From: Clostridiales bacterium
Lineage (GTDB): Bacteria > Bacillota > Clostridia > Lachnospirales > Lachnospiraceae
DNA: 64,000 nucleotides
Assembly: GCA_023663185.1 (NCBI GenBank)
Contig: JAMPHY010000006.1
Coordinates: forward strand, 112,403 to 176,402
Direction of reading: 5' to 3'
Position numbers and translations under genes: made by a program. Shown piece by piece: positions 1 through 64,000 of this stretch. How positions within the stretch are numbered: the stretch's first letter is position 1; the number at the start of each line of letters is the position of its first letter. The notes under the pieces were generated by a model. The model ran no database searches, was not told the DNA's origin, and saw only the letters and a program-made list of their open reading frames with translations.

Positions 1-108
1 CTTAAAAGTATTTCCATATCTTGTCTTTTGTATTTTCGCCCCTTTTGCTGTAACCGCTGTATTTTGCATAATTAACGGTAAATTATTGTATATTTTTATT
101 GCACTCAT
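1..108 (-). CDS. CapK/phenylacetate-CoA-ligase-like protein, N-terminus only (runs off window)
   Basis: An open frame of 36 codons runs from an ATG at 108 off the left edge, with GGAGG 10 bases upstream of the start. The translated start includes LPLIMQNTAV and a later RYGNTF, which resembles the N-terminus of CapK-like adenylate-forming ligases of capsule clusters (family start: a 'P.x.QN' motif then 'RYG..F'). Such enzymes activate an acid as acyl-adenylate/CoA ester. It follows the MaoC and AAC(3)-like genes in the same direction, 88 bases downstream of MaoC. The identification rests on a short stretch, so it is tentative. Confidence 0.45.
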   Translation of the reverse strand, partial: MSAIKIYNNLPLIMQNTAVTAKGAKIQKTRYGNTFK

Positions 109-196
109 CTATTTTAATTCCTCCTACCAAATCTCAATCACACTTTTCTCTTTCCATCCCTCTATGAGTTTTCAAGTATATGCATTCATTTCCCAA

Positions 197-598
197 TTAT
201 AACTTCACCACAGCAAACCCCTCAATCAAGACTTCTTTCTTCTGATTTTCAACCGTTGTTTCCAATCTATAAACTTGCTTTTCTTCATTAATAATTTCAC
301 TCACACATACATTTGCCACACAGACATCATCACAATATAGCGGCTTTTTAAATTTCAAATCTTGTTCTAAATAAATAGTACCCTCACCAGGCAGTAAAGT
401 CCCTATTACTGTGCTTATCAGACTTCCCGTAAGCATTCCGTGTGCAATGCACTTTTCAAATCCGGCTTTCTTAGCCACATACTCGTTTGTATGTATTTTA
501 TTAAAATCACCCGTCAATTGAGCAAAAACATGAATATCCTCTTCCGTAATTTTTCTCAATAACGACGCCTTATCCCCAATATGTAACTTCTCCGCCAT
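197..598 (-). CDS. MaoC-family (R)-specific enoyl-CoA hydratase
   Basis: A 133-residue single hot-dog-fold hydratase, the usual length for PhaJ-type (R)-enoyl-CoA hydratases. The hydratase-2 motif is present: Asp31 and His36 in GDFNKIH, followed by the AHGMLTG segment. The expected reaction is addition of water to a trans-2-enoyl-CoA to give an (R)-3-hydroxyacyl-CoA in the cytoplasm. The ATG at 598 lies just past the stop of the upstream AAC(3)-like gene (TGA at 602-600), with GGGAGA upstream, so translation is probably coupled. In this polysaccharide locus, between an acyltransferase and a CapK-like ligase, it may prepare an acyl group for a sugar rather than act in fatty-acid or PHA metabolism; that is inference. 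Confidence 0.85.
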   Translation of the reverse strand: MAEKLHIGDKASLLRKITEEDIHVFAQLTGDFNKIHTNEYVAKKAGFEKCIAHGMLTGSLISTVIGTLLPGEGTIYLEQDLKFKKPLYCDDVCVANVCVSEIINEEKQVYRLETTVENQKKEVLIEGFAVVKL

Positions 599-599
599 T

Positions 600-1580
600 T
601 CATTCTCTCCCAGCCTTATTTTTATGCCTGCGTTTTACGCCATTCTTATAATATCTCCCTGGTATTCTGAAATAAAGTAAATCTCCATTCAAAGCACATT
701 GCTCAACATATTTTTCAAATTCATATAAATCCGGTACAACAGACACATTAATATTTCCTATTTTGTCTTCCACAAGCAAGCCTTCTTTACGTAAACGATA
801 ACATCCATAATATTCAGTCATGTACTTTGTCCAGTACATTTTTCTTACGCGGCACTCTTTTTCTATCACTTTATCATCGGTTTTTATCTCATATTTCTTC
901 TTCGTATACCATCCTTTTATCGGCCATAATTCATCCAGATAGTCTTCCGCAATATGTATTTCCGATAATGAATGATGTGCATGAATACCCAAGAATAAAA
1001 CTTTAGCGTGCCTGTCTACACAGTGTTTCCATGCCGAATGTTTATCAAACGCCAAATCGGACTCCATTTCGTCCGAAAAGAAATCTTTCTTTTCTTTCCC
1101 CCAAGCCGACAACGTATTATTCGGATAATGACTTCTTACTACGTTTTCACTTTGCCAAAATAAATTTGTGAGCATTCCTGTCCATGCTTTTGTTTTATTT
1201 ACGTCATATTGAAAAACTTCCTGGTAAATCTCGTCATACGTTAATTTCTCTTTTGTTTCCGGATATTGTGGATAGGTTGGCAATAATAAAGTCCCCTCAT
1301 TACCCACAATATTTTTTAGAAACTCTATAATTTCTTCAGGATTCAATCCAAATCCTCGGATTCCTTTCATACTTGAATGAACAATTAGCGTATCGCCTTG
1401 TTTTATATTAAAAGATGCGAGATATTTTCGTAGCTCTTCAATATTTATACTCTCTTGCTTTAAGTCCTTTTCATTCGGGATAATCCTCTTTTTCAATAAA
1501 CCAGATTCCAATAATTTCTTATAAATAGTCCTAGTTGCCACTTCCGCCGTTGGAAACCGTTCAAATATTTGCTGCATCAT
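600..1580 (-). CDS. AAC(3)-family acyl-CoA N-acyltransferase
   Basis: A 326-residue protein of the antibiotic N-acetyltransferase (AAC(3)) fold. Family landmarks seen: VHSSM at residues 67-71, the GTLLLPTYP segment, SHYPNNTLSAWG (family 'HP..S..A.G'), and SEIHIAE, matching the catalytic 'T.LHLAE' block. Members in capsule clusters transfer an acyl group from acyl-CoA to an amino sugar, unlike the aminoglycoside-resistance members. GGAGAG lies 8 bases before the first of two ATGs. It sits upstream of the MaoC gene in the locus, so a CoA-linked hydroxyacyl donor is plausible. Drug resistance cannot be concluded from the sequence. Confidence 0.75.
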   Translation of the reverse strand: MMQQIFERFPTAEVATRTIYKKLLESGLLKKRIIPNEKDLKQESINIEELRKYLASFNIKQGDTLIVHSSMKGIRGFGLNPEEIIEFLKNIVGNEGTLLLPTYPQYPETKEKLTYDEIYQEVFQYDVNKTKAWTGMLTNLFWQSENVVRSHYPNNTLSAWGKEKKDFFSDEMESDLAFDKHSAWKHCVDRHAKVLFLGIHAHHSLSEIHIAEDYLDELWPIKGWYTKKKYEIKTDDKVIEKECRVRKMYWTKYMTEYYGCYRLRKEGLLVEDKIGNINVSVVPDLYEFEKYVEQCALNGDLLYFRIPGRYYKNGVKRRHKNKAGRE

Positions 1581-1599
1581 ATCTTTCTCTCCATTCTAT

Positions 1600-2619
1600 C
1601 TAGCTACCATCTGTTTCAATCCATAATGCTGTGCCATCATACTTCTTTACTGCAACTGGATAAATTAGCAGATTATCTTCCTGTATTACGGCTGGAAACA
1701 TTATTTTTCCATATTGAAATAATTTCATGGGGAAAATATCTTTCTTATATTTAGCTAGCACTTTGCAATTCAAGTTAGAATCAACATAGATTAAATGAAC
1801 CTCATCCGATAATATTCCGGTGCCACGTTTTTGAGAAATCCATGATAAAATCCCTCGATTACTTTCATCAGGTTCCACTGTCGTCGAAAATAAAAAACCA
1901 TTATGAAACGATGTTCCATAAATACAAGAACCATTTATACTGCAAACACTCGTCGGTTCTTCTTCTCTTAACAGATAAATATAATTTTTCTCATTTACTG
2001 CATCTGTTGCAAAGAGCAATCCTTTGTCTGTGTCAAATCCAACTACGGCTCTATATTTCTGCTGACCAACCCACTTAGGTATAACTGTCTTAAAATCACT
2101 ATCGCTTTCATATATTCCGGAATAATCCCCCCAGTCTCCAGTAAACACATAATACCCCCCGTTTTTTTTAGGTACAATATTGTGAATATGTCGTATCGTT
2201 CCCGCTTCAAATTTGTAGACTTTCTCCACAACCATTTCTTTTGTCAATCCATATATATAAACTTCTCTATGAGCTGAGTTAGAGCCATAGTCTCCCCACA
2301 GCGCTATCCACTTATCCGATGCCGCGCACATATTTAGCGGTTCAGAAAACTGTTCTCTTACATTCATAGTAAAACACACTTTCTTTGCATTTATATCTAT
2401 GAGGAATAATTTCTTTTGACTGCTAATCAATATATAACTTGTATCAATAACCGCTGCACATTTGGGCTCACGCCTGAACAATCTGACAGTTGCACGATTT
2501 ATGTCTTTCCATGATGCCGGATACAAATCGACTATTTTTTCAAAGTATCCGCTTTTCTTGATATAAATAGCTCCATTTTTATAAAAATAATAATCATCAT
2601 GAAGAAACGCCAGCGGCAT
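1600..2619 (-). CDS. Beta-propeller-like protein of unknown function
   Basis: About 339 residues rich in short beta strands spaced 40-50 residues apart, with repeated aromatic/aspartate turns such as YYVFTGDWGDYSGIY and GLLFATD. This pattern suggests a BNR or WD-like propeller. No signal peptide or membrane segment is seen. Start choice: the frame is open from a GTG at 2682, which would overlap the preceding acyltransferase gene by 56 bases. The ATG at 2619 has AAAGG just upstream and leaves an 8-base gap, so I prefer it. Position in the exopolysaccharide locus suggests a role with polysaccharide, but no catalytic residues can be named. Confidence 0.6.
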   Translation of the reverse strand: MPLAFLHDDYYFYKNGAIYIKKSGYFEKIVDLYPASWKDINRATVRLFRREPKCAAVIDTSYILISSQKKLFLIDINAKKVCFTMNVREQFSEPLNMCAASDKWIALWGDYGSNSAHREVYIYGLTKEMVVEKVYKFEAGTIRHIHNIVPKKNGGYYVFTGDWGDYSGIYESDSDFKTVIPKWVGQQKYRAVVGFDTDKGLLFATDAVNEKNYIYLLREEEPTSVCSINGSCIYGTSFHNGFLFSTTVEPDESNRGILSWISQKRGTGILSDEVHLIYVDSNLNCKVLAKYKKDIFPMKLFQYGKIMFPAVIQEDNLLIYPVAVKKYDGTALWIETDGS

Positions 2620-2626
2620 ATAGCCT

Positions 2627-3667
2627 TTATTTTCTTTCTTCTGTGTGCTCTGTCTCATAAATGATAACTCCATCCACTCCACAGCAAAATCCTGCTATAG
2701 ATACTCTGGGAATAATATATTTACAGGTTACTAAAGTCAGCGCAATATCTCCTATCCAGATTACCAAAACAATCACTACTGGAATATTAATCTTCAAAAC
2801 CGTGCAAACAAGCGTCCTAAAAAATGTAAGCAGATACCCATTGAATAAATATATCTGCAAAGAATAGCGGCTACATTTAACAAGTAACTGGTGCAGCCAT
2901 TTCGTAAAATAATTTTTCCCCCACAGCCCACTTATCAAATTGGCACAGCAGAATAAAAATATAATTATTGCGATAGCCCTAACAAAGTGCATAATATTCC
3001 CCAAATCATATTGTCTGATTGTTTCAACAGAATCAATCAGACAATACGCAATAAACGAGGCGGTTCCAAGAAATACCTGCTTTCGTCTCCGCCCCCCCCA
3101 AGTTGTCTTTTTAATACAATTTCCAAAAATGAAATATGGAAGATAATAAAACAATCTATTAATCATAAAAAACGAAGGTAGTTCCACGATTTCACAAATA
3201 AGCAGAAGCAGAATACCAAGTACTATTTTCTTCCACATTCTGTTCACAACTTTCTCTATAAACGGGTAAACTGCAAATAAAATAAACGATGTATATAAGA
3301 ACCAATAATTTCCGCCATAGTAAAGAAACTTAGTCATTCCATACGTTATTGATTCCGTACCATTTACAAGCGCTCCCCCAAGTGCCTTGCAAAGCAGGGT
3401 AAATACGCCAAAAAATATATATGGGAGCAATATTCTTTTTGCTTTCTTTACAATATAATCTCTGTAATTCTCACATTTATAAACCGTTCCTGCCAGCACA
3501 AAAAATAATTCCATATGAAAAGTATATATAAAATGTTGTATTGTTTTACACCATGGGACACCTGATATATCTACCGGATATACAATAAATGAATGTCCTA
3601 AAATCATAAGTATTGCTGCTAATCCTCTTAAAACATCTACTTCATCATTGCGTCTCTTTTGATTCAT
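2627..3667 (-). CDS. Membrane acyltransferase (Acyl_transf_3 family)
   Basis: A 346-residue integral membrane protein with about ten hydrophobic segments. The N-terminal motif DVLRGLAAILMILGHS carries the conserved Arg and His of OafA/NolL-type acyltransferases. These enzymes O-acetylate or O-acylate sugars of exopolysaccharides or cell-wall glycans at the membrane. AAGGAG lies 10 bases before the ATG at 3667. It is the first gene after the Rpn-tail scar and module at 3.7-7.3 kb and leads the acyl-modification genes downstream (propeller, AAC(3)-like, MaoC, CapK-like). Confidence 0.85.
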   Translation of the reverse strand: MNQKRRNDEVDVLRGLAAILMILGHSFIVYPVDISGVPWCKTIQHFIYTFHMELFFVLAGTVYKCENYRDYIVKKAKRILLPYIFFGVFTLLCKALGGALVNGTESITYGMTKFLYYGGNYWFLYTSFILFAVYPFIEKVVNRMWKKIVLGILLLLICEIVELPSFFMINRLFYYLPYFIFGNCIKKTTWGGRRRKQVFLGTASFIAYCLIDSVETIRQYDLGNIMHFVRAIAIIIFLFCCANLISGLWGKNYFTKWLHQLLVKCSRYSLQIYLFNGYLLTFFRTLVCTVLKINIPVVIVLVIWIGDIALTLVTCKYIIPRVSIAGFCCGVDGVIIYETEHTEERK

Positions 3668-3714
3668 ACATGATATACTCCTTCTAGTTGACCTATATTA
3701 TTACAGTCAAACAC

Positions 3715-3872
3715 CACTTTTCCACATTTTTATTGCAAAATAAAAGACCTAACGCACTATACCGCATCAGATCTTTTACTCAGTATTCAATTATTAACCA
3801 TTCCTACTTGTCAGATTTCAAGCTCCTTCCATACACTCTTCACCTGCATAACGGTACAATTACAACTGTACT
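3715..3872 (-). repeat. Decayed 3-prime tail of an Rpn-type nuclease gene (copy 1 of 3)
   Basis: The minus strand from about 3870 reads a degenerate version of the last codons of the intact Rpn-type gene at 9666-10637. It ends ...WKELEI-stop where the intact gene ends ...IRKAFDI-stop. The same downstream hairpin follows at 3742-3777, and a further roughly 28 bases resemble the flank of the 9.6-kb copy. No nuclease domain remains. This marks an old insertion or recombination point. Confidence 0.7.
3742..3777 (-). terminator. Hairpin terminator of Rpn-tail copy 1
   Basis: The minus strand reads AAAAGATCTG, then the complementary TAGGTCTTTTA with a short loop and a trailing T/A run. The same hairpin occurs at 5197-5232 and 9597-9632. 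Confidence 0.6.
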
Positions 3873-3878
3873 CTCCTT

Positions 3879-4316
3879 TTAACTGTTTATAGGGTAGACC
3901 TCATAATATAACTGGTTTCCTACACATACACGCTTTGCATAAAAATTGCTACCAAGCATTATATTACAAACCAGTGTAAATATTGAATCTGCTATTTCAC
4001 ATACATCATTTTCCACATTAGCGTTATTAGAATAGATGACCTGCGCACAATCATCAACTAATTGAGTAACCCTTATTTTTAACGGATATCTATTGTTTTT
4101 TATATCCTTTTCATATTTCATAAATTCCATTTTCAGATTATCAACATGTTCATACAAAATATCTAATATTGCAAGATTTTTCAGCCCCTTTTTAATTCGC
4201 GGATTATTTTCTCCGCCAACTTCCAAAAATCCATTAAATTGAGATTTTACTACTTGTATATACTGATCCCCTATATTCCCATAATTAACTCCATAGTTTA
4301 TATTTTTTCCATCCAT
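3879..4316 (-). CDS. Unknown protein with N-terminal GKN-GVN-GNIGD motif
   Basis: A 145-residue soluble protein. Its first 20 residues (GKNINYGVNYGNIGDQY) closely match those of the neighbouring 108-residue protein (GKNVNLGVNTGNIGDSY), while the rest differs. The remainder is mostly helical with no recognisable domain. Short Gly/Asn-rich N-terminal repeats of this kind resemble amyloid-like or solenoid signalling motifs that link bacterial receptors and effectors; this is a resemblance, not a proven assignment. AAGGAG precedes the ATG, and it lies 12 bases after the 108-residue gene, probably in one operon. Strongly AT-rich. Confidence 0.65.
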   Translation of the reverse strand: MDGKNINYGVNYGNIGDQYIQVVKSQFNGFLEVGGENNPRIKKGLKNLAILDILYEHVDNLKMEFMKYEKDIKNNRYPLKIRVTQLVDDCAQVIYSNNANVENDVCEIADSIFTLVCNIMLGSNFYAKRVCVGNQLYYEVYPINS

Positions 4317-4328
4317 AACATTCTCCTT

Positions 4329-4655
4329 CTATTTTTGTATTGTTGTTAAAAAGTACGATGACAACTTATCAATAAGATTCCAAAAATTCGGACTTGACAC
4401 AATCTTTTTTAATCCATTACAAGCAGTTTTTATAAAATGTTTTCGAGGGGTGCTATTCTCTGCTTCTTCCTTGATAACCGAAAGATATTCCTCAGCTTCT
4501 TCTCTCTCTTCTGTTGTAATATCCATTTGATCCATGGTAGATTGAATCTGTGAAAGAATCTGAGACAATTCATCTAATTCAACTTTATTATACTCTGTAT
4601 AGCTATCACCTATATTACCTGTATTAACACCCAAATTCACATTTTTTCCAATCAT
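4329..4655 (-). CDS. Unknown small protein sharing the GKN-GVN-GNIGD motif
   Basis: A 108-residue protein with AGGAGG before its ATG. Residues 1-20 carry the same Gly/Asn motif as the next gene. Residues 25-75 are acidic and predicted coiled helix (TTEEREEAEEYLSVIKEEAE). The end is an amphipathic helical stretch (residues about 80-108). The layout of a short Gly/Asn motif followed by a helical tail is known from small partners of bacterial cell-death or STAND systems; here that is inference. It is the middle gene of a three-gene cluster (4692-5114, 4329-4655, 3879-4316). Confidence 0.65.
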   Translation of the reverse strand: MIGKNVNLGVNTGNIGDSYTEYNKVELDELSQILSQIQSTMDQMDITTEEREEAEEYLSVIKEEAENSTPRKHFIKTACNGLKKIVSSPNFWNLIDKLSSYFLTTIQK

Positions 4656-4691
4656 TAATGCTGCCTCCTTTTAATTTGATTTTAATCTTAT

Positions 4692-5114
4692 TTATAAGCT
4701 TGCTCGTGCCGCATCATATCCTGACTGTATATATACTTTCAAAAATTTTTCGGCGCACTGTGAAGGACCAATCCATAGTACCGCTTCATAGGAATTTCTA
4801 GCATATAATACTACTTTATAAGGAATCCATAGTGAAAGTTCATTTGTCAATTCATCCGCTATATCCTGAAAAATCTTATTGACTGCAATAAACACATCTT
4901 CTCTATATGACTTCACTTTACATTCGTTTTCCAGAATTAGATCTAACTCACCAGCATAATCATTTTCTATCCGTCGTGAGCCATAGTATGATCCGTTACA
5001 GCGCGGCACTTCATCTTTCAAACAAATTTTTGCTTGCCATTTTATATATGCAATCCACTTCTTCGTATGAAGGTTCTTTTTACAATACTGATATAATTCT
5101 TCTGCATTTTTCAT
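4692..5114 (-). CDS. Unknown 140-residue protein, first gene of the Gly/Asn-motif module
   Basis: A soluble mixed alpha/beta protein without a recognised domain. I chose the ATG at 5114 because AGGAG lies immediately upstream (spacing about 7); the frame stays open to 5138 but without a good site there. It lacks the GKN motif of its two downstream neighbours and has a hydrophobic beta stretch near residues 100-115 (SLWIPYKVVLYARNS). It lies 36 bases upstream of the 108-residue gene and is likely co-transcribed. Its promoter region has been replaced by, or lies within, the neighbouring Rpn-tail scar. Confidence 0.6.
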   Translation of the reverse strand: MKNAEELYQYCKKNLHTKKWIAYIKWQAKICLKDEVPRCNGSYYGSRRIENDYAGELDLILENECKVKSYREDVFIAVNKIFQDIADELTNELSLWIPYKVVLYARNSYEAVLWIGPSQCAEKFLKVYIQSGYDAARASL

Positions 5115-5196
5115 AGGCTTTCTCCTTTCGGCTATCATTCTTTCATTGCTTCAAGTATCATGTCGCTCATATTCTTCCAGCACTCTCTAAAAAAAT

Positions 5197-5232
5197 AAAA
5201 GACCTAACGCACCACGCCGCGCCAGATCTTTT
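5197..5232 (-). terminator. Hairpin terminator after Rpn-tail fragment (copy 2)
   Basis: On the minus strand AAAAGATCTGGCGC is followed by GTGCGTTAGGTCTTTT and then a T-rich run. It is almost identical to the hairpins at 3742-3777 and 9597-9632. Confidence 0.75.
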
Positions 5233-5265
5233 ACTCAATATTCAATTATTAACCATTCCTAATTA

Positions 5266-5511
5266 TCAGATATCAAATGCCTTCCGTATATCCTGCACCT
5301 GCGTGACGGTACAATCACATTTCTCTGCAATAGCCTTGTTATCAGTCGTGCCTGCTTGAACTGCCTTAAATACTTTCACGCTTAATGCGACTCCAGTGTC
5401 TATTCCACGCTTCTCGCCTATTTCCACTCCACGCTTTTCACCTATTTTCACTCCGCGTTGTTCTATCCTGTCCAAAACTGCATCCACTCTAACACCCCCA
5501 TTTGCTGCCAC
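5266..5511 (-). pseudogene. Rpn-type nuclease gene, C-terminal fragment (copy 2 of 3)
   Basis: 81 codons matching the C-terminus of the intact 323-residue protein at 9666-10637: VAANGGVRVDAVLD corresponds to VAADGGVSVDAVLD, and both end IRKAFDI. The GVKIGEKRG unit is repeated, typical of the variable coiled tail of this family. The whole nuclease domain is absent. The fragment begins only about 20 bases after the stop of the PIN-like gene, so the junction near 5520 probably marks where an insertion was trimmed. Confidence 0.75.
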
Positions 5512-5529
5512 TTTCTCAGGCTCTTCCTT

Positions 5530-6135
5530 CTACACCTTTTTAGCATATAGTTCCCTTAATTCTTTCACCCTGTCCTGTCTCTTCTGCATCGCATTTGTTA
5601 CCGTAGGATTTATATCTTTCCAGCTTATATCTGCGCCTTGTCTACCTAATATAATCAAAGCGTCATACAATGACTTAACCGATACCTTTCTTTTACTGGA
5701 AAAAAATTTACTTGCAAGCAGTTTTGAGCCTGCATCGTCCGACATAAAGTACATATATCTCATTTTCCCCGCCATATAAAGCGAACGTATCTCTCCGAGA
5801 CTTTCTCCTTTTCCTTCATATGTATATATATCACATTCGTTGGGAAAATCAAAATAATTCAATGTTTCATACGCGTCTTTGAAATATTGTTCATACTCTT
5901 CCTTGTCTTCATCTTTTAAATATTCTGCATAGTGGACAATTAAAATTTTGTTGTCATTCAGCAGACTTTTTAAATATTTGTTTCCCTTAAGTTCGGTATT
6001 TGCTACAAACTCATGCATAACAGGTATCATGCCCAGATTATCCATTACTTTTAAGAATAAACTTGTTCCCATTTCATACTCTGTGATATTCCGAAAAAAG
6101 TCTGCGTCTATTACCGCTTTTATCTGTTCATCCAT
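5530..6135 (-). CDS. PIN-like putative ribonuclease of an XRE-ImmA/IrrE module
   Basis: A 201-residue soluble protein that I read as a divergent PIN-domain nuclease. It has an N-terminal Asp pair after a hydrophobic strand (VIDAD, Asp10/Asp12), a GESLGEIRSLYMA block (Glu111/Glu115) and FMSDDAGSKLLA (Asp133/134). This order matches the acidic triad and the 'GE.EA..LA ... DD..gr.lA' layout of DUF3368-type PIN proteins. Such proteins cut RNA and often act as toxins. GGGGA precedes the ATG, and the gene starts 2 bases after the ImmA/IrrE stop, so the three genes form an operon. The function is inferred from motifs only. Confidence 0.6.
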   Translation of the reverse strand: MDEQIKAVIDADFFRNITEYEMGTSLFLKVMDNLGMIPVMHEFVANTELKGNKYLKSLLNDNKILIVHYAEYLKDEDKEEYEQYFKDAYETLNYFDFPNECDIYTYEGKGESLGEIRSLYMAGKMRYMYFMSDDAGSKLLASKFFSSKRKVSVKSLYDALIILGRQGADISWKDINPTVTNAMQKRQDRVKELRELYAKKV

Positions 6136-6137
6136 AT

Positions 6138-6932
6138 TCAGTCCCCAAAATTATAGCTTTCTTCTCTTACGGCAGTTCGTTCCAAATGAAACAGTTCTCT
6201 GAGACGGGCTATCCTCTTATCCGGATATACCTCATTCTGTTCTAATAAGTTGATATCGCTTTCCATACTTGCCATAGAAAAAGCCTTGTTGACTGTTTCC
6301 AACCGTGTGTACTGATTTTCAACAATCAATCTTTTATAGAGTTCATATTGTTCCTCAAATCCTTTTATAAATTTTTCTTCTTCATGTTCCTCTATATATC
6401 CCAGTTCAATAAACCTTCTAATAACGGCTTTGTAAGGTGTACAAAAGTAATTCATCAAATATGTTATTAGGCGAACCATCATTTCTGTGTATATATACGA
6501 TCCTTTATAACCATATTCTTTCAACTTATCATTTAATTCTTTTACAAAAATCTCTTTAGGGAGCAGCAGTTCCGCTGCGAAGCGATTAACTAAATCCTCA
6601 GAGTCCAAATCAGGCTGGTCAAGTTTTTCTTTTACATAGACATCAACCTTCCATACGTGACCTAATTCGTGCGCCGCCGTCCATGTTTGTTCCTGCACCG
6701 CCTTAGTTGTATTGACAAATACAAACTGTTCCATCTTGCCGTTCAATGGCTTCATTACATGACAGCCTTCAATTTTACTGTCATTCAACGCATAATATAG
6801 AACAACACATTCATTTTTTAATACGTCAAATACATCATCTCTGATGATTTCATTTACAATATTTTTTTCTCTCTTTTTAGCGGTAATAAATTCCTGAATC
6901 ACTGACACTATTTCTTCGTTCTTACCAATCAT
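6138..6932 (-). CDS. ImmA/IrrE-family zinc metallopeptidase
   Basis: About 264 residues. The gluzincin motif HELGH is at residues 88-92, with a likely third ligand in NRFAAELLLP around residue 121. ImmA/IrrE peptidases cleave partner XRE repressors and so switch on linked genes. Start choice: the ATG at 6932 has AAAGG 7 bases upstream; a second ATG at 6956 is possible. The XRE gene ends at 6961 and the PIN-like gene starts at 6135, so the peptidase sits between its probable substrate and a probable effector. The C-terminal 130 residues are helical and may be a sensor domain. Confidence 0.85.
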   Translation of the reverse strand: MIGKNEEIVSVIQEFITAKKREKNIVNEIIRDDVFDVLKNECVVLYYALNDSKIEGCHVMKPLNGKMEQFVFVNTTKAVQEQTWTAAHELGHVWKVDVYVKEKLDQPDLDSEDLVNRFAAELLLPKEIFVKELNDKLKEYGYKGSYIYTEMMVRLITYLMNYFCTPYKAVIRRFIELGYIEEHEEEKFIKGFEEQYELYKRLIVENQYTRLETVNKAFSMASMESDINLLEQNEVYPDKRIARLRELFHLERTAVREESYNFGD

Positions 6933-6960
6933 CTCGCTGCCTTTCAAAAAAGCCATCTAC

Positions 6961-7320
6961 CTAAATAGACGGCTTTAACCCTTCCTCTACTAAAACTTCC
7001 TGTATATCACAATAAATATCAAATAAGTCTAAGATTTCTTTTTTATTCTCAGCAGTAGAAAATTCTCCCCTGCATTCCAGACAACCTGCACTTTCATAAC
7101 ATTCGTCTTCGAGCTGCTCGTATAAAGTTTCTACCGATACCCCTAATGCTTCTGACACCTGCTCCTGTTCCTTCTTGTCAAGAAAAAGGCGCGAATCCAT
7201 AATTTTTTGGATTTCATACTCGGAATATCCCAGTCTGTCTGCAAGCTGTCCAGGCTGCATTCCTTTTTGTTTTAAGTAGAACCGCATATTACTGCCAAAT
7301 ACTCTACTTTTCTTTTTCAT
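6961..7320 (-). CDS. XRE-family regulator paired with ImmA/IrrE
   Basis: 119 residues. Residues 10-55 form an HTH_3-like domain (FYLKQKGMQPGQLADRLGYSEYEIQKIMDSR). The C-terminal part has four cysteines (ECYESAGCLECRG), a possible metal or redox site. The ATG at 7320 has GGGAGG 6 bases upstream; an in-frame ATG two codons earlier touches the ribosome site and is less likely. It is expected to repress its own operon and to be cleaved by the ImmA/IrrE peptidase encoded next. A consensus promoter lies at 7450-7477. Confidence 0.8.
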   Translation of the reverse strand: MKKKSRVFGSNMRFYLKQKGMQPGQLADRLGYSEYEIQKIMDSRLFLDKKEQEQVSEALGVSVETLYEQLEDECYESAGCLECRGEFSTAENKKEILDLFDIYCDIQEVLVEEGLKPSI

Positions 7321-7449
7321 TGTCATCCTCCCGTAGTATATATAACTCCATCTTCACTTTTATATAATATATATCGGTATCTTCCATTAATATTATATCA
7401 TATTTTTTTGATTTTGAGTCATATTTATAAAACTTCCTAACTTAATTTA

Positions 7450-7477
7450 AGTATAGCAGACTTGTTATTTATGTCAA
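7450..7477 (-). promoter_or_regulatory. Promoter of the XRE-ImmA-PIN operon
   Basis: On the minus strand TTGACA (7477-7472), a 16-base spacer, then TATACT (7455-7450). The -35 box overlaps the stop of the oxidoreductase gene. About 130 bases of very AT-rich leader separate it from the XRE start. Confidence 0.65.
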
Positions 7478-8688
7478 CTATTTAACGCTCTAAGCAACAT
7501 CTCGCCCCCCAAAAACGCATCTTCAATCACTTCATTCCTTCTCTTCCCATGCAATACATCTGCAATGTACCGATACTCATCACGTATCCCCTTATCTTGT
7601 TTCAACTTCGTCTCCACATGCTTATTCGCACTGTATGTTGTCAAACTTACATAATTATTCAATTCACAAATTGAACCGTTAGAAAATACCCTAAGCTGCT
7701 CTTTAGGATACTTCTTGCTCCCCATCGAAGTATAAATCACATTTCCCACCGCGCCGGATTCAAACTGCAAATTAATCACCGCATTGTCTTTCTTTGGATA
7801 CGCTGCATTATCCGCAAACGCTATCTGTACTCCCGTCAGCCTGCTTTCGTCAAGGCTCTGTATCGTATCGATAAAATGGCACGCCTCACCTACAATGCGC
7901 CCGCCGCCCTTTTTCTCATCCTGCACCCAATGTTCCGCCGGAATAAAGCCTGCATTGGCAATATAACTATAAACTGCTGGGATTTTGTCTGTCTGAAGCG
8001 TTCTCTTAATCTGCTTCACAAGCGGCGCATGCCTGCGGTTTAAGCCGCAGAAAAGTTCACTATTGCCTTTTTCATAGGCTTCCTTAATCTTCTTAAGCTC
8101 CTCTATAGTCAGGCAAAGCGGCTTTTCGCAATAGACATGTTTGCCGGCTTCCAAAGCTTCAACTATAAATTTCGCATGGCTGTTATGCTGCGTCGAAATT
8201 GCAATTAAATCGATGGAACCATCTTCCAATAATTTTCTATAGTTATTCGTCGTATACTCAAATGAAAACATATCATTTGCCTGAGCCGACGCATTGCCTC
8301 CGGTTGTGGCAAGTCCTTTGAAATTAAACAATCCTGTTTCCTGCATAATCGGAAGCATTGTCGCGCGCGCAAAGTTTCCTGCGCCAATCAAGCCCAAGTT
8401 TATTTTTCCGCTTATTATCCGTTTCTGTGGTACTGTCCGGTTTATCTCGACGTCTTCCGCCATTGATACTGTCGATTTTATCCTGCTGCTTACTGAATGC
8501 TTCTGCGATATTATTTGGTTATTTTTTATTATACTCTGCCATTTTCCTGCATTTTCTTTATATTCTAATAAGATACCGATATATTTTTCATGCTTCGGAT
8601 TATTTGTCAGCATTTCATAGGCGTCCGGAGCATTTTCAAAAGGAAAAATATGCGTAATCATATCGTCCTGCACCATAGGAGCGCGCAA
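7474..8688 (-). pseudogene. Bi-domain oxidoreductase, 3-prime part: Gfo/Idh/MocA domain
   Basis: 404 codons from a TTG at 8688. The first 45 residues (MITHIFPFENAPDAYEML ... KYIGILLEY) are the C-terminal end of a zinc-type alcohol dehydrogenase. From about residue 95 an intact Gfo/Idh/MocA domain follows, with the NAD-binding LGLIGAGNFARA and the catalytic EKPL motif. In the family of 'bi-domain-containing oxidoreductases' (about 710 residues) both parts form one chain. Here they are in different frames, so this is the second half of a broken gene. The domain itself looks complete and might still be translated. Confidence 0.75.
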
Positions 8689-9547
8689 TCTTAAAGCTTA
8701 GCTCTTTATTATAAAACGGGCGTCTGTCCAGATTCATTTTGGTAACGCCAATCATGCAGATAATCGCCCTGTCTCTTGTGATTGCTTCTGACAATTCAAT
8801 AGGCGCGTTGCTATCCGTCGCAGCCGTAATAATGACTTTATCCACGCCTCTGCCATTTGTCAAAGAAAGCGCCGTATCTGCCGCATGGTCGTCTGTTGAA
8901 TTAATGAATGCTTTTAGCTTTGTATCAGGAAGTGTTTTATCAGCAACGTCAAAGCCTATTACATCACAGCCATAAGCGTACAATATTCGGGATACAATAT
9001 GTCCTAACAGTCCTAAGCCAATAACGGCGACTGTCTCACCCGGTGTTACTTCCGCCTGATGAATCCCTTCCAGCGCGATTCCGCCTAATGCGCTAAACGC
9101 TGCCTGACGTATATCTTCAATCTCATTCGGGACTTTTTCGACAAGGTTGTGTCCGACGCGGTTTACTTCGCTATGATAAGCCGAACCAACCATCGCTACA
9201 AGGTCGCCTTTGCTTACTTTTGTAACGCCCTTTCCCGCTTCTACGACTCTGCCCACACCGGAATATCCCATAGGCATTGGTTCTTTTAACTTTCCAAAAG
9301 CAGCCTCTACGGTTGTAAAGATGCCGTCTGTTGCCATCTTATCTGTTACTTTTTTGACCTGATCCGGTCTTTCTAAGCATTTTTGTATCAGGTTTTTCTC
9401 GCCAAACGAAGTGAGCGTTCTCTCTGTTCCGGCGCTGACGACAGAATATAGCGTTTCGACAATTACCATATTGTCTTTTACTACCGGCGCCGGCGTTTCA
9501 TGTATTTTCATTTTTCCATCATTTACTGATAAAAATAATTGTTTCAT
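8636..9547 (-). pseudogene. Bi-domain oxidoreductase, 5-prime part: MDR dehydrogenase domain
   Basis: 303 codons, ending in a frameshifted tail (GAGRYDYAYFSF-stop). The domain matches zinc-type MDR dehydrogenases of polysaccharide clusters: SAGTERTL, MGYSGVGRVVEAG, and the nucleotide-binding VIGLGLLG. In intact relatives the block after GRYD (about 40 residues including a YVRWTE-like motif) leads into ITHIFPFE. Here GRYD abuts DDMITHIFPFE in another frame, so about 40 codons plus a non-multiple of three bases were lost. The missing part belongs to the catalytic domain, so activity is doubtful. Confidence 0.8.
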
Positions 9548-9568
9548 TATAATAAGTATGCCCCTTTC

Positions 9569-9720
9569 TCACTTTTTCACATTTTATGCAAAAAATAAAA
9601 GACCTAACGTGTATCACCGCATCAGATCTTTTACTCAATATTCAATTATTAACCATTTCTAATTATCAGATATCAAATGCCTTCCGTATATCCTGTACTT
9701 GCGTGACAGTACAACCGCAT
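9569..9720 (-). repeat. Rpn 3-prime tail repeat (copy 3, attached to the intact gene)
   Basis: This stretch covers the last codons of the intact Rpn-type gene, its hairpin and about 28 bases of downstream flank. It is repeated at 3715-3872 and partly at 5191-5310. Within the three copies the sequence ACCTAACG, the loop-flanking GATCTTTTACTCA and the following AATTATTAACCAT are nearly identical. Confidence 0.8.
9597..9632 (-). terminator. Terminator of the intact Rpn-type gene
   Basis: Inverted repeat on the minus strand, AAAAGATCTG with TAGGTCTTTT, followed by TATTTTTTG. It lies 33 bases after the stop codon. Confidence 0.75.
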
Positions 9721-10637
9721 TTCTTTGCAATAGCCTTGTTATCCGTCATGCCTGCTTGAACTGCTTTAAATACTTGTGCGCTTAAGATAAATCCTTTGTT
9801 CTCACCTATCTTAATTCCACGCTTCTCGCCGCACTTCTCTATTTCGTCCAGAACTGCATCCACACTAACACCCCCATCCGCTGCCACTTTTTCAGGATTT
9901 TTTTTAATATATCTACAACATTCTTTATAATAGCGCTTATCGCGCTTGATTACACTTATAGCATACCATGTCTCCTTGAACTTCGCAATATAACCTTTGA
10001 GCTTTTCTTTGTCATATTTTTCACGGAGCATATGGAAAAATATCTTCAGGTCTCCGCTAAACTGTTCGACCTGTTCATCAGAAATATGCCTTGCATCAAG
10101 GATGTACACCGGGTAATTCGGAATATACCGCCTAATCCAGTCCTCTTTGTCCACCGATATGTCAAACATGTCATATAGTTCTCGCGGTCCGTCCCATTCA
10201 TTGACTCCCACATAGAATATGAGTGTGAGCACCGGGAGAATCTTCGTTCCTTTCGGGACTCCACCGACCGGATTGAAGTCTTCTCCTTTCACGATAGCGC
10301 GTATTCTGGCTTCATTGCACTGGTGTTCATATGCGTCAGCATCATAACCCATGCAGCGTACCGGCATGTAATAATGCACATCCGTTTGTTCTTCTATCCC
10401 TAATATTATACGGAAGCAGACGCCCATCTTTGCCAGTTTTTTGACGTCCCTGAATTTCTCCTTGAATTTCAACTGTCCATCTGCAAGTTCAACTGCCTTG
10501 CCATTCACGCTGTCAAGCTCTGTAAGGTCTTCCGGGCGTATATCTCCAGTTCCTTGAAATACTGCTACATTGAACAGTTCCGCAAATATCGCTGAAATCT
10601 TTAAAAATTCTTTTGTACCTATATCTATTTTCCCCAT
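9666..10637 (-). CDS. Rpn-family PD-(D/E)XK nuclease / putative transposase
   Basis: A 323-residue intact member of the Rpn/PF04754-like family. Residues 1-150 form the nuclease-like domain (TELDSVNGKAVEL, GIEEQTDVHYYMPVR). The IEEQTDVHYYMPV segment is the likely (D/E)XK strand region. The C-terminus has an IGEKRG-type variable region and a short HTH-like end (DNKAIAKKCGCTVTQVQDIRKAF). Rpn proteins are DNA nucleases that promote RecA-independent recombination and often spread as solitary mobile genes. It has its own promoter (10679-10708) and terminator, and it separates the WecC-like gene from the broken oxidoreductase. Confidence 0.75.
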   Translation of the reverse strand: MGKIDIGTKEFLKISAIFAELFNVAVFQGTGDIRPEDLTELDSVNGKAVELADGQLKFKEKFRDVKKLAKMGVCFRIILGIEEQTDVHYYMPVRCMGYDADAYEHQCNEARIRAIVKGEDFNPVGGVPKGTKILPVLTLIFYVGVNEWDGPRELYDMFDISVDKEDWIRRYIPNYPVYILDARHISDEQVEQFSGDLKIFFHMLREKYDKEKLKGYIAKFKETWYAISVIKRDKRYYKECCRYIKKNPEKVAADGGVSVDAVLDEIEKCGEKRGIKIGENKGFILSAQVFKAVQAGMTDNKAIAKKCGCTVTQVQDIRKAFDI

Positions 10638-10678
10638 TTTCGTTCCTTCTATTTATAGATTTCACATGTGATAGATAT

Positions 10679-10708
10679 AGTGTACCATATTTGATACTAT
10701 TTTGTCAA
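10679..10708 (-). promoter_or_regulatory. Promoter of the Rpn-type gene
   Basis: Minus strand TTGACA (10708-10703), an 18-base spacer, TACACT (10684-10679); the start codon is at 10637 with AAGGAA upstream. The rest of the 263-base gap to 10900 holds no gene; an inverted GGACAA/TTGTCC pair lies near 10818-10846. Confidence 0.65.
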
Positions 10709-10900
10709 ACATATGTTCGATGATTTCTGTTTTATTTTTTCGTTTTCGTTGACATTTTTAAGTCTGTCTCCTTTCTATTCACCGTTTTAAAAGTGCTTTA
10801 TAAGATGCCCCTAATCGGACAATTCTTTTCGGACATCATTTGTCCTATTAAAATTCTACTATTTGCAGACATAGTAAATTTAACTTTTTTATCGCCTCTC

Positions 10901-12124
10901 CTACAGCCTATATACTCCTTCAAGCCCGCACACACGCCTTGTATCAAAAATTACTTTATTTTCCAGCTTGTCCATATGATTACGGATTTCATCATGCCCT
11001 ACCATAATCACCACCATATCCACATCTTGCAAAAAGTTATCCAAATCATGATATTGATTTTCCACCACATCTTTTACCACGAACGGATCATATACTTTCA
11101 CATGGCTCCCGCACAAATGCCTCTCCATTGATTCAAGCATCTGCAGTGTTGGCGATTCCCGCATATCGTCTACATTTTCTTTATAGGTCAGTCCATACAG
11201 CCCCACTTTGCTTATGTCTGTCATATGATTTTCTTTCATGATTTCATATATTCTATTCAATACAAAATCAGGCATACCATCGTTTGTCTTCATTGACTCA
11301 TCAATTACTTTAGCGAGGCTCGGATAATCGCCTACCAAAAACCACGGATCGACAGAAATACAATGTCCGCCGACTCCGGGACCGGGTTGAAGAATATTTA
11401 CCCGTGGATGCATATTGCAAATTCTGATAATCTCGTACACATCCATATCATCATGTCTGCATATCTTAGCAAGCTCATTGGCAAAGGCAATGTTTACCGC
11501 CCTATATGTGTTCTCAACCACCTTTGTCATTTCCGCAGTACAGATATCAGTGACTACAATTTCTCCCTGGCAAAAAGACGCATAATATGATTTAATTTTT
11601 TCTCCGATTTCCCTGCTGTCCGCGCCGATTGTTCTATTATTATGAAGCAGCTCATATATCATATTGCCCGGTATAATTCTCTCCGGCGCATGCACCAGAT
11701 GAATTTTTTTACCTGTTATGTATGCCTCCGACTCAACAATCGGTCTGATTTGTTTATTAATCGTCCCCGGTGAAATCGTTGATTCAATTACAATAATCGC
11801 TTCCTGTTCTGCAACCTTCAAAACCTCTCTGATTGCTGCAATCACATAAGAAGCGTCAACTTTTTTTGAGAATTTATCATACGGGGTTGGTACAGAGATT
11901 ATGTATGTATCTGTAGATTGATACTCTGTTGTAAATTTGATACCGCTTTTCACCGCTGTCTGAAATAATTCCTCTAAACCTTCTTCTTTAAATGTTGTGC
12001 GTCCATTGTTTAGAGTTTTGACAAGCTCTTCATTATAGTCTGTTCCGATAATCTCCACGCCATGCGACGCCATCATAAGCGCAGTCGGTAAGCCAATATA
12101 TCCAAGTCCTATTATATTAATCAT
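10901..12124 (-). CDS. wecC: UDP-N-acetyl-D-mannosamine dehydrogenase (WecC-like)
   Basis: 407 residues. The NAD-binding GLGYIG is at residues 6-11. The middle domain has the family's Thr/Asn/Lys residues (TEMTK-like AEMTKVVENTYRAVNIAFANE), the catalytic Cys lies in GVGGHCISVDPWF, and the C-terminal UDP-binding domain carries GLTYKENVDDMRESPT. The reaction is two-step NAD-dependent oxidation of UDP-ManNAc (or UDP-GlcNAc) to the uronic acid, giving an acidic precursor for the polysaccharide. The HCI(S)VDPWF version is typical of WecC/CapL rather than UDP-glucose dehydrogenases. No ManNAc epimerase is in the window, so the exact substrate is uncertain. Confidence 0.85.
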   Translation of the reverse strand: MINIIGLGYIGLPTALMMASHGVEIIGTDYNEELVKTLNNGRTTFKEEGLEELFQTAVKSGIKFTTEYQSTDTYIISVPTPYDKFSKKVDASYVIAAIREVLKVAEQEAIIVIESTISPGTINKQIRPIVESEAYITGKKIHLVHAPERIIPGNMIYELLHNNRTIGADSREIGEKIKSYYASFCQGEIVVTDICTAEMTKVVENTYRAVNIAFANELAKICRHDDMDVYEIIRICNMHPRVNILQPGPGVGGHCISVDPWFLVGDYPSLAKVIDESMKTNDGMPDFVLNRIYEIMKENHMTDISKVGLYGLTYKENVDDMRESPTLQMLESMERHLCGSHVKVYDPFVVKDVVENQYHDLDNFLQDVDMVVIMVGHDEIRNHMDKLENKVIFDTRRVCGLEGVYRL

Positions 12125-12164
12125 TTTAATAACCCTGCTCCTTCTTTATCCCACGGATTTATGC

Positions 12165-14027
12165 CTAAGCTTCTATCAGTTTTATATCCACACATATTTT
12201 CGTCTCTTTTTCAAATGATGTCCTGATTTCCAGCACTTCTTTTTTCTCCAACCTGCCAAAATCCCGCGCAAATGCACAGATTTCCCCTTCTTTGTGAATT
12301 ACCCCTCTGCTCTCTGCCGGAATCCGAATATCTGCCAGCTTATCAGCACCATGCCATACAGAAGCCTGTCCTTCATTATCCATTACATAATGATAATCTG
12401 GAACTATATGAAAGAACTGCCTAGCCTCATGTTTTTTCTTATCTTTTGCATGAACGCAGTCCATAATTACAATATTCTTTTCCGTCAAATTTATTTTTCT
12501 AAGAAAGCCATCTCCGCGGTATGATTGAAATTTACCGGTTACACACTGATTTTCAATTTTACATTCTATTTTGGACAGTCTTCTTGCCGCCCTGTGTTCT
12601 CCCCATAGCTCTGCCTGTTCTCTTTCATCAATCATAATTGTGTTGTGTGCCTTTGTTGAGCGGAAAAACTGTCTCAATTTTCCCTGATACTGATATGTTC
12701 CTGAGTTAGCAAATAATGTTTTTCCATCTACGGATAGTTCAAAACTCAGGCAGTCACAGTGCGCATGTCCGCCCATATAAGAAGGTCCAATCTGTCCGCA
12801 GTCAAATATTAGAGCATTCTTAGCATTTCCGCCATTCCTACCATTTTTATCGCTTCTGCCGGCATACAATTTATAGTAACCCGCTGCGTCAAAAACCTTC
12901 TTGCTATCTGGTATATTACAGCCTTTTGTCATAAAAACTGTCGTTTCATCAGCTATATTTCCACCTATAACTCCTTGTACTGCTTTCAACAGGCTCCTCG
13001 TACTTTTTGCCACGTTATCGCCTGCGTCGTTAAACAATGGCGTGCCCTGAAATCCGCATGAAATAGATGACAACGCCACTGCCATACGTTTTATTGTCAA
13101 TGCAAACTCTAATGCTATGTTATTATTATCCTTCAGCGCCCTATATACCCTCAGCATATCCTCCAGAATAATTTTATGGTATAAGATGCTGCGCTCATAG
13201 TGGAGTCCGTCCGAAAGAATCTGTTCATCAACCTGCTCTCTGAATTTAACCAAATATCTTCTATAATTATTTTTTTCATCAAACAATATACTGCAGACTA
13301 AAATTGTCTTTAAATTTTCAAAGTAATGATTTGCCAGCAGAGCCCGCTCTTGTGTTACAAGCAGATATCGATATTGCTGATAAATACTTTCTAACAACTT
13401 TTTCTCTAAAGCGGTTCCTTTAAGCTTGTCCTGCAATATATTCATACATATTAAAAGATTGGGTATCCGCATAGATATTGTGTATGGTTCAAAGCTATCT
13501 CTTGCAGGATACTCAATCCACATATTGACATATTCACACCATTTTTTAAAATATACTTCTGTTTTGTTATATTTTTCATCATACATTTTATCGTATGTCT
13601 TATCGTTCGTTTTACCATTCCGGCAGGCAACAGCAAGCGGAATCAAAAACTCCAAATAGTGAAGGTTATAATTCCAAAGGTGAGAGGCTTCTGTTACCTC
13701 CCATTTTGTAAGATTAAGTAAATGTTTTTCATGCAGAATTTCTATTTTATTTTCCAGTAAGTCCTCTACATGATAACGCGATAAATAGTCTCTATCAAAA
13801 TCCAATTCAGGAATTAAAATGTCTACAGGAATTAGACCTTCTGCACTTTCCCGCATAATCCGCTTGCGCAGCTTTTCTTTTCGTCTACCCAACAGCCGAT
13901 TACGAACCTGATATATAATCTGCGTAAATTTTAGGTATTTTATTGTATTTATATATAATAATATTCTATTCAGCTTACTTAACTTTTCCATTTTATTTAA
14001 TTTATCTGCTTTATTATTACTATTCAC
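12165..14027 (-). CDS. Heparinase II/III-family protein
   Basis: 620 residues from a GTG at 14027. Residues 70-330 are the alpha/alpha toroid of alginate-lyase/heparinase type (NHYFENLKTILVCSILF). Residues 340-610 form the heparinase II/III beta-sandwich (GGHAHCDCLSFELSVDG, FRSTKAHNTIMID). There is no signal peptide, so a cytoplasmic or unusual location is likely. Proteins of this type are standard in polysaccharide loci together with WecC, GT4 and the bi-domain oxidoreductase. They may process a uronic-acid-containing chain, though the reaction in these clusters is not established. The start is weak: no good ribosome site, and in-frame Met codon 13 is an alternative. Confidence 0.8.
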   Translation of the reverse strand: MNSNNKADKLNKMEKLSKLNRILLYINTIKYLKFTQIIYQVRNRLLGRRKEKLRKRIMRESAEGLIPVDILIPELDFDRDYLSRYHVEDLLENKIEILHEKHLLNLTKWEVTEASHLWNYNLHYLEFLIPLAVACRNGKTNDKTYDKMYDEKYNKTEVYFKKWCEYVNMWIEYPARDSFEPYTISMRIPNLLICMNILQDKLKGTALEKKLLESIYQQYRYLLVTQERALLANHYFENLKTILVCSILFDEKNNYRRYLVKFREQVDEQILSDGLHYERSILYHKIILEDMLRVYRALKDNNNIALEFALTIKRMAVALSSISCGFQGTPLFNDAGDNVAKSTRSLLKAVQGVIGGNIADETTVFMTKGCNIPDSKKVFDAAGYYKLYAGRSDKNGRNGGNAKNALIFDCGQIGPSYMGGHAHCDCLSFELSVDGKTLFANSGTYQYQGKLRQFFRSTKAHNTIMIDEREQAELWGEHRAARRLSKIECKIENQCVTGKFQSYRGDGFLRKINLTEKNIVIMDCVHAKDKKKHEARQFFHIVPDYHYVMDNEGQASVWHGADKLADIRIPAESRGVIHKEGEICAFARDFGRLEKKEVLEIRTSFEKETKICVDIKLIEA

Positions 14028-14070
14028 AACTTTTGAGCCGCATTCATTACTGTGAGTAGTATTACTTTAT

Positions 14071-15264
14071 TTAATCCTGACACATTTCCATTAACTCCTT
14101 TGCCAAAACCTGCGCAGAGTATTGTATGGAATATTTATTTTGCATTAATTCTATTGCTTGGTTTTTACTCTGCTCCATCGTTTCTTTATTCTCATTATCA
14201 TAATTATTATATAAATTATATAGCTGCAAAAATCCACTCCACAATTTATCCGTCTGATTCGGTTTAACTGCTACTCCTAAGCCAGACTCTTCCAATACGG
14301 ATACCGCATCGCCTTCTGCCGCTAATAATACCGGACAACCGACGCCCAATGCTTCATATATTTTCGTGGGAATACTATCTTTCAAGTTTTCATTTACTAA
14401 TGGTACGAAGCTTATATCTGCTGTCTTTAATACTGTGTAAATCTCCTGATTGGATAATTTGCCACCAAAAAACACATTGTCAAGATAATTCTCGCTGACA
14501 TATTTTCGCAGTTCCCGTTCTTCCACGCCTTTCCCATATAGCATAAACCTTGCATTAAGCCCATTCTCCTTAGCCTTCCCCGCGATATACAACAACTGTT
14601 TCAAGCCCTGTGCCAATCCCAGATTTCCGGTATATACGCAAGTGAAGGTATTTTGCGCAGTTATTTTATCATATAACTCCTTATTTATTTTATTTTCCAG
14701 AAAATGTATATCAAATCCGTTAGGAATTTTAACGATTTTTTTATGCGGCGCATATTCTTTTAATTTATTTACTTTTCCATCGCTGACTGCCGTGATTAAA
14801 TCAGAATGTTTTAGCATAAAATCCCTGATAAAACGAAAGACTTTGTAGTAAATGCTGCTTTGTGTAAATTCATTCATCTCCACTGCTACATCTGGCCAGA
14901 TATCGCGAACATCATATACAAGTTTGGCGCGTTTAAGCTTCGCTATAATCCAGCCTGCGATACTGACCATGGCAGGCGGCGTCGTTGTCAGCACAACATC
15001 GATTTTTCCAGACCTTATCGCCATAAATATTGAAGTAATTGCGAAGCCTACGCTATTCGCCAGCCTATAAAAGCTATTTTTCTTCTTAAGCGGAATCGTA
15101 GGGCAATAGGTAATCTCAGGTTCTTTGGCAATTTCGCTGCTCCCCGGCGTCAAAACTACGACTTTTGCTTCCTGCTGCTTTAAAATCTCCTTAAAAGCGC
15201 GGACTCTCTTCGTACAAGGATTATCTATCAAATATGGATCTCCCATATGAATTAATACTCTCAA
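14071..15264 (-). CDS. GT4-family glycosyltransferase (WbuB-like)
   Basis: 397 residues of GT-B fold. N-terminal domain: RVLIHMGDPYLID and YDVRDIWPDVAVEM (WbuB-type 'DIWP'). C-terminal donor domain: FTCVYTGNLGLAQGL and the KIYEALGVGCPVLLA acceptor/donor loop. It transfers a sugar from a nucleotide sugar to the growing lipid-linked repeat unit. I chose the TTG at 15264 (GGGAG about 10 bases upstream). The frame is open to 15345, but that part crosses the terminator of the preceding gene and its residues do not fit the family. Confidence 0.85.
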   Translation of the reverse strand: MRVLIHMGDPYLIDNPCTKRVRAFKEILKQQEAKVVVLTPGSSEIAKEPEITYCPTIPLKKKNSFYRLANSVGFAITSIFMAIRSGKIDVVLTTTPPAMVSIAGWIIAKLKRAKLVYDVRDIWPDVAVEMNEFTQSSIYYKVFRFIRDFMLKHSDLITAVSDGKVNKLKEYAPHKKIVKIPNGFDIHFLENKINKELYDKITAQNTFTCVYTGNLGLAQGLKQLLYIAGKAKENGLNARFMLYGKGVEERELRKYVSENYLDNVFFGGKLSNQEIYTVLKTADISFVPLVNENLKDSIPTKIYEALGVGCPVLLAAEGDAVSVLEESGLGVAVKPNQTDKLWSGFLQLYNLYNNYDNENKETMEQSKNQAIELMQNKYSIQYSAQVLAKELMEMCQD

Positions 15265-15293
15265 CTTTGTTTTTCTCCCATGTGACGCACAAT

Positions 15294-15319
15294 AAAAGGA
15301 GCCCTTCGGCTCCTTTTTT
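15294..15319 (-). terminator. Terminator after the DUF1703 ATPase/nuclease gene
   Basis: Perfect inverted repeat AAGGAGCC/GGCTCCTT with a short loop and a T run on either strand. It follows the stop of the upstream gene (15330) and precedes the GT4 start, so GT4 expression depends on read-through (LoaP is a candidate) or on an unseen promoter. Confidence 0.75.
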
Positions 15320-15329
15320 AAAATTAGTC

Positions 15330-16913
15330 TTATCTCCACTCCCATTCCTCAATCACACAGGAATGCTCTTTTGTTTCCTTATCATAGTTTATTCCCACCA
15401 GCAATAAATTCCCCTTATATTCTTCCAATGCCTGCACATATTCTTTTGCCTTAATCTGTTCGATTGCGCCTTCGGCAGATTTATTATACTTAAGTTCAAC
15501 TATCATCGCCGGCTTATCCGAACTACGTCTTGGCAGAAATGCTATGTCTGCATATCCCTTTCCGCTCGGCAATTCGCGAATCAAAGTATACTCATTTATC
15601 GCATTGTAATATGCTAACGAAATAACACAGCTAAGCGCATTTTCATCATTATACTCAAGTATGGAAGCATTAGCCATGTGAACCTCGCTGATTCCTTTTG
15701 CTACGGTCTCAGCGTCCTTATTCCATGTATTACTAAGTAAACGGTCCGATTGTTTGATTGCCTGTATCACGGGCGTCCAGTCGGTCCCTTGTATTGCATT
15801 GGCAAAAGCGGCACGCACCTCTTCATTGGGGATATAAACTTCTCCTACATCTCTGTCATATGCCAAATACCCCAAATGAATTAGCACTGTCAGCACATCA
15901 TCTCTATTTTTAAAATTAGTCATATCATTTTCAAAAGTATCCCTATTAATACGACACCGTTCTCCCGTAAGCATCTGTACAACAGAGCTCTTCAAACCAT
16001 CAAAATCCATACTGATATAGTCTTGCAATGCTTCATAAGCCACGGTTTTAGTCCAATAATTTGCAATCTTTTTGCGGCGAATTGCATCAACTACCGATTT
16101 GGGATTGTATACATGCAGGTCTTCTCTTAATAAATATCCGTCATACCAACGCTGCATTTCTTCAAAACTCATATTATATTTTTTGCATAGCGCGATAACT
16201 TCTTTTTCTGTAAAACCGACGTATTCTGCAAGGATATCCGAAGCCGCCATTGTAAATTCATCAAAGTTATTTAAGGCAGATTCACTATTATATTTTTTTA
16301 TTGGAAGAATACCTGTAATATAGGCAAGAGCTATACTATCTCTGGACTGCACTCCTTTAAAAAGTCCACGCAACAATGCAATATAAGCTTCCTGCGCATC
16401 TTTATCATACTTATCTTCTCTGAAAATCGCATCCCACTCATCAATTATAATGACAAACTCTGCTCCAGTTGCATTATGGATTTTTGATAATGCAAAAGGA
16501 AGCATATTATCTTTTTCAGATAATATTCCCGGATAAATTGTTTTTAGTTCATCAATCACACACTCTTCTACATATAAAACCGTTTTCAAAGAATCCTTTA
16601 ACTGCATCAACATATATGCAATATCCAAATGAATAACATCATACTTATTCAGATATTCTTCATAATCAGCTGACTCTGCAATTTTTAAATCGTCAAACAA
16701 TTTTCTTGAATCGCAGCCTTTTCCATAATACGCTGCAATCATTCCCGCCGCCATACTTTTTCCAAACCTTCGCGGTCTGCTGGAACAGATACAACGCTGT
16801 TCTGTTCCAAGCACAGAATTTGTATATTCAAGAAGCCCCGTCTTGTCCACATATATCTGCGATTTTTTGGCGCTTGTGAAGCTTGAGTTTCCACGATTTA
16901 CATAAATTCCCAT
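15330..16913 (-). CDS. AAA-ATPase-like / PD-(D/E)XK protein (DUF1703 family), EPS-locus copy
   Basis: 527 residues. Residues 15-280 form the AAA-ATPase-like domain (PF09820 type), with YVDKTGL and SSRPRRFGKSMAAGM (modified P-loop) and an IIDEWDAIF Walker B. The C-terminal 100 residues carry the PD-(D/E)XK nuclease-like core: KGYADIAFLPR ... PAMIVELKYNKSAEGAIEQI. Such genes are abundant, usually solitary, in gut Clostridia and Bacteroidetes; the function is unknown. It has its own promoter and terminator and lies inside the polysaccharide operon between loaP and the glycosyltransferase, so it looks like inserted cargo. A relative is at 53003-54739. Confidence 0.85.
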   Translation of the reverse strand: MGIYVNRGNSSFTSAKKSQIYVDKTGLLEYTNSVLGTEQRCICSSRPRRFGKSMAAGMIAAYYGKGCDSRKLFDDLKIAESADYEEYLNKYDVIHLDIAYMLMQLKDSLKTVLYVEECVIDELKTIYPGILSEKDNMLPFALSKIHNATGAEFVIIIDEWDAIFREDKYDKDAQEAYIALLRGLFKGVQSRDSIALAYITGILPIKKYNSESALNNFDEFTMAASDILAEYVGFTEKEVIALCKKYNMSFEEMQRWYDGYLLREDLHVYNPKSVVDAIRRKKIANYWTKTVAYEALQDYISMDFDGLKSSVVQMLTGERCRINRDTFENDMTNFKNRDDVLTVLIHLGYLAYDRDVGEVYIPNEEVRAAFANAIQGTDWTPVIQAIKQSDRLLSNTWNKDAETVAKGISEVHMANASILEYNDENALSCVISLAYYNAINEYTLIRELPSGKGYADIAFLPRRSSDKPAMIVELKYNKSAEGAIEQIKAKEYVQALEEYKGNLLLVGINYDKETKEHSCVIEEWEWR

Positions 16914-16957
16914 ATTTTCTCCTATTTTTGCAAATACGTTTACTTTTTTATTATTTA

Positions 16958-16986
16958 ATTATACTATTCTATGGAGAATTTATCAA
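16958..16986 (-). promoter_or_regulatory. Promoter of the DUF1703 ATPase/nuclease gene
   Basis: Minus strand TTGATA (16986-16981), 17-base spacer, TATAAT (16963-16958), 45 bases upstream of the ATG at 16913. Confidence 0.7.
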
Positions 16987-17040
16987 TAAATGTTTAAACG
17001 TTGTTTTATCTAAATACAGTTCATTTGCAACAGTTCAAGC

Positions 17041-17550
17041 TTACCCTTCCTTCACCAATATCTCCACCCCCACCTGTGTCTCCACGACGCGCCCCATCAT
17101 TTCTATTGCTATCCATGCGGTACGCTTATGGCGGTCTATGCGGCGGATACAGCCTTCAAGTCCCTTAAGCGGACCGTCGGTAATAACAGTTTTTCCACCT
17201 TGTATAATGCCCTGCGACAGTTCTACCAGCCCATCATCATTTACCAGACGTTCAAGAAACAAAACCTCCTGCTCGCTCAGCGGTATTATATCCTTGCCGG
17301 CGCCGATTAGCTTCGTTAGTCCAATTATGCTTTTTAAATCAATAAACAGTTCTTCCAGTGCATCGCTGATAATAAACACATATCCCGGAAAGAGTATCCG
17401 CTGCTCCATGTGCCACGCTCCCCCATATCTACGTTTCTTCTCATAGTATGGAATATAGCAGCGTTCCATTATTTCAGGCGCAATCTTTTTACTGCACTGT
17501 ACCCTTATGCTCTCCTCCGTGCCCGCACGAACCTGCACGACATAGTGCAC
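17041..17550 (-). CDS. loaP: LoaP-type NusG paralogue (processive antiterminator)
   Basis: 169 residues from a GTG at 17550 (AAGGAG 10 bases upstream). The N-terminal NGN domain carries WHMEQRILFPGYVFI and the C-terminal KOW domain TVITDGPLKGLEGCIRRIDRHKRTAWI. Specialised NusG proteins of the LoaP/UpxY/RfaH group let RNA polymerase read through terminators in long polysaccharide or natural-product operons. The gene lies between the assembly/export genes and the glycosyltransferase genes, so it probably promotes expression of the sugar genes downstream. The sequence is compatible with LoaP of Bacillota rather than housekeeping NusG. Confidence 0.8.
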   Translation of the reverse strand: MHYVVQVRAGTEESIRVQCSKKIAPEIMERCYIPYYEKKRRYGGAWHMEQRILFPGYVFIISDALEELFIDLKSIIGLTKLIGAGKDIIPLSEQEVLFLERLVNDDGLVELSQGIIQGGKTVITDGPLKGLEGCIRRIDRHKRTAWIAIEMMGRVVETQVGVEILVKEG

Positions 17551-17615
17551 GACGCATCATCTCCTTAATTAATATTCAGCGTAACTGTTGTACAACTGCC
17601 ACACTGAAGATTTTT

Positions 17616-17658
17616 GGGTATGCTTCGCCACTTCGTCCCGTAAGGCGAATTTTTACCC
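17616..17658 (-). promoter_or_regulatory. Two-tier hairpin in the leader of loaP
   Basis: On the minus strand GGGTA, TTCGCC, a 14-base loop, GGCGAA, TACCC form a nested stem with a short internal loop. It lies in the 169-base gap between the WbaP-like gene and loaP and has no T run, so it is not an ordinary terminator. It may be an RNA element for antitermination or mRNA processing; this is inference. Confidence 0.45.
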
Positions 17659-17719
17659 TCTATATGACATCTCACCCTTCTGAATGCGGCAAAGCGACAA
17701 TTCATTCGGTTAAGAATTT

Positions 17720-19066
17720 TTACGAAAACCCTTCCGTACTTTCCGGAATAAAGATAATTTTTATAGTCAGAAATATTAACTGTAAATCAAGCAGAAGCGA
17801 CTGGCGTTCGATGTACATAAGGTCCATCTTAAGCTTGTCCTCTGCGCTGGTATTGTACTTTCCGTATATCTGGGCGTAGCCCGTGAGTCCGCCCCGCACT
17901 CTTAAGCGGTAAGCAAATTCCGGAAGCGCCTCTGTATATTTTTCTACATGTTCAACCCTCTCCGGCCGCGGTCCTACAACCGACATATCGCCTTTAAGTA
18001 TGTTAATAAGTTGTGGTATCTCATCAAATCTAGTGGCGCGGATTACATGTCCTACGTGTGTGATTCTGTCATCGCCCACTGTGCACACTCTCGCTCCGTC
18101 TTTCTCAGCGTCCGGACGCATACTGCGGAATTTCAAGATATCAAAAACCCTGCCGCCCTTCGTAACGCGCTTTTGTTTAAAAAATATCGGTCCGCCGTCC
18201 TCAATTTTTATTGCTGCTGCAATAATCAGCATAAACGGGGAAAACAAAAGCAGCATAACTGCCGACACGAAAATATCCATTATTCTTTTGCCCGCATACT
18301 CGCTGACGCCTGATTTGGCTTTGAGAAGCGGCGTATCTATCATATGGCGGTTTTCAAAATTAGTCAGCAGAATATCTTCTATGCGGGGCGTAGTGTAGAT
18401 GTTTTTCCCCATCTGAATGCTCTCTGCAAGCAGCCGCACGCGGATGTCTTCTTCTACCTGATAGAGCATGACTGTGTTATATTTTCTTATTTTATTAAGC
18501 AATTCCTCTATTAGCAGGCTGTCCGGCACTGTTTCGTGTATCTGGAACATATGCGGAAGTTTTTTTCTGATTTTTTCCTCAAAAGAGGTTTCCGACGCTA
18601 CGGCGTTCTGTTCTTCGTCTTGTTCTTTAAGTATGCTGCCATATATAAGTATCGCGTCCTGCGGCGGAATGTTCTGTAGAAAATAATGCTTTGCCGATAC
18701 TATAAGTACGATGCTTCCTACAAGTTGTATAAGAGCCGCTATGACGCCCGGCAGTATATCCACTACGCCGCCGCGCATTAGGCAGCATTCCAGATATAAG
18801 CACAGGTCTGCTATCCCGAATGCGAGAAGTTGTGAAAGTATAAGCTCCGTAATTCTATATGTCCCTATTTTAAAAGCGTCATAAAGTTTTCCGAGGGCTA
18901 TATATATCACCAGATACAGAAAGACCGATATTAACATAGTCTCCAGCCTGAACTCTGCATATGCCTGTCCGTTATAGAACAACGCCCACACATAGCAGAA
19001 AATTATAATATTCCAGAATGGTATCAAGCCTTTGATAATTTTTAAAAATCTGTCATATTTTCTCAT
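17720..19066 (-). CDS. Polyprenyl-phosphate phosphoglycosyltransferase (WbaP/WcaJ-like)
   Basis: 448 residues. Residues 10-150 hold about four membrane segments, then a flavodoxin-like middle region. The catalytic domain (residues about 255-448) starts with a re-entrant hydrophobic segment (DIFVSAVMLLLFSPFMLIIAAAIKIEDGGPIFFKQKR). It contains FKFRSMR-like ILKFRSMRPDAEKDG, DEIPQLINILKGDMSVVGPRPE and RLRVRGGLTGYAQ. It transfers a sugar-1-phosphate from a nucleotide sugar to undecaprenyl phosphate, the first step of repeat-unit synthesis. It overlaps the preceding Wzz-like gene by 14 bases. Confidence 0.92.
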   Translation of the reverse strand: MRKYDRFLKIIKGLIPFWNIIIFCYVWALFYNGQAYAEFRLETMLISVFLYLVIYIALGKLYDAFKIGTYRITELILSQLLAFGIADLCLYLECCLMRGGVVDILPGVIAALIQLVGSIVLIVSAKHYFLQNIPPQDAILIYGSILKEQDEEQNAVASETSFEEKIRKKLPHMFQIHETVPDSLLIEELLNKIRKYNTVMLYQVEEDIRVRLLAESIQMGKNIYTTPRIEDILLTNFENRHMIDTPLLKAKSGVSEYAGKRIMDIFVSAVMLLLFSPFMLIIAAAIKIEDGGPIFFKQKRVTKGGRVFDILKFRSMRPDAEKDGARVCTVGDDRITHVGHVIRATRFDEIPQLINILKGDMSVVGPRPERVEHVEKYTEALPEFAYRLRVRGGLTGYAQIYGKYNTSAEDKLKMDLMYIERQSLLLDLQLIFLTIKIIFIPESTEGFS

Positions 19067-20567
19067 TTTTTACATCATCGCCGGATTTATTATTTTTTTT
19101 ACTGCGAATTGCTGCAAGTTCTATTCTTAGTCCATCTACGCCCCAGACAAGTGCGACGAGCAGTATCATAGCGCCCACGCCGATTAGCATTTTCTTCGCT
19201 ACCGCTATTATGCCCCCTGCTGTATGGAACTGTGCCGGAACCGCGATTTTAACCGCGTTGGAAAAGAGGGTAGTCGAGTAGTATTCCTCTGTAGTATCCT
19301 CTATAAGCTGTGTCCACTCAGACAACTTAACAGTCAGACGTTCAAGCATTTCGTCCGCCCTGTCATATTCGCTCTGGGTGTTCGTTTTCGACGACTCTAT
19401 TATTGTATTAAACTGTGTATACATATCGTTAATTTCAGTATTAATAGTCGCTATCTGGTCTGTTAATTCTATTTTTCTTTCAATTAGCTGGTCGTAATAT
19501 TCACTGTTCTGCTTAATTTCCTGAGTCGTTTCCTGACTGCTGACAATTACCACAGGATCTTTTTCATATGTATCTATGGTTTCCTGTGTAGCCGCAAGCT
19601 GTTGCTGCAATGATGACAGTTCCATATTATCTTTTTTAATCCTGTAAGCGTAGTATTCAACCTGCCGCTCCTTATCCTTAGTGAGCGTATTGGTTTCAAT
19701 ATATGACGATAGATTCGCCATATCGACATTTTCTATTGTTTCAAGCGAAGTCACGATATCGCCAAAGGAAAGTCCCGTATTCACGGAACGGAAATCCGGC
19801 GCCTGCTCCTGCCTCTCCTGCACATATGTAAGCATGATGTCCATCTGCGACTGCAGCATATCCACTGACTCTGCATAGTCATAGTCTTTATACTCAATTA
19901 AGTTAGACGTTACGGTGAGCACTTCCGTATTGGCGTAAGTCTCCAGAAAATATGTCTTATAGCTTTCCAGAAGAGCATTGAGTATATCTCTCGTTTCTGT
20001 GCCGGAGATTCCCTTAATCTGATACAGACTTATAACATACTGTGCCGGAAAATATGTTACGTCCAAAATTTTCTCATACTGGGTAGCGTCTTTCTCCGCC
20101 ATTTGATTAATAACCGTAATCCGCTCGACTGCGTCTTCCGGTATTACGCCCTCTATTGAAATGTTCCTGCGCACGTTCTCTACGCTGACGCCTTCTATCT
20201 CAAGGTTGTTAAGAGCTGCCTCTATGACTGTCGGCGACTTAATTTTATTTATATCAAATGATGAACCGTTAGGGTCTAGTCCTTCTTCAATGCCTTCATA
20301 TTGAAAAGTGATTACCGCCTGCGCGTAAGAGCTTTTCCCCGTAATCTGTCCTGCAATCACCATAAACAGTCCTATAATTACCCCTATGCAGCCGGCGATA
20401 ACAAACAGATAGCAATACAGCCGTCTGCGCTTCGCCATATTAACGACCACGTTTACCACGTCAAGCTCATCTGCCTCATCGTCCAGATTATCCACTTTTA
20501 GATAAATCTTTGTAGGGTTTTCCTCGTCTTTATATGTACTTTCCCTTTCCCGCTTTTCATTTACCAT
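19053..20567 (-). CDS. Wzz-like polysaccharide chain-length / export protein
   Basis: 504 residues with one membrane segment near residues 52-75 (YCYLFVIAGCIGVIIGLFMVIAG) and one near 465-485 (LIGVGAMILLVALVWGV). Between them is a large extracytoplasmic domain with a long coiled coil (residues about 295-400). This is the Wzz/Wzc-N co-polymerase topology. There is no fused tyrosine kinase. It controls chain length or links polymerase and export. The ATG is preceded by AAGGA, and its end overlaps the phosphoglycosyltransferase start. Confidence 0.85.
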   Translation of the reverse strand: MVNEKRERESTYKDEENPTKIYLKVDNLDDEADELDVVNVVVNMAKRRRLYCYLFVIAGCIGVIIGLFMVIAGQITGKSSYAQAVITFQYEGIEEGLDPNGSSFDINKIKSPTVIEAALNNLEIEGVSVENVRRNISIEGVIPEDAVERITVINQMAEKDATQYEKILDVTYFPAQYVISLYQIKGISGTETRDILNALLESYKTYFLETYANTEVLTVTSNLIEYKDYDYAESVDMLQSQMDIMLTYVQERQEQAPDFRSVNTGLSFGDIVTSLETIENVDMANLSSYIETNTLTKDKERQVEYYAYRIKKDNMELSSLQQQLAATQETIDTYEKDPVVIVSSQETTQEIKQNSEYYDQLIERKIELTDQIATINTEINDMYTQFNTIIESSKTNTQSEYDRADEMLERLTVKLSEWTQLIEDTTEEYYSTTLFSNAVKIAVPAQFHTAGGIIAVAKKMLIGVGAMILLVALVWGVDGLRIELAAIRSKKNNKSGDDVKNEKI

Positions 20568-20593
20568 TTTTCTTATCCTTTCATTCGTATCAT

Positions 20594-21577
20594 TTAGTGA
20601 TACATTTTTACCACTCTGCCAAAGGTCTTACCGATTATCGCCGCACATATAAGAATCCCCAGCGCCGAAACTATAACCACCACATCAACGTGCAGCTCGA
20701 AGCCTTTTTTCACTGTGTCTTGAGCACTTTCATCTATTAATACACTATCTTCATAATCTATTTGTTCTTGAGATTGCGTTTCATTCAAAGTCTCTGTATT
20801 CGAGCTTGTCTCTTTGGGCGGATTTTCGTCCTGATAGAGTCTTGCGGTTTCTATCATCTGGTCAATATCTATATTTGCTATGTCTATGCTGGTCATTGCC
20901 GACGGTATTTCACCGTCTTCTATAGGCGTCTCTATCAGACTTACGGTGCTTAGCTTAACATATCCGTGAATATCTTCATACGATACCTCGAACCAGTCTT
21001 CCCCGTCCTCATTTGTTACGATACTAATATAGTCAAGCGTGGTTCCACGGGGAATTTTCCCGATAATCTCGTCAGTCGTTGACGGGTTCTCTCTTATATT
21101 AACTACCTCTGTCGCAAAAATCTGGCTGCGTACATTTTCCGGTAGGTTATTTTCATCTTCATTGTCATTTTCCGACACATTAGTCTGTGCATTACCAGTC
21201 TGCGCATTGTCGGTCTGTGTGTTTTCTCTCTGTGTGTTTGTTGTCTGTGAGCCTGACGTAACTCTTATAACGCTCCCTGCCGGTATATAGCCTCTTGCTC
21301 CTGTATCCGCTTCTATCAGATACCAGACATTTCCTTCTGAGTCAGTTTCTTCCGCCAGTATCGGAAAGTTATAACCCATTATCACATTTGCTACAATGCC
21401 GCTGTTTGTGTCCATATTTTCATAAACGTGCGCCGCAAGATCCGGAATGGTTCCCATCTGTGAGGCAGCTGCAGATAAATAGACCGTGTACGCCGTCGCT
21501 GCGGCAAGCGCGATACCTATTCCTCTGGCGGCAATTCTTTTAACATACTGAATTGCGGATTGCTTGAAGTGTTTCAT
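20594..21577 (-). CDS. Membrane-anchored protein with two bacterial SH3 domains
   Basis: 327 residues. There is an N-terminal membrane anchor (GIGIALAAATAYTVYLSAAAS) and two SH3b domains (VYENMDTNSGIV...GYIPAGSVIRV and VNIRENPSTTDEIIG...GYVKLSTVSLIE), separated by an Asn/Thr-rich linker. A C-terminal membrane segment (VDVVVIVSALGILICAAIIG) is also present. SH3b domains bind cell-wall peptides, so the protein may tether the polysaccharide machinery to peptidoglycan. I chose the ATG at 21577 (AAGGAC upstream); the frame extends to 21616 but through a hairpin without a ribosome site. Confidence 0.75.
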   Translation of the reverse strand: MKHFKQSAIQYVKRIAARGIGIALAAATAYTVYLSAAASQMGTIPDLAAHVYENMDTNSGIVANVIMGYNFPILAEETDSEGNVWYLIEADTGARGYIPAGSVIRVTSGSQTTNTQRENTQTDNAQTGNAQTNVSENDNEDENNLPENVRSQIFATEVVNIRENPSTTDEIIGKIPRGTTLDYISIVTNEDGEDWFEVSYEDIHGYVKLSTVSLIETPIEDGEIPSAMTSIDIANIDIDQMIETARLYQDENPPKETSSNTETLNETQSQEQIDYEDSVLIDESAQDTVKKGFELHVDVVVIVSALGILICAAIIGKTFGRVVKMYH

Positions 21578-21598
21578 AAGCTGTCCTTTCATCAAAAT

Positions 21599-21616
21599 GT
21601 GCGCCGTATGGCGCAC
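21599..21616. repeat. Perfect short inverted repeat before the SH3 gene
   Basis: GTGCGCC, a 4-base loop, GGCGCAC. It lies between the Ser-rich gene and the SH3 gene. There is no clear T run; it may be a weak attenuator or an mRNA-stability hairpin. Confidence 0.5.
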
Positions 21617-21677
21617 CGCAAATACAGGAAGGAGCGCTCTATGAGCTTGCCCCCCCCATATTCTTCATAGCATACTG

Positions 21678-22397
21678 TTATGCCAGTACAAGTACGGTGA
21701 TAACAGACGGTGTTCCTGAAAATACACCCATAATGAGTCCAGTAACAGGATCTACTACGCCTTCAACATACTCAACAGTACCATCTGCGTTTACGCTCAT
21801 CAGCATAACAAGAGCTCCTGATGTAACGTTCGGAATGTAACCTGCTGCTGCAATAGTGTTTCCGTAAGGATCCTTTGCAGCCGCTGCAGTCTTCAAAGTA
21901 CCTGCATTGTTGACAACCATGCTGCTGCCCTTAATCTGTGCAAGAGCTGCTACTGTCTGCATGAATACAGGAGATGCCTGTTTTGTCAAAAGGCTCTGTA
22001 CCGTTACGACTGCGCTTTCTGCTGTTGTAGCAGATGCTACGATGCTCTGTGATGCTGTTGATACAACTGTAGCAAGCGACACTGAGCTAACTTTTCCGTC
22101 AGTGCCTACAACTGCTACTGCTACAGTAGCAGGAGCAACTGCGCCACCCGGTAATGCCTTCTCTACGGTAGTTGCCACGGGAGCTTTAGCTACCGGTGCA
22201 GGTGTGCTGCTCTCAGAGCTGCTCGATGAAGAGCTACTCGAAGATGAGCTACTCGAAGATGAGCTACTCGATGAAACGCTGTTGCCGCTAACTGTGCTGT
22301 TGCTTCCAGTTGTACTACTGCCTGCTGCAAATGCCGTCAAAGACATTGACACACTCAGAACAACCGCAAGTCCTAAAGCTACGACTTTCTTTTTCAT
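21678..22397 (-). CDS. Secreted Ser-rich protein of the exopolysaccharide operon
   Basis: 239 residues with a clear signal peptide (KKKVVALGLAVVLSVSMSLTAFAA). A run of about 21 serines (residues about 40-62) follows, then a Pro/Ala linker and a C-terminal domain of about 150 residues rich in Ala/Val/Thr. AGGAGG precedes the ATG. The serine run is coded by four 15-base units (22216-22275), so its length may vary by slippage in frame. The function is unknown; location beside LCP, SH3 and Wzz genes suggests a surface role tied to the polysaccharide. Confidence 0.7.
   Translation of the reverse strand: MKKKVVALGLAVVLSVSMSLTAFAAGSSTTGSNSTVSGNSVSSSSSSSSSSSSSSSSSSSSESSTPAPVAKAPVATTVEKALPGGAVAPATVAVAVVGTDGKVSSVSLATVVSTASQSIVASATTAESAVVTVQSLLTKQASPVFMQTVAALAQIKGSSMVVNNAGTLKTAAAAKDPYGNTIAAAGYIPNVTSGALVMLMSVNADGTVEYVEGVVDPVTGLIMGVFSGTPSVITVLVLA
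22216..22275 (-). repeat. Four 15-base coding repeats for the Ser run
   Basis: Units of GAGCTACTCGAAGAT type repeat four times with few changes (22216-22230, 22231-22245, 22246-22260, 22261-22275). Each codes for five Ser, so unit gain or loss keeps the frame. Confidence 0.85.
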
Positions 22398-22470
22398 TGG
22401 GGTTTTCCTCCTTTTTAATAGATTTATATATAAATTTCTTTATATATCACATTTAATAAATTACCTTGCG

Positions 22471-23601
22471 CTACTGTACTATGACTTCATCATAAAAAAG
22501 CTCCATAACAAGTCTGCGCTTATTATCTTCGTCGATATACAAATCGTCATAAGAACGCGGCTTTCCGGAAGCGTCTACCGTATCGACCTGCTTATCCTCT
22601 CCGCTAAGCTGATAGAAAGAATCTCCTTCTATCCGGTAATTAATAAACTCTGCCGCAAGGTATACAGCCTCGTCTATCGTAATGTCCGTATTCATATATG
22701 GAACAATCGCCTGATAAATATCGCTTACCAGACGTGGATTGCGCTTTACCTCCGATATCGTCTGGCTAATTGCTTCCTTGAGAAACTCTTTCTGCCTTGT
22801 AAGGCGTGTAGTCGGGCTTCCAAGTACAGCTACGTCTCTATAACGCAGATACGGCACAACGTTCTTCTTAGTCAGCGCCACTCTGCTGCCTTCCGTATAT
22901 TTAGGATTATACGCCGTCATGTCGTCGGGAACAGTCACCTCTACCCCGCCAATCATGTCAACGACTACGCCTATTGCATCATAGCTCACAGCGCATACGC
23001 CATGAATAGGCAGATTATAGAGAAGCTCCGATACGCTTTCTTTCATCGTTGCCAGTCCCAGCTCTCCGCCGCCGGCATAGCCATACTGTAGGCATATCTG
23101 ATTATAGATACTGTCAATGCGCTGCTCGTCTTCATTATATATATCAAGCTCCACCATCGTATTGCGTGGGATACCTATAATGCTCACTGTCTTATCTTTT
23201 TGATTAGCAGAAACCAAAAAGATAACGTCAGCCTGACCTGCTCCCCAGTCGGAAAGGTCCGTCTCCTTATCAAGCTCTCCGCCGTGGTCTATGCCTAGTA
23301 GAAGAAAATTAAGCGTGTCTTCGTTATATTCATAGACTCCGTCCTCATATACTACCCATTCGTCATTCCACGCCACAGTATTACCATAGGTAAAGCTTTC
23401 GCGCGCCCTCTTAACTTCCTCAGGATCCGTTTCTATTATGGGCGCATTAGTCTCAGCAGACGCCTTGAGTGCCGCCTCGCCCGACTTATAGAAGACAATA
23501 GCTGCCAAGCCTATTACCAGCACGATAACAAGAACCGTTGACGCTATTCCCATAACGATTCTCATACCCAGTTTTTTTTTCTTCTTATTTCCTTTTTTCA
23601 T
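22471..23601 (-). CDS. LytR-CpsA-Psr (LCP) family protein
   Basis: About 376 residues. A basic cytoplasmic tail and a membrane segment (IVMGIASTVLVIVLVIGLAAIVF) are followed by the LCP domain: FLLLGIDHGGE, ADVIFLVSANQKDKTVSIIGIPRNT, VVVDMIGGVEVTVP, and a later RLTRQKEFLKEAI with the conserved Arg residues. LCP enzymes move lipid-linked polymers onto peptidoglycan, here probably the exopolysaccharide. AGAAGG lies 9 bases before the ATG at 23601; the TTG two codons upstream is less likely. It is the second gene of the operon, 20 bases after the small HTH gene. Confidence 0.88.
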   Translation of the reverse strand: MKKGNKKKKKLGMRIVMGIASTVLVIVLVIGLAAIVFYKSGEAALKASAETNAPIIETDPEEVKRARESFTYGNTVAWNDEWVVYEDGVYEYNEDTLNFLLLGIDHGGELDKETDLSDWGAGQADVIFLVSANQKDKTVSIIGIPRNTMVELDIYNEDEQRIDSIYNQICLQYGYAGGGELGLATMKESVSELLYNLPIHGVCAVSYDAIGVVVDMIGGVEVTVPDDMTAYNPKYTEGSRVALTKKNVVPYLRYRDVAVLGSPTTRLTRQKEFLKEAISQTISEVKRNPRLVSDIYQAIVPYMNTDITIDEAVYLAAEFINYRIEGDSFYQLSGEDKQVDTVDASGKPRSYDDLYIDEDNKRRLVMELFYDEVIVQ

Positions 23602-23621
23602 TGCCAAGCCTTCTTTTTTTA

Positions 23622-23876
23622 TTAAAAGGTTTTAGTTTCTTGCACATTACGTAAGTTCACGCTAAAAAAAATTGCTCCTGCTTTCTCCGGCGGAATATGT
23701 AATGCAAACATAAGCTTTTCTATTACAGTCGTCGATGGTTTGGCGTATCCGTTAAGAACCCTTGATAACGTGCCTTTATCAACTGTTGACGCAGATGAAA
23801 GGTCCATTATATTTTCGAGATTCTGTTCAACCATAATTTTTTTTAACTCACTGATATCTACCTCGTATTTCTCCAA
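23622..23876 (-). CDS. Small HTH (XRE-like) regulator heading the exopolysaccharide operon
   Basis: 84 residues. Residues 8-62 look like an XRE helix-turn-helix (MDLSSASTVDKGTLSRVLNGYAKPSTTVIEKLMFAL). The start is a TTG at 23876 with AAGGGG about 8 bases upstream. Because it is transcribed first from the promoter at 23922-23950 and lies among four TTGC-N6-CGTAAG sites, it may take part in feedback control of the operon. One such site (23640-23657) lies inside the gene's 3-prime end, just ahead of the LCP gene. Confidence 0.7.
   Translation of the reverse strand: MEKYEVDISELKKIMVEQNLENIMDLSSASTVDKGTLSRVLNGYAKPSTTVIEKLMFALHIPPEKAGAIFFSVNLRNVQETKTF
23640..23657 (+). promoter_or_regulatory. Candidate operator copy 1 (TTGC-N6-CGTAAG)
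   Basis: TTGC ACATTA CGTAAG TT. It lies within the last codons of the small HTH gene, 39 bases upstream of the LCP start. Confidence 0.5.
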
Positions 23877-23901
23877 TCTCTCGTTCCCCTTTCTCGATAT
23901 T

Positions 23902-23917
23902 CTTACGGATTTCGCAA
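23902..23917 (-). promoter_or_regulatory. Candidate operator copy 2 (TTGC-N6-CGTAAG)
   Basis: On the minus strand TTGC GAAATC CGTAAG, placed just downstream of the -10 box of the operon promoter, where a bound protein would block transcription. Confidence 0.55.
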
Positions 23918-23921
23918 GCTC

Positions 23922-23950
23922 ATTCTAGCATACTTAATTTCAAACGTCAA
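23922..23950 (-). promoter_or_regulatory. Promoter of the exopolysaccharide operon
   Basis: Minus strand TTGACG (23950-23945), 17-base spacer, TAGAAT (23927-23922). The expected start of transcription is about 40 bases ahead of the TTG of the HTH gene. Candidate operators flank it on both sides. Confidence 0.75.
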
Positions 23951-23956
23951 CATTTT

Positions 23957-23974
23957 TTGCAGATATCGTAAGTT
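23957..23974 (+). promoter_or_regulatory. Candidate operator copy 3 (TTGC-N6-CGTAAG)
   Basis: TTGC AGATAT CGTAAG TT, immediately upstream of the -35 box of the exopolysaccharide promoter. Confidence 0.5.
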
Positions 23975-24020
23975 TTGAGCAAATTTTACATCATATACCG
24001 CCTTTTTGCTCATAAATCTG

Positions 24021-24049
24021 TTGCATTTTACGTAAGAATGTGATATTTT
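24021..24049 (+). promoter_or_regulatory. Promoter of the S24 repressor gene with operator copy 4
   Basis: TTGCAT (24021-24026), 17-base spacer, TATTTT (24044-24049). The sequence TTGC ATTTTA CGTAAG AA covers the -35 box and part of the spacer, so a repressor bound there would close its own promoter. Confidence 0.5.
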
Positions 24050-24102
24050 CTTCTTAGTCCAAACAAGGATAATACCTAATCGAAAAGGGGCATAATACAA
24101 TA

Positions 24103-24744
24103 ATGTCTATCTGGAACGAACGAATACACGAACGCAGAATAGAAAAAGGAATCACTTTAGCGCAGATTGCCGAAAAGCTAGGCGTAACAGAAGCCACGGC
24201 GCAAAGATATGAATGCGGTGGGATTAAAAGTATTCCTTATGAATGTATGTGTGCGTACGGAGAAATTTTGAATTGTTCTCCCGCTTACCTTATGGGCTGG
24301 GAAGATGCTTCCGATTCCTTTGAAAATTTTGATAACGTACATTCTCTGGAATTACAGCAGCTCCCAACGCTTGAAAACACCGCTGATGGAGAGTTGACGT
24401 ACTCTGAGGAGCCAAAACAAATCTGTGTCATGGCAGGCTGCAATATCGAGGCGGATTTTGGTCTTAAGGTCAGTGATGACAGTATGATTAACGCAAGAAT
24501 ACATAACGGCGACATCGTTTTCATTAAGCGGCAGGACACGGTAAATAATGGAGAAATTGCAGCAATTTCAGTAAATAACGGCACTCCGGCAACATTAAAA
24601 AGGTATTTTTATTATGTTGAAAAAAATATGGTTATATTGAAGGCGGAAAATCCGGCTTACGAAGATTTAATATTTACGGATAGCGAGCTTGACGATTTCC
24701 ATATTTTAGGTAAAGTGGTCGCCTTCCAAAGCTATGTGAAATAA
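24103..24744 (+). CDS. XRE-S24 (CI/LexA-like) self-cleaving repressor
   Basis: 213 residues. HTH_3 domain at residues 7-62 (GITLAQIAEKLGVTEATAQRYE). Peptidase S24 domain from about 107 on, with a candidate Ala111-Gly112 cleavage site, catalytic Ser127 (DDSMIN) and Lys166 (ATLKRYF). All parts needed for self-cleavage are therefore visible. Such proteins drop off DNA after RecA-stimulated cleavage. No phage genes are next to it; instead it is divergent from the exopolysaccharide operon and shares the repeated operator-like sites with it, so it probably controls that operon. Confidence 0.85.
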   Translation: MSIWNERIHERRIEKGITLAQIAEKLGVTEATAQRYECGGIKSIPYECMCAYGEILNCSPAYLMGWEDASDSFENFDNVHSLELQQLPTLENTADGELTYSEEPKQICVMAGCNIEADFGLKVSDDSMINARIHNGDIVFIKRQDTVNNGEIAAISVNNGTPATLKRYFYYVEKNMVILKAENPAYEDLIFTDSELDDFHILGKVVAFQSYVK

Positions 24745-24810
24745 ACAGGCGACGCAAATTGGCACAAAAATGTACGTAAATTAGTGGCAGAAAGGAACAA
24801 GGTTATAGTA

Positions 24811-25452
24811 ATGAATATCTTTACAACAAAATGTGGTAAAAAAGTTTTTTATAATGTTTTTCTCACAATATGTATCTGTATGCTCTTAGCAGGCTGCGCG
24901 GGGAAGAATAATGAAGCTGGCGGTAATTCTGATACGCCTATGTCAGATTATGACAATTCAGATAATTCAGGAGCAACAGGCGCGTCTGGCAAGACAATGC
25001 TTCCGGAGCCTGAGATTATATATGAAGACGCAGAGATTACGCTTCCGGCGGGACTTGTCGGCGAAGAAGTTTCAGACGCAGATATCTCTAATATCGACGA
25101 AGAGGCAGAAACCGTTACATATTCCCTTTCTGGAAATGAGCGCAGCGAGATTCTTACTGAACTCGCTGACGATATCAATAACAGTATTTCAGTAATTCTT
25201 GCCGATAAAGACCATTATCCCAATATTACCGCCATTACTCCCAATGACGATTATACGGAGTTCACCATTGCGCTTGAAGGCGGAACTTTCAATACCTATG
25301 AATCCATGCTGTCCATGTCGTTTTATATTATCGGCAACAAATATCAGATGTATAACGGCGTAAGCGATACGGACGCCATAACCGTTGTTCGCTATGTGGA
25401 TTCCGCCACTGGAGATGTGATAAGCGAGATGGATTCATCAGCGATGAATTAA
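24811..25452 (+). CDS. Lipoprotein of unknown function
   Basis: 213 residues from the ATG at 24811 (AAGG 8 bases upstream; a GTG at 24784 is open but poorer). There is a signal peptide with lipobox LLAGC, an acidic Ser/Gly/Asn linker, then a domain of about 150 residues with many acidic residues and regular beta stretches (ITPNDDYTEFTIALEGGTFNTYESMLSMSFYIIGNKYQMYNG). I do not recognise the domain. It follows the S24 repressor by 66 bases in the same direction and may be co-expressed with it. Confidence 0.7.
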   Translation: MNIFTTKCGKKVFYNVFLTICICMLLAGCAGKNNEAGGNSDTPMSDYDNSDNSGATGASGKTMLPEPEIIYEDAEITLPAGLVGEEVSDADISNIDEEAETVTYSLSGNERSEILTELADDINNSISVILADKDHYPNITAITPNDDYTEFTIALEGGTFNTYESMLSMSFYIIGNKYQMYNGVSDTDAITVVRYVDSATGDVISEMDSSAMN

Positions 25453-25467
25453 ATAAGCGGCATACAT

Positions 25468-26745
25468 TTATGGCTTTAATGCAGTGATGGGTATAACAAA
25501 AACACCGTCTTCTCTTTTATATGCCATATTTGTCATCCCACAGATAACGCACAGCACCTTAGGCGGATTATCTCCCTCTTTTTCCATAATCCTTTTTAAT
25601 TCCAACAATTCCCCTGCGGCAGCATCGATCTGATGCGCTCCCAGTTTTATCTCGAAAGCGCCCCAATTTCCATCAGGAAATTCAATCACCGCATCGGCTT
25701 CATTTCCTTTTTCATCTCTAAAATGATACAGTGCAGCATCGTTATACTCCGCATATATTTTCAAATCATGTTCACATAAATTCTCAAACAAAAATCCAAA
25801 TGTATTCAAATCATTATAAAGCATCTCAGGGGTTGCCGATAATGCCGCCACCGCAAGAGATGGATCTATAAAATGACGCTTTGCAGATTTTAACAATCTT
25901 CTGGAAGAGCGGAGATGTGTACTGTATGCCGGCTGGTCATCTAACAAAAAAAGCCTGTTCAGTATATCTAAATAATCTGACACCGTATCTGGATCTATGG
26001 TTATCTCATCTATTGCTCCCATATCTTTTCGCAAGGTACTGTTGCTTACCAGGGTGCTTTCATTTCTTCCAAGCGAGCGAATCAGAGACCATACCTTGCG
26101 CGAATCTCTTTTTATTCCGTCTACTTTATACATGTCATCATCTACAACTGCTTTCAAATACTCTACCGCCAGCTTGCCGCAGGTTTCTTGAGGCGTCTCA
26201 AGATTACCGGGCCAACCGCCCCTTACCACATAATATATTAATTGTTTTAAAGATACTTCACCTGTCGCTTGCGCAGTCATTTGCCCTTCAAACAACTCTT
26301 TCAATGACACTCTGCCTGTAGAATCTCCTGTTTCAAAGAGCGACATAGTCGCCATTCTTACTTTTCCTATTCTTGCAGTTCCGCTGTGCATAATACCTTT
26401 ATGATTTGGCGTGGCAGAGCCGGTCAAAATATATTTTCCTTTTTTATTGTCCTTATCCACCTCAAACCTTATTGCATCCCACAAAGGCGGCACTTCCTGC
26501 CATTCATCAATCAATCTGGGATTATCGCCTTCTAAAACCAAATCCGGACTTAATTGTGCCATTGTTCTTGTCTGAAAGTTATTAGCAGGATCACCAATAA
26601 AAGCCGCACTTTCAGCACGGCTGCGACCTGTCCATGTCTTACCGCAATATTTTGGTCCTTCAATACACACTGCGCCAAAAGTCTGCATATATTCATCAAA
26701 ATGTTTTTCTATTAATCTGTCTCTATACCCATTCGGCGTTAGCAT
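25468..26745 (-). CDS. ATP-binding protein with DUF4143 (AAA_14 family)
   Basis: 425 residues. N-terminal AAA_14 domain with P-loop GPKYCGKTW (about residue 33) and LIDEWQEVP Walker B; KYILTGSATP as sensor. The C-terminal DUF4143 part (residues about 190-420) carries FLFENLCEHDLKIYAEY and a PD-(D/E)XK-like end (DEADAVIEF-like NEADAVIEFPDGNWGAFEIKLG). Such genes are common singletons in gut anaerobes, and their role is unknown. The ATG at 26745 has AGGAGG 10 bases upstream; the GTG three codons earlier touches the ribosome site. Confidence 0.85.
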   Translation of the reverse strand: MLTPNGYRDRLIEKHFDEYMQTFGAVCIEGPKYCGKTWTGRSRAESAAFIGDPANNFQTRTMAQLSPDLVLEGDNPRLIDEWQEVPPLWDAIRFEVDKDNKKGKYILTGSATPNHKGIMHSGTARIGKVRMATMSLFETGDSTGRVSLKELFEGQMTAQATGEVSLKQLIYYVVRGGWPGNLETPQETCGKLAVEYLKAVVDDDMYKVDGIKRDSRKVWSLIRSLGRNESTLVSNSTLRKDMGAIDEITIDPDTVSDYLDILNRLFLLDDQPAYSTHLRSSRRLLKSAKRHFIDPSLAVAALSATPEMLYNDLNTFGFLFENLCEHDLKIYAEYNDAALYHFRDEKGNEADAVIEFPDGNWGAFEIKLGAHQIDAAAGELLELKRIMEKEGDNPPKVLCVICGMTNMAYKREDGVFVIPITALKP

Positions 26746-26801
26746 CGTTGGCACACCTCCTAACTCATAGTATAGCTATATTTCCTGCAACTGTCAATTC
26801 C

Positions 26802-26911
26802 ATTCCGTGATTTTCATTAATTTTATTCCATGATTTTCTCTAATTCTATTCCGCGATTTTCTCTAATCTTATTCCATCATTTTCATCAATCCTATTCCGT
26901 AATATTCATAG
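26802..26911. repeat. Tandem repeat of 23 bp, 4.8 copies
   Basis: Units beginning ATTCC and carrying GATTTTC start at 26802, 26825, 26848, 26871 and 26894 (the last partial). The unit is not a multiple of three and carries stops, so it is not coding. It lies in the 443-base gap between the divergent DUF4143 and XRE genes. The rest of the gap (26912-27122) holds no gene that I can see. Confidence 0.85.
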
Positions 26912-27122
26912 TTTGTATTCCTTTATCTACGTGAGCAACGAGTCAAGGTCATTCTTGCATGACTTTGACGACTGCCACTCCAGCCTTTATATTATTTCCA
27001 AATATATTTATGGAATACAGCCATATTCAACACGGTAAAGACATCTCCCTTTTATTTATCTATTCAAATTGTTTTAAAAACCGTATTGTCTATATCATAT
27101 ATGCTAATATTCCTTTCAGAAT

Positions 27123-27141
27123 TTCCAATGCTAAATTGGAA
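27123..27141. promoter_or_regulatory. Inverted repeat, candidate operator of the XRE gene
   Basis: TTCCAA, seven bases, TTGGAA, located 48 bases upstream of the XRE start. A TATAAT at 27163-27168 could be its -10 box, though no good -35 box is placed for it. Confidence 0.45.
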
Positions 27142-27188
27142 TATCCGTTGTCTGAAAATGGATTATAATGGAAGAAAGGATACGGCTA

Positions 27189-27533
27189 ATGAAGACAAGA
27201 ATCAAGGAATTGCGCTTAGAAAAAAACTTAACACAAAAAAGTCTGGGCGAACGCCTCGGCGCTACGCAGGCAATGTTGAGTAAAATCGAAAATGGCACCA
27301 GCACCCCCGATGCAATGCTGCTGGTTAATCTATCGAGATTTTTCAAAGTATCTACCGACTACATTCTATATCTTTCAGAAGAACGGACAAGTGCGGATTC
27401 GCTGCTTGCGGATAATATGCACAATCTCAAAAAGTATCAACGACTTATATCCTTATACCAGAAAATGAATAACAAGCAACAGGGCGACTGCTACACGTTC
27501 TTAAGCAGTATGCTTGATGCTTCCAATGAATAA
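27189..27533 (+). CDS. XRE-family transcriptional regulator
   Basis: 114 residues. Residues 4-60 are a classical HTH_3 domain (KNLTQKSLGERLGATQAMLSKIENGTSTPDAMLLVNLSRFF); the C-terminal half is helical and may serve for dimerisation. The ATG at 27189 has AAAGGA about 8 bases upstream and is preferred to the ATG at 27168. It stands alone; a strong inverted repeat follows at 27641. It may be autoregulated through the inverted repeat at 27123-27141. Confidence 0.8.
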   Translation: MKTRIKELRLEKNLTQKSLGERLGATQAMLSKIENGTSTPDAMLLVNLSRFFKVSTDYILYLSEERTSADSLLADNMHNLKKYQRLISLYQKMNNKQQGDCYTFLSSMLDASNE

Positions 27534-27640
27534 TAACATATATTTTTTATATAACTTATATAATAATGCAAACAACACTCTGACATAAGCATATCTGCGG
27601 ATTATCACAATCTGTTTAGCGTAATTGGGTTGCGCATCTA

Positions 27641-27678
27641 ATAAAGCCAGAAGATACAAGACTCCCTTCTGGCTTTAT
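27641..27678 (+). terminator. Hairpin downstream of the XRE gene
   Basis: ATAAAGCCAGAAG and CTTCTGGCTTTAT form a perfect 13-bp stem with a 12-base loop. The T run is short, so termination is likely but not certain. Confidence 0.6.
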
Positions 27679-27745
27679 CTGTGTGTCATTATTACAATTT
27701 TGTAAAACTCAGGGGAAAAATTTCAGGCACAAGGTTAGAAATCAA

Positions 27746-27774
27746 TAGACTTTGCCGCATAATTATGCTATACT
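27746..27774 (+). promoter_or_regulatory. Possible promoter of the 63-residue gene
   Basis: TAGACT (27746-27751), 17-base spacer, TATACT (27769-27774). The -35 match is weak. Confidence 0.4.
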
Positions 27775-27816
27775 AACTATAGTGTAATGATTGTTTTTCA
27801 TATCGGGGGTGATACA

Positions 27817-28008
27817 ATGCCTAACTCTCTTGAAGTAACCAAAGATACAATAGAACAATTTCAAAAAGTGCAGAAACACATGATGATTGCGCGCAAGGAA
27901 AATGCAACTGAGACATATGAAAGCCTAAAAGAAGATTATTTATCTTTAAAGGCGATATTAAACGTTGCCGGCGTAAATCTTACCGATATTGATAGAATTA
28001 AAGAATAA
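27817..28008 (+). CDS. Small helical protein of unknown function
   Basis: 63 residues from the ATG at 27817, which has GGGGGTGA upstream. It is predicted to be all helical and highly charged (KDTIEQFQKVQKHMMIARKENATETYESLKEDYLSLKAIL), without signal or membrane segment. It is flanked by its own promoter candidate and a strong terminator, which supports a real gene. I do not recognise a family. Confidence 0.65.
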   Translation: MPNSLEVTKDTIEQFQKVQKHMMIARKENATETYESLKEDYLSLKAILNVAGVNLTDIDRIKE

Positions 28009-28043
28009 AAGCGAAATTAAATATTGGTATAATTAAATCGAAT

Positions 28044-28069
28044 GGCGGGGAATTTCCCCGCCGATTTTT
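28044..28069 (+). terminator. Rho-independent terminator of the 63-residue gene
   Basis: GGCGGGGAA paired with TTCCCCGCC, then a run of T (28065-28069). Confidence 0.85.
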
Positions 28070-28110
28070 ATTCCCAAAATTGCAACAAAAGGAGCCTCTT
28101 TCCATAGCTT

Positions 28111-29619
28111 TTACAGGCTCTTGATAAATTTATCAAACGCCGCCTGTCCTTCTTTAGTGCGCTTATAGACGCCTGAGTCCTCAAGCACCCTCATAAATAC
28201 ATAGCCTATTTCTTTGTGCAGAATATCCATAATGTTATCTTTATTTACATCATTATATTTAGGAAGAAATTCGTCTACCCAATCCGCATGTTTCTCTAAA
28301 ACCTCGTCGCTGCGGATATCCTTTTTCTCAAGAATCGCCTTCGATAACTGCTCCATCTCGTCTTTTAATCTTGCCGGAAGGACTGCAAGCCCCATGACCT
28401 CAATCAGACCAATATTCTCTTTTTTGATATGGTGCAGCTCTGCGTGCGGGTGGTACACTCCTAACGGGTGTTCTTTAGTGGTAATGTTATTGCGCAGAAC
28501 CAAATCCAGCTCAAATTTATCCCCGCGTTTTCTGGCAATCGGCGTAATCGTATTGTGCGGCTCTCCGTCCGTCTCTGCGAAAATAAACGCATCTTCATCG
28601 GTGTATCCCCGCCATTTATTCAAAACTATATCAGCAAGTGCAATAATCCTGTCCGTATCTTTTGAGGCAATACGGATAACCGACATCGGCCAATTTACCA
28701 CTCCCGCTTCCACATCTTCAAAGCCCCTTACCGTAAAAGTTCTTTCCACAGGCGCCTTCGCCATCGCAAACTCGTAGTGTCCGCCTTGAAAATGGTCATG
28801 GCTTAAAATCGAGCCGCCCACAATCGGCAAATCAGCGTTAGAACCCACAAAATAATGCGGAAACTGCTTGACAAAATCAAACAGCTTGCAGAAGGTGTCA
28901 TGCTCAATCTTCATCGGAATGTGCTTGGAATTAAAAACTATACAGTGCTCGTTATAATATACATACGGCGAATACTGAAATCCCCATCTGCTCCCGTTAA
29001 TCGTTACCGGAATAATTCTATGGTTCTGCCTTGCCGGGTGGTTGACGCGCCCTGCATAGCCCTCGTTCTCCATACAAAGAAGACATTTCGGATATCCGCT
29101 CTGCTTCGCGTTCTTCGCCGCCGCAATCGCCTTCGGGTCCTTCTCCGGCTTAGACAGATTAATTGTTATATCCAAATCTCCGTACTTGGTAGATGCAATC
29201 CATTTCATGTCCTTGCTGATTCGGTATCTTCTGATATAGTCCGTGTCCTGACTAAGTTTATAAAAGTAATCCGTTGCCGTCTGCGGACTCTGCTCATACT
29301 TAGCCTCAAACTTCGCAATAACTTCGCTAGGTCTTGGCACCAGCATACTCATAATCTTCGTATCAAACAAATCTCGGTATACTATACTGTTCTCCGTCAT
29401 TATTCCATGCTCGTAAGCATAATCCAGCATTTCGCCTAAGACTGTTTCGAGTTCGTCTACGGTCATTGTGACAGTGCTGTCATCTTCTGGTTCTTCGTCT
29501 GGCTCGTCCAGTTTAAACAATTCAAGCAGCCTGTTAGTTGTATATATTTTATCCGCTTCTTCAATTAATCCGGTCATTAATCCGTATTCTACTAATTTTT
29601 TGATATTATTATAAATCAT
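28111..29619 (-). CDS. galT: UDP-glucose--hexose-1-phosphate uridylyltransferase (type 2)
   Basis: 502 residues, the length of the Bacillota type-2 GalT rather than the 350-residue type 1. Seen motifs: RVNHPARQNHRIIPV and GGSILSHDHFQGGHYEFAM, the latter with the His-X-His catalytic region. It exchanges UMP between UDP-glucose and galactose-1-phosphate in the Leloir pathway. It follows galK by 32 bases in the expected galK-galT order. GGGAG lies about 12 bases before the ATG, a long spacing. No galactose mutarotase or epimerase gene is adjacent. Confidence 0.93.
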   Translation of the reverse strand: MIYNNIKKLVEYGLMTGLIEEADKIYTTNRLLELFKLDEPDEEPEDDSTVTMTVDELETVLGEMLDYAYEHGIMTENSIVYRDLFDTKIMSMLVPRPSEVIAKFEAKYEQSPQTATDYFYKLSQDTDYIRRYRISKDMKWIASTKYGDLDITINLSKPEKDPKAIAAAKNAKQSGYPKCLLCMENEGYAGRVNHPARQNHRIIPVTINGSRWGFQYSPYVYYNEHCIVFNSKHIPMKIEHDTFCKLFDFVKQFPHYFVGSNADLPIVGGSILSHDHFQGGHYEFAMAKAPVERTFTVRGFEDVEAGVVNWPMSVIRIASKDTDRIIALADIVLNKWRGYTDEDAFIFAETDGEPHNTITPIARKRGDKFELDLVLRNNITTKEHPLGVYHPHAELHHIKKENIGLIEVMGLAVLPARLKDEMEQLSKAILEKKDIRSDEVLEKHADWVDEFLPKYNDVNKDNIMDILHKEIGYVFMRVLEDSGVYKRTKEGQAAFDKFIKSL

Positions 29620-29651
29620 GATAATATGATACTCCCTTCTATTTAAACGTT

Positions 29652-30815
29652 TCAGATTTTAGCCGGTCCGTCCCCGATTTCCACTACATAGAAATCCGCG
29701 CTTTTACCGACTCTTTCCTTATACGCCGCGCCCACTTTTGCCTTAAATTCTTCTACCGCCTCGTCTTTTACGATACTGACCGTACAGCCGCCAAATCCGC
29801 CGCCTGTTATGCGCGAGCCGATAACGCCGTCAACCTTCCACGCTTCCTCAACCAGCACGTCAATCTCGCTGCATGAAACCTGATAATCATCGCGCAGCGA
29901 TACATGCGAGGCATTCATAAGCTCGCCAAAAAGCGCTAAATCGTTTTTCTTCAGCGCTTCTACTGCCCTTATCGTTCTCTGATTCTCATATACCGCGTGT
30001 TTCGCCCGACGTACCCGCACTTCATCTTTAATTGCCGATTTATACTTTTCAAACTCTTCTTCCGACAAATCACCGAGTCCGTTTATATCAACGACTGTCT
30101 GTAATTCTTTTAAGGCGGTTTCACATTCGTTTCTTCTGACATTATATTCAGAATTAACCAGCTCATGTTTTACATTGCTATTCGTAACTATAATCTTCGC
30201 TCCCGCCAAAACAAGCGGCGCATACTCATAAGATAAGTCCGCCGTATTTAAGAAAATGGCGTGGTCCTTTTTACCCATAGCAGACGCAAACTGGTCCATA
30301 ATGCCACAGTTCATGCCGTTAAAATTATTCTCAGAATATTGTCCAATCTGCGCTAAATCTATATTCGTCACGTCAAAGCCAAATAAGTCACGCAAAATAT
30401 AGCCTGTCAGCACTTCCAGCGACGCGGAAGATGAAAGCCCTGAACCGTTGGGAATATTGCCGTTCAATACGATATCCAGTCCCGACGGCATTTTAAAGCC
30501 CCTTTTCTCAAAAGCCCACATAACGCCCTTCGGATAATTAGTCCACTGTGCTTCTTTCTCCGGCTTCAAATCGACAATAGACGATTCAATCACTCCCAGC
30601 TTATCAAAATTCATGGAGTAAAAACGAAGCTTGTCGTCTTCCCTTTTTCTGACCGCCGCGTAGGTTCCTATCGTCAATGCGCACGGAAAAACATGTCCGC
30701 CGTTATAGTCAGTATGCTCACCAATCATGTTGACGCGCCCCGGTGCAAAATATACGCCGACGTCTTTAGTATCTCCAAATATTTCCCCAAACTTCTTAAG
30801 AACAGCTTCCTTCAT
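29652..30815 (-). CDS. galK: Galactokinase
   Basis: 387 residues, GHMP kinase. Signature GRVNMIGEHTDYNGG near residue 25, the ATP-binding PNGSGLSSSASLE, and the C-terminal GGFGGCTVSI. It phosphorylates alpha-D-galactose to galactose-1-phosphate, which galT then uses. The ATG at 30815 has AAGGAG about 10 bases upstream; an ATG three codons earlier overlaps the ribosome site. Confidence 0.95.
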   Translation of the reverse strand: MKEAVLKKFGEIFGDTKDVGVYFAPGRVNMIGEHTDYNGGHVFPCALTIGTYAAVRKREDDKLRFYSMNFDKLGVIESSIVDLKPEKEAQWTNYPKGVMWAFEKRGFKMPSGLDIVLNGNIPNGSGLSSSASLEVLTGYILRDLFGFDVTNIDLAQIGQYSENNFNGMNCGIMDQFASAMGKKDHAIFLNTADLSYEYAPLVLAGAKIIVTNSNVKHELVNSEYNVRRNECETALKELQTVVDINGLGDLSEEEFEKYKSAIKDEVRVRRAKHAVYENQRTIRAVEALKKNDLALFGELMNASHVSLRDDYQVSCSEIDVLVEEAWKVDGVIGSRITGGGFGGCTVSIVKDEAVEEFKAKVGAAYKERVGKSADFYVVEIGDGPAKI

Positions 30816-30922
30816 AATAACCATGCTCCTTTCACACTATCCCCATTCTTTCGCAGCCCGCAAGTTGATTTCGCCAAAACGCTTGTGCGCCAATATTTAC
30901 GGCTGTCGTTTCTATATGGGTT

Positions 30923-30952
30923 TAGTCTATCACATATGTACCGAAGTTGTCA
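30923..30952 (-). promoter_or_regulatory. Possible galK promoter
   Basis: Minus strand GTGACA (30952-30947), 18-base spacer, TAGACT (30928-30923), about 110 bases ahead of galK. Confidence 0.4.
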
Positions 30953-30953
30953 C

Positions 30954-30986
30954 TAAAAAAAGCATAACTTCTTGCAGTTATGCTTT
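30954..30986 (-). terminator. Terminator of the MBL hydrolase gene
   Basis: On the minus strand AAAGCATAACT, short loop, AGTTATGCTTT, then seven T. The hairpin touches the stop codon of the gene. Confidence 0.85.
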
Positions 30987-31794
30987 ATATTAGTATCTCC
31001 GTACCACTGTGGATTGCCCTAAGCTTTTCTCCCATTATCGACTTCATCAGATTGAATGCCTGCTGCCCGGTACAGTGTCCGGTATAAAAAACTGTCTCTA
31101 GCTTCTGTAATTCGTCTGCGGTTTTCCTTATTTCTTCAATCTCAGTATCTGTGTATTCGCTTTTTTTCATCATATGAAATCCGCTGATAACAAGGGCGGG
31201 CAGACAACCGTATCTTTCTTTGAAGCTGTCAAGTATGTTTAAAATGCCGTTATGCGCACAGCCGGAAAGCAGTATCATTCCATTGTTGTGCTTTATGACA
31301 AGGCATTGCTCATGTGCAAACTCGTCCTGTATATAAACTCCGTTTACCCGCTTTTTTAAGGAAAGATTGCTCTTAGGCCAAAGTTTTCTGCCCTTTATGT
31401 CTGCCATAAGAGAGAGTTCTTCGTCTATCGCTATATCGCCGTCAATCTTATGTACCTGCGGCAAACTTGAGATACGCTTGTCAATCCCTATGTATCTTAC
31501 GTTGTGATAGTAATCGCCATCAGCATTTTTCTGCATATAAATTGCCGCGTCTGGACATATTTTTACAAAGTCCATAATACCTCCGGCATGGTCATAGTGG
31601 CCGTGGCTGAGAATTAGTGTGTCAACCTTTGCCAAATCTATTCCCAGCGTCTTGGCATTTTCAAGAAAGGCGCCGCTTGCCCCTGTATCAAGTAAAAGTT
31701 TATGCTTCTTTGTTTCGATATAGATACTTAAGCCATGTTCGTATTTACATTCCGGCAGACCACAAGTATCTTCGATTATTGTTATTATGCGCAT
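30985..31794 (-). CDS. MBL-fold metallo-hydrolase (COG1237-like)
   Basis: 269 residues. Metal-binding HGHYDHAGG near residue 66, a second His in LSGCAHNGILN, and FHMMKKSE and YTGHCTGQQAF further on. This fits the COG1237 group, which includes the enzyme annotated as MptE/RFAP-synthase-like 'Atu0492' type hydrolases; the substrate is unknown. Short ribosome site AAGGA before the ATG. It has its own terminator and stands alone between galK and the amidase gene. Confidence 0.85.
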   Translation of the reverse strand: MRIITIIEDTCGLPECKYEHGLSIYIETKKHKLLLDTGASGAFLENAKTLGIDLAKVDTLILSHGHYDHAGGIMDFVKICPDAAIYMQKNADGDYYHNVRYIGIDKRISSLPQVHKIDGDIAIDEELSLMADIKGRKLWPKSNLSLKKRVNGVYIQDEFAHEQCLVIKHNNGMILLSGCAHNGILNILDSFKERYGCLPALVISGFHMMKKSEYTDTEIEEIRKTADELQKLETVFYTGHCTGQQAFNLMKSIMGEKLRAIHSGTEILI

Positions 31795-31870
31795 TGGTTT
31801 ATCAATCCTTTTCCTTTATTTGTTGTTCTCTTGTAACAATTCAACTTTCAGGGACATAAACTGTTATATC

Positions 31871-32788
31871 CTAATCAGAGTACGCTTCCACATCTGCAAG
31901 CAGCTTTTCCCATTTGTCTTCATGCTCGACATAATACAGTGGACACATCTTCCCGCCACAGTCATAATGTCTTAAAATATCGGTATAGTCTAAGTCATAT
32001 TCCTGAAGCAGCCACGCCAAAAGATGTACCAGCGAATCATAAGTTTCTTTTGTAAACTCGCCGTCGTCGTCCAGATAGCAGCATTCTATGGAAATCGAAT
32101 CCGCATTCCTTGTCAAAACCGCATACGCCTGCTCATTAAGCGGAATACACTGTAATATTTCCCCTTCATATCCGATAATAAGGTGCGCGCTTGCCGAGCG
32201 TTCGTGCGTCTGCTCTAAGTTAGCAAAGTAGCTTCTATTCTGTGCCGCGCTCGTTTTAGGATTAGCCGTATAATGTACAAAAATATTTTTTACCTCTTCA
32301 AGCTCAGTCCCCGGTCTTGAATAATCGTTCACATTCAAAAGATTAACTTCTATATCCGGTTTCGCAATTTTATCGTTTTCTTCCAAAACCCTATCGATTA
32401 CAACATCATCGGAGATTACCGCTGATATATCCGGCGCTTTTTTCTCCTGCACAAATCTGTAAATCAGTCCGACAAACAGTACAATAAGCGCTAAAACTGA
32501 TATAAGCATTACCGCCGCAAGTATTCGGCATAGATATACTCGTCTTATTCTCGCCTTTCTGCGCTGCTCGGCACGTATTCTTTCAGCCTCGCTTAGCCTG
32601 CGCCTTCTTTCTGTGTCAATATATTCTAGTCTTCTTGCGGGTTCTCTTCTGCGCTGCGGAGTTCCGCTTTGCCCCGGTGCTCTTCTCTGCTCAGGATTTC
32701 TCCTTCGTCCCGCTTCTCCTCTCCGTCCCGGCGCAGATGTCTCCCATAATATAAGTTCGCTCTTTTTCTTGCGTACACTATTTCCCAC
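31871..32788 (-). CDS. Membrane-anchored N-acetylmuramoyl-L-alanine amidase (Amidase_2)
   Basis: 305 residues from a GTG at 32788. Residues 1-78 are a very Arg-rich cytoplasmic tail, residues 84-105 a membrane segment (AAVMLISVLALIVLFVGLIY), and residues 150-300 an Amidase_2/PGRP domain. Zinc ligands are visible as His in FVHYTANP, His in ILRHYDCGG and the Cys of GGKMCP; SAHLIIG is the second strand. It would cut the amide between muramic acid and the peptide stem, or act as a binding protein, outside the membrane. The promoter has the TTAGAG direct repeats also seen at the two-component and sugar-transporter genes, so it is probably under that response regulator. Confidence 0.85.
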   Translation of the reverse strand: MGNSVRKKKSELILWETSAPGRRGEAGRRRNPEQRRAPGQSGTPQRRREPARRLEYIDTERRRRLSEAERIRAEQRRKARIRRVYLCRILAAVMLISVLALIVLFVGLIYRFVQEKKAPDISAVISDDVVIDRVLEENDKIAKPDIEVNLLNVNDYSRPGTELEEVKNIFVHYTANPKTSAAQNRSYFANLEQTHERSASAHLIIGYEGEILQCIPLNEQAYAVLTRNADSISIECCYLDDDGEFTKETYDSLVHLLAWLLQEYDLDYTDILRHYDCGGKMCPLYYVEHEDKWEKLLADVEAYSD

Positions 32789-32824
32789 GGTGTCTACTCT
32801 CCCCCAAAGTATTTTTATGCGTCA

Positions 32825-32857
32825 ATAATAGCATACTTATCTCTATAATATCTCTAA
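32825..32857 (-). promoter_or_regulatory. TTAGAG response-regulator box and -10 of the amidase gene
   Basis: Minus strand: TTAGAGATATT (32857-32847), ATAGAGATAAG (32846-32836), five bases, TATTAT (32830-32825). The layout equals that at 52490-52522 and 54923-54955. No separate -35 box is needed if the regulator activates. Confidence 0.6.
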
Positions 32858-32975
32858 TATGCCTCCTGCAGCATACCCTATATATAATAGACGTTTTATT
32901 TTAAGAAAAAGTCTCAACTTTTTTTAATTTTTTAAAATTTTTTCACCTGTGCGTATGAACAAGAAAAGAAGTCAA

Positions 32976-33003
32976 TAAATCCCCGGATTAAACAGCCGGG
33001 GAT
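32976..33003 (-). terminator. Terminator of the Rpn-like gene at 33-34 kb
   Basis: ATCCCCGG/CCGGGGAT stem with a 9-base loop, followed on the minus strand by TTTATT. Confidence 0.8.
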
Positions 33004-33008
33004 CAGTC

Positions 33009-34043
33009 TTAATTCGTTCCTGCCAGTTGGAGTTGCTCTTGTAAACGCCGGAGCTCCACTGTCAGTTTAGCGTTCTCTTCCTTTTGTTTGGTAATCTCAG
33101 TTTCCTGTTTGCTTATTTTCGCCTCGTATTCCGCCTTATATTTTGCTTCATATTCTGCCTTATATTTCGCCGTAAGTTTCGTTTCGTATTCAGCCCTAAG
33201 TTTTGCCTCAAGTTTTTCCTGCCACTCCCTATACTCATCACTAGGCAGTCTAATCAACCGTTCTGTCATATTATCGACCTCCTTTTGCAGTTCACCGTGC
33301 TCTGCAAATATCCTCTTCGCCGCATGTCTAAGCAATCTTATATAGTCGCGGCACTGTAACTGCGTAAGATTGCCTGTAGATACCTCTTTCTCTAAAATTA
33401 ATATAACCTCCTCCAAATACTCTGTCAATTCTTTTTTGGTAAATTTCTTGCGGTTTTTTTGTATACGGAAACGAAGTATTGTGTAAGGCAGGAACAAAGT
33501 CAAATGCTTATTCCTGATTTCTTCCAGAGAATAACTCTGGATTTTGACAGTCGGAACCTGATAGATATGCTCGCTGTTATCCTGAAACAATATGCGGCAC
33601 TTAAGACAGTCAGGAATATTGCTGTTTTTCGCAGGATAAATCACCACTGAATGCGGAAACTTAAGCGTAATCTCCCCTGTATCACCATCTATGTTTTTCG
33701 CATGGGTGATTGCGAAATGCACGTCATAGGCAAACATGCGGATTACCATTTCATGCTCGTTCTCCATCTGGCACTCCAGATGATAATAATCTGTGCCGCC
33801 TACCAGAAGCGCGATATCCATAAAGGTAGAGCCGGGCGGCTCTTCTGAATTTTCCCAAAGGGTAGAAGTCTCTGTCTTTAACAACACAATGGAAGTTCCC
33901 TTCGGGTACTCTTTGCCGTAAACTTCTTTAAATAGCGGAAATAATTGCTCCGGCATGGTATCAACAATGGCCTTTAAAATCTCGTCCCACAGTTTACGGC
34001 CATCATAAGCTGCGGTTTCTTTCTTAGGTGTTTTTTCTGACAT
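33009..34043 (-). CDS. Rpn/PD-(D/E)XK-like nuclease-family protein
   Basis: 344 residues. The N-terminal 200 residues hold a nuclease-like core (STFMDIALLVGGTDYYHLECQMENE: Asp, then Glu-X-Gln on the next strand, followed by RMFAYD). The C-terminal 80 residues are a charged coiled coil with repeated YKAEYEAK units. It is a different subgroup from the protein at 9666-10637. Such proteins are frequent singletons in Lachnospiraceae; the role is unknown, and transposase or recombination nuclease is the usual label. AAGGA precedes the ATG. It has its own terminator. Confidence 0.7.
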   Translation of the reverse strand: MSEKTPKKETAAYDGRKLWDEILKAIVDTMPEQLFPLFKEVYGKEYPKGTSIVLLKTETSTLWENSEEPPGSTFMDIALLVGGTDYYHLECQMENEHEMVIRMFAYDVHFAITHAKNIDGDTGEITLKFPHSVVIYPAKNSNIPDCLKCRILFQDNSEHIYQVPTVKIQSYSLEEIRNKHLTLFLPYTILRFRIQKNRKKFTKKELTEYLEEVILILEKEVSTGNLTQLQCRDYIRLLRHAAKRIFAEHGELQKEVDNMTERLIRLPSDEYREWQEKLEAKLRAEYETKLTAKYKAEYEAKYKAEYEAKISKQETEITKQKEENAKLTVELRRLQEQLQLAGTN

Positions 34044-34249
34044 TAATTATCCTTTCCTTTTTCTACTGCAATGATTAAAACATCGCAAACGCTAACAAGT
34101 TACTTTAAGTTACCTTAAAACTGTGAAATGTGGCGAAACGCCGGAATGTTATGTCTGCCATGAAAGCAGTCACAAATGTTTTTCACTTAATTTAATATAT
34201 CAGATATGATAGACATTGTAAATAGGTTTTTGAATTTTTTATGATTCTT

Positions 34250-34290
34250 GTAACAGTTCAGTCCATGTTTTCTAAAGACTGAACTGTTAC
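34250..34290. repeat. 14-bp perfect inverted repeat after the BlaR1-like gene
   Basis: GTAACAGTTCAGTC and GACTGAACTGTTAC with a 13-base loop, 14 bases downstream of the BlaR1-like stop. There is no T run. It probably acts as an mRNA 3-prime end hairpin. No gene is seen in 34044-34249. Confidence 0.6.
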
Positions 34291-34303
34291 TTATTCCTCA
34301 ATT

Positions 34304-36640
34304 TTATTGCTCAAGATATTCCACTATTCTGTTATATAAATCCGTAAAGTCCTCCTTATTTTCAGAGCATGGGAAAAGTTCTCCGAACAGCTCTTCCATT
34401 TCTGCTCTGGAATAGTGGTATACCATACTTGATTCCGCAATGTTGGGGTTATTTACATCAGTTATCACTATATCGCACAGTGATAAATTCTCAATCGAGG
34501 CAAACATAAGCGCTGCGCCCATAAACCGCATATCCGCTTCTTCCGCGCCATAACTTCCATTCAAGTTATAATAGAGGGTAACTCCGTATGGTTCCGAGTT
34601 GCTATCTATTGCCAGATATTGATAACTCAGTGCGTCTGTCGTCGGAATCGCGCCTGCTATCTGCGTCGTCCTTACATTGTCGCCCACATAAGAAGTTCGG
34701 TTTTTCAGCATAGTATCGAGCGATTCCTGAATAGTCTTTGCACTTACGGAAAGTACACGCACATCAGCGAGTATCCCTTCCAGTATATTATTCATATTTG
34801 TGAGCTCCGCCTGAATCTGCTGCTCTGCATCCGAATTATCGGCAGGTACATACAGATAACAAGGTTTTGGTTCTCCCGCTATTGCATATGTTGTGATAGT
34901 TTCCTGCGGCAGATAGACATATTCAGTCTCATCTTCTTCATATTCAACTTGTTCATCAGGAAGCGTTTCGTTGATTATCTCCTCATTGGCTGCGGAATCC
35001 ACTCCTGCCTCAGCAGGCGTATATGTGTGTACGCTTGCATTGCTGTCTGTGCCGACTGCTCCGCCTTTATTCTCTATCTCTTCATAGGGAAGATTTATCA
35101 GTTCTGTCTCTACCGCTTCCGGCGCGGGAATCGGCTGCATGCCGCTTAGACTATCGCTAGCTGTATAAGTCGTCTCATCATCATTAATGTCTATTCCCGG
35201 CACGCCTATCGAAGAGTCTGTCTCGTCCGGTATATACGTTGTACTCTTTTCCTCATAGTTCGGCTCTTCTTCCGGCGTATATTCATGATACTCATGATAT
35301 ACCTCTACAGCCGAACCATCTGTTATAATGATTCTCCCATTAGGGAGCATTTTCTTGGCTCTTGCACGACTCGCCAACGTATCATTTGAGCCATAATTTC
35401 CAAGTGTGATTACTATTTTCTCTTCCGCAAGCTTCACAGCGTCCTCATAGGGCAGCATACAGAAACGACCAATTTCCCTGTCGGAATCCGTATGATACAC
35501 AATGATATCCGTATTGTTTTCGCCGCGGTAATATGATTTGCCTGCAAAATAATCCGGGAACGTCACCTGAAAACAGTCCGTCGTCACAGTCATTGAGCCT
35601 TCTTCCAAAAGATATCTCTTCTCCGACTGCTCTTTTGCCTGCGTAAAGGTTAATACCGCCGCCGCGCACACTACCACAAGCACAGGCAGCATTACAAGCA
35701 TTAGCTTCCGCGGTTTAGTCGCTATCCTACTGACTCTCTCCTTAATATCTTTCGCCCCGCCGGTCATGGTTGTCGCTGCACACGCGATATCAGACGCTTT
35801 GGTTTTTCTGGTGATAAGCGATACAAGCGTCTTGCCGTAAGCCACGCGCTCTTCTTCACCTAACAATTTGATTGCCGCCTCATCACACGCAAGCTCACAG
35901 TCCTGCTTAGACATAGCCGCGGCAATCCATACAAGCGGATTGAACCAATAAACCGCCAGCAGAATACAGCGCAGCGCCGACCAAAATATATCTTTATTTC
36001 TATAATGACAGTATTCATGTGCAATAACATGCTTAAGCTTTTCATCGTCCTCTATTGCAGCCTCCGATAAATATATCGCCTGATTGCCAAATATACCGTA
36101 CAGGCAAGGCGAAGACAAACTTTTCACCAGATATACAGGTATCGGCTTGGTTAGCTCAAAGCCTTCTTTTTCATATCTGATACGCTCTCTGCGCAGCCTA
36201 TGCGCAAAGTTTATATTGACAGCCGCCGCCCATACGCCTGCTGCCGCGATTCCTACATACCATACCATTCTAAAAAAAACAGCATGTGAAGATATAGCAT
36301 TTGACACAACATATATGATATCTGATACAACCGAATTAGCATTTATGCTGCTATCGCTGTCCCCTGCTAAAATTGGCAAGCCGTTCGGGGCAATGGCATT
36401 ATCCTGTTGCGCTTCCGGCTGCGCCGCTTCCACTACTCTGTCCGCCATGCTTATAATGTTTAAGTCACTTTGGGGAAGTATATTCGGAAAAATAAGTACT
36501 GCTGCCGGCATGATTAACCTTGCCGCCACTATCAGCCATAACGCATATTGCAGACGCGCGCTGATATGCCCCTTGCACAACTTCCTAATCAGCATGATAC
36601 ATAAAATTAATATTGAAGATGTTACAATCGTCTCTACCAT
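34304..36640 (-). CDS. BlaR1-like M56 metallopeptidase with non-PBP sensor domain
   Basis: 778 residues. Four membrane segments lie in the first 330 residues, with the M56 zinc motif HEYCH in HVIAHEYCHYRNKD and a later ELACDEAAI. After a membrane segment (VMLPVLVVVCAAAVLTFTQA) comes a large outer domain of 430 residues. This domain has acidic linkers and an end that resembles DUF4825-type regions; I see no penicillin-binding SXXK/SXN/KTG set. It should sense an outer signal and cleave the BlaI-like repressor encoded 2 bases upstream. The signal is therefore probably not a beta-lactam; no beta-lactamase gene is in the window. Confidence 0.8.
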   Translation of the reverse strand: MVETIVTSSILILCIMLIRKLCKGHISARLQYALWLIVAARLIMPAAVLIFPNILPQSDLNIISMADRVVEAAQPEAQQDNAIAPNGLPILAGDSDSSINANSVVSDIIYVVSNAISSHAVFFRMVWYVGIAAAGVWAAAVNINFAHRLRRERIRYEKEGFELTKPIPVYLVKSLSSPCLYGIFGNQAIYLSEAAIEDDEKLKHVIAHEYCHYRNKDIFWSALRCILLAVYWFNPLVWIAAAMSKQDCELACDEAAIKLLGEEERVAYGKTLVSLITRKTKASDIACAATTMTGGAKDIKERVSRIATKPRKLMLVMLPVLVVVCAAAVLTFTQAKEQSEKRYLLEEGSMTVTTDCFQVTFPDYFAGKSYYRGENNTDIIVYHTDSDREIGRFCMLPYEDAVKLAEEKIVITLGNYGSNDTLASRARAKKMLPNGRIIITDGSAVEVYHEYHEYTPEEEPNYEEKSTTYIPDETDSSIGVPGIDINDDETTYTASDSLSGMQPIPAPEAVETELINLPYEEIENKGGAVGTDSNASVHTYTPAEAGVDSAANEEIINETLPDEQVEYEEDETEYVYLPQETITTYAIAGEPKPCYLYVPADNSDAEQQIQAELTNMNNILEGILADVRVLSVSAKTIQESLDTMLKNRTSYVGDNVRTTQIAGAIPTTDALSYQYLAIDSNSEPYGVTLYYNLNGSYGAEEADMRFMGAALMFASIENLSLCDIVITDVNNPNIAESSMVYHYSRAEMEELFGELFPCSENKEDFTDLYNRIVEYLEQ

Positions 36641-36642
36641 GA

Positions 36643-37029
36643 TTATTTTCCTCTTCCTTTCTTTTCCGCCTGCTCCAGAATTTCATACAACTGCGCAATA
36701 TCTTCTTGACTAAGAGCCTCGTCCGCTACCATCGCATTCACCATCATGCCTATGCTGCCCTTATATACCTTATTCAAAAATCCCCTCGTCTCCCGAATAG
36801 ACACCTCGTTTCGTGAAATAAGCGGATAAAACTGCTTCGCGCGCCCATTTACCTTAAACGCAACGGCTCCCTTCTTCTCAAGTCTCCCCAACATTGTAAT
36901 AATTATATGTTTATCCCAGCCGGTCTCGTCTTGAAGGCTCGCCGTCAATTCCGTGATGGTTCCTTCTCCCCGCTCCCACAACACATTCATAAGCTTCCAT
37001 TCTCCGTCCGATAAGTTTACGTTTTTCAT
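36643..37029 (-). CDS. BlaI/MecI/CopY-family repressor
   Basis: 128 residues, the usual size. Winged helix: LSDGEWKLMNVLWERGEGTITEL...WDKHIIITMLGRLEKKGAVAFKVNGRAKQFYPL; the C-terminal helices serve dimerisation. It is the first gene of the pair with the M56 peptidase. The promoter upstream contains a palindrome GGTATAC-N4-GTATACC just after the -10 box, which is the expected position of its own operator. Confidence 0.9.
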   Translation of the reverse strand: MKNVNLSDGEWKLMNVLWERGEGTITELTASLQDETGWDKHIIITMLGRLEKKGAVAFKVNGRAKQFYPLISRNEVSIRETRGFLNKVYKGSIGMMVNAMVADEALSQEDIAQLYEILEQAEKKGRGK

Positions 37030-37075
37030 GGTTTTATCTATGCCCCTTTCGATAATTTTGACTTAATTTATGTAT

Positions 37076-37093
37076 GGTATACTTTCGTATACC
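37076..37093. promoter_or_regulatory. Operator of the BlaI-like repressor
   Basis: GGTATAC, TTTC, GTATACC: a perfect 7-bp inverted repeat directly downstream of the -10 box. A second half-site GGTATAC lies at 37109-37115 in the promoter spacer. Confidence 0.75.
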
Positions 37094-37094
37094 T

Positions 37095-37123
37095 ATTATT
37101 ACACGTTGGTATACATATGTCAA
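37095..37123 (-). promoter_or_regulatory. Promoter of the BlaI/BlaR1-like operon
   Basis: Minus strand TTGACA (37123-37118), 17-base spacer, AATAAT (37100-37095). Confidence 0.75.
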
Positions 37124-37167
37124 CCTTTTTTATTCAACTGGAAAAAATTTTCTCTATCTTTGAAAAA

Positions 37168-37236
37168 TGATGCAACTTTGATGCAATTTTGATGAAAATA
37201 TGATACAAGCTTTTTGTAGAATGGATAGTATATACT
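37168..37236 (+). promoter_or_regulatory. Four 11-bp direct repeats and -10 box ahead of a lipoprotein gene
   Basis: TGATGCAACTT, TGATGCAATTT, TGATGAAAATA, TGATACAAGCT follow each other at 37168, 37179, 37190 and 37201. A TATACT at 37231-37236 lies at the distance where the last repeat would cover the -35 position. This is the layout of an OmpR/PhoB-type activator site; the motif differs from the TTAGAG box. Confidence 0.55.
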
Positions 37237-37275
37237 AATGCAAAAATTTCACAGACTAAAAAATGGGGGATTACC

Positions 37276-38406
37276 ATGAGAAGAACCTTAAGAAAAATAA
37301 GCGCGACGCTTCTTATAACATTGCAAATGAGTTTAATATGGGGGTGCGGTATCACGCCGACAGAGCAGAGGCAGACTGAGGGCAGTAATGTTATGTCAAA
37401 AGGCGAAAATGATAGTGTTATGTCAGATACCGAAGGCTACAATACGCTGCTTGTCAACGAACCGAAAGACAACAAATCAAGCAATACGCTTTCAGATAAC
37501 GAAGAAACTATGGAAAGCGGGAATAATTCAGGAAATGCTAATCAAACAGATATAAATAGAAATCTTTTTTACGAAAAAGCAGAGAGCCAAAATATAGACT
37601 TCACAAATGCGGACACATATTTTCAGACTCTTATTGACGACAATATTTTTCAAGACGGCAGCATGGCGCTTACCGGACTTATAATAGAAGATATGGACGG
37701 AAACGGTCAAGAGGACATGCTTATTACCGTAGCCAATGCGGAAGAAATTCAGTGGTACGGCTCCGGCTGTCTATGGATTTATATGAACGATGACGAGCCT
37801 TACTGCTTTGCAGAAGAGGACTGCTCTTATCACGGATATTTTAACGCTTTTTCGGCGGATATTGATAACGATGAAAATACAGAAATCGTATTCAGTGCGC
37901 AAGGCTCCGGCTGCGGTGCGGTTGGCGATTCTTACAAAGCGATTTTTAAATATAAAGACCATCATATAGAAAGAATGGAGCTTCCCTCTACTCTTAATGT
38001 GGATTATGACCGCGGTCTTACGGTTACAGTAAGCCAAACCTCCGATGAAAACAGCTATTACGCATACTGCCCTTACTTTGATGAAATGATTTCTTTTAAC
38101 GCACTCAATTCCATGGAGCCGTCAAACTCCATACATACAGTCGGCGGCAATGTGCGGGGCTTTTTCGACCTTAAGTGCGTGGAATATGAGGGAAAAAATG
38201 CGCTTCAAGCCTCTGAATACTTAAATGGGGAAGGCGGCATTGTACATTGCGTTGCTACGGCGCAATTTCTGATTGTCTGGGACGAGAACGGCGAACCAAG
38301 CGTGGCGAAATGGTGGATTTTGATGAATGACGATTCTTTAAATGATGGCGACTCCGGCAAAACTGCCTATGCGGACGAAACATTGACACAGATGTTGCGT
38401 GGGTGA
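37276..38406 (+). CDS. Lipoprotein with FG-GAP/VCBS-like Asp-rich repeats
   Basis: 376 residues, GGGGGA before the ATG. Signal peptide with a lipobox-like LIWGC at residues 20-24, then about 70 residues of polar linker. The C-terminal domain has two calcium-binding-like loops typical of FG-GAP/VCBS repeats: EDMDGNGQEDM and DIDNDENTEIVF. The rest shows beta strands. It is probably an outer-surface protein of unknown function. It is convergent with the next gene (10-base gap). Its promoter carries four 11-bp direct repeats. Confidence 0.7.
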   Translation: MRRTLRKISATLLITLQMSLIWGCGITPTEQRQTEGSNVMSKGENDSVMSDTEGYNTLLVNEPKDNKSSNTLSDNEETMESGNNSGNANQTDINRNLFYEKAESQNIDFTNADTYFQTLIDDNIFQDGSMALTGLIIEDMDGNGQEDMLITVANAEEIQWYGSGCLWIYMNDDEPYCFAEEDCSYHGYFNAFSADIDNDENTEIVFSAQGSGCGAVGDSYKAIFKYKDHHIERMELPSTLNVDYDRGLTVTVSQTSDENSYYAYCPYFDEMISFNALNSMEPSNSIHTVGGNVRGFFDLKCVEYEGKNALQASEYLNGEGGIVHCVATAQFLIVWDENGEPSVAKWWILMNDDSLNDGDSGKTAYADETLTQMLRG

Positions 38407-38416
38407 GTTTATTTTG

Positions 38417-39394
38417 TCATTCCACATGCCAATATCTCCGAATTTGCTCTGCTGTAAGATTATCTGAAAAATTCTTCTTAAGCTGCAAAAAACGCTCCAA
38501 ATCCATTAAAACAGCATACAATTTGGCGCGTTCCTCAAATTCCTCCCTTGTGACAGGAAGCGGAGACTCCTTCATCTGTAAAAGCAGTTCCGATAATGAT
38601 TCAAGCAACGTCTTGGCATTATTGGACTCCCCAAAAGTAACACCTATTTCATGGATAAACTCTGAAATTTGTCCCGCCTGCGCGGGAATTTTCCGAATAC
38701 TTATGATTTTCTTATAAATTTCTTTTAAAACAGCGCATTGCTGCTCCCTCATGTTCATATAAGCAATAAAATATTCAGACTCTTGAAAAAATGTGTTGTT
38801 AGTATAATCACGCGCCTGCTTTTTTCCTATAGAAACATCTGACGCAAGCTTATCAAAACATGTGCCCGTATAATCTGATTTATCTTCTTTTTGTATATAT
38901 TCCGACATACGAAAAAGCACGTTTCGCAAATCCTCTTCCAATATCCGCTGCATTTTGCGGATTTCCTTTACCTTGCCCGGCATATAGAGATTAAGCAGCG
39001 TGCCGATTCCCGCACCGATACACAGCAGCATTGCCTCATTTCCTACCACAGAAAACGACATATCCTTTTTCGCCATATAATGCGTAACAAGAACCGCATT
39101 AGTAGAGACAGCATTGCTAAGACCTAACGGCTTACAGCAGATGGCAAATAAAAATAGGAAGATACCGAAAGAAACCACCCTGTATCCTGCAAGGTTAAAT
39201 ACTGCATATGCAAGAATTACAGCCAGCAAAAACGCCGCAATCCGCTTTATTGATATGGTGATGGTTTCTTTAGTTGTGTCCTGTATCGTCAAAAGCGTGA
39301 TAATGCCTGCGGACACGCTATAATCTAAGTCAAGAGCGTCAGCGAGCAAAATAGCTGCGGCGCTCCCGATGGCGATTTTGATGATTTTTAGCAT
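38417..39394 (-). CDS. Aromatic acid exporter family (FUSC-like) membrane protein
   Basis: 325 residues. Residues 1-150 hold about five to six hydrophobic segments (ArAE_1 type: SVSAGIITLLTIQDTTKETI), and residues 150-325 are a soluble helical domain (ArAE_1_C type). Bacterial relatives are annotated as aromatic acid exporters, with little direct evidence of substrate. The start ATG at 39394 lies 4 bases after the stop of the Fic gene, so the two may be co-transcribed. No terminator is visible between its end and the convergent lipoprotein gene. Confidence 0.8.
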   Translation of the reverse strand: MLKIIKIAIGSAAAILLADALDLDYSVSAGIITLLTIQDTTKETITISIKRIAAFLLAVILAYAVFNLAGYRVVSFGIFLFLFAICCKPLGLSNAVSTNAVLVTHYMAKKDMSFSVVGNEAMLLCIGAGIGTLLNLYMPGKVKEIRKMQRILEEDLRNVLFRMSEYIQKEDKSDYTGTCFDKLASDVSIGKKQARDYTNNTFFQESEYFIAYMNMREQQCAVLKEIYKKIISIRKIPAQAGQISEFIHEIGVTFGESNNAKTLLESLSELLLQMKESPLPVTREEFEERAKLYAVLMDLERFLQLKKNFSDNLTAEQIRRYWHVE

Positions 39395-39398
39395 GATG

Positions 39399-40388
39399 TC
39401 ATTTTACTTCCCAATATCCGTTTTTATTTGCTCCGTGTCGTATTATTATGCCCTCTTTTTTCAATTTAGATAAAATACGCTGTGCCTGTCTTTCAGTAAT
39501 TCCCACAGATACAGACAACTTAACCGCCGACATACTACCATCTTGTTTTAGTAAGGATATTATTTTTTCCTCATTTGTTACGACATTTATCCCGACATTT
39601 ATCCCGACATTTGTTCCACTACTTGTTTCACTGATTTCCCTCAAGGCATTGCGAATCATTATAAGCATAAATTCCACAAATTGAGTAGAATCTCCCGCTT
39701 TATCAGCTTGTTGCAACACCTTATAATATTCAGCCTGATTTTCATACACCAAAGTTTCTACAGGAATCCATGCAAAAACTTCCTTCCATTTCTGTAAAAT
39801 CAACGATTGCCACAGTCTGCCCGTCCGACCATTGCCATCTGCAAAAGGGTGGATAAATTCAAACTCATAATGAAAAATACAGGACTTCACAAGTGGATGA
39901 TACTTAGATTGCTTAAGCCACGCAAACAACTGATTTATTAAATCCGGCACATATTTTGCCGGCGTTCCGGCATGTATCAGCTCCGTCCCCGCATAAACGC
40001 CGACATTTCCACTCCTAAAACTTCCTGCGTCCTGCACAAGACCTTCCATCATAATCTTATGCGCCAATAAAAGATTTTTTATACTATATGGATTAAATGC
40101 GGATATTCTTTCATAGACTTCATACGCATTCTTTACCTCGCGAATATCCTGCGGCGGTCCCAATATGCGCTTTCCATTTATCACGTCTGTAACCTGTTCC
40201 AGAGTAAGCGTATTCTGCTCTATGGCAAGGGACGAATATATGGACTTAATTCGGTTCTCTCTACGAAGAATGGGATTCGGGCGCAACGCATCATATGTTG
40301 CAATCGCACCAACATACTCACCTATTTCTACTATTAAGTTTGTTATCTCTTCACTCATCGTAAAAGGCGGTTGATAATTTTCGCTCAA
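39399..40388 (-). CDS. Fic-family AMPylator-like protein with C-terminal winged helix
   Basis: 329 residues from a TTG at 40388 (GGAGG 7 bases upstream; the frame is open to 40412). The Fic core HPFADGNGRTGRL is complete, with catalytic His and the anion loop. An N-terminal inhibitory-helix-like motif (SLAIEQNTLTLEQ; family S-x-x-x-E-G/N, here with Gln after Glu) marks a class II Fic. The C-terminus has a NVGINVGIN repeat and a winged helix (VSVGITERQAQRILSKLKKEGII). Fic proteins transfer AMP or other groups to target proteins. It lies beside defence-like genes. Confidence 0.9.
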   Translation of the reverse strand: MSENYQPPFTMSEEITNLIVEIGEYVGAIATYDALRPNPILRRENRIKSIYSSLAIEQNTLTLEQVTDVINGKRILGPPQDIREVKNAYEVYERISAFNPYSIKNLLLAHKIMMEGLVQDAGSFRSGNVGVYAGTELIHAGTPAKYVPDLINQLFAWLKQSKYHPLVKSCIFHYEFEFIHPFADGNGRTGRLWQSLILQKWKEVFAWIPVETLVYENQAEYYKVLQQADKAGDSTQFVEFMLIMIRNALREISETSSGTNVGINVGINVVTNEEKIISLLKQDGSMSAVKLSVSVGITERQAQRILSKLKKEGIIIRHGANKNGYWEVK

Positions 40389-40462
40389 GGCAATCCTCCA
40401 TCTTATTTTCAAGTTATTGCTTTCACATCTGTCAGATAAAGTTTTTGCTTACCCTATCTAAC

Positions 40463-40969
40463 TCAAGCAATACATTCTATGTATTCCAGTAATTCCGGAT
40501 ATGATTCCTTGTTATCTCTTATCAACCATCTTTTAAAAGCTGCAAATGGAGAACTATCTTTAAGCTGTTGATATAAAAGCAGCTTCAAATCCTCTTTTTC
40601 TTCATCTTCAGCTTCCTTATATTCGCGAACATACTCTTTAAATTTTGAAAGCTCTTTTCTTAAAATTCTCCTCAATATTTTAGCTTCCATTTTCTTTTGT
40701 GGTGTAGAACCATAATAAACCGCTTCCAGCAGTTTCGCTGTATTTTGTGTTTCTATTCTGGAATCCAACAAATCAAAGGTAAGTTTCTCTTCAGTTCCAA
40801 AATATCCCTTCCGCCTAAAAGCAATCAATTCATCAACTTTCTCCTTCGTACAATCAATAATCGGCTCAAATATATCCGACTTTGTATTATTACAATGTGC
40901 ACATGCTAAAAAGAGATTATTCCAATTATACTTTGATTTTACTGTTATTTTTCGTTCCACCTTTATCAT
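40463..40969 (-). CDS. HNH-endonuclease-like protein (PtuB/TIGR02646-like), truncated at the active site
   Basis: 168 residues, overlapping the ATPase stop by four bases (ATGA). Residues 13-35 (KYNWNNLFLACAHCNNTKSD) match the second half of the PtuB/TIGR02646 HNH motif, including the second Cys pair and the Asn. In relatives, about 60 residues with a first Cys pair and an 'EH..PKS' block come before it. Here VERKITVKSKY takes that place and the catalytic His is absent. An internal deletion is likely, so the nuclease is probably dead. It pairs with the frameshifted ATPase upstream. Confidence 0.65.
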   Translation of the reverse strand: MIKVERKITVKSKYNWNNLFLACAHCNNTKSDIFEPIIDCTKEKVDELIAFRRKGYFGTEEKLTFDLLDSRIETQNTAKLLEAVYYGSTPQKKMEAKILRRILRKELSKFKEYVREYKEAEDEEKEDLKLLLYQQLKDSSPFAAFKRWLIRDNKESYPELLEYIECIA

Positions 40970-42212
40970 AATTGTTTTCCTTCTATATCATAAAGTATAT
41001 CTTTTATCTCCAATGACATCCCTTTTGAAATATTTTGAAGTTCGCTCCGAAGTTTAGCTCTCTCGACTCGCTCTACGTCTGTTAAATTTGACTTTTCTTT
41101 CAAAGTTTTATATCTCTCAATCTTTTCTTTTAATTTATCTGAATATTCATCTGCCCCAAAATATCCCTCTGCAATATCATCTGCCGAATATACAGATAAA
41201 TTTTCTAATTCTATGCAATTTTCCAAGTCGTATACTTTAGCGTTTGAAAGCGAGTTCAAAATATACGGCGAATGTGTGGTAACAATAAACTGAATCCTTG
41301 GGAAAAATTCTGTCAAAAACGGCATAATCTTCTTTTGCAAAGCAATATGAAGATGTGTTTCAATCTCATCAATCAATACAATTCCCTCTATATCATATTG
41401 ACTAATTTTATCGCCTAAGAGCCAGTTCTTATCCATTCTTAAAATTAAATCCGATACGATTTGGATAACTGAAGAATATCCGTCGGAAAGTTCTTCTAAG
41501 CCAAACGGGTTCCTGCCGGATTCATGAATTTTAAAATCATATCCTTTATAATCATATTCCAAATCAATCGTATCATCATCAAGCAAAATTCGTAAAGCAT
41601 CCACAAACCGCCCAAACCAACTTTGAATCCTATCTACAGTTGGCATGTCGCCTTCATTCCTCGCATATGACTGCTGCGTTTTCAAATGCACCATATATTT
41701 ATGAAGAAGCTGTCCCGGTTGTGAATTGACTGCATAGGCAGCACTTAACTTAATATCCTCAACTCCTTTGGAGCGGGTAATCTGTGTTTTTCTATTCGCT
41801 GGAAAATATGCTGTTATGAAATCCCCCTGAGCATATAAAGATTCCAATTTCTCACTATTATTAATATTGCTAAATGAAACTTTGACGCCATCGGCATATT
41901 GCTCTACTATCCTAAGACAATGCTCATAGTTAAAGCTTCTCTTTATTTCATTCTTTTCTTCTTCTGTTTTTGCCACATTTAATTTTTTTCTGCCTTTTTC
42001 ACTTCCGAAATACAATAATTCATTAAATAATCGAGCTTATCTTCATTAATTGCCTGTAAATATTTCTGCAATGCCATGAGCAAAGAAGTCTTTCCAGAGC
42101 CATTTTTACCGGTAACAATCAAATGCTGCCGTTGTTCCGGGTTTAAAGAAATGACTATATCAGATAAATGCCGCAACTTTTCAATATTGATTTCTGTGAT
42201 ATAATGTTCCAT
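40966..42212 (-). pseudogene. Septu-like (PtuA-type) AAA ATPase, split by a frameshift
   Basis: Two overlapping frames make one ATPase of about 415 residues. The first frame (from 42212, AAGGAG upstream, to 41979) has the Walker A motif GKNGSGKTS. The second frame (up to 42015, to 40966) has YFPANRK, the ABC-like signature ELSDGYSSVI, Walker B IVLIDEIETHLH and the switch TTHSPYIL. The frames meet at a run of seven A (GCAG then A7 then TT). One extra A, or a -1 shift on A-AAA-AAT, would restore a single chain. It could be a mutation, or a productive slip. It encodes the motor of a Septu-like defence pair with the HNH gene. Confidence 0.75.
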
Positions 42213-42296
42213 CTTCTTCTCCTTATTGAGATTTCTTAACATTTATTATATTCCATGTTTTTATATGATTCAACAAAAAGCCTTTGTCTTGATACA

Positions 42297-42647
42297 CTAC
42301 AAAATCCTCTCTGTCCACTCCGTCTCCTTAAATCCTACAAGCACCTTATCATCATCTACAATAATCGGACGCTTTACAAGCATTCCGTTGGTTGCAAGGA
42401 GTTTTAACTGCTCGTCCTCGCTCATGTCAGGCAGCTTGTCCTTTAACTGCATTTCTTTATAAAGCAATCCGCTTGTATTAAAAAATTTTTTAAGCGGCAG
42501 TCCGCTTTTCTTGTGCCATTCTTTTAATTCATCATAAGAAGGCTTGTCGTCTGCAATATGACGCTCTGTATATGCAATATTATATGCGTCCAGCCATTTT
42601 TTAGCCTTCTGGCAGGTGGAACATTTGGGGTATTGTATGAATAACAT
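42297..42647 (-). CDS. ArsC/Spx-family (YffB-like) protein
   Basis: 116 residues. Thioredoxin-fold ArsC-like family: YPKCSTCQKAKKWL holds a CxxC motif at the N-terminus, and RPIIVDDDKVLVGFKE is the C-terminal conserved part. The CSTC form points to the arsenate-reductase-related (Spx/YffB) branch; the substrate is not known. The ATG at 42647 has AAGGAG 8 bases upstream; a GTG three codons earlier overlaps this site. It stands between the Septu-like remnant and the 11-bp repeats. Confidence 0.85.
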   Translation of the reverse strand: MLFIQYPKCSTCQKAKKWLDAYNIAYTERHIADDKPSYDELKEWHKKSGLPLKKFFNTSGLLYKEMQLKDKLPDMSEDEQLKLLATNGMLVKRPIIVDDDKVLVGFKETEWTERIL

Positions 42648-42748
42648 AGGTGTCACTCCTTTAATTTGATTTGTATATTTTATTATAATTAAAAACCGAA
42701 GTTAATGAAATACCTTATATCTTTTATCTTGTGAAAATCTTATAAATT

Positions 42749-42781
42749 TCACGAGATAATCACGAGATAGTCACGAGATAG
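42749..42781. repeat. Three perfect 11-bp tandem repeats
   Basis: TCACGAGATAA, TCACGAGATAG, TCACGAGATAG at 42749, 42760 and 42771. They lie in the 284-base gap between the ArsC-like gene and the end of ietS. No gene is seen in that gap. They could be a regulator site for the ArsC-like gene on the minus strand. Confidence 0.8.
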
Positions 42782-42931
42782 ACTAACCCATGTTTCTTTC
42801 TACACAAATCACTTTTTCAGGCTCATCTTTATATTTATCAATAATATAGTAGTGATGTCCCCACGGAATTTTACACAATTAGTCCACAAGCTGTGGACTA
42901 ATTTGGCTGTATAGCTGATAAAAGTATTTCC

Positions 42932-45205
42932 TTACTCCCACTCCACATCTTCCTCCGCCTTCGCATAGACATCTACCCGGTTCTCAACATCAAGCCTATT
43001 GACAATCCAGCCTTTTGCCATGCACATCTTGATAAAATCATCTATGCGGTTTTTTCCATACATTTCTTTAAGCGTAATTACCACGCCGAATTGCAACGCC
43101 TCTCTGTTTTTAGGCGTTGTACGGTCTTTGGTGTAAATGCCAAGCCCCCACATTCCAGCATCATAAGATTTTCTTGGCACGGCACGCTCCTTTATTTCTT
43201 CGCAGAGTCGTTTCACATTGTCCCACTTACGATAGATGCTTCTGGCTTCTTCTTCATAAATGATTTGTCCTTCTTCGGTCTGTTTGTTATCATCAATAGA
43301 ATAAATTGTGGATTTTTCTCTAACTGTTTTTACCCTGCCGAAATGAATATCCATTTCCGTACTCGTATAATCAACTCCCTGATTTCTATCGCAAGGCGGA
43401 AAATAAACCAAAGTAGCCCTCGCATAAAACGGATGCCTGCCATTAACTACCGGAACAGGCAGGTTATATGTGTACGTCTCATAGTCTTCCGCCGTTCCCA
43501 TTATGACAAACTTAATCTCGTCCTCTTTTGTATTAAGAATGTCTTCAATACGTTTGGGAACAATGCCGTATCCTAACGTATCCGATACCGCTCCATTACT
43601 TCTCCAAGTGGCTGCGGAATCAATAATTAAAGCTTTAGCAATTTCCCGACTGAGTCCCATGACATGAATAAGGTATGCTAACTTTCTGGATATCCACGGC
43701 GCTGCAAATGATGTTCCGACTCTATATACCGCCCCCAAATCATTAATGCAGACGGCAATCTGCTCATCTTGCCTTGTTCCATCTCCCCCATAATAACTAA
43801 CATCAGGCTTATGGAAAAAGGAAAGTACAGGACCTCTTCTTGTATAAGATGCTGGTTTTTTTTCAAAATCTACCGAATTTACCACAATCGAGTTTAATGA
43901 GTCCGCCGGTGAACCCACTTTCATGTCTGAATGTTGTCTTCCATCAGGCGTATTCGTTCCTGCGACTACGAAAATTACATCATATTCGCTCTGAATACGG
44001 TCTAACTCCGCTGCTTCGGGGGAAATGAAATTATCTTTAATCGGCTCCGGTGAGCCTAATGACAAATTCCATACTTTTATATCCCTATTGCCCGCCACAA
44101 TATCTTTTATATTCCTTAAAACTGCGAATGAGCTAAATCCTGACTGTCTGGAAACGCCGAAATGCCGTACCTTGAATCTTCCGCAGCCATCGTCCAGCCG
44201 CGGATTCCCTTTAGGACCGTCTACTATGATAGATGTTACTGCCGTTCCGTGATAAAAGTCTTCCGCTTCCAAGTCAATTTCCGGCGGCAGCATATTTCGA
44301 TATTCCACCCATTCATGAAAATACACGTTTTCGTCAAAATGAGTATCTATCACGCCTATCGTAGGCTCATTTGTGGGCTTTGGTATGATTATCCCACTAT
44401 CTTTTTCTATCTTTTCATCAGAAATATCTTCCAGCTTTATTCGTGAAAAGTCTGTAACACTCATAGCAATCAAATACGGTGCTTTACTGTATAATAATCG
44501 GGCTTCATCAGGCGATAACAGAATCGTCGTCCCATCAATAATTCTCGTCTCCAAAATATTAATGCCAAACTTCGCTAACAGCTTTTTCGTCTCAACATTT
44601 GTCCTATATATAGTGATAATGCTCTCCTCTGTAACAGGTTCGTCACTCATATCTATATCAAAATACTCAACAAAAAAAGCATCTACAACAGTATATAAAA
44701 AATTCGTTTTTTTCATATTCTCACGTGTATACGGATATTCCTTTCCCAGCTTTTCCGTATGCTCTGCAGTGATTTGCCCGCTATAATCTTCTTGTATGAT
44801 TTGGGACGCAAGGACTAAATTATTTATTGCCTTATCTATTGCGTCTATCTGGACATAATGAGTAAAAATATGTTTATGAATTTCACTCCCATTCGCAGCG
44901 GTTTCTGTCGTAAACTTTGCCCCACGAATTGTTTCCACAGGAGATTTACCTTTTTCAGAGAGCAAAATCCTTAAACGGTTGCTTTTCGCAACAACGCGGG
45001 TATAATGTACGCTGACAATCGCTCCTTCAATATCCCGATTTTTAACCCAGTATTCCTTGATTTTCCTAAGTTGTTCTGCAAGCTCATCTAAATGCAGGGA
45101 CGTTACGCTTTGCTTTGCCGGAAGTTTTACCGGACCAAATCCTGCGTCGTTTTTTCTTTTTTCAAATCTTCCCTTTAGTTGTAATATATTATTAATCTTC
45201 TTCAC
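42932..45205 (-). CDS. ietS: IetS-like subtilisin-family serine protease
   Basis: 757 residues. The S8 catalytic triad is Asp287 (VIDTH), His319 (FYHGTAV) and Ser499 (GTSFAAP), with the oxyanion Asn at 418 (AGTN). The first 270 residues are an N-terminal extension, and there is no signal peptide, so it acts in the cytoplasm. The pair of AAA ATPase and cytoplasmic subtilase corresponds to IetA/IetS, first known as a plasmid maintenance pair and later tested as a phage defence system. It overlaps ietA by 14 bases. All key residues are present, so the pair looks functional. Confidence 0.85.
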   Translation of the reverse strand: MKKINNILQLKGRFEKRKNDAGFGPVKLPAKQSVTSLHLDELAEQLRKIKEYWVKNRDIEGAIVSVHYTRVVAKSNRLRILLSEKGKSPVETIRGAKFTTETAANGSEIHKHIFTHYVQIDAIDKAINNLVLASQIIQEDYSGQITAEHTEKLGKEYPYTRENMKKTNFLYTVVDAFFVEYFDIDMSDEPVTEESIITIYRTNVETKKLLAKFGINILETRIIDGTTILLSPDEARLLYSKAPYLIAMSVTDFSRIKLEDISDEKIEKDSGIIIPKPTNEPTIGVIDTHFDENVYFHEWVEYRNMLPPEIDLEAEDFYHGTAVTSIIVDGPKGNPRLDDGCGRFKVRHFGVSRQSGFSSFAVLRNIKDIVAGNRDIKVWNLSLGSPEPIKDNFISPEAAELDRIQSEYDVIFVVAGTNTPDGRQHSDMKVGSPADSLNSIVVNSVDFEKKPASYTRRGPVLSFFHKPDVSYYGGDGTRQDEQIAVCINDLGAVYRVGTSFAAPWISRKLAYLIHVMGLSREIAKALIIDSAATWRSNGAVSDTLGYGIVPKRIEDILNTKEDEIKFVIMGTAEDYETYTYNLPVPVVNGRHPFYARATLVYFPPCDRNQGVDYTSTEMDIHFGRVKTVREKSTIYSIDDNKQTEEGQIIYEEEARSIYRKWDNVKRLCEEIKERAVPRKSYDAGMWGLGIYTKDRTTPKNREALQFGVVITLKEMYGKNRIDDFIKMCMAKGWIVNRLDVENRVDVYAKAEEDVEWE

Positions 45206-46238
45206 CGCCCTTCAACTCTCTTGAAACGCTGCTTTTTGACTTTTTCGTCAATATTTCTATTTCCCTGACTGTAAACCCCTGTTCCTGCAAAAGTTTCAAA
45301 TTTTCCGATTTTTCTTCGCAGACCGCATAATACAGCCGTCTAAAATAATCCATGCCGTCCTGTATATCACTAAATGCTACTGATGTTTTAATCAGATTTT
45401 TTAAATCGCCGGGATAACGCATTTTATCTGATAATTTCATTATTTTTCTAAATAGTCTTATGTCCCGGTTTCCTAATTTCAGCTTATCTAAATATCTGTT
45501 AAGCATTTTTTCGGCTACGTCCATCAGGTCGTCTTCTGAATATCTGTTAAAATCAATAACGCTGTCAAACCTTCTTATAAGAGCCTTATCGAAATGTTCA
45601 AACAGGTTCGTCGTCGCTACAAGCACCACATTTTCATTCATGCGCTCAAATGCTTTTAATAACGCCGACGTCGCACGCCCCATTTCCCTATGGTCATTTG
45701 AATTTGTACGGTCAAGCGCCAGTGCGTCTATTTCATCAAAAAGCACAACCACCTTATCAGGCTGTACAAACCCGTTAATTTCTTTAAACAATTCAGATAA
45801 ATTTTTCTGCGTCTGCCCTAATTTACTGTCAACCACGGAAGAAAAGTCTACCATATATATTTCTCTATTTAAAATCCGCGCTAATTGTTTTACCGCTTCT
45901 GTCTTTCCCGTACCCGGCGCACCTTGAAAAAGAAATTTGTTAATGCCTATATGCCTTTCAACAGCATTGACAACGCCCAGAAGGTCTTGTGTAATTTCGT
46001 CCGGAAGTAACAGCATATCCTCCTTTGCTTCAATTTTTTCAAAAAAAGCAGATTCATTCTCTGACATCTGCGGAACAAAAGTGTTGACATTTGACATTAG
46101 TGACATAATGTATTCTGCAAGCTGATAATCTCCCGCTTGGTCGAAATCTTTCGCTATCTCATAAGCTTCGCTACGAAAAGCGGCGTCATTCTTCTCAGCA
46201 TAATATTTCACCAGATTAATTACATTTTTCTTCTTCAT
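45192..46238 (-). CDS. ietA: IetA-like AAA ATPase
   Basis: 348 residues. Walker A GAPGTGKT at residues 106-113, Walker B VVVLFDEID (Asp168-Asp171), and an arginine-finger region (LIRRFDSVIDF). The last 40 residues form a small HTH-like end (LLQEQGFTVREIEILTKKSKSSVSRELKG). It is the ATPase partner of the overlapping subtilase gene. In IetAS systems the ATPase is thought to hold the protease in check or feed it. The promoter at 46273-46301 is close to consensus. Confidence 0.85.
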   Translation of the reverse strand: MKKKNVINLVKYYAEKNDAAFRSEAYEIAKDFDQAGDYQLAEYIMSLMSNVNTFVPQMSENESAFFEKIEAKEDMLLLPDEITQDLLGVVNAVERHIGINKFLFQGAPGTGKTEAVKQLARILNREIYMVDFSSVVDSKLGQTQKNLSELFKEINGFVQPDKVVVLFDEIDALALDRTNSNDHREMGRATSALLKAFERMNENVVLVATTNLFEHFDKALIRRFDSVIDFNRYSEDDLMDVAEKMLNRYLDKLKLGNRDIRLFRKIMKLSDKMRYPGDLKNLIKTSVAFSDIQDGMDYFRRLYYAVCEEKSENLKLLQEQGFTVREIEILTKKSKSSVSRELKGGEED

Positions 46239-46272
46239 AACGCATTATCTCCCTATCGCTATCCTACTTATA

Positions 46273-46301
46273 GTTATAACTCATTGGGACAAATATGTCA
46301 A
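46273..46301 (-). promoter_or_regulatory. Promoter of ietAS with GGACAA repeats
   Basis: Minus strand TTGACA (46301-46296), 17-base spacer, TATAAC (46278-46273). On the plus strand GGACAA occurs at 46287-46292 and 46307-46312, 20 bases apart, around the -35 box: a possible operator. Confidence 0.7.
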
Positions 46302-46348
46302 TACTAGGACAATTATTGCCAAATATATAGTTATGCACATTCTTTCAA

Positions 46349-46387
46349 ATAAAAAAGAAGAGGCTTGTCAATACCTGACAACCCCTC
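46349..46387 (-). terminator. Terminator of the HlyD-like gene
   Basis: On the minus strand GGGGTTGTCA and TGACAAGCC form a stem with one mismatch, followed by TTCTTTTTTATT. The stop codon lies within the hairpin. Confidence 0.65.
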
Positions 46388-47765
46388 CATTCTTCACTTC
46401 CGCCGTTGACGAAACGACTATGCGGCTGCTATCGTCCAGCGCCCCCTCCAACGCCGCCCAGTTCTCATTCTCGTCCAGCACTTTTACGGATATCTGCTCC
46501 ACATAATACTCCATGCCGAGCACCCCTTCCCGCTCCTTCACCACATACACATAATTTCTGGCGTCCGATGTTTGATGGACGGCGGCGGGCGTTATACAGC
46601 AGGGATATTTTTCACCGGGTTCAGAATGCCGCATCGTGCCGGACAGTCCGGGCGTCCCCACTCCATCGGGGAGATTCGCATAGAGTTCATAGCTGCCGGG
46701 CACGTTGTCGCTTTCGACCAGATAATCTATCTTAAAATCTTCGCTCTTACTGCTCCCGTCCAGTTTCAATGATATCATATCATTCAGCCCGATATACTTT
46801 TTCTGCTCTTTATCAATGACGGCTTTAAACTGGCAGGGCACGGTATCATCGGCACAAAGCATTACCGCCGTATCGGGTGTCCTGCTGCCTATGCTTATAT
46901 AAATATCCGTAATCAGCCCTTCCCTTTCCGCACTAATCTGTCCTTCTGCGTCTTTGATTGCCTGATACTCGCCAAGTTCCGCTTGAATTACGGACAATTC
47001 TTCCTGTAAGCTGGCAAGCGTCGCCTGCAGCTCCGACATTTCAAGCTGGCACGCCTCCAGCGTCGTGTTCACCTCATCGGGAAAATTTATATCATCTATC
47101 CGTCGCTGCGCCTCTTTCATATTAGTATCCCTATTCCATTTAGCGTCTCCTTCGGCATATGCCGCTGCCTGCAAAGCGTCTTCAAGTTCTTCCTCGCTGT
47201 ATCCGTCTTCTCCACTGTGATTTTCCAGCGCTTCTTCCGCTTTGCTTACTTCGTTTGACGCCCTTCCGACCAGCGTATCTTCGTGCCTTGCCAAAGCGTC
47301 ATAGTCCTCTTTTGCCCGCTGTGCTTCTATTATCTTCTCCACTGCCGCAATCTCCCTATTGAGCGCGAGCGTATCAATCTGCAACTGTTTTTCTGAAATC
47401 TGCGTCTGCTGCCTAGAGACCTGAAGCTGCTGCGCCGCAATTTCCTGCCGCTTGCCTTCCATAATCTCTTCCAAGTCTTCCATATCTATTGTAAAAAGCA
47501 CATCGCCTTCTTCCACCCTATCGCCAACAGTCACGTCAATTCTATCTATACGGAGTCCGCTCATGGCATTAATGGGGTTCTTATTTCCCGCAATGACTAT
47601 CCCTTCCGCCTCCACGATATGCTCCACATATTTCTGCTCGATGCCCGCCGTCGTAACTACGGGCAGCCGTGACACATATATGCTCTTGGAAATAACCGTG
47701 CACAACCACATAAACACAAGAAATACCAAAAAGCCTGCTACCATTTTTTTCTTCCTATTTTCCAC
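46368..47765 (-). CDS. HlyD/RND-type membrane fusion (adaptor) protein, orphan
   Basis: 465 residues. N-terminal membrane segment (VAGFLVFLVFMWLCTVIS), a biotinyl-lipoyl-like strand pair (GLRIDRIDVTVGDRVEEGDVLFTID), a long coiled-coil hairpin (residues about 95-270), and beta-barrel parts to the end. This is the layout of adaptor proteins of efflux or secretion pumps. No RND pump, ABC exporter or outer-membrane partner lies next to it, so its partner is unknown. A possible terminator follows at once. Confidence 0.8.
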   Translation of the reverse strand: MENRKKKMVAGFLVFLVFMWLCTVISKSIYVSRLPVVTTAGIEQKYVEHIVEAEGIVIAGNKNPINAMSGLRIDRIDVTVGDRVEEGDVLFTIDMEDLEEIMEGKRQEIAAQQLQVSRQQTQISEKQLQIDTLALNREIAAVEKIIEAQRAKEDYDALARHEDTLVGRASNEVSKAEEALENHSGEDGYSEEELEDALQAAAYAEGDAKWNRDTNMKEAQRRIDDINFPDEVNTTLEACQLEMSELQATLASLQEELSVIQAELGEYQAIKDAEGQISAEREGLITDIYISIGSRTPDTAVMLCADDTVPCQFKAVIDKEQKKYIGLNDMISLKLDGSSKSEDFKIDYLVESDNVPGSYELYANLPDGVGTPGLSGTMRHSEPGEKYPCCITPAAVHQTSDARNYVYVVKEREGVLGMEYYVEQISVKVLDENENWAALEGALDDSSRIVVSSTAEVKNGGVVRY

Positions 47766-47826
47766 GCGATTCCCCTCCTACTTTTCACTCTTCATATTTC
47801 CTTAACATACAATTTTTCTATACTCA

Positions 47827-47911
47827 GAGTTTAACCAACATGAATAAAATAAGGAGCGACTTACCGCTTTTCAGGCATGGAGCTCCGTTTTTATTCATGT
47901 TGGCTAAACTC
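47827..47911. repeat. Long inverted repeat between the adaptor and permease genes
   Basis: The arms 47827-47849 and 47889-47911 pair over 23 bases with one mismatch (GAGTTTAACCAACATG against CATGTTGGCTAAACTC). The enclosed 39 bases contain GGAGC and GAGCTCC, which can extend the stem. No transposase-related sequence is visible. It lies 21 bases past the stop of the permease gene on the minus strand, so it may also end transcription. Confidence 0.75.
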
Positions 47912-47931
47912 GTGACAGCAAATTATCACTC

Positions 47932-48807
47932 TCACTCCTTCAACCCCGAAAAAATAATCCCCTGCTCCAGATAGTCCTGTCCCCAGACGAACACAAACAC
48001 CGCCGGAATAAGCGTAATAATCGACGCCACAAAAGCATAGCCCGCTCTCGCCCATGTAATCTCCGGCAGATATAAGGACAAAGGCCACAACGCCTTATCT
48101 TCTATGAACGCCATCGGCTGCTCCATCATGTTCCAATATTCCAGAAACCCCAGCGTCACAGCCGACAGCAGCCCGCTTTTTCCCAGCGGCAGCCCTAATT
48201 TTATGAAAATCTTTATCTCGCCAGCTCCGTCTATCCTCGCCGCCTCGAATAACTGGTGCGGAATACACCGAAACCCGCCATATGTAAGGAATATGGGAAA
48301 AGTCGAAAATACTGCGGGCAATATAACCGCCTGCTGCGTGTTTAAAATCCCCAAGCGCTCAAGCGCAAGATAGCTTGAAAGCATCGTGACCTGAAAAGGC
48401 AGGAGCATGAGCACGACGTACAGAGCAAAAAGCAACCTTGAGCCTTTTACTTTATATACGGCAAACGCCCATGCCGCAGGCACGCCGACTATAAGCTGCC
48501 CTATCAGGATACAGCCCGTTATTTTAATAGAGTTCCAGAAAAGCACAAAAAACTGCGGTGTTAGAAATAAAAGACTGCCGTAGTTTTCAAAGGTCGGATA
48601 ATCCGGCACGATTTTCCAGCCGATATACTCCTCTCCGCCCGCAAAAACCGGCGTCAAATACTGCCTTAACTCTCCATCGCCCATCACGGAGCCTGTTATC
48701 AGCAGGATAATCGGGAGAAAGGTGAAAAGTGCGGGGATAAGAAGGGCTATGGTCGTTATTTCATTTTTTATCATACTTTTAAAACTTTTAGCTCTTTTCA
48801 TTTCCAT
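47932..48807 (-). CDS. Carbohydrate ABC transporter permease (MalG type)
   Basis: 291 residues with six membrane segments. The EAA loop that docks the ATPase is visible as EAARIDGAGEIKIFIKLGLPLGKSGL. Like MalG-type permeases it has an extended first loop. It is the third gene of the operon binding protein - MalF-type permease - MalG-type permease, but a 323-base gap with the hairpin element separates it from the MalF-type gene. AAGGAAAAG precedes the ATG. No ATPase gene is present, so a shared MsmK-like ATPase elsewhere is likely. Confidence 0.9.
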   Translation of the reverse strand: MEMKRAKSFKSMIKNEITTIALLIPALFTFLPIILLITGSVMGDGELRQYLTPVFAGGEEYIGWKIVPDYPTFENYGSLLFLTPQFFVLFWNSIKITGCILIGQLIVGVPAAWAFAVYKVKGSRLLFALYVVLMLLPFQVTMLSSYLALERLGILNTQQAVILPAVFSTFPIFLTYGGFRCIPHQLFEAARIDGAGEIKIFIKLGLPLGKSGLLSAVTLGFLEYWNMMEQPMAFIEDKALWPLSLYLPEITWARAGYAFVASIITLIPAVFVFVWGQDYLEQGIIFSGLKE

Positions 48808-48972
48808 ACTTTTCCTTTCTCGCTATTCTTAGACATTTGCAAAATAACATTCTTTAATAGACTACGTTGTACAATTACTTATTCTGCACACATCTATTTA
48901 TAAAATCTATTCTCCTAATGCCCCAACAAGCACAATCCTAAGGCTTGCTAACTTATATCGTTGATATGTTGG

Positions 48973-49111
48973 GCGACATGGACTCATATGCTTCCTCTTG
49001 AGGTCCTTGGAAAACGCCGGTACTTAGCGAGGTTTTTTCGAGCTTAGTACCGCTGCGATTTTCCACGGAGTGAGAACGTGCCTCAAGTGGAAGCATATGA
49101 GTTCATGTCGC
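48973..49111. ncRNA. Conserved-core long hairpin element, copy A
   Basis: 139 bases. The outer arms pair over about 30 bp (GCGACATG, ACTCATATGCTTCC, CTTGAGG against their complements at 49081-49111). The inner core 49019-49051 is GGTACT, T, AGC, a loop GAGGTTTTTTCGA, GCT, T, AGTACC. Copy B at 57073-57210 has the same core at the same offset (46 bases) but different arms. It lies between two permease genes of the sugar operon. It is classed as ncRNA because pairing is kept while sequence changes; a DNA element is also possible. The rest of 48808-49130 holds no gene. Confidence 0.6.
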
Positions 49112-49130
49112 ACTCCACCAGATACCCCTG

Positions 49131-50012
49131 CTAAGTCTCTCTATCCCACGCCCGCTGCAGCACCATAATCACCACGAACAAAAACCCGCCCACGCAGACC
49201 GCTGCCGCCGCCATCTTATCAAAGTCCAGACCGACGAACCAGTTATTAAACAAATGCTGCAGCAAATATATATCCTGCTGCGGATAAGCCCCCGCGACCA
49301 GATAGGCTTCCCTATATATTTTGAACGAATTTAAAAACGAAAGAATCACGATGGTATACAAACTGCCAAGCAGGTTGGGGAGCATAATCCTAAAAAAGCA
49401 TTGCATCCCCGACGCACCATCTACCTTTGCCGCCTCTATCATTTCATTAGGGATACCCATAATTCCGGCAAGCCACAGGACTACCGTATAGCCCGTGTTT
49501 TTCCAAAGGTAGCTGAACACCAGCACCCAAAGGGCAGCGCCGCTCCCCAGATAGTCCGTATTTACTTCACCCCACAGTCCGCTCCACTCCCCTAACCGCG
49601 TCAACGCAAGATTCAGAAACCCTTGCCTGTAGAAAAACATCTTCCACACGAGTACAATCGTCGCCGTCGGCATGGCGAGCGGAAACAGATACAGGGATTT
49701 AATAACGCCCTTATTTTTTAATTTGCTAAGCGGCAGCGCAATCATAAGCCCGACTATGACTAACAGCGGAATGCAGATTCCGGTAAAGCGGAAAGTGTTT
49801 TTTACTGCAAGCCTGAACGCCTGATTAGCAAAAATCGTGCGGTAATTCTGCACTCCGGTAAACTGGTTAGTAACTGCCGTAGTAAATGAGCGTTTTATCA
49901 CGTCTAAAAACGGAACCAGCACGAAAACCGCTACTCCAAGCAGGCTGGGCGTCATAAACAGGAAGAATATTCTATTCCGCCATATAGATTGAAATTTTCT
50001 TCTCAATCTCAT
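49131..50012 (-). CDS. Sugar ABC transporter permease (MalF type)
   Basis: 293 residues with six membrane segments and the EAA loop IEAAKVDGASGMQCFFRIMLPNL. It overlaps the end of the binding-protein gene by 41 bases, so translation is coupled. It forms the membrane channel with the MalG-type permease encoded downstream. Confidence 0.9.
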   Translation of the reverse strand: MRLRRKFQSIWRNRIFFLFMTPSLLGVAVFVLVPFLDVIKRSFTTAVTNQFTGVQNYRTIFANQAFRLAVKNTFRFTGICIPLLVIVGLMIALPLSKLKNKGVIKSLYLFPLAMPTATIVLVWKMFFYRQGFLNLALTRLGEWSGLWGEVNTDYLGSGAALWVLVFSYLWKNTGYTVVLWLAGIMGIPNEMIEAAKVDGASGMQCFFRIMLPNLLGSLYTIVILSFLNSFKIYREAYLVAGAYPQQDIYLLQHLFNNWFVGLDFDKMAAAAVCVGGFLFVVIMVLQRAWDRET

Positions 50013-52386
50013 TCACCGCTTCCTCAAGGCTCATATGCCCTCCTAAATATTCCGCACCCATCTGATAAACTGCATCTTCCAATGTAATATCTTCTATATA
50101 CGGAGTGCGCAATTCTTCCATACATTTCTTAAGCGCTGCGATATCGTCTGCGTCAGACTGGTATGTTTCAAATTCAAGCTCAATTCCGTCTTCTGTCATG
50201 CCAGAACCTGACCAACTATATGCTCCATCTTCGCTTAACCAGCTTTCATCAACTGCAAATCCTTCCATAAACGCCGACTTATTTACCGCGATACCATAAT
50301 AGAGCGTGGACTGGTTCTCTTTTCCCAGACACAGCCGCACAAACTCTTCCGCCGCTGCGGAATTTCCTGACGCCGCGTTTATGCCAAGCAGGGTTTTGGC
50401 GCAGAATACATTACTGCTCTGTCCATTCATCATCTTCCACTTACTCTCTTCAAATCCCGCTACCTTATTTATGGAATGAATCTCGTCATATCCGCCGAAT
50501 GTAATGCGCGCCATTGCCCCCGATGCCAAGTTTGCCCTTCCGCATGTATATAACATTGCGTTTATGCCTTCCCTAAAATACCGAGATTCTTCGCGTGTTT
50601 CACCAAACTCTTTCTCCCAGAATACATTGCTATCTGCATACTGTTTAATTTTTTCCACAGACGCGCCTTCCATCTCTGCATCATATATTCGCTTGGTCTG
50701 TGTAAGAAATTCCTCTATTGCACCCCTATCAAGTTCACCGTCCACAGTCCATGCCGGAACGCATATCATTGCAAAGTAACGCAACATTCCTTTTTCCGAA
50801 TAAATATTAAACAAAGCCCTGTCCGAATTATCCGCCCTGATTTTTTCCGCCATATCCGCTATGCCGGTCAGGTCATTTGCCCCTGATATATATTTTTCAT
50901 CTCCCGCTATAACGGGAATCTGGATTTCACAGGGCATTGCATACGTCTTATCGCCTTTTTTCATTGCCTGCACGATATTCTCAAATACTTCGTCTTCACC
51001 GCTTAAACTGTTCAAAATTCCGCTTAAATCGGTCAGCAAGCCTTTTTCAATATATGAGTCAAGCGGCAAGCCGTCTAAAATCAGGATATCCGGTCCATTT
51101 CCTGACATAATCTCAGTATTAAGGCTCTTTATTGCGTCCTCTCTGGTCGCCGCGCCGCCTGTCTCCATGCCGACTTCATACTCGACTGCCATATCCGTAT
51201 GTATGGTCTGATATAATGCTATCGCCTGACGCACGGTATCATTTTCTTTCAGGCTGTATATCTTAAGCCTGTCGTTCGGCACAGTCGCCACATTAGCGTC
51301 GTAAGTATAGCGCACAAGCCTGTCGCCGCTGAATATCGTGAGAAATTCATTATTTTCCAGCATAACCATACCATATATGCCATATGCGGGATTGCCAAAT
51401 GTGCTAAGGCTGCCGTCGATAAGCTGTTCAACCGTACTGCCGCCTATCGCATGGCGGTGCAAGCCTTTCTTGCCTGCTATATACATAACTCCGTCTTCGC
51501 CATTAAAATAATGCACCGCATAAGTTTCTTCACCGCTGAAAGCGTTGCCGTCAGGATAATATTCATTAATGAAATCCTCTAAACATTCATCTTTGACATA
51601 TTCCTTCTTCTCTATATCATAGAGCAGCGGAGCGCTGTACCTTGCCCCATCTATCAGCATAAGACTGCCATAGAAACGGATATACTCCGGACCGCTCTCC
51701 TGCAGCGTCACAAAAAGCTCGCAGCTTCCGTCTGATTTTACCTCATATACATTACTGTTACCCAGAACGCCGGCAAAAACCCTTCCGTCGTCCGATACTC
51801 CTACGCCGCGGAAATAGCTATCTCCCTCCGCTGGAAGAGCTGCAATGATTTCCGTTCCGTCCGGTTTAAAAATATACAAATCCATCTTAAAAATCCCTAA
51901 CTCTTCCGAGTTTGATTCGCTGGCGCGTATAACTGCGGCAGTACCGTCCGCTCCGAATGCGATTGCGCTAATATAGACTTTCTCATCAAGCAGCTTAGTA
52001 TGCCATGCAAAATCATCTTCCTGCCATGTCTCGCCGTTATCTTCCGAAATAAGAAATCTCGCGTCTGAATCGGCAATAATAATTCTGCCATCATTCAATT
52101 TATACATTCTGTTAAATCCGACAAGACTATCCGACATGTCCGTAACAGTCTCCACATATCGCCCCATAGCAACGTTTCCGTCTGCCTGTTGCGGCTGTGT
52201 GCCGTCCCCACTCCCGCTGTTTTCGGGAATTATTTCTTCCGCTGCGCCTGTTACATTTATTCCACTCGTACTATTACTATTACCTGTGCTATCATCTGCG
52301 CCTGTTTTGCCGCAGCCCGCCAGACATATGACTAACATCACCATTGCCAGCAGCGCCGCCGACATTCTTTTTGCTTTCATTTTCAT
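49972..52386 (-). CDS. Lipoprotein: Asp-box beta-propeller fused to sugar-binding domain
   Basis: About 804 residues, twice the length of a normal sugar-binding protein. Lipobox VICLAGC. Residues about 70-370 look like a BNR propeller, with an Asp-box SEDNGETW and repeated YxxDGxxI strands. Residues about 380-800 are an extracellular solute-binding domain (family 1: IMSGNGPDILILDGLPLDSYIEKGLLTDLSGIL; FVRLCLGKENQ). The start is the ATG at 52386 (AGGAG about 13 bases upstream). It should capture an oligosaccharide outside the cell for the two permeases. The promoter carries the TTAGAG repeats. Confidence 0.85.
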   Translation of the reverse strand: MKMKAKRMSAALLAMVMLVICLAGCGKTGADDSTGNSNSTSGINVTGAAEEIIPENSGSGDGTQPQQADGNVAMGRYVETVTDMSDSLVGFNRMYKLNDGRIIIADSDARFLISEDNGETWQEDDFAWHTKLLDEKVYISAIAFGADGTAAVIRASESNSEELGIFKMDLYIFKPDGTEIIAALPAEGDSYFRGVGVSDDGRVFAGVLGNSNVYEVKSDGSCELFVTLQESGPEYIRFYGSLMLIDGARYSAPLLYDIEKKEYVKDECLEDFINEYYPDGNAFSGEETYAVHYFNGEDGVMYIAGKKGLHRHAIGGSTVEQLIDGSLSTFGNPAYGIYGMVMLENNEFLTIFSGDRLVRYTYDANVATVPNDRLKIYSLKENDTVRQAIALYQTIHTDMAVEYEVGMETGGAATREDAIKSLNTEIMSGNGPDILILDGLPLDSYIEKGLLTDLSGILNSLSGEDEVFENIVQAMKKGDKTYAMPCEIQIPVIAGDEKYISGANDLTGIADMAEKIRADNSDRALFNIYSEKGMLRYFAMICVPAWTVDGELDRGAIEEFLTQTKRIYDAEMEGASVEKIKQYADSNVFWEKEFGETREESRYFREGINAMLYTCGRANLASGAMARITFGGYDEIHSINKVAGFEESKWKMMNGQSSNVFCAKTLLGINAASGNSAAAEEFVRLCLGKENQSTLYYGIAVNKSAFMEGFAVDESWLSEDGAYSWSGSGMTEDGIELEFETYQSDADDIAALKKCMEELRTPYIEDITLEDAVYQMGAEYLGGHMSLEEAVNEIEKKISIYMAE

Positions 52387-52489
52387 TTTGATATACTTGC
52401 TCCTCTCGTTTCTTTGATTTGCTCTAGGCATTTGCTAAACTCCATTTGAATAATCAGCGTTTAGGCTAATTTTGATTTGCTTTATCATT

Positions 52490-52522
52490 GTTATAGCAGA
52501 TTAATCTCTAAGAAATCTCTAA
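52490..52522 (-). promoter_or_regulatory. TTAGAG response-regulator box and -10 of the sugar transporter operon
   Basis: Minus strand: TTAGAGATTTC (52522-52512), TTAGAGATTAA (52511-52501), five bases, TATAAC (52495-52490). Same spacing as at 54923-54955 and 32825-32857. Confidence 0.65.
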
Positions 52523-52525
52523 TAT

Positions 52526-52560
52526 AAAAAACGGAAGGAGTGATTTATATACTTCTTCCG
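52526..52560 (-). terminator. Terminator of the BrnA-like gene
   Basis: On the minus strand CGGAAG ... CTTCCG followed by six T. It lies directly upstream of the TTAGAG box. Confidence 0.7.
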
Positions 52561-52627
52561 GTTTAATAATGTGTATTCTGCGGTGGCAGGAATTAAATAT
52601 TTTATTTTACTATACATCTAACAACAT

Positions 52628-52822
52628 TTATGCTCTCTTAACACTATTATTTCTTGGCGGATTGACTCTTCTAAACTTCATGGCTCTCTCCGGCGTAGTT
52701 TCAGGGCAATCCTCGTCAAAAACAATCGCCTTTTCTCTGGCAATTTTTAATTCTTCCATTTCCTCTTCTGAAAAAGCTAATTCTTTTGCTAAGTCTATTG
52801 GCATATTACTAATATTTACCAT
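52628..52822 (-). CDS. BrnA-like antitoxin
   Basis: 64 residues from the ATG at 52822 (AAGGGG upstream). The C-terminal part FDEDCPETTPERAMKFRRVNP resembles the BrnA family (acidic, 'DEDCPE.TPE' then basic). It follows the BrnT-like fragment with a short overlap, the usual brnT-brnA order. The N-terminal half is acidic and helical. With the toxin truncated, it may be a leftover antitoxin. Confidence 0.6.
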   Translation of the reverse strand: MVNISNMPIDLAKELAFSEEEMEELKIAREKAIVFDEDCPETTPERAMKFRRVNPPRNNSVKRA

Positions 52823-53018
52823 AATAAAGTCCCCTTTCAAAATTGGCAGCATATCTTGCAGAAATTATTCTTATCACATCGCTCTCTATCCCATTTTCAT
52901 TTCGCCTGACACGTTCTGTATATACTACAAACAACACATCATCTGTTCCAACATTGCCAATAATAGTATCTGTATTATCATTAGGAAAATGTATGAAAAA
53001 ATTTATCCAATAAGGCAC
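52809..53018 (-). pseudogene. BrnT-family toxin, C-terminal fragment
   Basis: 69 codons from a GTG at 53018. The part DDVLFVVYTERVRRN...IRIISARYAANFERGLYYG is the C-terminal half of a BrnT RNase toxin. The N-terminal half, which has the WD...N..KHG motif, is absent. The frame starts inside the end of the DUF1703 gene (53003), so that gene probably interrupted brnT. No matching N-terminal half is seen upstream of that gene (54740-55043). Confidence 0.7.
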
Positions 53019-54739
53019 CTTTTCCCCTCAAATGCAAACCCATACTTCCTAATCCGCTCTGTTTCAATCCCTTCCGCAATTAGTTTTGCATCATACTGTT
53101 TCTCCTCAATCTGTGCAAGGGCATTTGCAACAGTCTGTTCAAGGTCTTTTTCTTTCGAGGGCTTATGCACTTTGAACTCAATGATATATGCGCAGTCCTT
53201 TTCCCTGTTTTTCGGTGTCAGCATGATGTCATAACGTCCAAATCCGCTTTCCCTGTTTGATGTAATCTCAAATCTTCCGGCAAGTTCGACCATCAGCCCC
53301 AGTACAAAACCGTGGTAAAAACGTTCAGGTGCATCATCCTCGGATACATTCTTTGCAATATCAAAACTTGAAAAACTGTACAATGCAATTTTGTTCATGA
53401 ATTCATTCATTCCATCTAAATCATTTATCAGAAATGCTTTAATAAATTCGCTGTAGTACATTTCTGCAGCATTTTTAAACCAGCCCTTTACCATTTTACG
53501 AAACATCCGTCTTACTTCCATGTTTGTGACCGTCAGCGTGTACCATGTATCGCCTTCCCCACCAATTCCATCCTCGTCCGAATCCTGTGTTTTTACATCC
53601 AGCACTTTTAAGTATCCTGTCGCAAGCAAAAGACTCCACACTGCATCCGCATTGCCATTCAACTGGTCAAACACAACTTTTTCATCAATTTCAGCCTCAA
53701 AGCTTTTACCCTGCAAAAGATCTTCCATTGTCTGCTTGATGCTTGGGCTACCCTGCTGTATTAGCTGGTTTACAAGAGCATTTCCGCTTGTGTTTGACCA
53801 GTAGGTATCATATTTTCCTTTTTTCTTGATAAATGATACGATTGACCACGGGTTGTAAATATCCTTATGGGAACCGAACGTAAATCCGTCATACCATTTC
53901 TTCACTTTTTGCTTCTGTTCTCCCAATCCGGCTTCATCAAGCGCCGTAAAGACTTCTTTTTCTGTAAAACCAAAAGAGGTGGAATATTCATCAGACGTCG
54001 TTGTAATGACATCCAAATTGTTCATTCCTGTGAAAATGCTCTCTTTTGCCACTCTCGTAATTCCTGTAATCAGCCCGCGTTCAAGGTATTCATTTGTTTT
54101 AAACGTGGAATTGAACAGACCGCTAAAAAAGTGTACCGCCTTTTCCCAGTATCCGAAAATCCATGCATCATGCATCGGTGTGTCATATTCGTCCATGATA
54201 ATGAGCACGTTCTTATTATAATATCGCTGCATAAAGCCAGTCATTAAGTGTATGGCATCCATAGCCAGTTCACTGCTCATTCCAGGTTTTATATTCTGAT
54301 AGTATTCCCTTTCTTTTTCATTCAGCAGATTTCCTTCCCGTAAATATTCATTTTTATTATATAAATCGGTGATTACCTGACCAATTCTGAATATCATTCC
54401 TTCATATGACGTTGCTTTGACATTGGCAAAACTCAAAAAGATTACCGGAAATGTCCCCTGTAATTTCCTATATTTATATTCCTCGTCGGAGGATTTTTCC
54501 TCCCATATGGATAATCCTTCAAACAGGTCATCCCTGCCCTCATACTTATTGGAGAAAAAGCACTCCACCATACTCATGTTCAAGGTTTTTCCAAACCTGC
54601 GCGGACGTGTGATAAGCGTAACTTTATCCGCATTTTCCCACCATTCCCTGATAAAGTCCGTCTTGTCGATATAAAATATATGTTTTGTCCTTACTTCCTC
54701 AAAATCCTGATATCCGAGTCCTGCCTTATTCTCGTTCAT
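53003..54739 (-). CDS. AAA-ATPase-like / PD-(D/E)XK protein (DUF1703 family), second copy
   Basis: 578 residues from the ATG at 54739 (GAGG upstream; the frame is open to 54793). Same domain order as the protein at 15330-16913: YIDKTDFIREWWE, modified P-loop LITRPRRFGKTLNMSM, Walker B LIIMDEYDTPMHDAW, then a C-terminal PD-(D/E)XK core (FGRYDIMLTPKN...YIIEFKVHK). Sequence identity between the two is modest, so they are not a recent duplication. It ends inside a broken brnT gene, consistent with insertion. Own promoter at 54783-54811. Confidence 0.85.
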   Translation of the reverse strand: MNENKAGLGYQDFEEVRTKHIFYIDKTDFIREWWENADKVTLITRPRRFGKTLNMSMVECFFSNKYEGRDDLFEGLSIWEEKSSDEEYKYRKLQGTFPVIFLSFANVKATSYEGMIFRIGQVITDLYNKNEYLREGNLLNEKEREYYQNIKPGMSSELAMDAIHLMTGFMQRYYNKNVLIIMDEYDTPMHDAWIFGYWEKAVHFFSGLFNSTFKTNEYLERGLITGITRVAKESIFTGMNNLDVITTTSDEYSTSFGFTEKEVFTALDEAGLGEQKQKVKKWYDGFTFGSHKDIYNPWSIVSFIKKKGKYDTYWSNTSGNALVNQLIQQGSPSIKQTMEDLLQGKSFEAEIDEKVVFDQLNGNADAVWSLLLATGYLKVLDVKTQDSDEDGIGGEGDTWYTLTVTNMEVRRMFRKMVKGWFKNAAEMYYSEFIKAFLINDLDGMNEFMNKIALYSFSSFDIAKNVSEDDAPERFYHGFVLGLMVELAGRFEITSNRESGFGRYDIMLTPKNREKDCAYIIEFKVHKPSKEKDLEQTVANALAQIEEKQYDAKLIAEGIETERIRKYGFAFEGKRCLIG

Positions 54740-54782
54740 ATGATACCTCACCCCTGTCTGTAATTGTTCCCATCTCATTATC

Positions 54783-54811
54783 ATTATACACAATACTAAC
54801 TTTTTTCACAA
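54783..54811 (-). promoter_or_regulatory. Promoter of the second DUF1703 gene
   Basis: Minus strand TTGTGA (54811-54806), 17-base spacer, TATAAT (54788-54783), 44 bases ahead of the ATG at 54739. The region 54812-54922 towards the two-component genes holds no gene. Confidence 0.65.
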
Positions 54812-54922
54812 TATCGGCTTAAACGCTTACCATAGAAAACGTATGACAGCATTCCATATCGGGACAATTCCCAATGTATTAGGGTACAAGGGCATACCAG
54901 TATGAAGAATTATAAAAATTTT

Positions 54923-54955
54923 TTAGAGAATAATTAGAGATTCATATGTTATTAT
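54923..54955 (+). promoter_or_regulatory. TTAGAG response-regulator box and -10 of the two-component operon
   Basis: TTAGAGAATAA (54923-54933), TTAGAGATTCA (54934-54944), five bases, TATTAT (54950-54955). It lies about 90 bases ahead of the response-regulator start and suggests self-activation. Confidence 0.65.
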
Positions 54956-55043
54956 AAAATATATTAGTGTCATTTAAATACTGGTTCACATCTTTAGATA
55001 AGGAACACAAACTTACAGACTGAGTAAGAACGGAGACTTCACT

Positions 55044-55712
55044 ATGCGGATTTTACTTGCCGAAGACGACAAACAACTAAACAGCGCCCTTGCATACCGT
55101 CTGGAAGCGGAGGGTTTCAGCGTAGACTCCTGCCTTGACGGTGAAGAAGCGCTCTACTACGGCGAACAAAATATTTATGATATAATACTATTAGACAGAA
55201 TGCTTCCCCATATGGACGGAACCGATGTTTTATCAGCGCTAAGAAAAGTAGGCATTACTACGCCCGTCATTCTGATTACAGCGTTAGGCTCTTTATCCGA
55301 TAAGGTGAGCGGGCTGGACTTAGGCGCGGACGATTATCTTGTCAAACCCTTTGAGTTTGAAGAACTTCTTGCCAGAATCCGCTGCGTCGCCAGAAGACCG
55401 CATACTATAACCGAAAACGACGCCCTGACGGTCGGGGATATTACATGGCAGGCAACCGAGTGCATACTGACAGGACCTTCCGGCTGCTGCACCCTATCTA
55501 AGAGAGAATCCGCCCTTCTTGAGACATTTCTGCGCTCTAAAGGACAGACGCTTCCGCGAAATACTTTACTCCTTAAAGTCTGGGGACCGGACAGCGATGT
55601 TGAGGACGGCAATCTGGATAACTACATTCATTTCCTGCGCAGGCGCTTACAGATAACAGGCAGCCGCCTTAAAATTCTGACTATACGCGGGATTGGATAT
55701 AGTTTACAATAG
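55044..55712 (+). CDS. OmpR/PhoB-family response regulator
   Basis: 222 residues. Receiver domain with acidic pair Asp8/Asp9, phospho-acceptor Asp51 (LLDRMLP), Thr79 and Lys101 (LVKPF). C-terminal winged helix of OmpR type (CCTLSKRESALLETFLRSKGQTLPRNTLLLKVWG...NYIHFLRRRL). OmpR-type proteins bind 11-bp direct repeats as dimers. Such repeats (TTAGAG) lie ahead of this gene, the sugar transporter operon and the amidase gene. It overlaps the open frame of the kinase, whose start is 17 bases after its stop. Confidence 0.92.
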   Translation: MRILLAEDDKQLNSALAYRLEAEGFSVDSCLDGEEALYYGEQNIYDIILLDRMLPHMDGTDVLSALRKVGITTPVILITALGSLSDKVSGLDLGADDYLVKPFEFEELLARIRCVARRPHTITENDALTVGDITWQATECILTGPSGCCTLSKRESALLETFLRSKGQTLPRNTLLLKVWGPDSDVEDGNLDNYIHFLRRRLQITGSRLKILTIRGIGYSLQ

Positions 55713-55728
55713 TGAAAGGATACATGCT

Positions 55729-57021
55729 ATGTTTAAAAAAGTCCATCTGCGTCTGACTCTGCTGTGCGCGGGCAGTACCGCCGCCATCATGATTGTTATG
55801 TCGCTTGCCTACCTTTATATATCAGAGCAGAACCTTAATAAAAATCAACTTCAAGCGTTTGAAAACGATATTAATACCATTGCCACCAATCTTGAACATC
55901 AAAATGTAATCACTATGGAGTGGCTTTCCAAAATGGAAGCGCAGAATAATTATATATTCTTTATTATTGATAACGGCGTTCCTTTTCTTTATAACAGCTT
56001 AAGCGACTTGAGCGAAAGCGTCTCCAAAAGTCTGCTCCTTGAAGAATTTCTTGCCGTCAGGCAGACAGACGTCTCCGATTACGGCGTTTATTCAAACTAC
56101 GGCTCCGGCGTGCAAATCGACTACAACTACGCCTTCACATCACCCTCCACAAATACAGACTATCTTGCGGGCGTAATCAGGCTCGGTGATAAATCCGCGT
56201 TAGAGATAATTGTGCTTTCTTCTCAGAACTCATTGAAAAATCAGCTTCGGGGGCAGCGTTTCCGTTTCCTTATTATTGACATTGCTGCGATATTACTGCT
56301 TACTGCTTTTGCATGGTTTTTTACAGGCAGGCTTTTAAAACCTATCATGGAAAACCAGCAAAATCAAATCCAGTTTATCGCCTCGGCGTCACATGAGCTG
56401 CGCACGCCGCTTGCCGTTATTTTATCAACTGCTGAATGCTGCCGCAATGCTTCTCAGGAAGGACTGGACGGTTTTCTTAGCACGATAAATAAAGAGACTC
56501 TCCACATGTCCGCCCTGCTCGACGATATGCTCACCCTTTTTGGCTCTGACGGTCAGCATTTTCCTGTCAAAATACAGCCCGTGGAAATGGATACGCTGGT
56601 TATTAATTCCTACGAATCATTTCTGCCGCTGGCAAAGCAGAAGTCCATCGACCTAGCTATAAGTCTGCCGGAAGAACCGCTGCCAACGTGCCCAGCCGAC
56701 TCGCAGCGAATCAGTCAGGTTATCGCCATTCTCATACAAAACGCCATCAGCTATACTCAGGAAGGGGGAAAAATAGAGCTATCCCTTTCCTATAATAAAG
56801 CACACTTCTATATCTCCGTCGCCGATAACGGCATAGGCATTTCCGATGAAGATAAGAAGAAGATTTTCGACCGCTTCTATCGGGCAGAAAAATCCCGCAG
56901 TTCTAAAGAGCATTTCGGTCTGGGGCTCTCCATCGCCTATGAAATCGTGCAAGCGCATAACGGCAGCATCACAGTATCCGACGCCGCAGGTGGCGGAAGC
57001 GTTTTCACGGTTATGATTTAA
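55729..57021 (+). CDS. Sensor histidine kinase
   Basis: 430 residues from the ATG at 55729 (AAAGGA 9 bases upstream; the frame is open from 55693). Two membrane segments (near residues 10-32 and 180-205) flank a sensor domain of about 150 residues with no recognised fold. H-box SHELRTPLAVI, then N box IQNAISYTQEGG, G1 DNGIGISDEDKKKIFDRFYR and G2 FGLGLSIAYEIV. It phosphorylates the response regulator encoded just upstream. The signal is unknown; the predicted targets suggest a sugar or cell-wall cue. Confidence 0.92.
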   Translation: MFKKVHLRLTLLCAGSTAAIMIVMSLAYLYISEQNLNKNQLQAFENDINTIATNLEHQNVITMEWLSKMEAQNNYIFFIIDNGVPFLYNSLSDLSESVSKSLLLEEFLAVRQTDVSDYGVYSNYGSGVQIDYNYAFTSPSTNTDYLAGVIRLGDKSALEIIVLSSQNSLKNQLRGQRFRFLIIDIAAILLLTAFAWFFTGRLLKPIMENQQNQIQFIASASHELRTPLAVILSTAECCRNASQEGLDGFLSTINKETLHMSALLDDMLTLFGSDGQHFPVKIQPVEMDTLVINSYESFLPLAKQKSIDLAISLPEEPLPTCPADSQRISQVIAILIQNAISYTQEGGKIELSLSYNKAHFYISVADNGIGISDEDKKKIFDRFYRAEKSRSSKEHFGLGLSIAYEIVQAHNGSITVSDAAGGGSVFTVMI

Positions 57022-57072
57022 TCCGACTATTGTATCAAAAAATCAGATATGCTATACTATTTCATAACGTAA

Positions 57073-57210
57073 GTTGTACAATATATACAAAACATAAGTA
57101 GGGTACTCTGCCGCCGTCGGTACTTGGCGAGGTATTTTCGAGCCTAGTACCGTTACTGGCGGCAACGTAGCGGAAGCGTGCCCTACGTTGTTTTGTATAT
57201 ATTGTACAAC
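57073..57210. ncRNA. Conserved-core long hairpin element, copy B
   Basis: 138 bases. The outer arms GTTGTACAATATATACAAAAC and its complement, plus GTAGGG/CCCTAC, enclose GCCGCC/GGCGGC and the core at 57119-57151 (GGTACT, T, GGC, loop GAGGTATTTTCGA, GCC, T, AGTACC). Compared with copy A, AGC/GCT has become GGC/GCC, a paired change. The T-T mismatch and loop are kept. A 3-prime part ACGTAGCGGAAGCGTGCC resembles ACGGAGTGAGAACGTGCC of copy A. It fills the gap between the kinase gene and the next gene. Confidence 0.6.
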
Positions 57211-57250
57211 GTGAAATATTAAAAAATGTTGCTCAAGAAAAGGAGATACT

Positions 57251-57838
57251 ATGGAACCGCAAAAGATTAAAAAAACAAGCGTACCCTACTTACTTGCATG
57301 TATTTTTATCCCGATACTCGCGACTGTACTTATAACATTTATTGGCATACTTTTCCTCACATCAGAAATCGCCTCAGCTTTAATGATGGTTTCTATGACC
57401 GCATCAATCTTTTGGTGGGTACTCGGAATCAAGAAAGTATATGAAAAGAAAAAAGAAGAAAAGCTCAAAGAACTTGACACGACAGGCTTTAACCGCAACC
57501 ACACCTTTAACAGTGACAACTGCGCAGTCGCCATTGATATAGCAAACGGTAAAATCGCCATGATTTTTAAATGGAATCCCTCACAGCTTTATGTGCTTCC
57601 TGCCAATAGAATCACGAAGCTTTGGGTTGACGACGGTAAAAAAATAGGTGGAACCAGTCGCGTAAGCTTTCTCTTTATCATAGATGGAATAAAAATCAGG
57701 GTAAATACATTTATCTCCAATAAGATTTGGAGCATGAAGAGTAATAACGTTTTGGAGGCTATCTCCAAAGCTGACATGATGGTAGCGGCTCTAAGAAGCG
57801 CAGCTCAGGCTGCACAGAACACGCAATATATGAACTAA
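57251..57838 (+). CDS. Membrane protein of unknown function
   Basis: 195 residues. Two membrane segments (residues 13-34 and 40-60) are followed by a soluble domain of 130 residues, probably cytoplasmic, with beta strands (NCAVAIDIANGKIAMIFKW, RVSFLFIIDGIKIRVNTF) that resemble PH-like or stress-type small domains; no firm family. AAAAGGAGATACT precedes the ATG. It is followed by a small zinc-ribbon-like gene after 23 bases, probably in one operon. Confidence 0.7.
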   Translation: MEPQKIKKTSVPYLLACIFIPILATVLITFIGILFLTSEIASALMMVSMTASIFWWVLGIKKVYEKKKEEKLKELDTTGFNRNHTFNSDNCAVAIDIANGKIAMIFKWNPSQLYVLPANRITKLWVDDGKKIGGTSRVSFLFIIDGIKIRVNTFISNKIWSMKSNNVLEAISKADMMVAALRSAAQAAQNTQYMN

Positions 57839-57861
57839 AGCTAAAGAATGGCAGGTGCAAC

Positions 57862-58212
57862 ATGGGAGTATTTAGTGCGATTACGAAGCGTTTTAAAAGT
57901 AACTGGTGTGGAAATTGCAAAACCGAAATGGCTACGATGTATAAGCGGCTTTATTGGATGCCGATGACAGTCGGGCATTATGCAGAGCATAAAGACGCTG
58001 GTTATTATCTGAAAAATCTTAAACCGCTTATGAATATAGCGCAGATTCCAGCGGGTTATTATGCCTGCGACGCAAGCATGTACCGCTGCTCCGGCTGCGG
58101 AAGGCGCATCACTGTGATGACGCCTTTCCTCCAAGTTAGGAACGAAGAGAAAACGGAGTCGCATATCATCTTTGAAAACGGTGAATTAGATACGCTATTT
58201 GAATCTTTTTAA
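57862..58212 (+). CDS. Small zinc-ribbon-like protein
   Basis: 116 residues. Two Cys pairs (WCGNCK at residues 15-20 and YRCSGCG around residue 75) could bind one zinc ion. Between them is a conserved-looking aromatic region (MYKRLYWMPMTVGHYAEHKDAGYYLKNLKPL). GGCAGG lies before the ATG. No known family. It is the last gene before a strong terminator and likely shares an operon with the membrane protein upstream. Confidence 0.7.
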   Translation: MGVFSAITKRFKSNWCGNCKTEMATMYKRLYWMPMTVGHYAEHKDAGYYLKNLKPLMNIAQIPAGYYACDASMYRCSGCGRRITVMTPFLQVRNEEKTESHIIFENGELDTLFESF

Positions 58213-58220
58213 TGTAATTA

Positions 58221-58262
58221 AAATCTCGCTTTAAATCTTAACGACCGAAAGCGAGATTTTTT
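58221..58262 (+). terminator. Terminator shared by the zinc-ribbon gene and proS
   Basis: AAATCTCGCTTT and AAAGCGAGATTT form a 12-bp stem with a T run on the plus side. It lies between convergent genes and the reverse strand also has a T/A-rich tail, so it may serve both. Confidence 0.85.
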
Positions 58263-58271
58263 AAGCTTATC

Positions 58272-59702
58272 TTAGTACGCCCTTCCCCAGTATACCATTT
58301 TCTTCGCCGGTCTGCCGCAGCATACGCACACGTCCGCTAACTGCTCCTGCTCAAACGGCATACACCTGCTGGTGACGGCAAGTTCTTCTTTAATCTTATC
58401 TTCGCATTCCTTGCTTTCACACCACATCGCTTTGACGAAGCCCGACTTCTCTTCAAATGTCTTGCGAAACTCCGCCATGTCTTTTGCCACATAGGTATGA
58501 TTATCTCTATGCGCTCTGGCGCGCTCAAGCATTTCCGTCTGCATTTTATCAAGAATCTCAGCGGCTTTTGTTTCCAATTCGCTAAGAGGAACTTCTAATT
58601 TCTCGCCGGTATCGCGGCGGCATATCACGCATTTATCCGCTTCGATGTCCTTCGGTCCGATTTCTATACGAATCGGGATTCCCCGCATTTCCTGTTCAGA
58701 GAATTTCCAGCCCGGACTCTTATCTGCATCGTCCACTTTTACGCGGAAATTGCTCAGCCTGTCTTTTAACTCGAACGCCTTATCCAGCACGCCTTCTTTC
58801 TTCTGCTGAATCGGAATAATCATAATCTGCGTGGGCGCAACCTTCGGCGGAAGAACCAGTCCCGAATTATCTCCATGCACCATGATAACCGCGCCTATCA
58901 GCCTCGTCGTCATGCCCCATGAAGTCTGGTGTACATATTTCAATTTATTATCTTTATCGGTAAACTGTACTCCGAACGCCTTAGCAAAACCGTCTCCGAA
59001 GTTATGGCTTGTTCCTGCCTGCAGCGCTTTTCCATCGTGCATAAGCGCTTCTATTGCATATGTGGCAATCGCGCCTGCGAATTTCTCCTTATCGGTCTTA
59101 CGCCCTTTTATAACGGGAATAGCAAGAACATTCTCACAAAAGTAAGCGTACACGTTCAACATCTGGATTGTTCTTTCTTCCGCTTCTTCTGCGGTCGCAT
59201 GCGCCGTATGTCCTTCCTGCCATAAAAATTCACGACTTCGTAAAAACGGTCTGGTTTCTTTCTCCCAGCGCACCACCGAACACCACTGGTTGCATAACTG
59301 CGGCAAGTCACGGTAGGACTGCACCGTGTTCTTATAATAATCGCAGAAAAGAGTTTCCGAAGTAGGTCTTACGCACAATCTCTCCTGTAAGGGCTGCTGC
59401 CCGCCATGCGTCACCCACGCCACCTCTGGCGCGAAGCCTTCCACATGGTCTTTCTCTTTATTCAAGAGACTCTCCGGTATAAACATCGGTAAATATACGT
59501 TCTGAACGCCTGTCGCCTTGAACATTGCGTCAAGCTGCTGTTGTATAAGCTCCCATATCGCATATCCTGCCGGTCTGAACACCATGCAGCCCTTTACGCT
59601 TGTATAGTCGATTAGTTCCGCCTTTTTTACCACGTCGGTATACCATTGCGCGAAATCGTCCTCCATAGATGTTATTTCTTCTACTAATTTTTTGTCTGCC
59701 AT
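58272..59702 (-). CDS. proS: Prolyl-tRNA synthetase (ProS type 3, eukaryote/archaea-like)
   Basis: 476 residues, without the editing insertion of the 570-residue bacterial type. Class II motifs: motif 2 in [24 protein letters not shown], motif 3 in [23 protein letters not shown]. The C-terminal zinc-binding-like region (CVCCGRP) and the final Tyr ([10 protein letters not shown]) are typical of this type. It charges tRNA-Pro in the cytoplasm. No T-box leader is visible; pgi is encoded 15 bases upstream in the same direction. Confidence 0.96.
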
Positions 59703-59717
59703 CTTCCCGTCCTCAAT

Positions 59718-61064
59718 TTATAATCTTTTAAGCAGTTCTTCCCTCTGCGCCTCGTATCCCGGTTTGCCGAGCAGCGCGAACATATTCTTCTTGTAGCTTT
59801 CCACGCCCGGCTGGTTGAACGGATTCACGCCTAACAGATATCCGCTGACGCCGCAGGCAAACTCAAAGAAATAGAATAATTCGCCTAAGTAAAATTCATT
59901 AACTTCCGGAACGTTGACCACGAAGTTAGGAACCTGTCCGTCGGTATGCGCCAGAATAGTTCCGTTCATCGCGCTCTTATTCACGAAATCTACGCTCTTT
60001 CCGGCAAGATAATTAAGTCCGTCCAAATCCACAGGCTCTTTTCCGATTAAAATCTCTTCCCTGCTGGTTTCAATATTTAAAACCGTTTCAAACATAGTCC
60101 TTGAGCCGTCCTGAATGAACTGTCCCATTGAATGTAAATCTGTCGTCAAGTCCACGCTTGCCGGGAAAATACCTTTCTGATCCTTTCCTTCGGACTCGCC
60201 GTACAACTGTTTCCACCACTCAGAAACATAGTGTGCGCTGGGTTCATAATTGGCAAGAATCTCGATTACTTTGCCTTTTCTTAACATGATATTACGAAGC
60301 GCCGCATACTTTAAGGCGTCGTTTTCTTCAAATGCCGCCTCAAGCGCCATCTTTCTTCCTTCTGCCGCGCCTTCCATCAATTTATCGATATCCGCGCCTG
60401 AAACCGCTATAGGCAAAAGTCCGACTGCCGTAAGTACAGAAAATCTTCCGCCTACATCGTCCGGAACTACAAATGACTCGTAGCCTTCCTCGGTGGCAAG
60501 GTTTTTAAGCGAGCCTTTCGCCTTGTCGGTTGTCGCATAAATTCTCTTTGCCGCGCCTTCTTTGCCGTATTTCTTCTCCGCCATTTCTTTAAATACGCGG
60601 AACGCAATCGCAGGCTCCGTTGTCGTACCTGACTTGGATATCATATTTATAGAGAAATCCCTCTCGCCGATTACGTCAATCAGGTGCTTAATATATGTGG
60701 AGCTGATTGAATTGCCGACGAAATATATCTCCGGCGTCTTACGAATTGACTTATCCACTACGTTATAGAAGCTGTGTCTTAAGAACTCTATCGCCGCCCT
60801 TGCGCCCAGATAGGAGCCGCCGATACCGATTACCAGCAGCACTTCCGAATCGCTCTGAATTTTAGCCGCCGCTTTCTTAATTCTTGCAAATTCTTCCTTA
60901 TCATAATTAACCGGAAGGTCAATCCAGCCTAAGAAATCATTGCCCGCGCCAGTTTTTCCTACAAGCACTTCCTTTGCGTCAAGCGCCAGTTTTTTCATCG
61001 ACTCTACTTCATTGTCTTTTACAAATGAAGCTGCTTTAGAATAATCAAATGTAATTTTTCCCAT
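59718..61064 (-). CDS. pgi: Glucose-6-phosphate isomerase
   Basis: 448 residues, the short Bacillota form. Motifs: [26 protein letters not shown], the PGI signature [16 protein letters not shown], and the C-terminal [17 protein letters not shown] with the catalytic Lys. It interconverts glucose-6-phosphate and fructose-6-phosphate. The ATG at 61064 with GGAGAG upstream is preferred to the GTG just before it. It feeds both glycolysis and sugar-nucleotide synthesis. Confidence 0.96.
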
Positions 61065-61100
61065 CACTTATCTCTCCTTTTTTCAGTTCTTTATAACTGT

Positions 61101-61129
61101 AGTAAACGACATTTGTTATGTCGTTTACT
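61101..61129. repeat. 12-bp perfect inverted repeat upstream of pgi
   Basis: AGTAAACGACAT, five bases, ATGTCGTTTACT. It lies between the end of the zinc-fragment gene and pgi. There is no T run; it could be an operator of pgi-proS or a 3-prime hairpin of the preceding gene. Confidence 0.6.
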
Positions 61130-61163
61130 ATTACATTAAGTGTAGCATTGCCTGTTATGTTTT

Positions 61164-61466
61164 TCAAGGATTAAAATTACCAGCTTTTACCGCGCGCAGC
61201 CAGTTTAAATTTCTCACTTCTACCGTGCCGTCAGGAAAGTCGATTTCTTTCCACGGAGACCTTGTACACTGTGCCCTCAGCCCGCACTCTTTACAGGCAC
61301 GCTTATTTGCATACCTTATATCCCCATTTTTCCTCGTGCATTTTTTCCTGAGTATCTCTCCGGTAGGGCAGTAAACGCGGTCCTTTTCCATATCCCTTAC
61401 AAAATAGCCTTCTGAAGCCTTTTGCCGCAGTTGCTCTTCCGTCCAGCGATTGTCGTCTTTTGCCAT
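61164..61466 (-). CDS. Transposase-derived zinc-binding fragment (IS1182-like)
   Basis: 100 residues from the ATG at 61466 (GAGGACATTAT upstream). The middle part, with Cys in YCPTGEIL, KKCTRKNGDIRY, ACKECGLRAQC, follows the Cys-rich linker of IS1182-type transposases ('Y.CP.G..L ... Y....C..C....C'). The catalytic DDE parts are missing. The gene has an intact frame and ribosome site between two housekeeping genes, so it may be a retained small protein rather than debris. The open frame extends to 61616 within the end of murG. Confidence 0.55.
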   Translation of the reverse strand: MAKDDNRWTEEQLRQKASEGYFVRDMEKDRVYCPTGEILRKKCTRKNGDIRYANKRACKECGLRAQCTRSPWKEIDFPDGTVEVRNLNWLRAVKAGNFNP

Positions 61467-61518
61467 ATAATGTCCTCGCTTTATACTTATTTCCTGTAAC
61501 TGTTCAACGCCTTCATAA

Positions 61519-62607
61519 TTACTGTTTTTTATCATTGCCGTCTGCCGCCACTTCCTCAATAACGTCAATAATAGTGCCGATTGCGTCCCGCTGCGAACTT
61601 TTACGCATAGCGTCAATATAAGTCATTCTGGTGAAATACAGCTCCTGAACCTTCTCCACCAAAAGCTTAACCGTCAAATCGTCTTCATCTACTACAATAC
61701 TGAACCCCTGAGACTCAAATGACTTCGCGTTTAAAATCTGGTCTCCCCTGCTGCTTGCCGATGGTAATGGAATAAGAAGGTTCGGCTTTTTAAGGGCAAG
61801 GAGTTCATTGATTGCATTCGCTCCCGCTCTGGAAATGACGATATCCGCCATCGCGAATATATCCTTTAACTCCGATTTAATATATTCAAACTGTTTATAG
61901 CCTTTGGTCGTCAAAAGAAGGTTATCCATTTTTTCTTTACCGCACAAGTGTACAATCTGGAAATCTTCAAGCAGCTCCGGCAGCGCGTCCCTGACCGCCT
62001 GATTGATTGCCGCTGAGCCCTGACTTCCGCCGATAACCATTATAACAGGCTTAGACTCATCAAAGCCGCACAACTCATACGCCGCTTCTTTTTTCCCCTT
62101 CATAAGCTCCTCGCGAATAGGCGAGCCGGTAAGGATTGCTTTATCCGCGGGAAGATTTTTCAATGTCTCAGGAAAATTACAGCACACCTTTTTAGCTACC
62201 GGAATACAGAGCTTATTCGCAAGCCCCGGCGTCATATCGGACTCATGCACGATACAGGGAATTTTCAAAGACGCAGCCGCGCGTACTACCGGCACGCTGA
62301 CAAAGCCCCCTTTGGAAAAAACGACGTCCGGCTTAATCGCTTTTAAATATTTCTTCGCCTCGCTCATTCCTTTTAATACGCGGAACGGATCGGAAAAATT
62401 CTTAGGATCGAAATACCTGCGGAATTTACCCGTCGCTATCCCATAGTATGCAATGTCAAAATCTTCAATCAGTTTTTTCTCTATGCCGTCGTATGAACCC
62501 ATATAAAAGATTTCATAGCCCAGCTCTTTTAGCTTTGGCATAATCGCAATATTTGGTGTAACATGTCCGGCAGTACCGCCGCCGGTCAATACGATTTTTT
62601 TACCCAT
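61519..62607 (-). CDS. murG: UDP-GlcNAc--MurNAc-pentapeptide-undecaprenyl-PP GlcNAc transferase
   Basis: 362 residues of GT28 family. Motifs: TGGGTAGHVTPNIA at the N-terminus, GGSQGSAAINQAV in the donor domain, and ISRAGANAINELLALKKPNLLIPLP. It adds GlcNAc to lipid I to give lipid II at the inner face of the membrane. GGAGG precedes the ATG. The neighbouring mur/div genes usually found with murG are absent here. Confidence 0.95.
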   Translation of the reverse strand: MGKKIVLTGGGTAGHVTPNIAIMPKLKELGYEIFYMGSYDGIEKKLIEDFDIAYYGIATGKFRRYFDPKNFSDPFRVLKGMSEAKKYLKAIKPDVVFSKGGFVSVPVVRAAASLKIPCIVHESDMTPGLANKLCIPVAKKVCCNFPETLKNLPADKAILTGSPIREELMKGKKEAAYELCGFDESKPVIMVIGGSQGSAAINQAVRDALPELLEDFQIVHLCGKEKMDNLLLTTKGYKQFEYIKSELKDIFAMADIVISRAGANAINELLALKKPNLLIPLPSASSRGDQILNAKSFESQGFSIVVDEDDLTVKLLVEKVQELYFTRMTYIDAMRKSSQRDAIGTIIDVIEEVAADGNDKKQ

Positions 62608-62630
62608 ACGAAAAAAGCCTCCTATAAATA

Positions 62631-62879
62631 TTAATTCGCATTTTCCGCCATTGCTTCAAGAGCGCATGCCAGTTGGTCGGGACATGATGTATTCTTAAAC
62701 CCGCATTTTATTCCTTTCAGCCTTTGGATAGCATCTTCCGTCCGCATGCCTACAACCAATCTGGAAATACCCTGCGTATTGCCATTGCAGCCTCCCGTAA
62801 ACTCAACGGATTTGATAACTCCATTTTCTACTTCAATATCAATCGCTTTAGAACATACTCCTTGTGGATTATACTTCAT
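62631..62879 (-). CDS. TSCPD-domain protein (TIGR03905 family)
   Basis: 82 residues with the eponymous TSCPD (NTSCPDQLACAL) and the GGCNGNTQGISRLV block. The TSCPD domain also occurs at the end of class II ribonucleotide reductases; the role of the free protein is unknown. The Cys residues may bind metal. It lies 23 bases upstream of murG in the same direction. Confidence 0.85.
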   Translation of the reverse strand: MKYNPQGVCSKAIDIEVENGVIKSVEFTGGCNGNTQGISRLVVGMRTEDAIQRLKGIKCGFKNTSCPDQLACALEAMAENAN

Positions 62880-63116
62880 AGCACAGACCTCCCCATAAAT
62901 TAATCATTTCTACTATACCATAAAACAAATCTACTTTCCAGTCCTTCGCGACATAATCAGACAAATTCTGGAAGCTATATTCCCTATATTGTCGAATGCC
63001 GTATAAATTCTTGGACGGATTACAGGGGCGGAATTATTGAGATTACAATTTATTCTGTTCTATAATATTTGCAGGACATATAAATAAGTCACAAGTTTAG
63101 CCAGAATGAAGGGAGT

Positions 63117-63914
63117 ATGAGCCATATTATGATTCAAATTATTTTTAAGCATTCGGAATTTATGATTCCTATACTAATTTTAATCTCATTAAGTATAATA
63201 TGCCAAATCAGCATGGGTGTGCTCTGCCATAAACTTATTCGGGAAACGGAAAATATGTCCTCTACAAAAAATAAAACTTTGCAGCAGTTAAAGCTGAAAT
63301 TCTCAAGCTGCTGTCAATTACACGATGGTATGTCCAATGTTCCGGTATTTGTGGACAAGTACATAAATAAAGCCAAAATATACGGCGTATCATTATCTAC
63401 CCTGAAACATCTGTCGGGGCAGCTTGTCCTGCTGTCTATTCTTATTGCCGGAATCGCTTCATGCTACGGAATTACCGTCGGTGAAACCGTCATATATATT
63501 GTTCCTTATTATGTGGTAAGTTTTCTGGGGTTATACTGCTATTTTGCAATTTCTTCACTTGTGGACATCGTTGGTAAGACAAATGTGCTGCGCACCAACC
63601 TGATTGATTTTTTTGAAAACCATCTGTCAAGCCGGCTTGAGCAGACATCCCTTGATTTGAAACTTATTCAGGGTGAGAATGTAACTGCCTCGCAGGGCAA
63701 CGATACATCTATGACAGCGGTGCAGACGAACGCCTCAGTTAAATCGCAGGATAGTCTAGCTGCAGCGGTATCCGATAATACGGTTGATAATCATAATGAT
63801 AATAATACTGACCAAAGCGTTGCACCAGAGAATGCACCTATGGCTACAATACCAGTCTTATCCGGTTCGGAAGCTCAAGAGTTGGAAACACTTCTAAAAG
63901 AATTTCTGGCGTGA
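63117..63914 (+). CDS. Membrane protein of unknown function with polar tail
   Basis: 265 residues. One membrane segment at residues 15-38 and two at about 100-155 (LVLLSILIAGIASCYGITVGETVIYIVPYYVVSFLGLYCYFAIS). The last 90 residues are polar, rich in Asn/Asp/Ser/Thr, with an acidic end. The topology recalls Lachnospiraceae proteins of similar unknown role. Start unclear: AAGGGAG lies only a base or so before the ATG at 63117; the ATG at 63129 is an alternative. After the stop, GTGATTGCAAGG is repeated (63912-63939). Nothing further is seen to the window end. Confidence 0.65.
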   Translation: MSHIMIQIIFKHSEFMIPILILISLSIICQISMGVLCHKLIRETENMSSTKNKTLQQLKLKFSSCCQLHDGMSNVPVFVDKYINKAKIYGVSLSTLKHLSGQLVLLSILIAGIASCYGITVGETVIYIVPYYVVSFLGLYCYFAISSLVDIVGKTNVLRTNLIDFFENHLSSRLEQTSLDLKLIQGENVTASQGNDTSMTAVQTNASVKSQDSLAAAVSDNTVDNHNDNNTDQSVAPENAPMATIPVLSGSEAQELETLLKEFLA

Positions 63915-64000
63915 TTGCAAGGCACGTGATTGCAAGGTATATTTTATCTTGAGTTTCCGCAAAATGCAATAAAAAAGCAGACGTACATTTATCACCACCC

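Follow-up and report, generated by a model that had tools for sequence, protein, structure and literature searches.

On balance, the hairpin at positions 48973..49111 of the window, which is the whole 64,000-nucleotide stretch of DNA analyzed here, is best explained as a member of an interspersed, non-autonomous family of foldback repeats found in the Lachnospiraceae, with a separable cis-RNA core unit. The core probably serves in cis as an RNA module, which nested mobile hairpins carry. The sequence-only reading had taken this hairpin, designated as copy A, for a structured RNA. That reading was well supported for the core unit in the genus g26, and it was not supported for copy A as a stand-alone RNA gene, copy A being instead one copy of a mobile palindromic repeat lying in either orientation to genes.

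Copy A is a class-A mobile hairpin whose core strand is the plus strand, on which all of the following parts are given. The outer arms GCGACATGGACTCATATGCTTCC (48973..48995) and GGAAGCATATGAGTTCATGTCGC (49089..49111) enclose the left inner arm on the junction side (48998..49018), the 33-nt core GGTACTTAGCGAGGTTTTTTCGAGCTTAGTACC (49019..49051), and the right inner arm (49052..49087), which contains a GT-GAGA-AC mini-hairpin of the GNRA type at 49070-49077. The core consists of an ACTT-AGC-GA-loop-GA-GCT-TAGT unit within a GGT/ACC stem. Copy B, a class-B mobile hairpin at 57073..57210 on the plus strand, has the unit ACTT-GGC-GA-loop-GA-GCC-TAGT in its core (57119..57151, plus strand) and the GNRA mini-hairpin GC-GGAA-GC at 57170..57177 (plus strand). 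When folded as RNA, positions 48960-49125 formed one long hairpin with −87.2 kcal/mol, and positions 48973-49111 folded as DNA with −49.6 kcal/mol, with none of 200 shuffles being as good in either case. Compared with dinucleotide shuffles, the fold z values were −11.0 for copy A and −10.2 for copy B (0/200 as good).

The core had been reported at a common offset in both copies, and the positions 49019-49051 and 57119-57151, with 33 nt and an offset of 46 bases in each copy, bear this out, as they do the AGC/GCT versus GGC/GCC change with the kept T-T mismatch. The loop was likewise present in both, with that of copy B one base off that of copy A. Since the loop alone matched the window four times at up to two mismatches, against 2.3 matches expected, it is weak proof by itself. 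The core pattern produced 37 matches in the host genome and none with the reversed control, and therefore the shared core is real; in the window, copies A and B were the only matches of the unit pattern with free triplets. The 30-bp arms differ between the two copies and pair with themselves as described, but they are not unique to each copy and fall into two classes with several members each.

The sugar-transporter operon had been correctly recognized, as it comprises two BPD_transp_1 permeases and a solute-binding protein. The element lies between the two permease genes, with its core strand antisense to the operon. A strong separate hairpin, CCAACATGAATAAAA..TTTTATTCATGTTGG, was found in the same transporter region at 47835-47903, between two minus-strand ORFs. 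Elsewhere in the window, at 34250-34290, a perfect 14-bp inverted repeat, GTAACAGTTCAGTC..GACTGAACTGTTAC, resembles the outer ends of class-A variants and is perhaps a solo remnant.

Two copies alone are unable to tell selection on RNA from a DNA palindrome. A covariance model, a search that the sequence-only reading had itself proposed, was built from 32 copies and run at E values up to 10 on the host assembly of 3.83 Mb, where it found 88 matches, the weakest with an E value of 0.056. At E 0.01 or better, 35 of the 37 same-genus genomes, including the host's own, contained matches, and none of the 24 genomes from other families of the order did. Across the 61 genomes searched, the counts per genome ranged from 0 to at least 71. 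In the contig collection, exact cores were present in at least 107 stretches. The titles among the 80 matches listed included Lachnospiraceae, Butyrivibrio, Clostridium, Clostridiaceae, Clostridiales, Hungatella, Enterocloster, and a few unplaced bacteria, together with two stretches from one MAG titled Bacteroides. The nested element is near certain to be a repeat family. Adjoining copies in the host and its relatives, for example at L130, L112, L305, and L328, often face each other head to head, a minus copy followed by a plus copy, with a spacing that is mostly 150-350 bases. No published description of the repeat or the unit was recognized in the literature searched, which left most subscription journals outside; by their titles, the papers containing the string ACTTAGCGAGG concern unrelated subjects only, and the matching passage of PMC8040213 concerns another subject.

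The nested element is built in layers. Among the host copies listed, the folds have outer arms of class A (CATGGACTCATATGCTTCC), class B (TTGTACAATATATACAAAACA), or variants of these, and inside them lie the inner arms and a three-way junction that bears a mini-hairpin of two pairs. In all 32 rows of alignment A1 the mini-hairpin loop is GNRA (GAGA 17, GAAA 8, GGAA 4, GGGA 2, GCAA 1), and its stem is GC/GC in 27 rows, AC/GT in 3, GT/AC in 1, and GC/GT in 1. Three loop modules occur among the copies listed, I (GCGAGG-loop-CGAGC), II (a longer hairpin between two GA steps), and III, and plug-in hairpins are added at fixed places: the 5′ side takes GACCAC..GTGGTC, the 3′ side AACAATAAGAATG..CATTCGTTTGTT, and the left arm GCGCCACTGGCGC. 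At three loci (L277, L279, L280) the outer arms occurred with no interior, and a class-B copy of 234 bp in genome G007 (L321) pairs out to its ends. In the same genome, at L303:12636-12829, class-A-like ends enclose a wholly different structured interior, and such ends may thus be able to serve several cargoes.

In alignment A1, 15 of the 31 inner pairs were changed on both sides, a number reached by none of 500 shuffles. Pairing was kept in 99.1% of cells, and the covariation score was again reached by 0/500 shuffles; the number of pair types, a weak measure, was not above the shuffles, 382 of 500 of which reached it. The outer arms, inner arms, GNRA side-hairpin, loop module, and optional plug-ins thus vary while their pairing is kept. 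The claim of a conserved core with covarying stems therefore extends beyond the two original copies. The two outcomes that the sequence-only reading had named against itself were not what was found, the 88 host matches with further covariation contrasting with an isolated pair of copies, and the variable arms with a known MITE of fixed arms.

The wobble pairs were counted in 105 nested copies, which are related, so that p-values are not meaningful for these numbers. The inner pairs contained 96 GT and 49 AC, whereas the outer arms contained 168 GT and 321 AC, which counts against selection on the core strand only in the arms. The gene context was read from a sample of 90 nested copies, comprising 30 of the 88 host copies (loop-I loci) and 60 of the 61 matches in the G007 blocks. 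Between crude ORFs, 82 could be placed (−− 37, ++ 26, +− 10, −+ 9), while five lay inside an ORF call and three had no ORF on one side. Of the 63 tandem cases, 53 had the nearer gene's stop codon 75-130 bases off the element center. Nested copies in the contig-collection loci were distributed as ++ 27, −− 24, +− 15, and −+ 4; the tally of these loci, nested copies and other units alike, left out 13 inside ORFs and 12 at edges. Since there was no clear orientation bias, a role in mRNA is unsupported for the nested elements.

Comparison of orthologous sites, including the search for empty sites that had been suggested, revealed relatives in which the element is absent. At the copy-A site, the gap as displayed was free of such a hairpin in 12 further congeners, whereas G035 had a class-B element and G007 had the same class-A element with loop module II instead of the host's module I. 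Twenty host intervals anchored in 1.19 Mb of G007, together with the two window sites, gave 22 sites for comparison, of which 13 were occupied in both genomes and nine were empty or held a residue in G007. Among the 13 doubly occupied sites, six had the same arms with another loop or plug-in (site A, L025, L206, L226, the second site of L236, and L245), and one had an inverted interior (L208). The module class was kept at three (site B, L215, and L216, where the G007 loop lies outside the search expression and was read directly from the sequence comparison), the arms differed at two (L028, L234), and an outer hairpin faced a full copy at one (L277).

The nested element is therefore likely to be mobile, and transposition was inferred from presence and absence because the ends fade and a single imperfect direct repeat of ~24 bp flanks one empty site (L001). 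No consistent target duplication and no TA duplication were seen at the sites compared, and the conservation of the flanks fades without a sharp end. Terminal inverted repeats are present, although imperfect (GTTACTATTCACAG in class A, TTAGRTAATTGCGAAAC in class B) and degenerate in most copies. No transposase with matching ends was found as an IS-sized pair among the 13 host sites with class-B ends (up to one mismatch), the class-A ends being searched in 1.26 Mb, and Y1_Tnp was absent from the host genome.

Several other origins were rejected. An autonomous element with class-B ends was not found. An origin of the arms by inverted target duplication, prompted by L028 and L244, was dropped, since the arms look like diverged class-B arms when compared with G035 and L106, and one arm seems to persist in G007 as a remnant. 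A phage origin was rejected on zero matches of two patterns to viral contigs, with phage matches only at E values of about 0.1, and a plasmid origin on zero plasmid matches of the g26 double unit, copy A having two at E 0.1. One of these two, L427:1401-1620 on the Lachnospira eligens ATCC 27750 megaplasmid NC_012780.1, folds as a nested relative with a GNRA side-hairpin and adjoins an FtsX-like permease gene.

The core also occurs as a separable hairpin unit of the form ACUU-NNN-GA-loop-GA-N′N′N′-UAGU, with a U-U mismatch, three variable base pairs, tandem G-A, and a short loop. At some loci this hairpin is found without arms, singly or in tandem, and at others several are combined in a branched structure. 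The unit pattern matched 66 of 392 genomes of the order with a completeness of 80 or more, all of them in the host's family (66/169) and none among the 223 genomes outside it. Since the reversed control pattern matched 10 of the 392 genomes, a few genomes with a single match may be due to chance. When triplet pairing was not demanded, ACTTnnnGA-n9-GAnnnTAGT occurred 221 times in 177 loci, and all three triplet pairs were formed in 217 of the 221. Among 92 distinct units, 24 had triplets beyond the reach of the retrieval patterns, and 20 of these 24 paired fully. G-U wobble was present in 12 fully paired distinct units, and A-C occurred once among the rest. In the alignment of these 92 rows, 97.7% of cells paired and six of nine pairs were changed on both sides; the covariation score was reached by 0/500 shuffles, the doubly changed pairs by 8/500, and the pair types, a weak measure, by 11/500. 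The constancy of ACTT/TAGT and GA/GA proves nothing, because the search pattern demanded these letters.

Units in the genus g26 had a sense orientation. Of 58 unit clusters found, 45 were placed between genes (++ 35, +− 6, −− 3, −+ 1), and the others were inside an ORF call (seven), at an edge (two), or duplicates (four). A nested copy (L367) is part of this cluster set, as are three loci of G448 (L395-L397) with near-identical copies of a larger repeat that contains one unit and represents another element class in g26. Among the 52 distinct clusters, 24 followed a long same-strand ORF, starting 2-12 bases 3′ of its stop codon, and 13 were directly 3′ of a T-tract preceded by a stretch with a folding energy of −12.5 kcal/mol or less, with one more showing both and 14 neither. 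At 5,000 random points on both strands, the corresponding numbers were 211, 170, 4, and 4,615, a control to which random intergenic points would be a stricter alternative. The letters preceding the unit resembled GAGTAGAGC in part of the g26 units, with AAGTAATC before others. Directly upstream of units, Rfam leaders were present at 4 of the 13 loci given, namely FMN (L425), T-box (L361, L412), and ZTP (L413). At these loci the units share the leader, following its aptamer or terminator, but they lie outside the Rfam matches and are not part of those families. Beyond g26, 21 units of the contig-collection loci were ruled outside the nested class (−− 11, ++ 7, −+ 2, +− 1), seven of the 11 −− units being in branched multi-unit elements (L106, L118, L155), and a sense bias outside g26 is unsupported by −− 11 versus ++ 7.

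Orthologous g26 units were compared in 16 locus pairs with flanks 78-97% identical, covering 22 units, with some loci in several pairs that are not independent. After the exclusion of 13 units whose aligned partner was absent or outside the pattern, 46 of 66 base pairs were the same, 17 were doubly changed with pairing kept, two were changed on one side, and one was broken. Paired changes were already seen at a flank divergence of 3-6% (L358/L418, L390/L411, L369/L401). Changes this fast suggest that copies exchange sequence, as the nested elements do, and gene conversion may account for them better than selection acting point by point. The structured-RNA reading of the g26 core unit is well supported by its sense orientation, its tolerance of G-U and hardly of A-C, and the compensated orthologous pairs.

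The sequence-only reading had recognized no known class, and comparison with Rfam 15 agreed. At the gathering score, no family matched anywhere in the window, and there was no match at the element in the window, at eight unit loci, or at 13 leader loci. At E 1, no match at five unit loci fell on the unit by position. A sub-threshold score on copy A, 29.7 bits for MIR5284 against a cut-off of 93, was read as a long-hairpin artefact.

Among the alternatives, purely selfish DNA palindromes of the ERIC or foldback MITE kind would have no RNA function, and their structure would be kept by an enzyme recognizing a folded single strand or by template switching between the arms. Such palindromes fit the copies in both orientations to genes, the variable copy number with no match in 2 of 37 congeners, the presence and absence between relatives, the solo arm hairpins, the outer-arm wobble against the core strand, and a fold that is good in DNA too. 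However, the asymmetric GNRA side-hairpin, one-sided bulges, U-U, and tandem G-A persist despite the arm-to-arm correction expected of them, and the g26 units are strand- and position-specific, so that we regard this explanation as unlikely. Group IIC introns insert behind terminators, and an RNA-mediated (retro)element doing the same would account for the 13 of 52 g26 clusters directly 3′ of terminator-like T-tracts in fixed orientation; it is nevertheless very improbable, as stop-codon sites are commoner (24 of 52) and no Rfam intron matched in the window or at the 13 leader loci. A REP/REPIN system with a Y1 tyrosine transposase (RAYT) as its mover is disfavored and has scarcely any probability left. 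In its favor are the short hairpin units, the tandem and head-to-head pairs, the sites 3′ of stop codons, a 5′ flank resembling GTAGAG in some g26 units, and one of ten examined Y1 loci with a unit within 3.4 kb (L386, genome G189). These are outweighed by the absence of Y1_Tnp from the three high-copy genomes (host, G007, G017), the presence of Y1 in 15/22 unit-positive versus 14/22 unit-negative genomes (n = 44), and nine of the ten Y1 loci without a unit, Y1 presence thus not tracking the units. IS200/IS605-type Y1 mobilization was rejected on the same grounds, with Y1 missing in the host and not tracking the units.

To return to the mobile repeat with its RNA core, the sequence features would class the nested element as a mobile foldback (MITE/ERIC-like) repeat with ERIC/NEMIS as the nearest kind. 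As an ERIC/NEMIS-type MITE should be, it is a small, non-coding, palindromic intergenic repeat. According to passages of PMC2229807, ERIC and NEMIS-Correia MITEs are mobile, non-coding, and mostly intergenic long stem-loops of about 100-200 bp, with size variants carrying an internal insert and with suggested effects on mRNA. The size, the intergenic long stem-loop, the non-coding mobility, and the insert variants are shared with the present element. As far as those passages describe them, they differ from it in its covarying layers, its loop modules that differ at the same site between relatives, its core that also occurs armless as a sense-strand unit, the lack of a visible TA target duplication, and its occurrence in one family only among the genomes sampled. 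With REP/REPIN elements it shares hairpin units, doublets, many copies, and compensatory changes, which passages of PMC3116915 report for REPIN spacers. A GTAG or CGTC tag at one end characterizes REP elements by the title of PMC3733652, the text of which names no Firmicutes or Clostridia. The present element differs in its motif, in the absence of a Y1 transposase from the host, G007, and G017, and in arms that are nested rather than forming a simple doublet.

In the mechanism that we propose, the unit would be a cis-acting RNA module located where segments of an mRNA meet, and its most likely role would be to protect or process a cistron or leader on its 3′ side via a candidate bound protein or RNase. 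In the genus of the window, the unit would have become the heart of selfish hairpins, which would move as DNA or ssDNA through a putative enzyme acting in trans, and recombination between copies would renew their loops. In its full form, which we put forward tentatively and with some doubt, the Lachnospiraceae would have their own cis-acting RNA boundary mark, the ACUU-NNN-GA-loop-GA-N′N′N′-UAGU hairpin behind stop codons and leader terminators, which would be read by a putative factor, renewed by cassette exchange, and captured by layered mobile hairpins with about ninety copies per genome. If true, a single family of bacteria from gut and rumen would harbor a structured RNA and a mobile repeat that have both gone undescribed. 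They would make it possible to test how RNA elements mark the ends of cistrons and leaders, how hairpin cassettes are exchanged in place, and how palindromic repeats diverge while their arms stay complementary.
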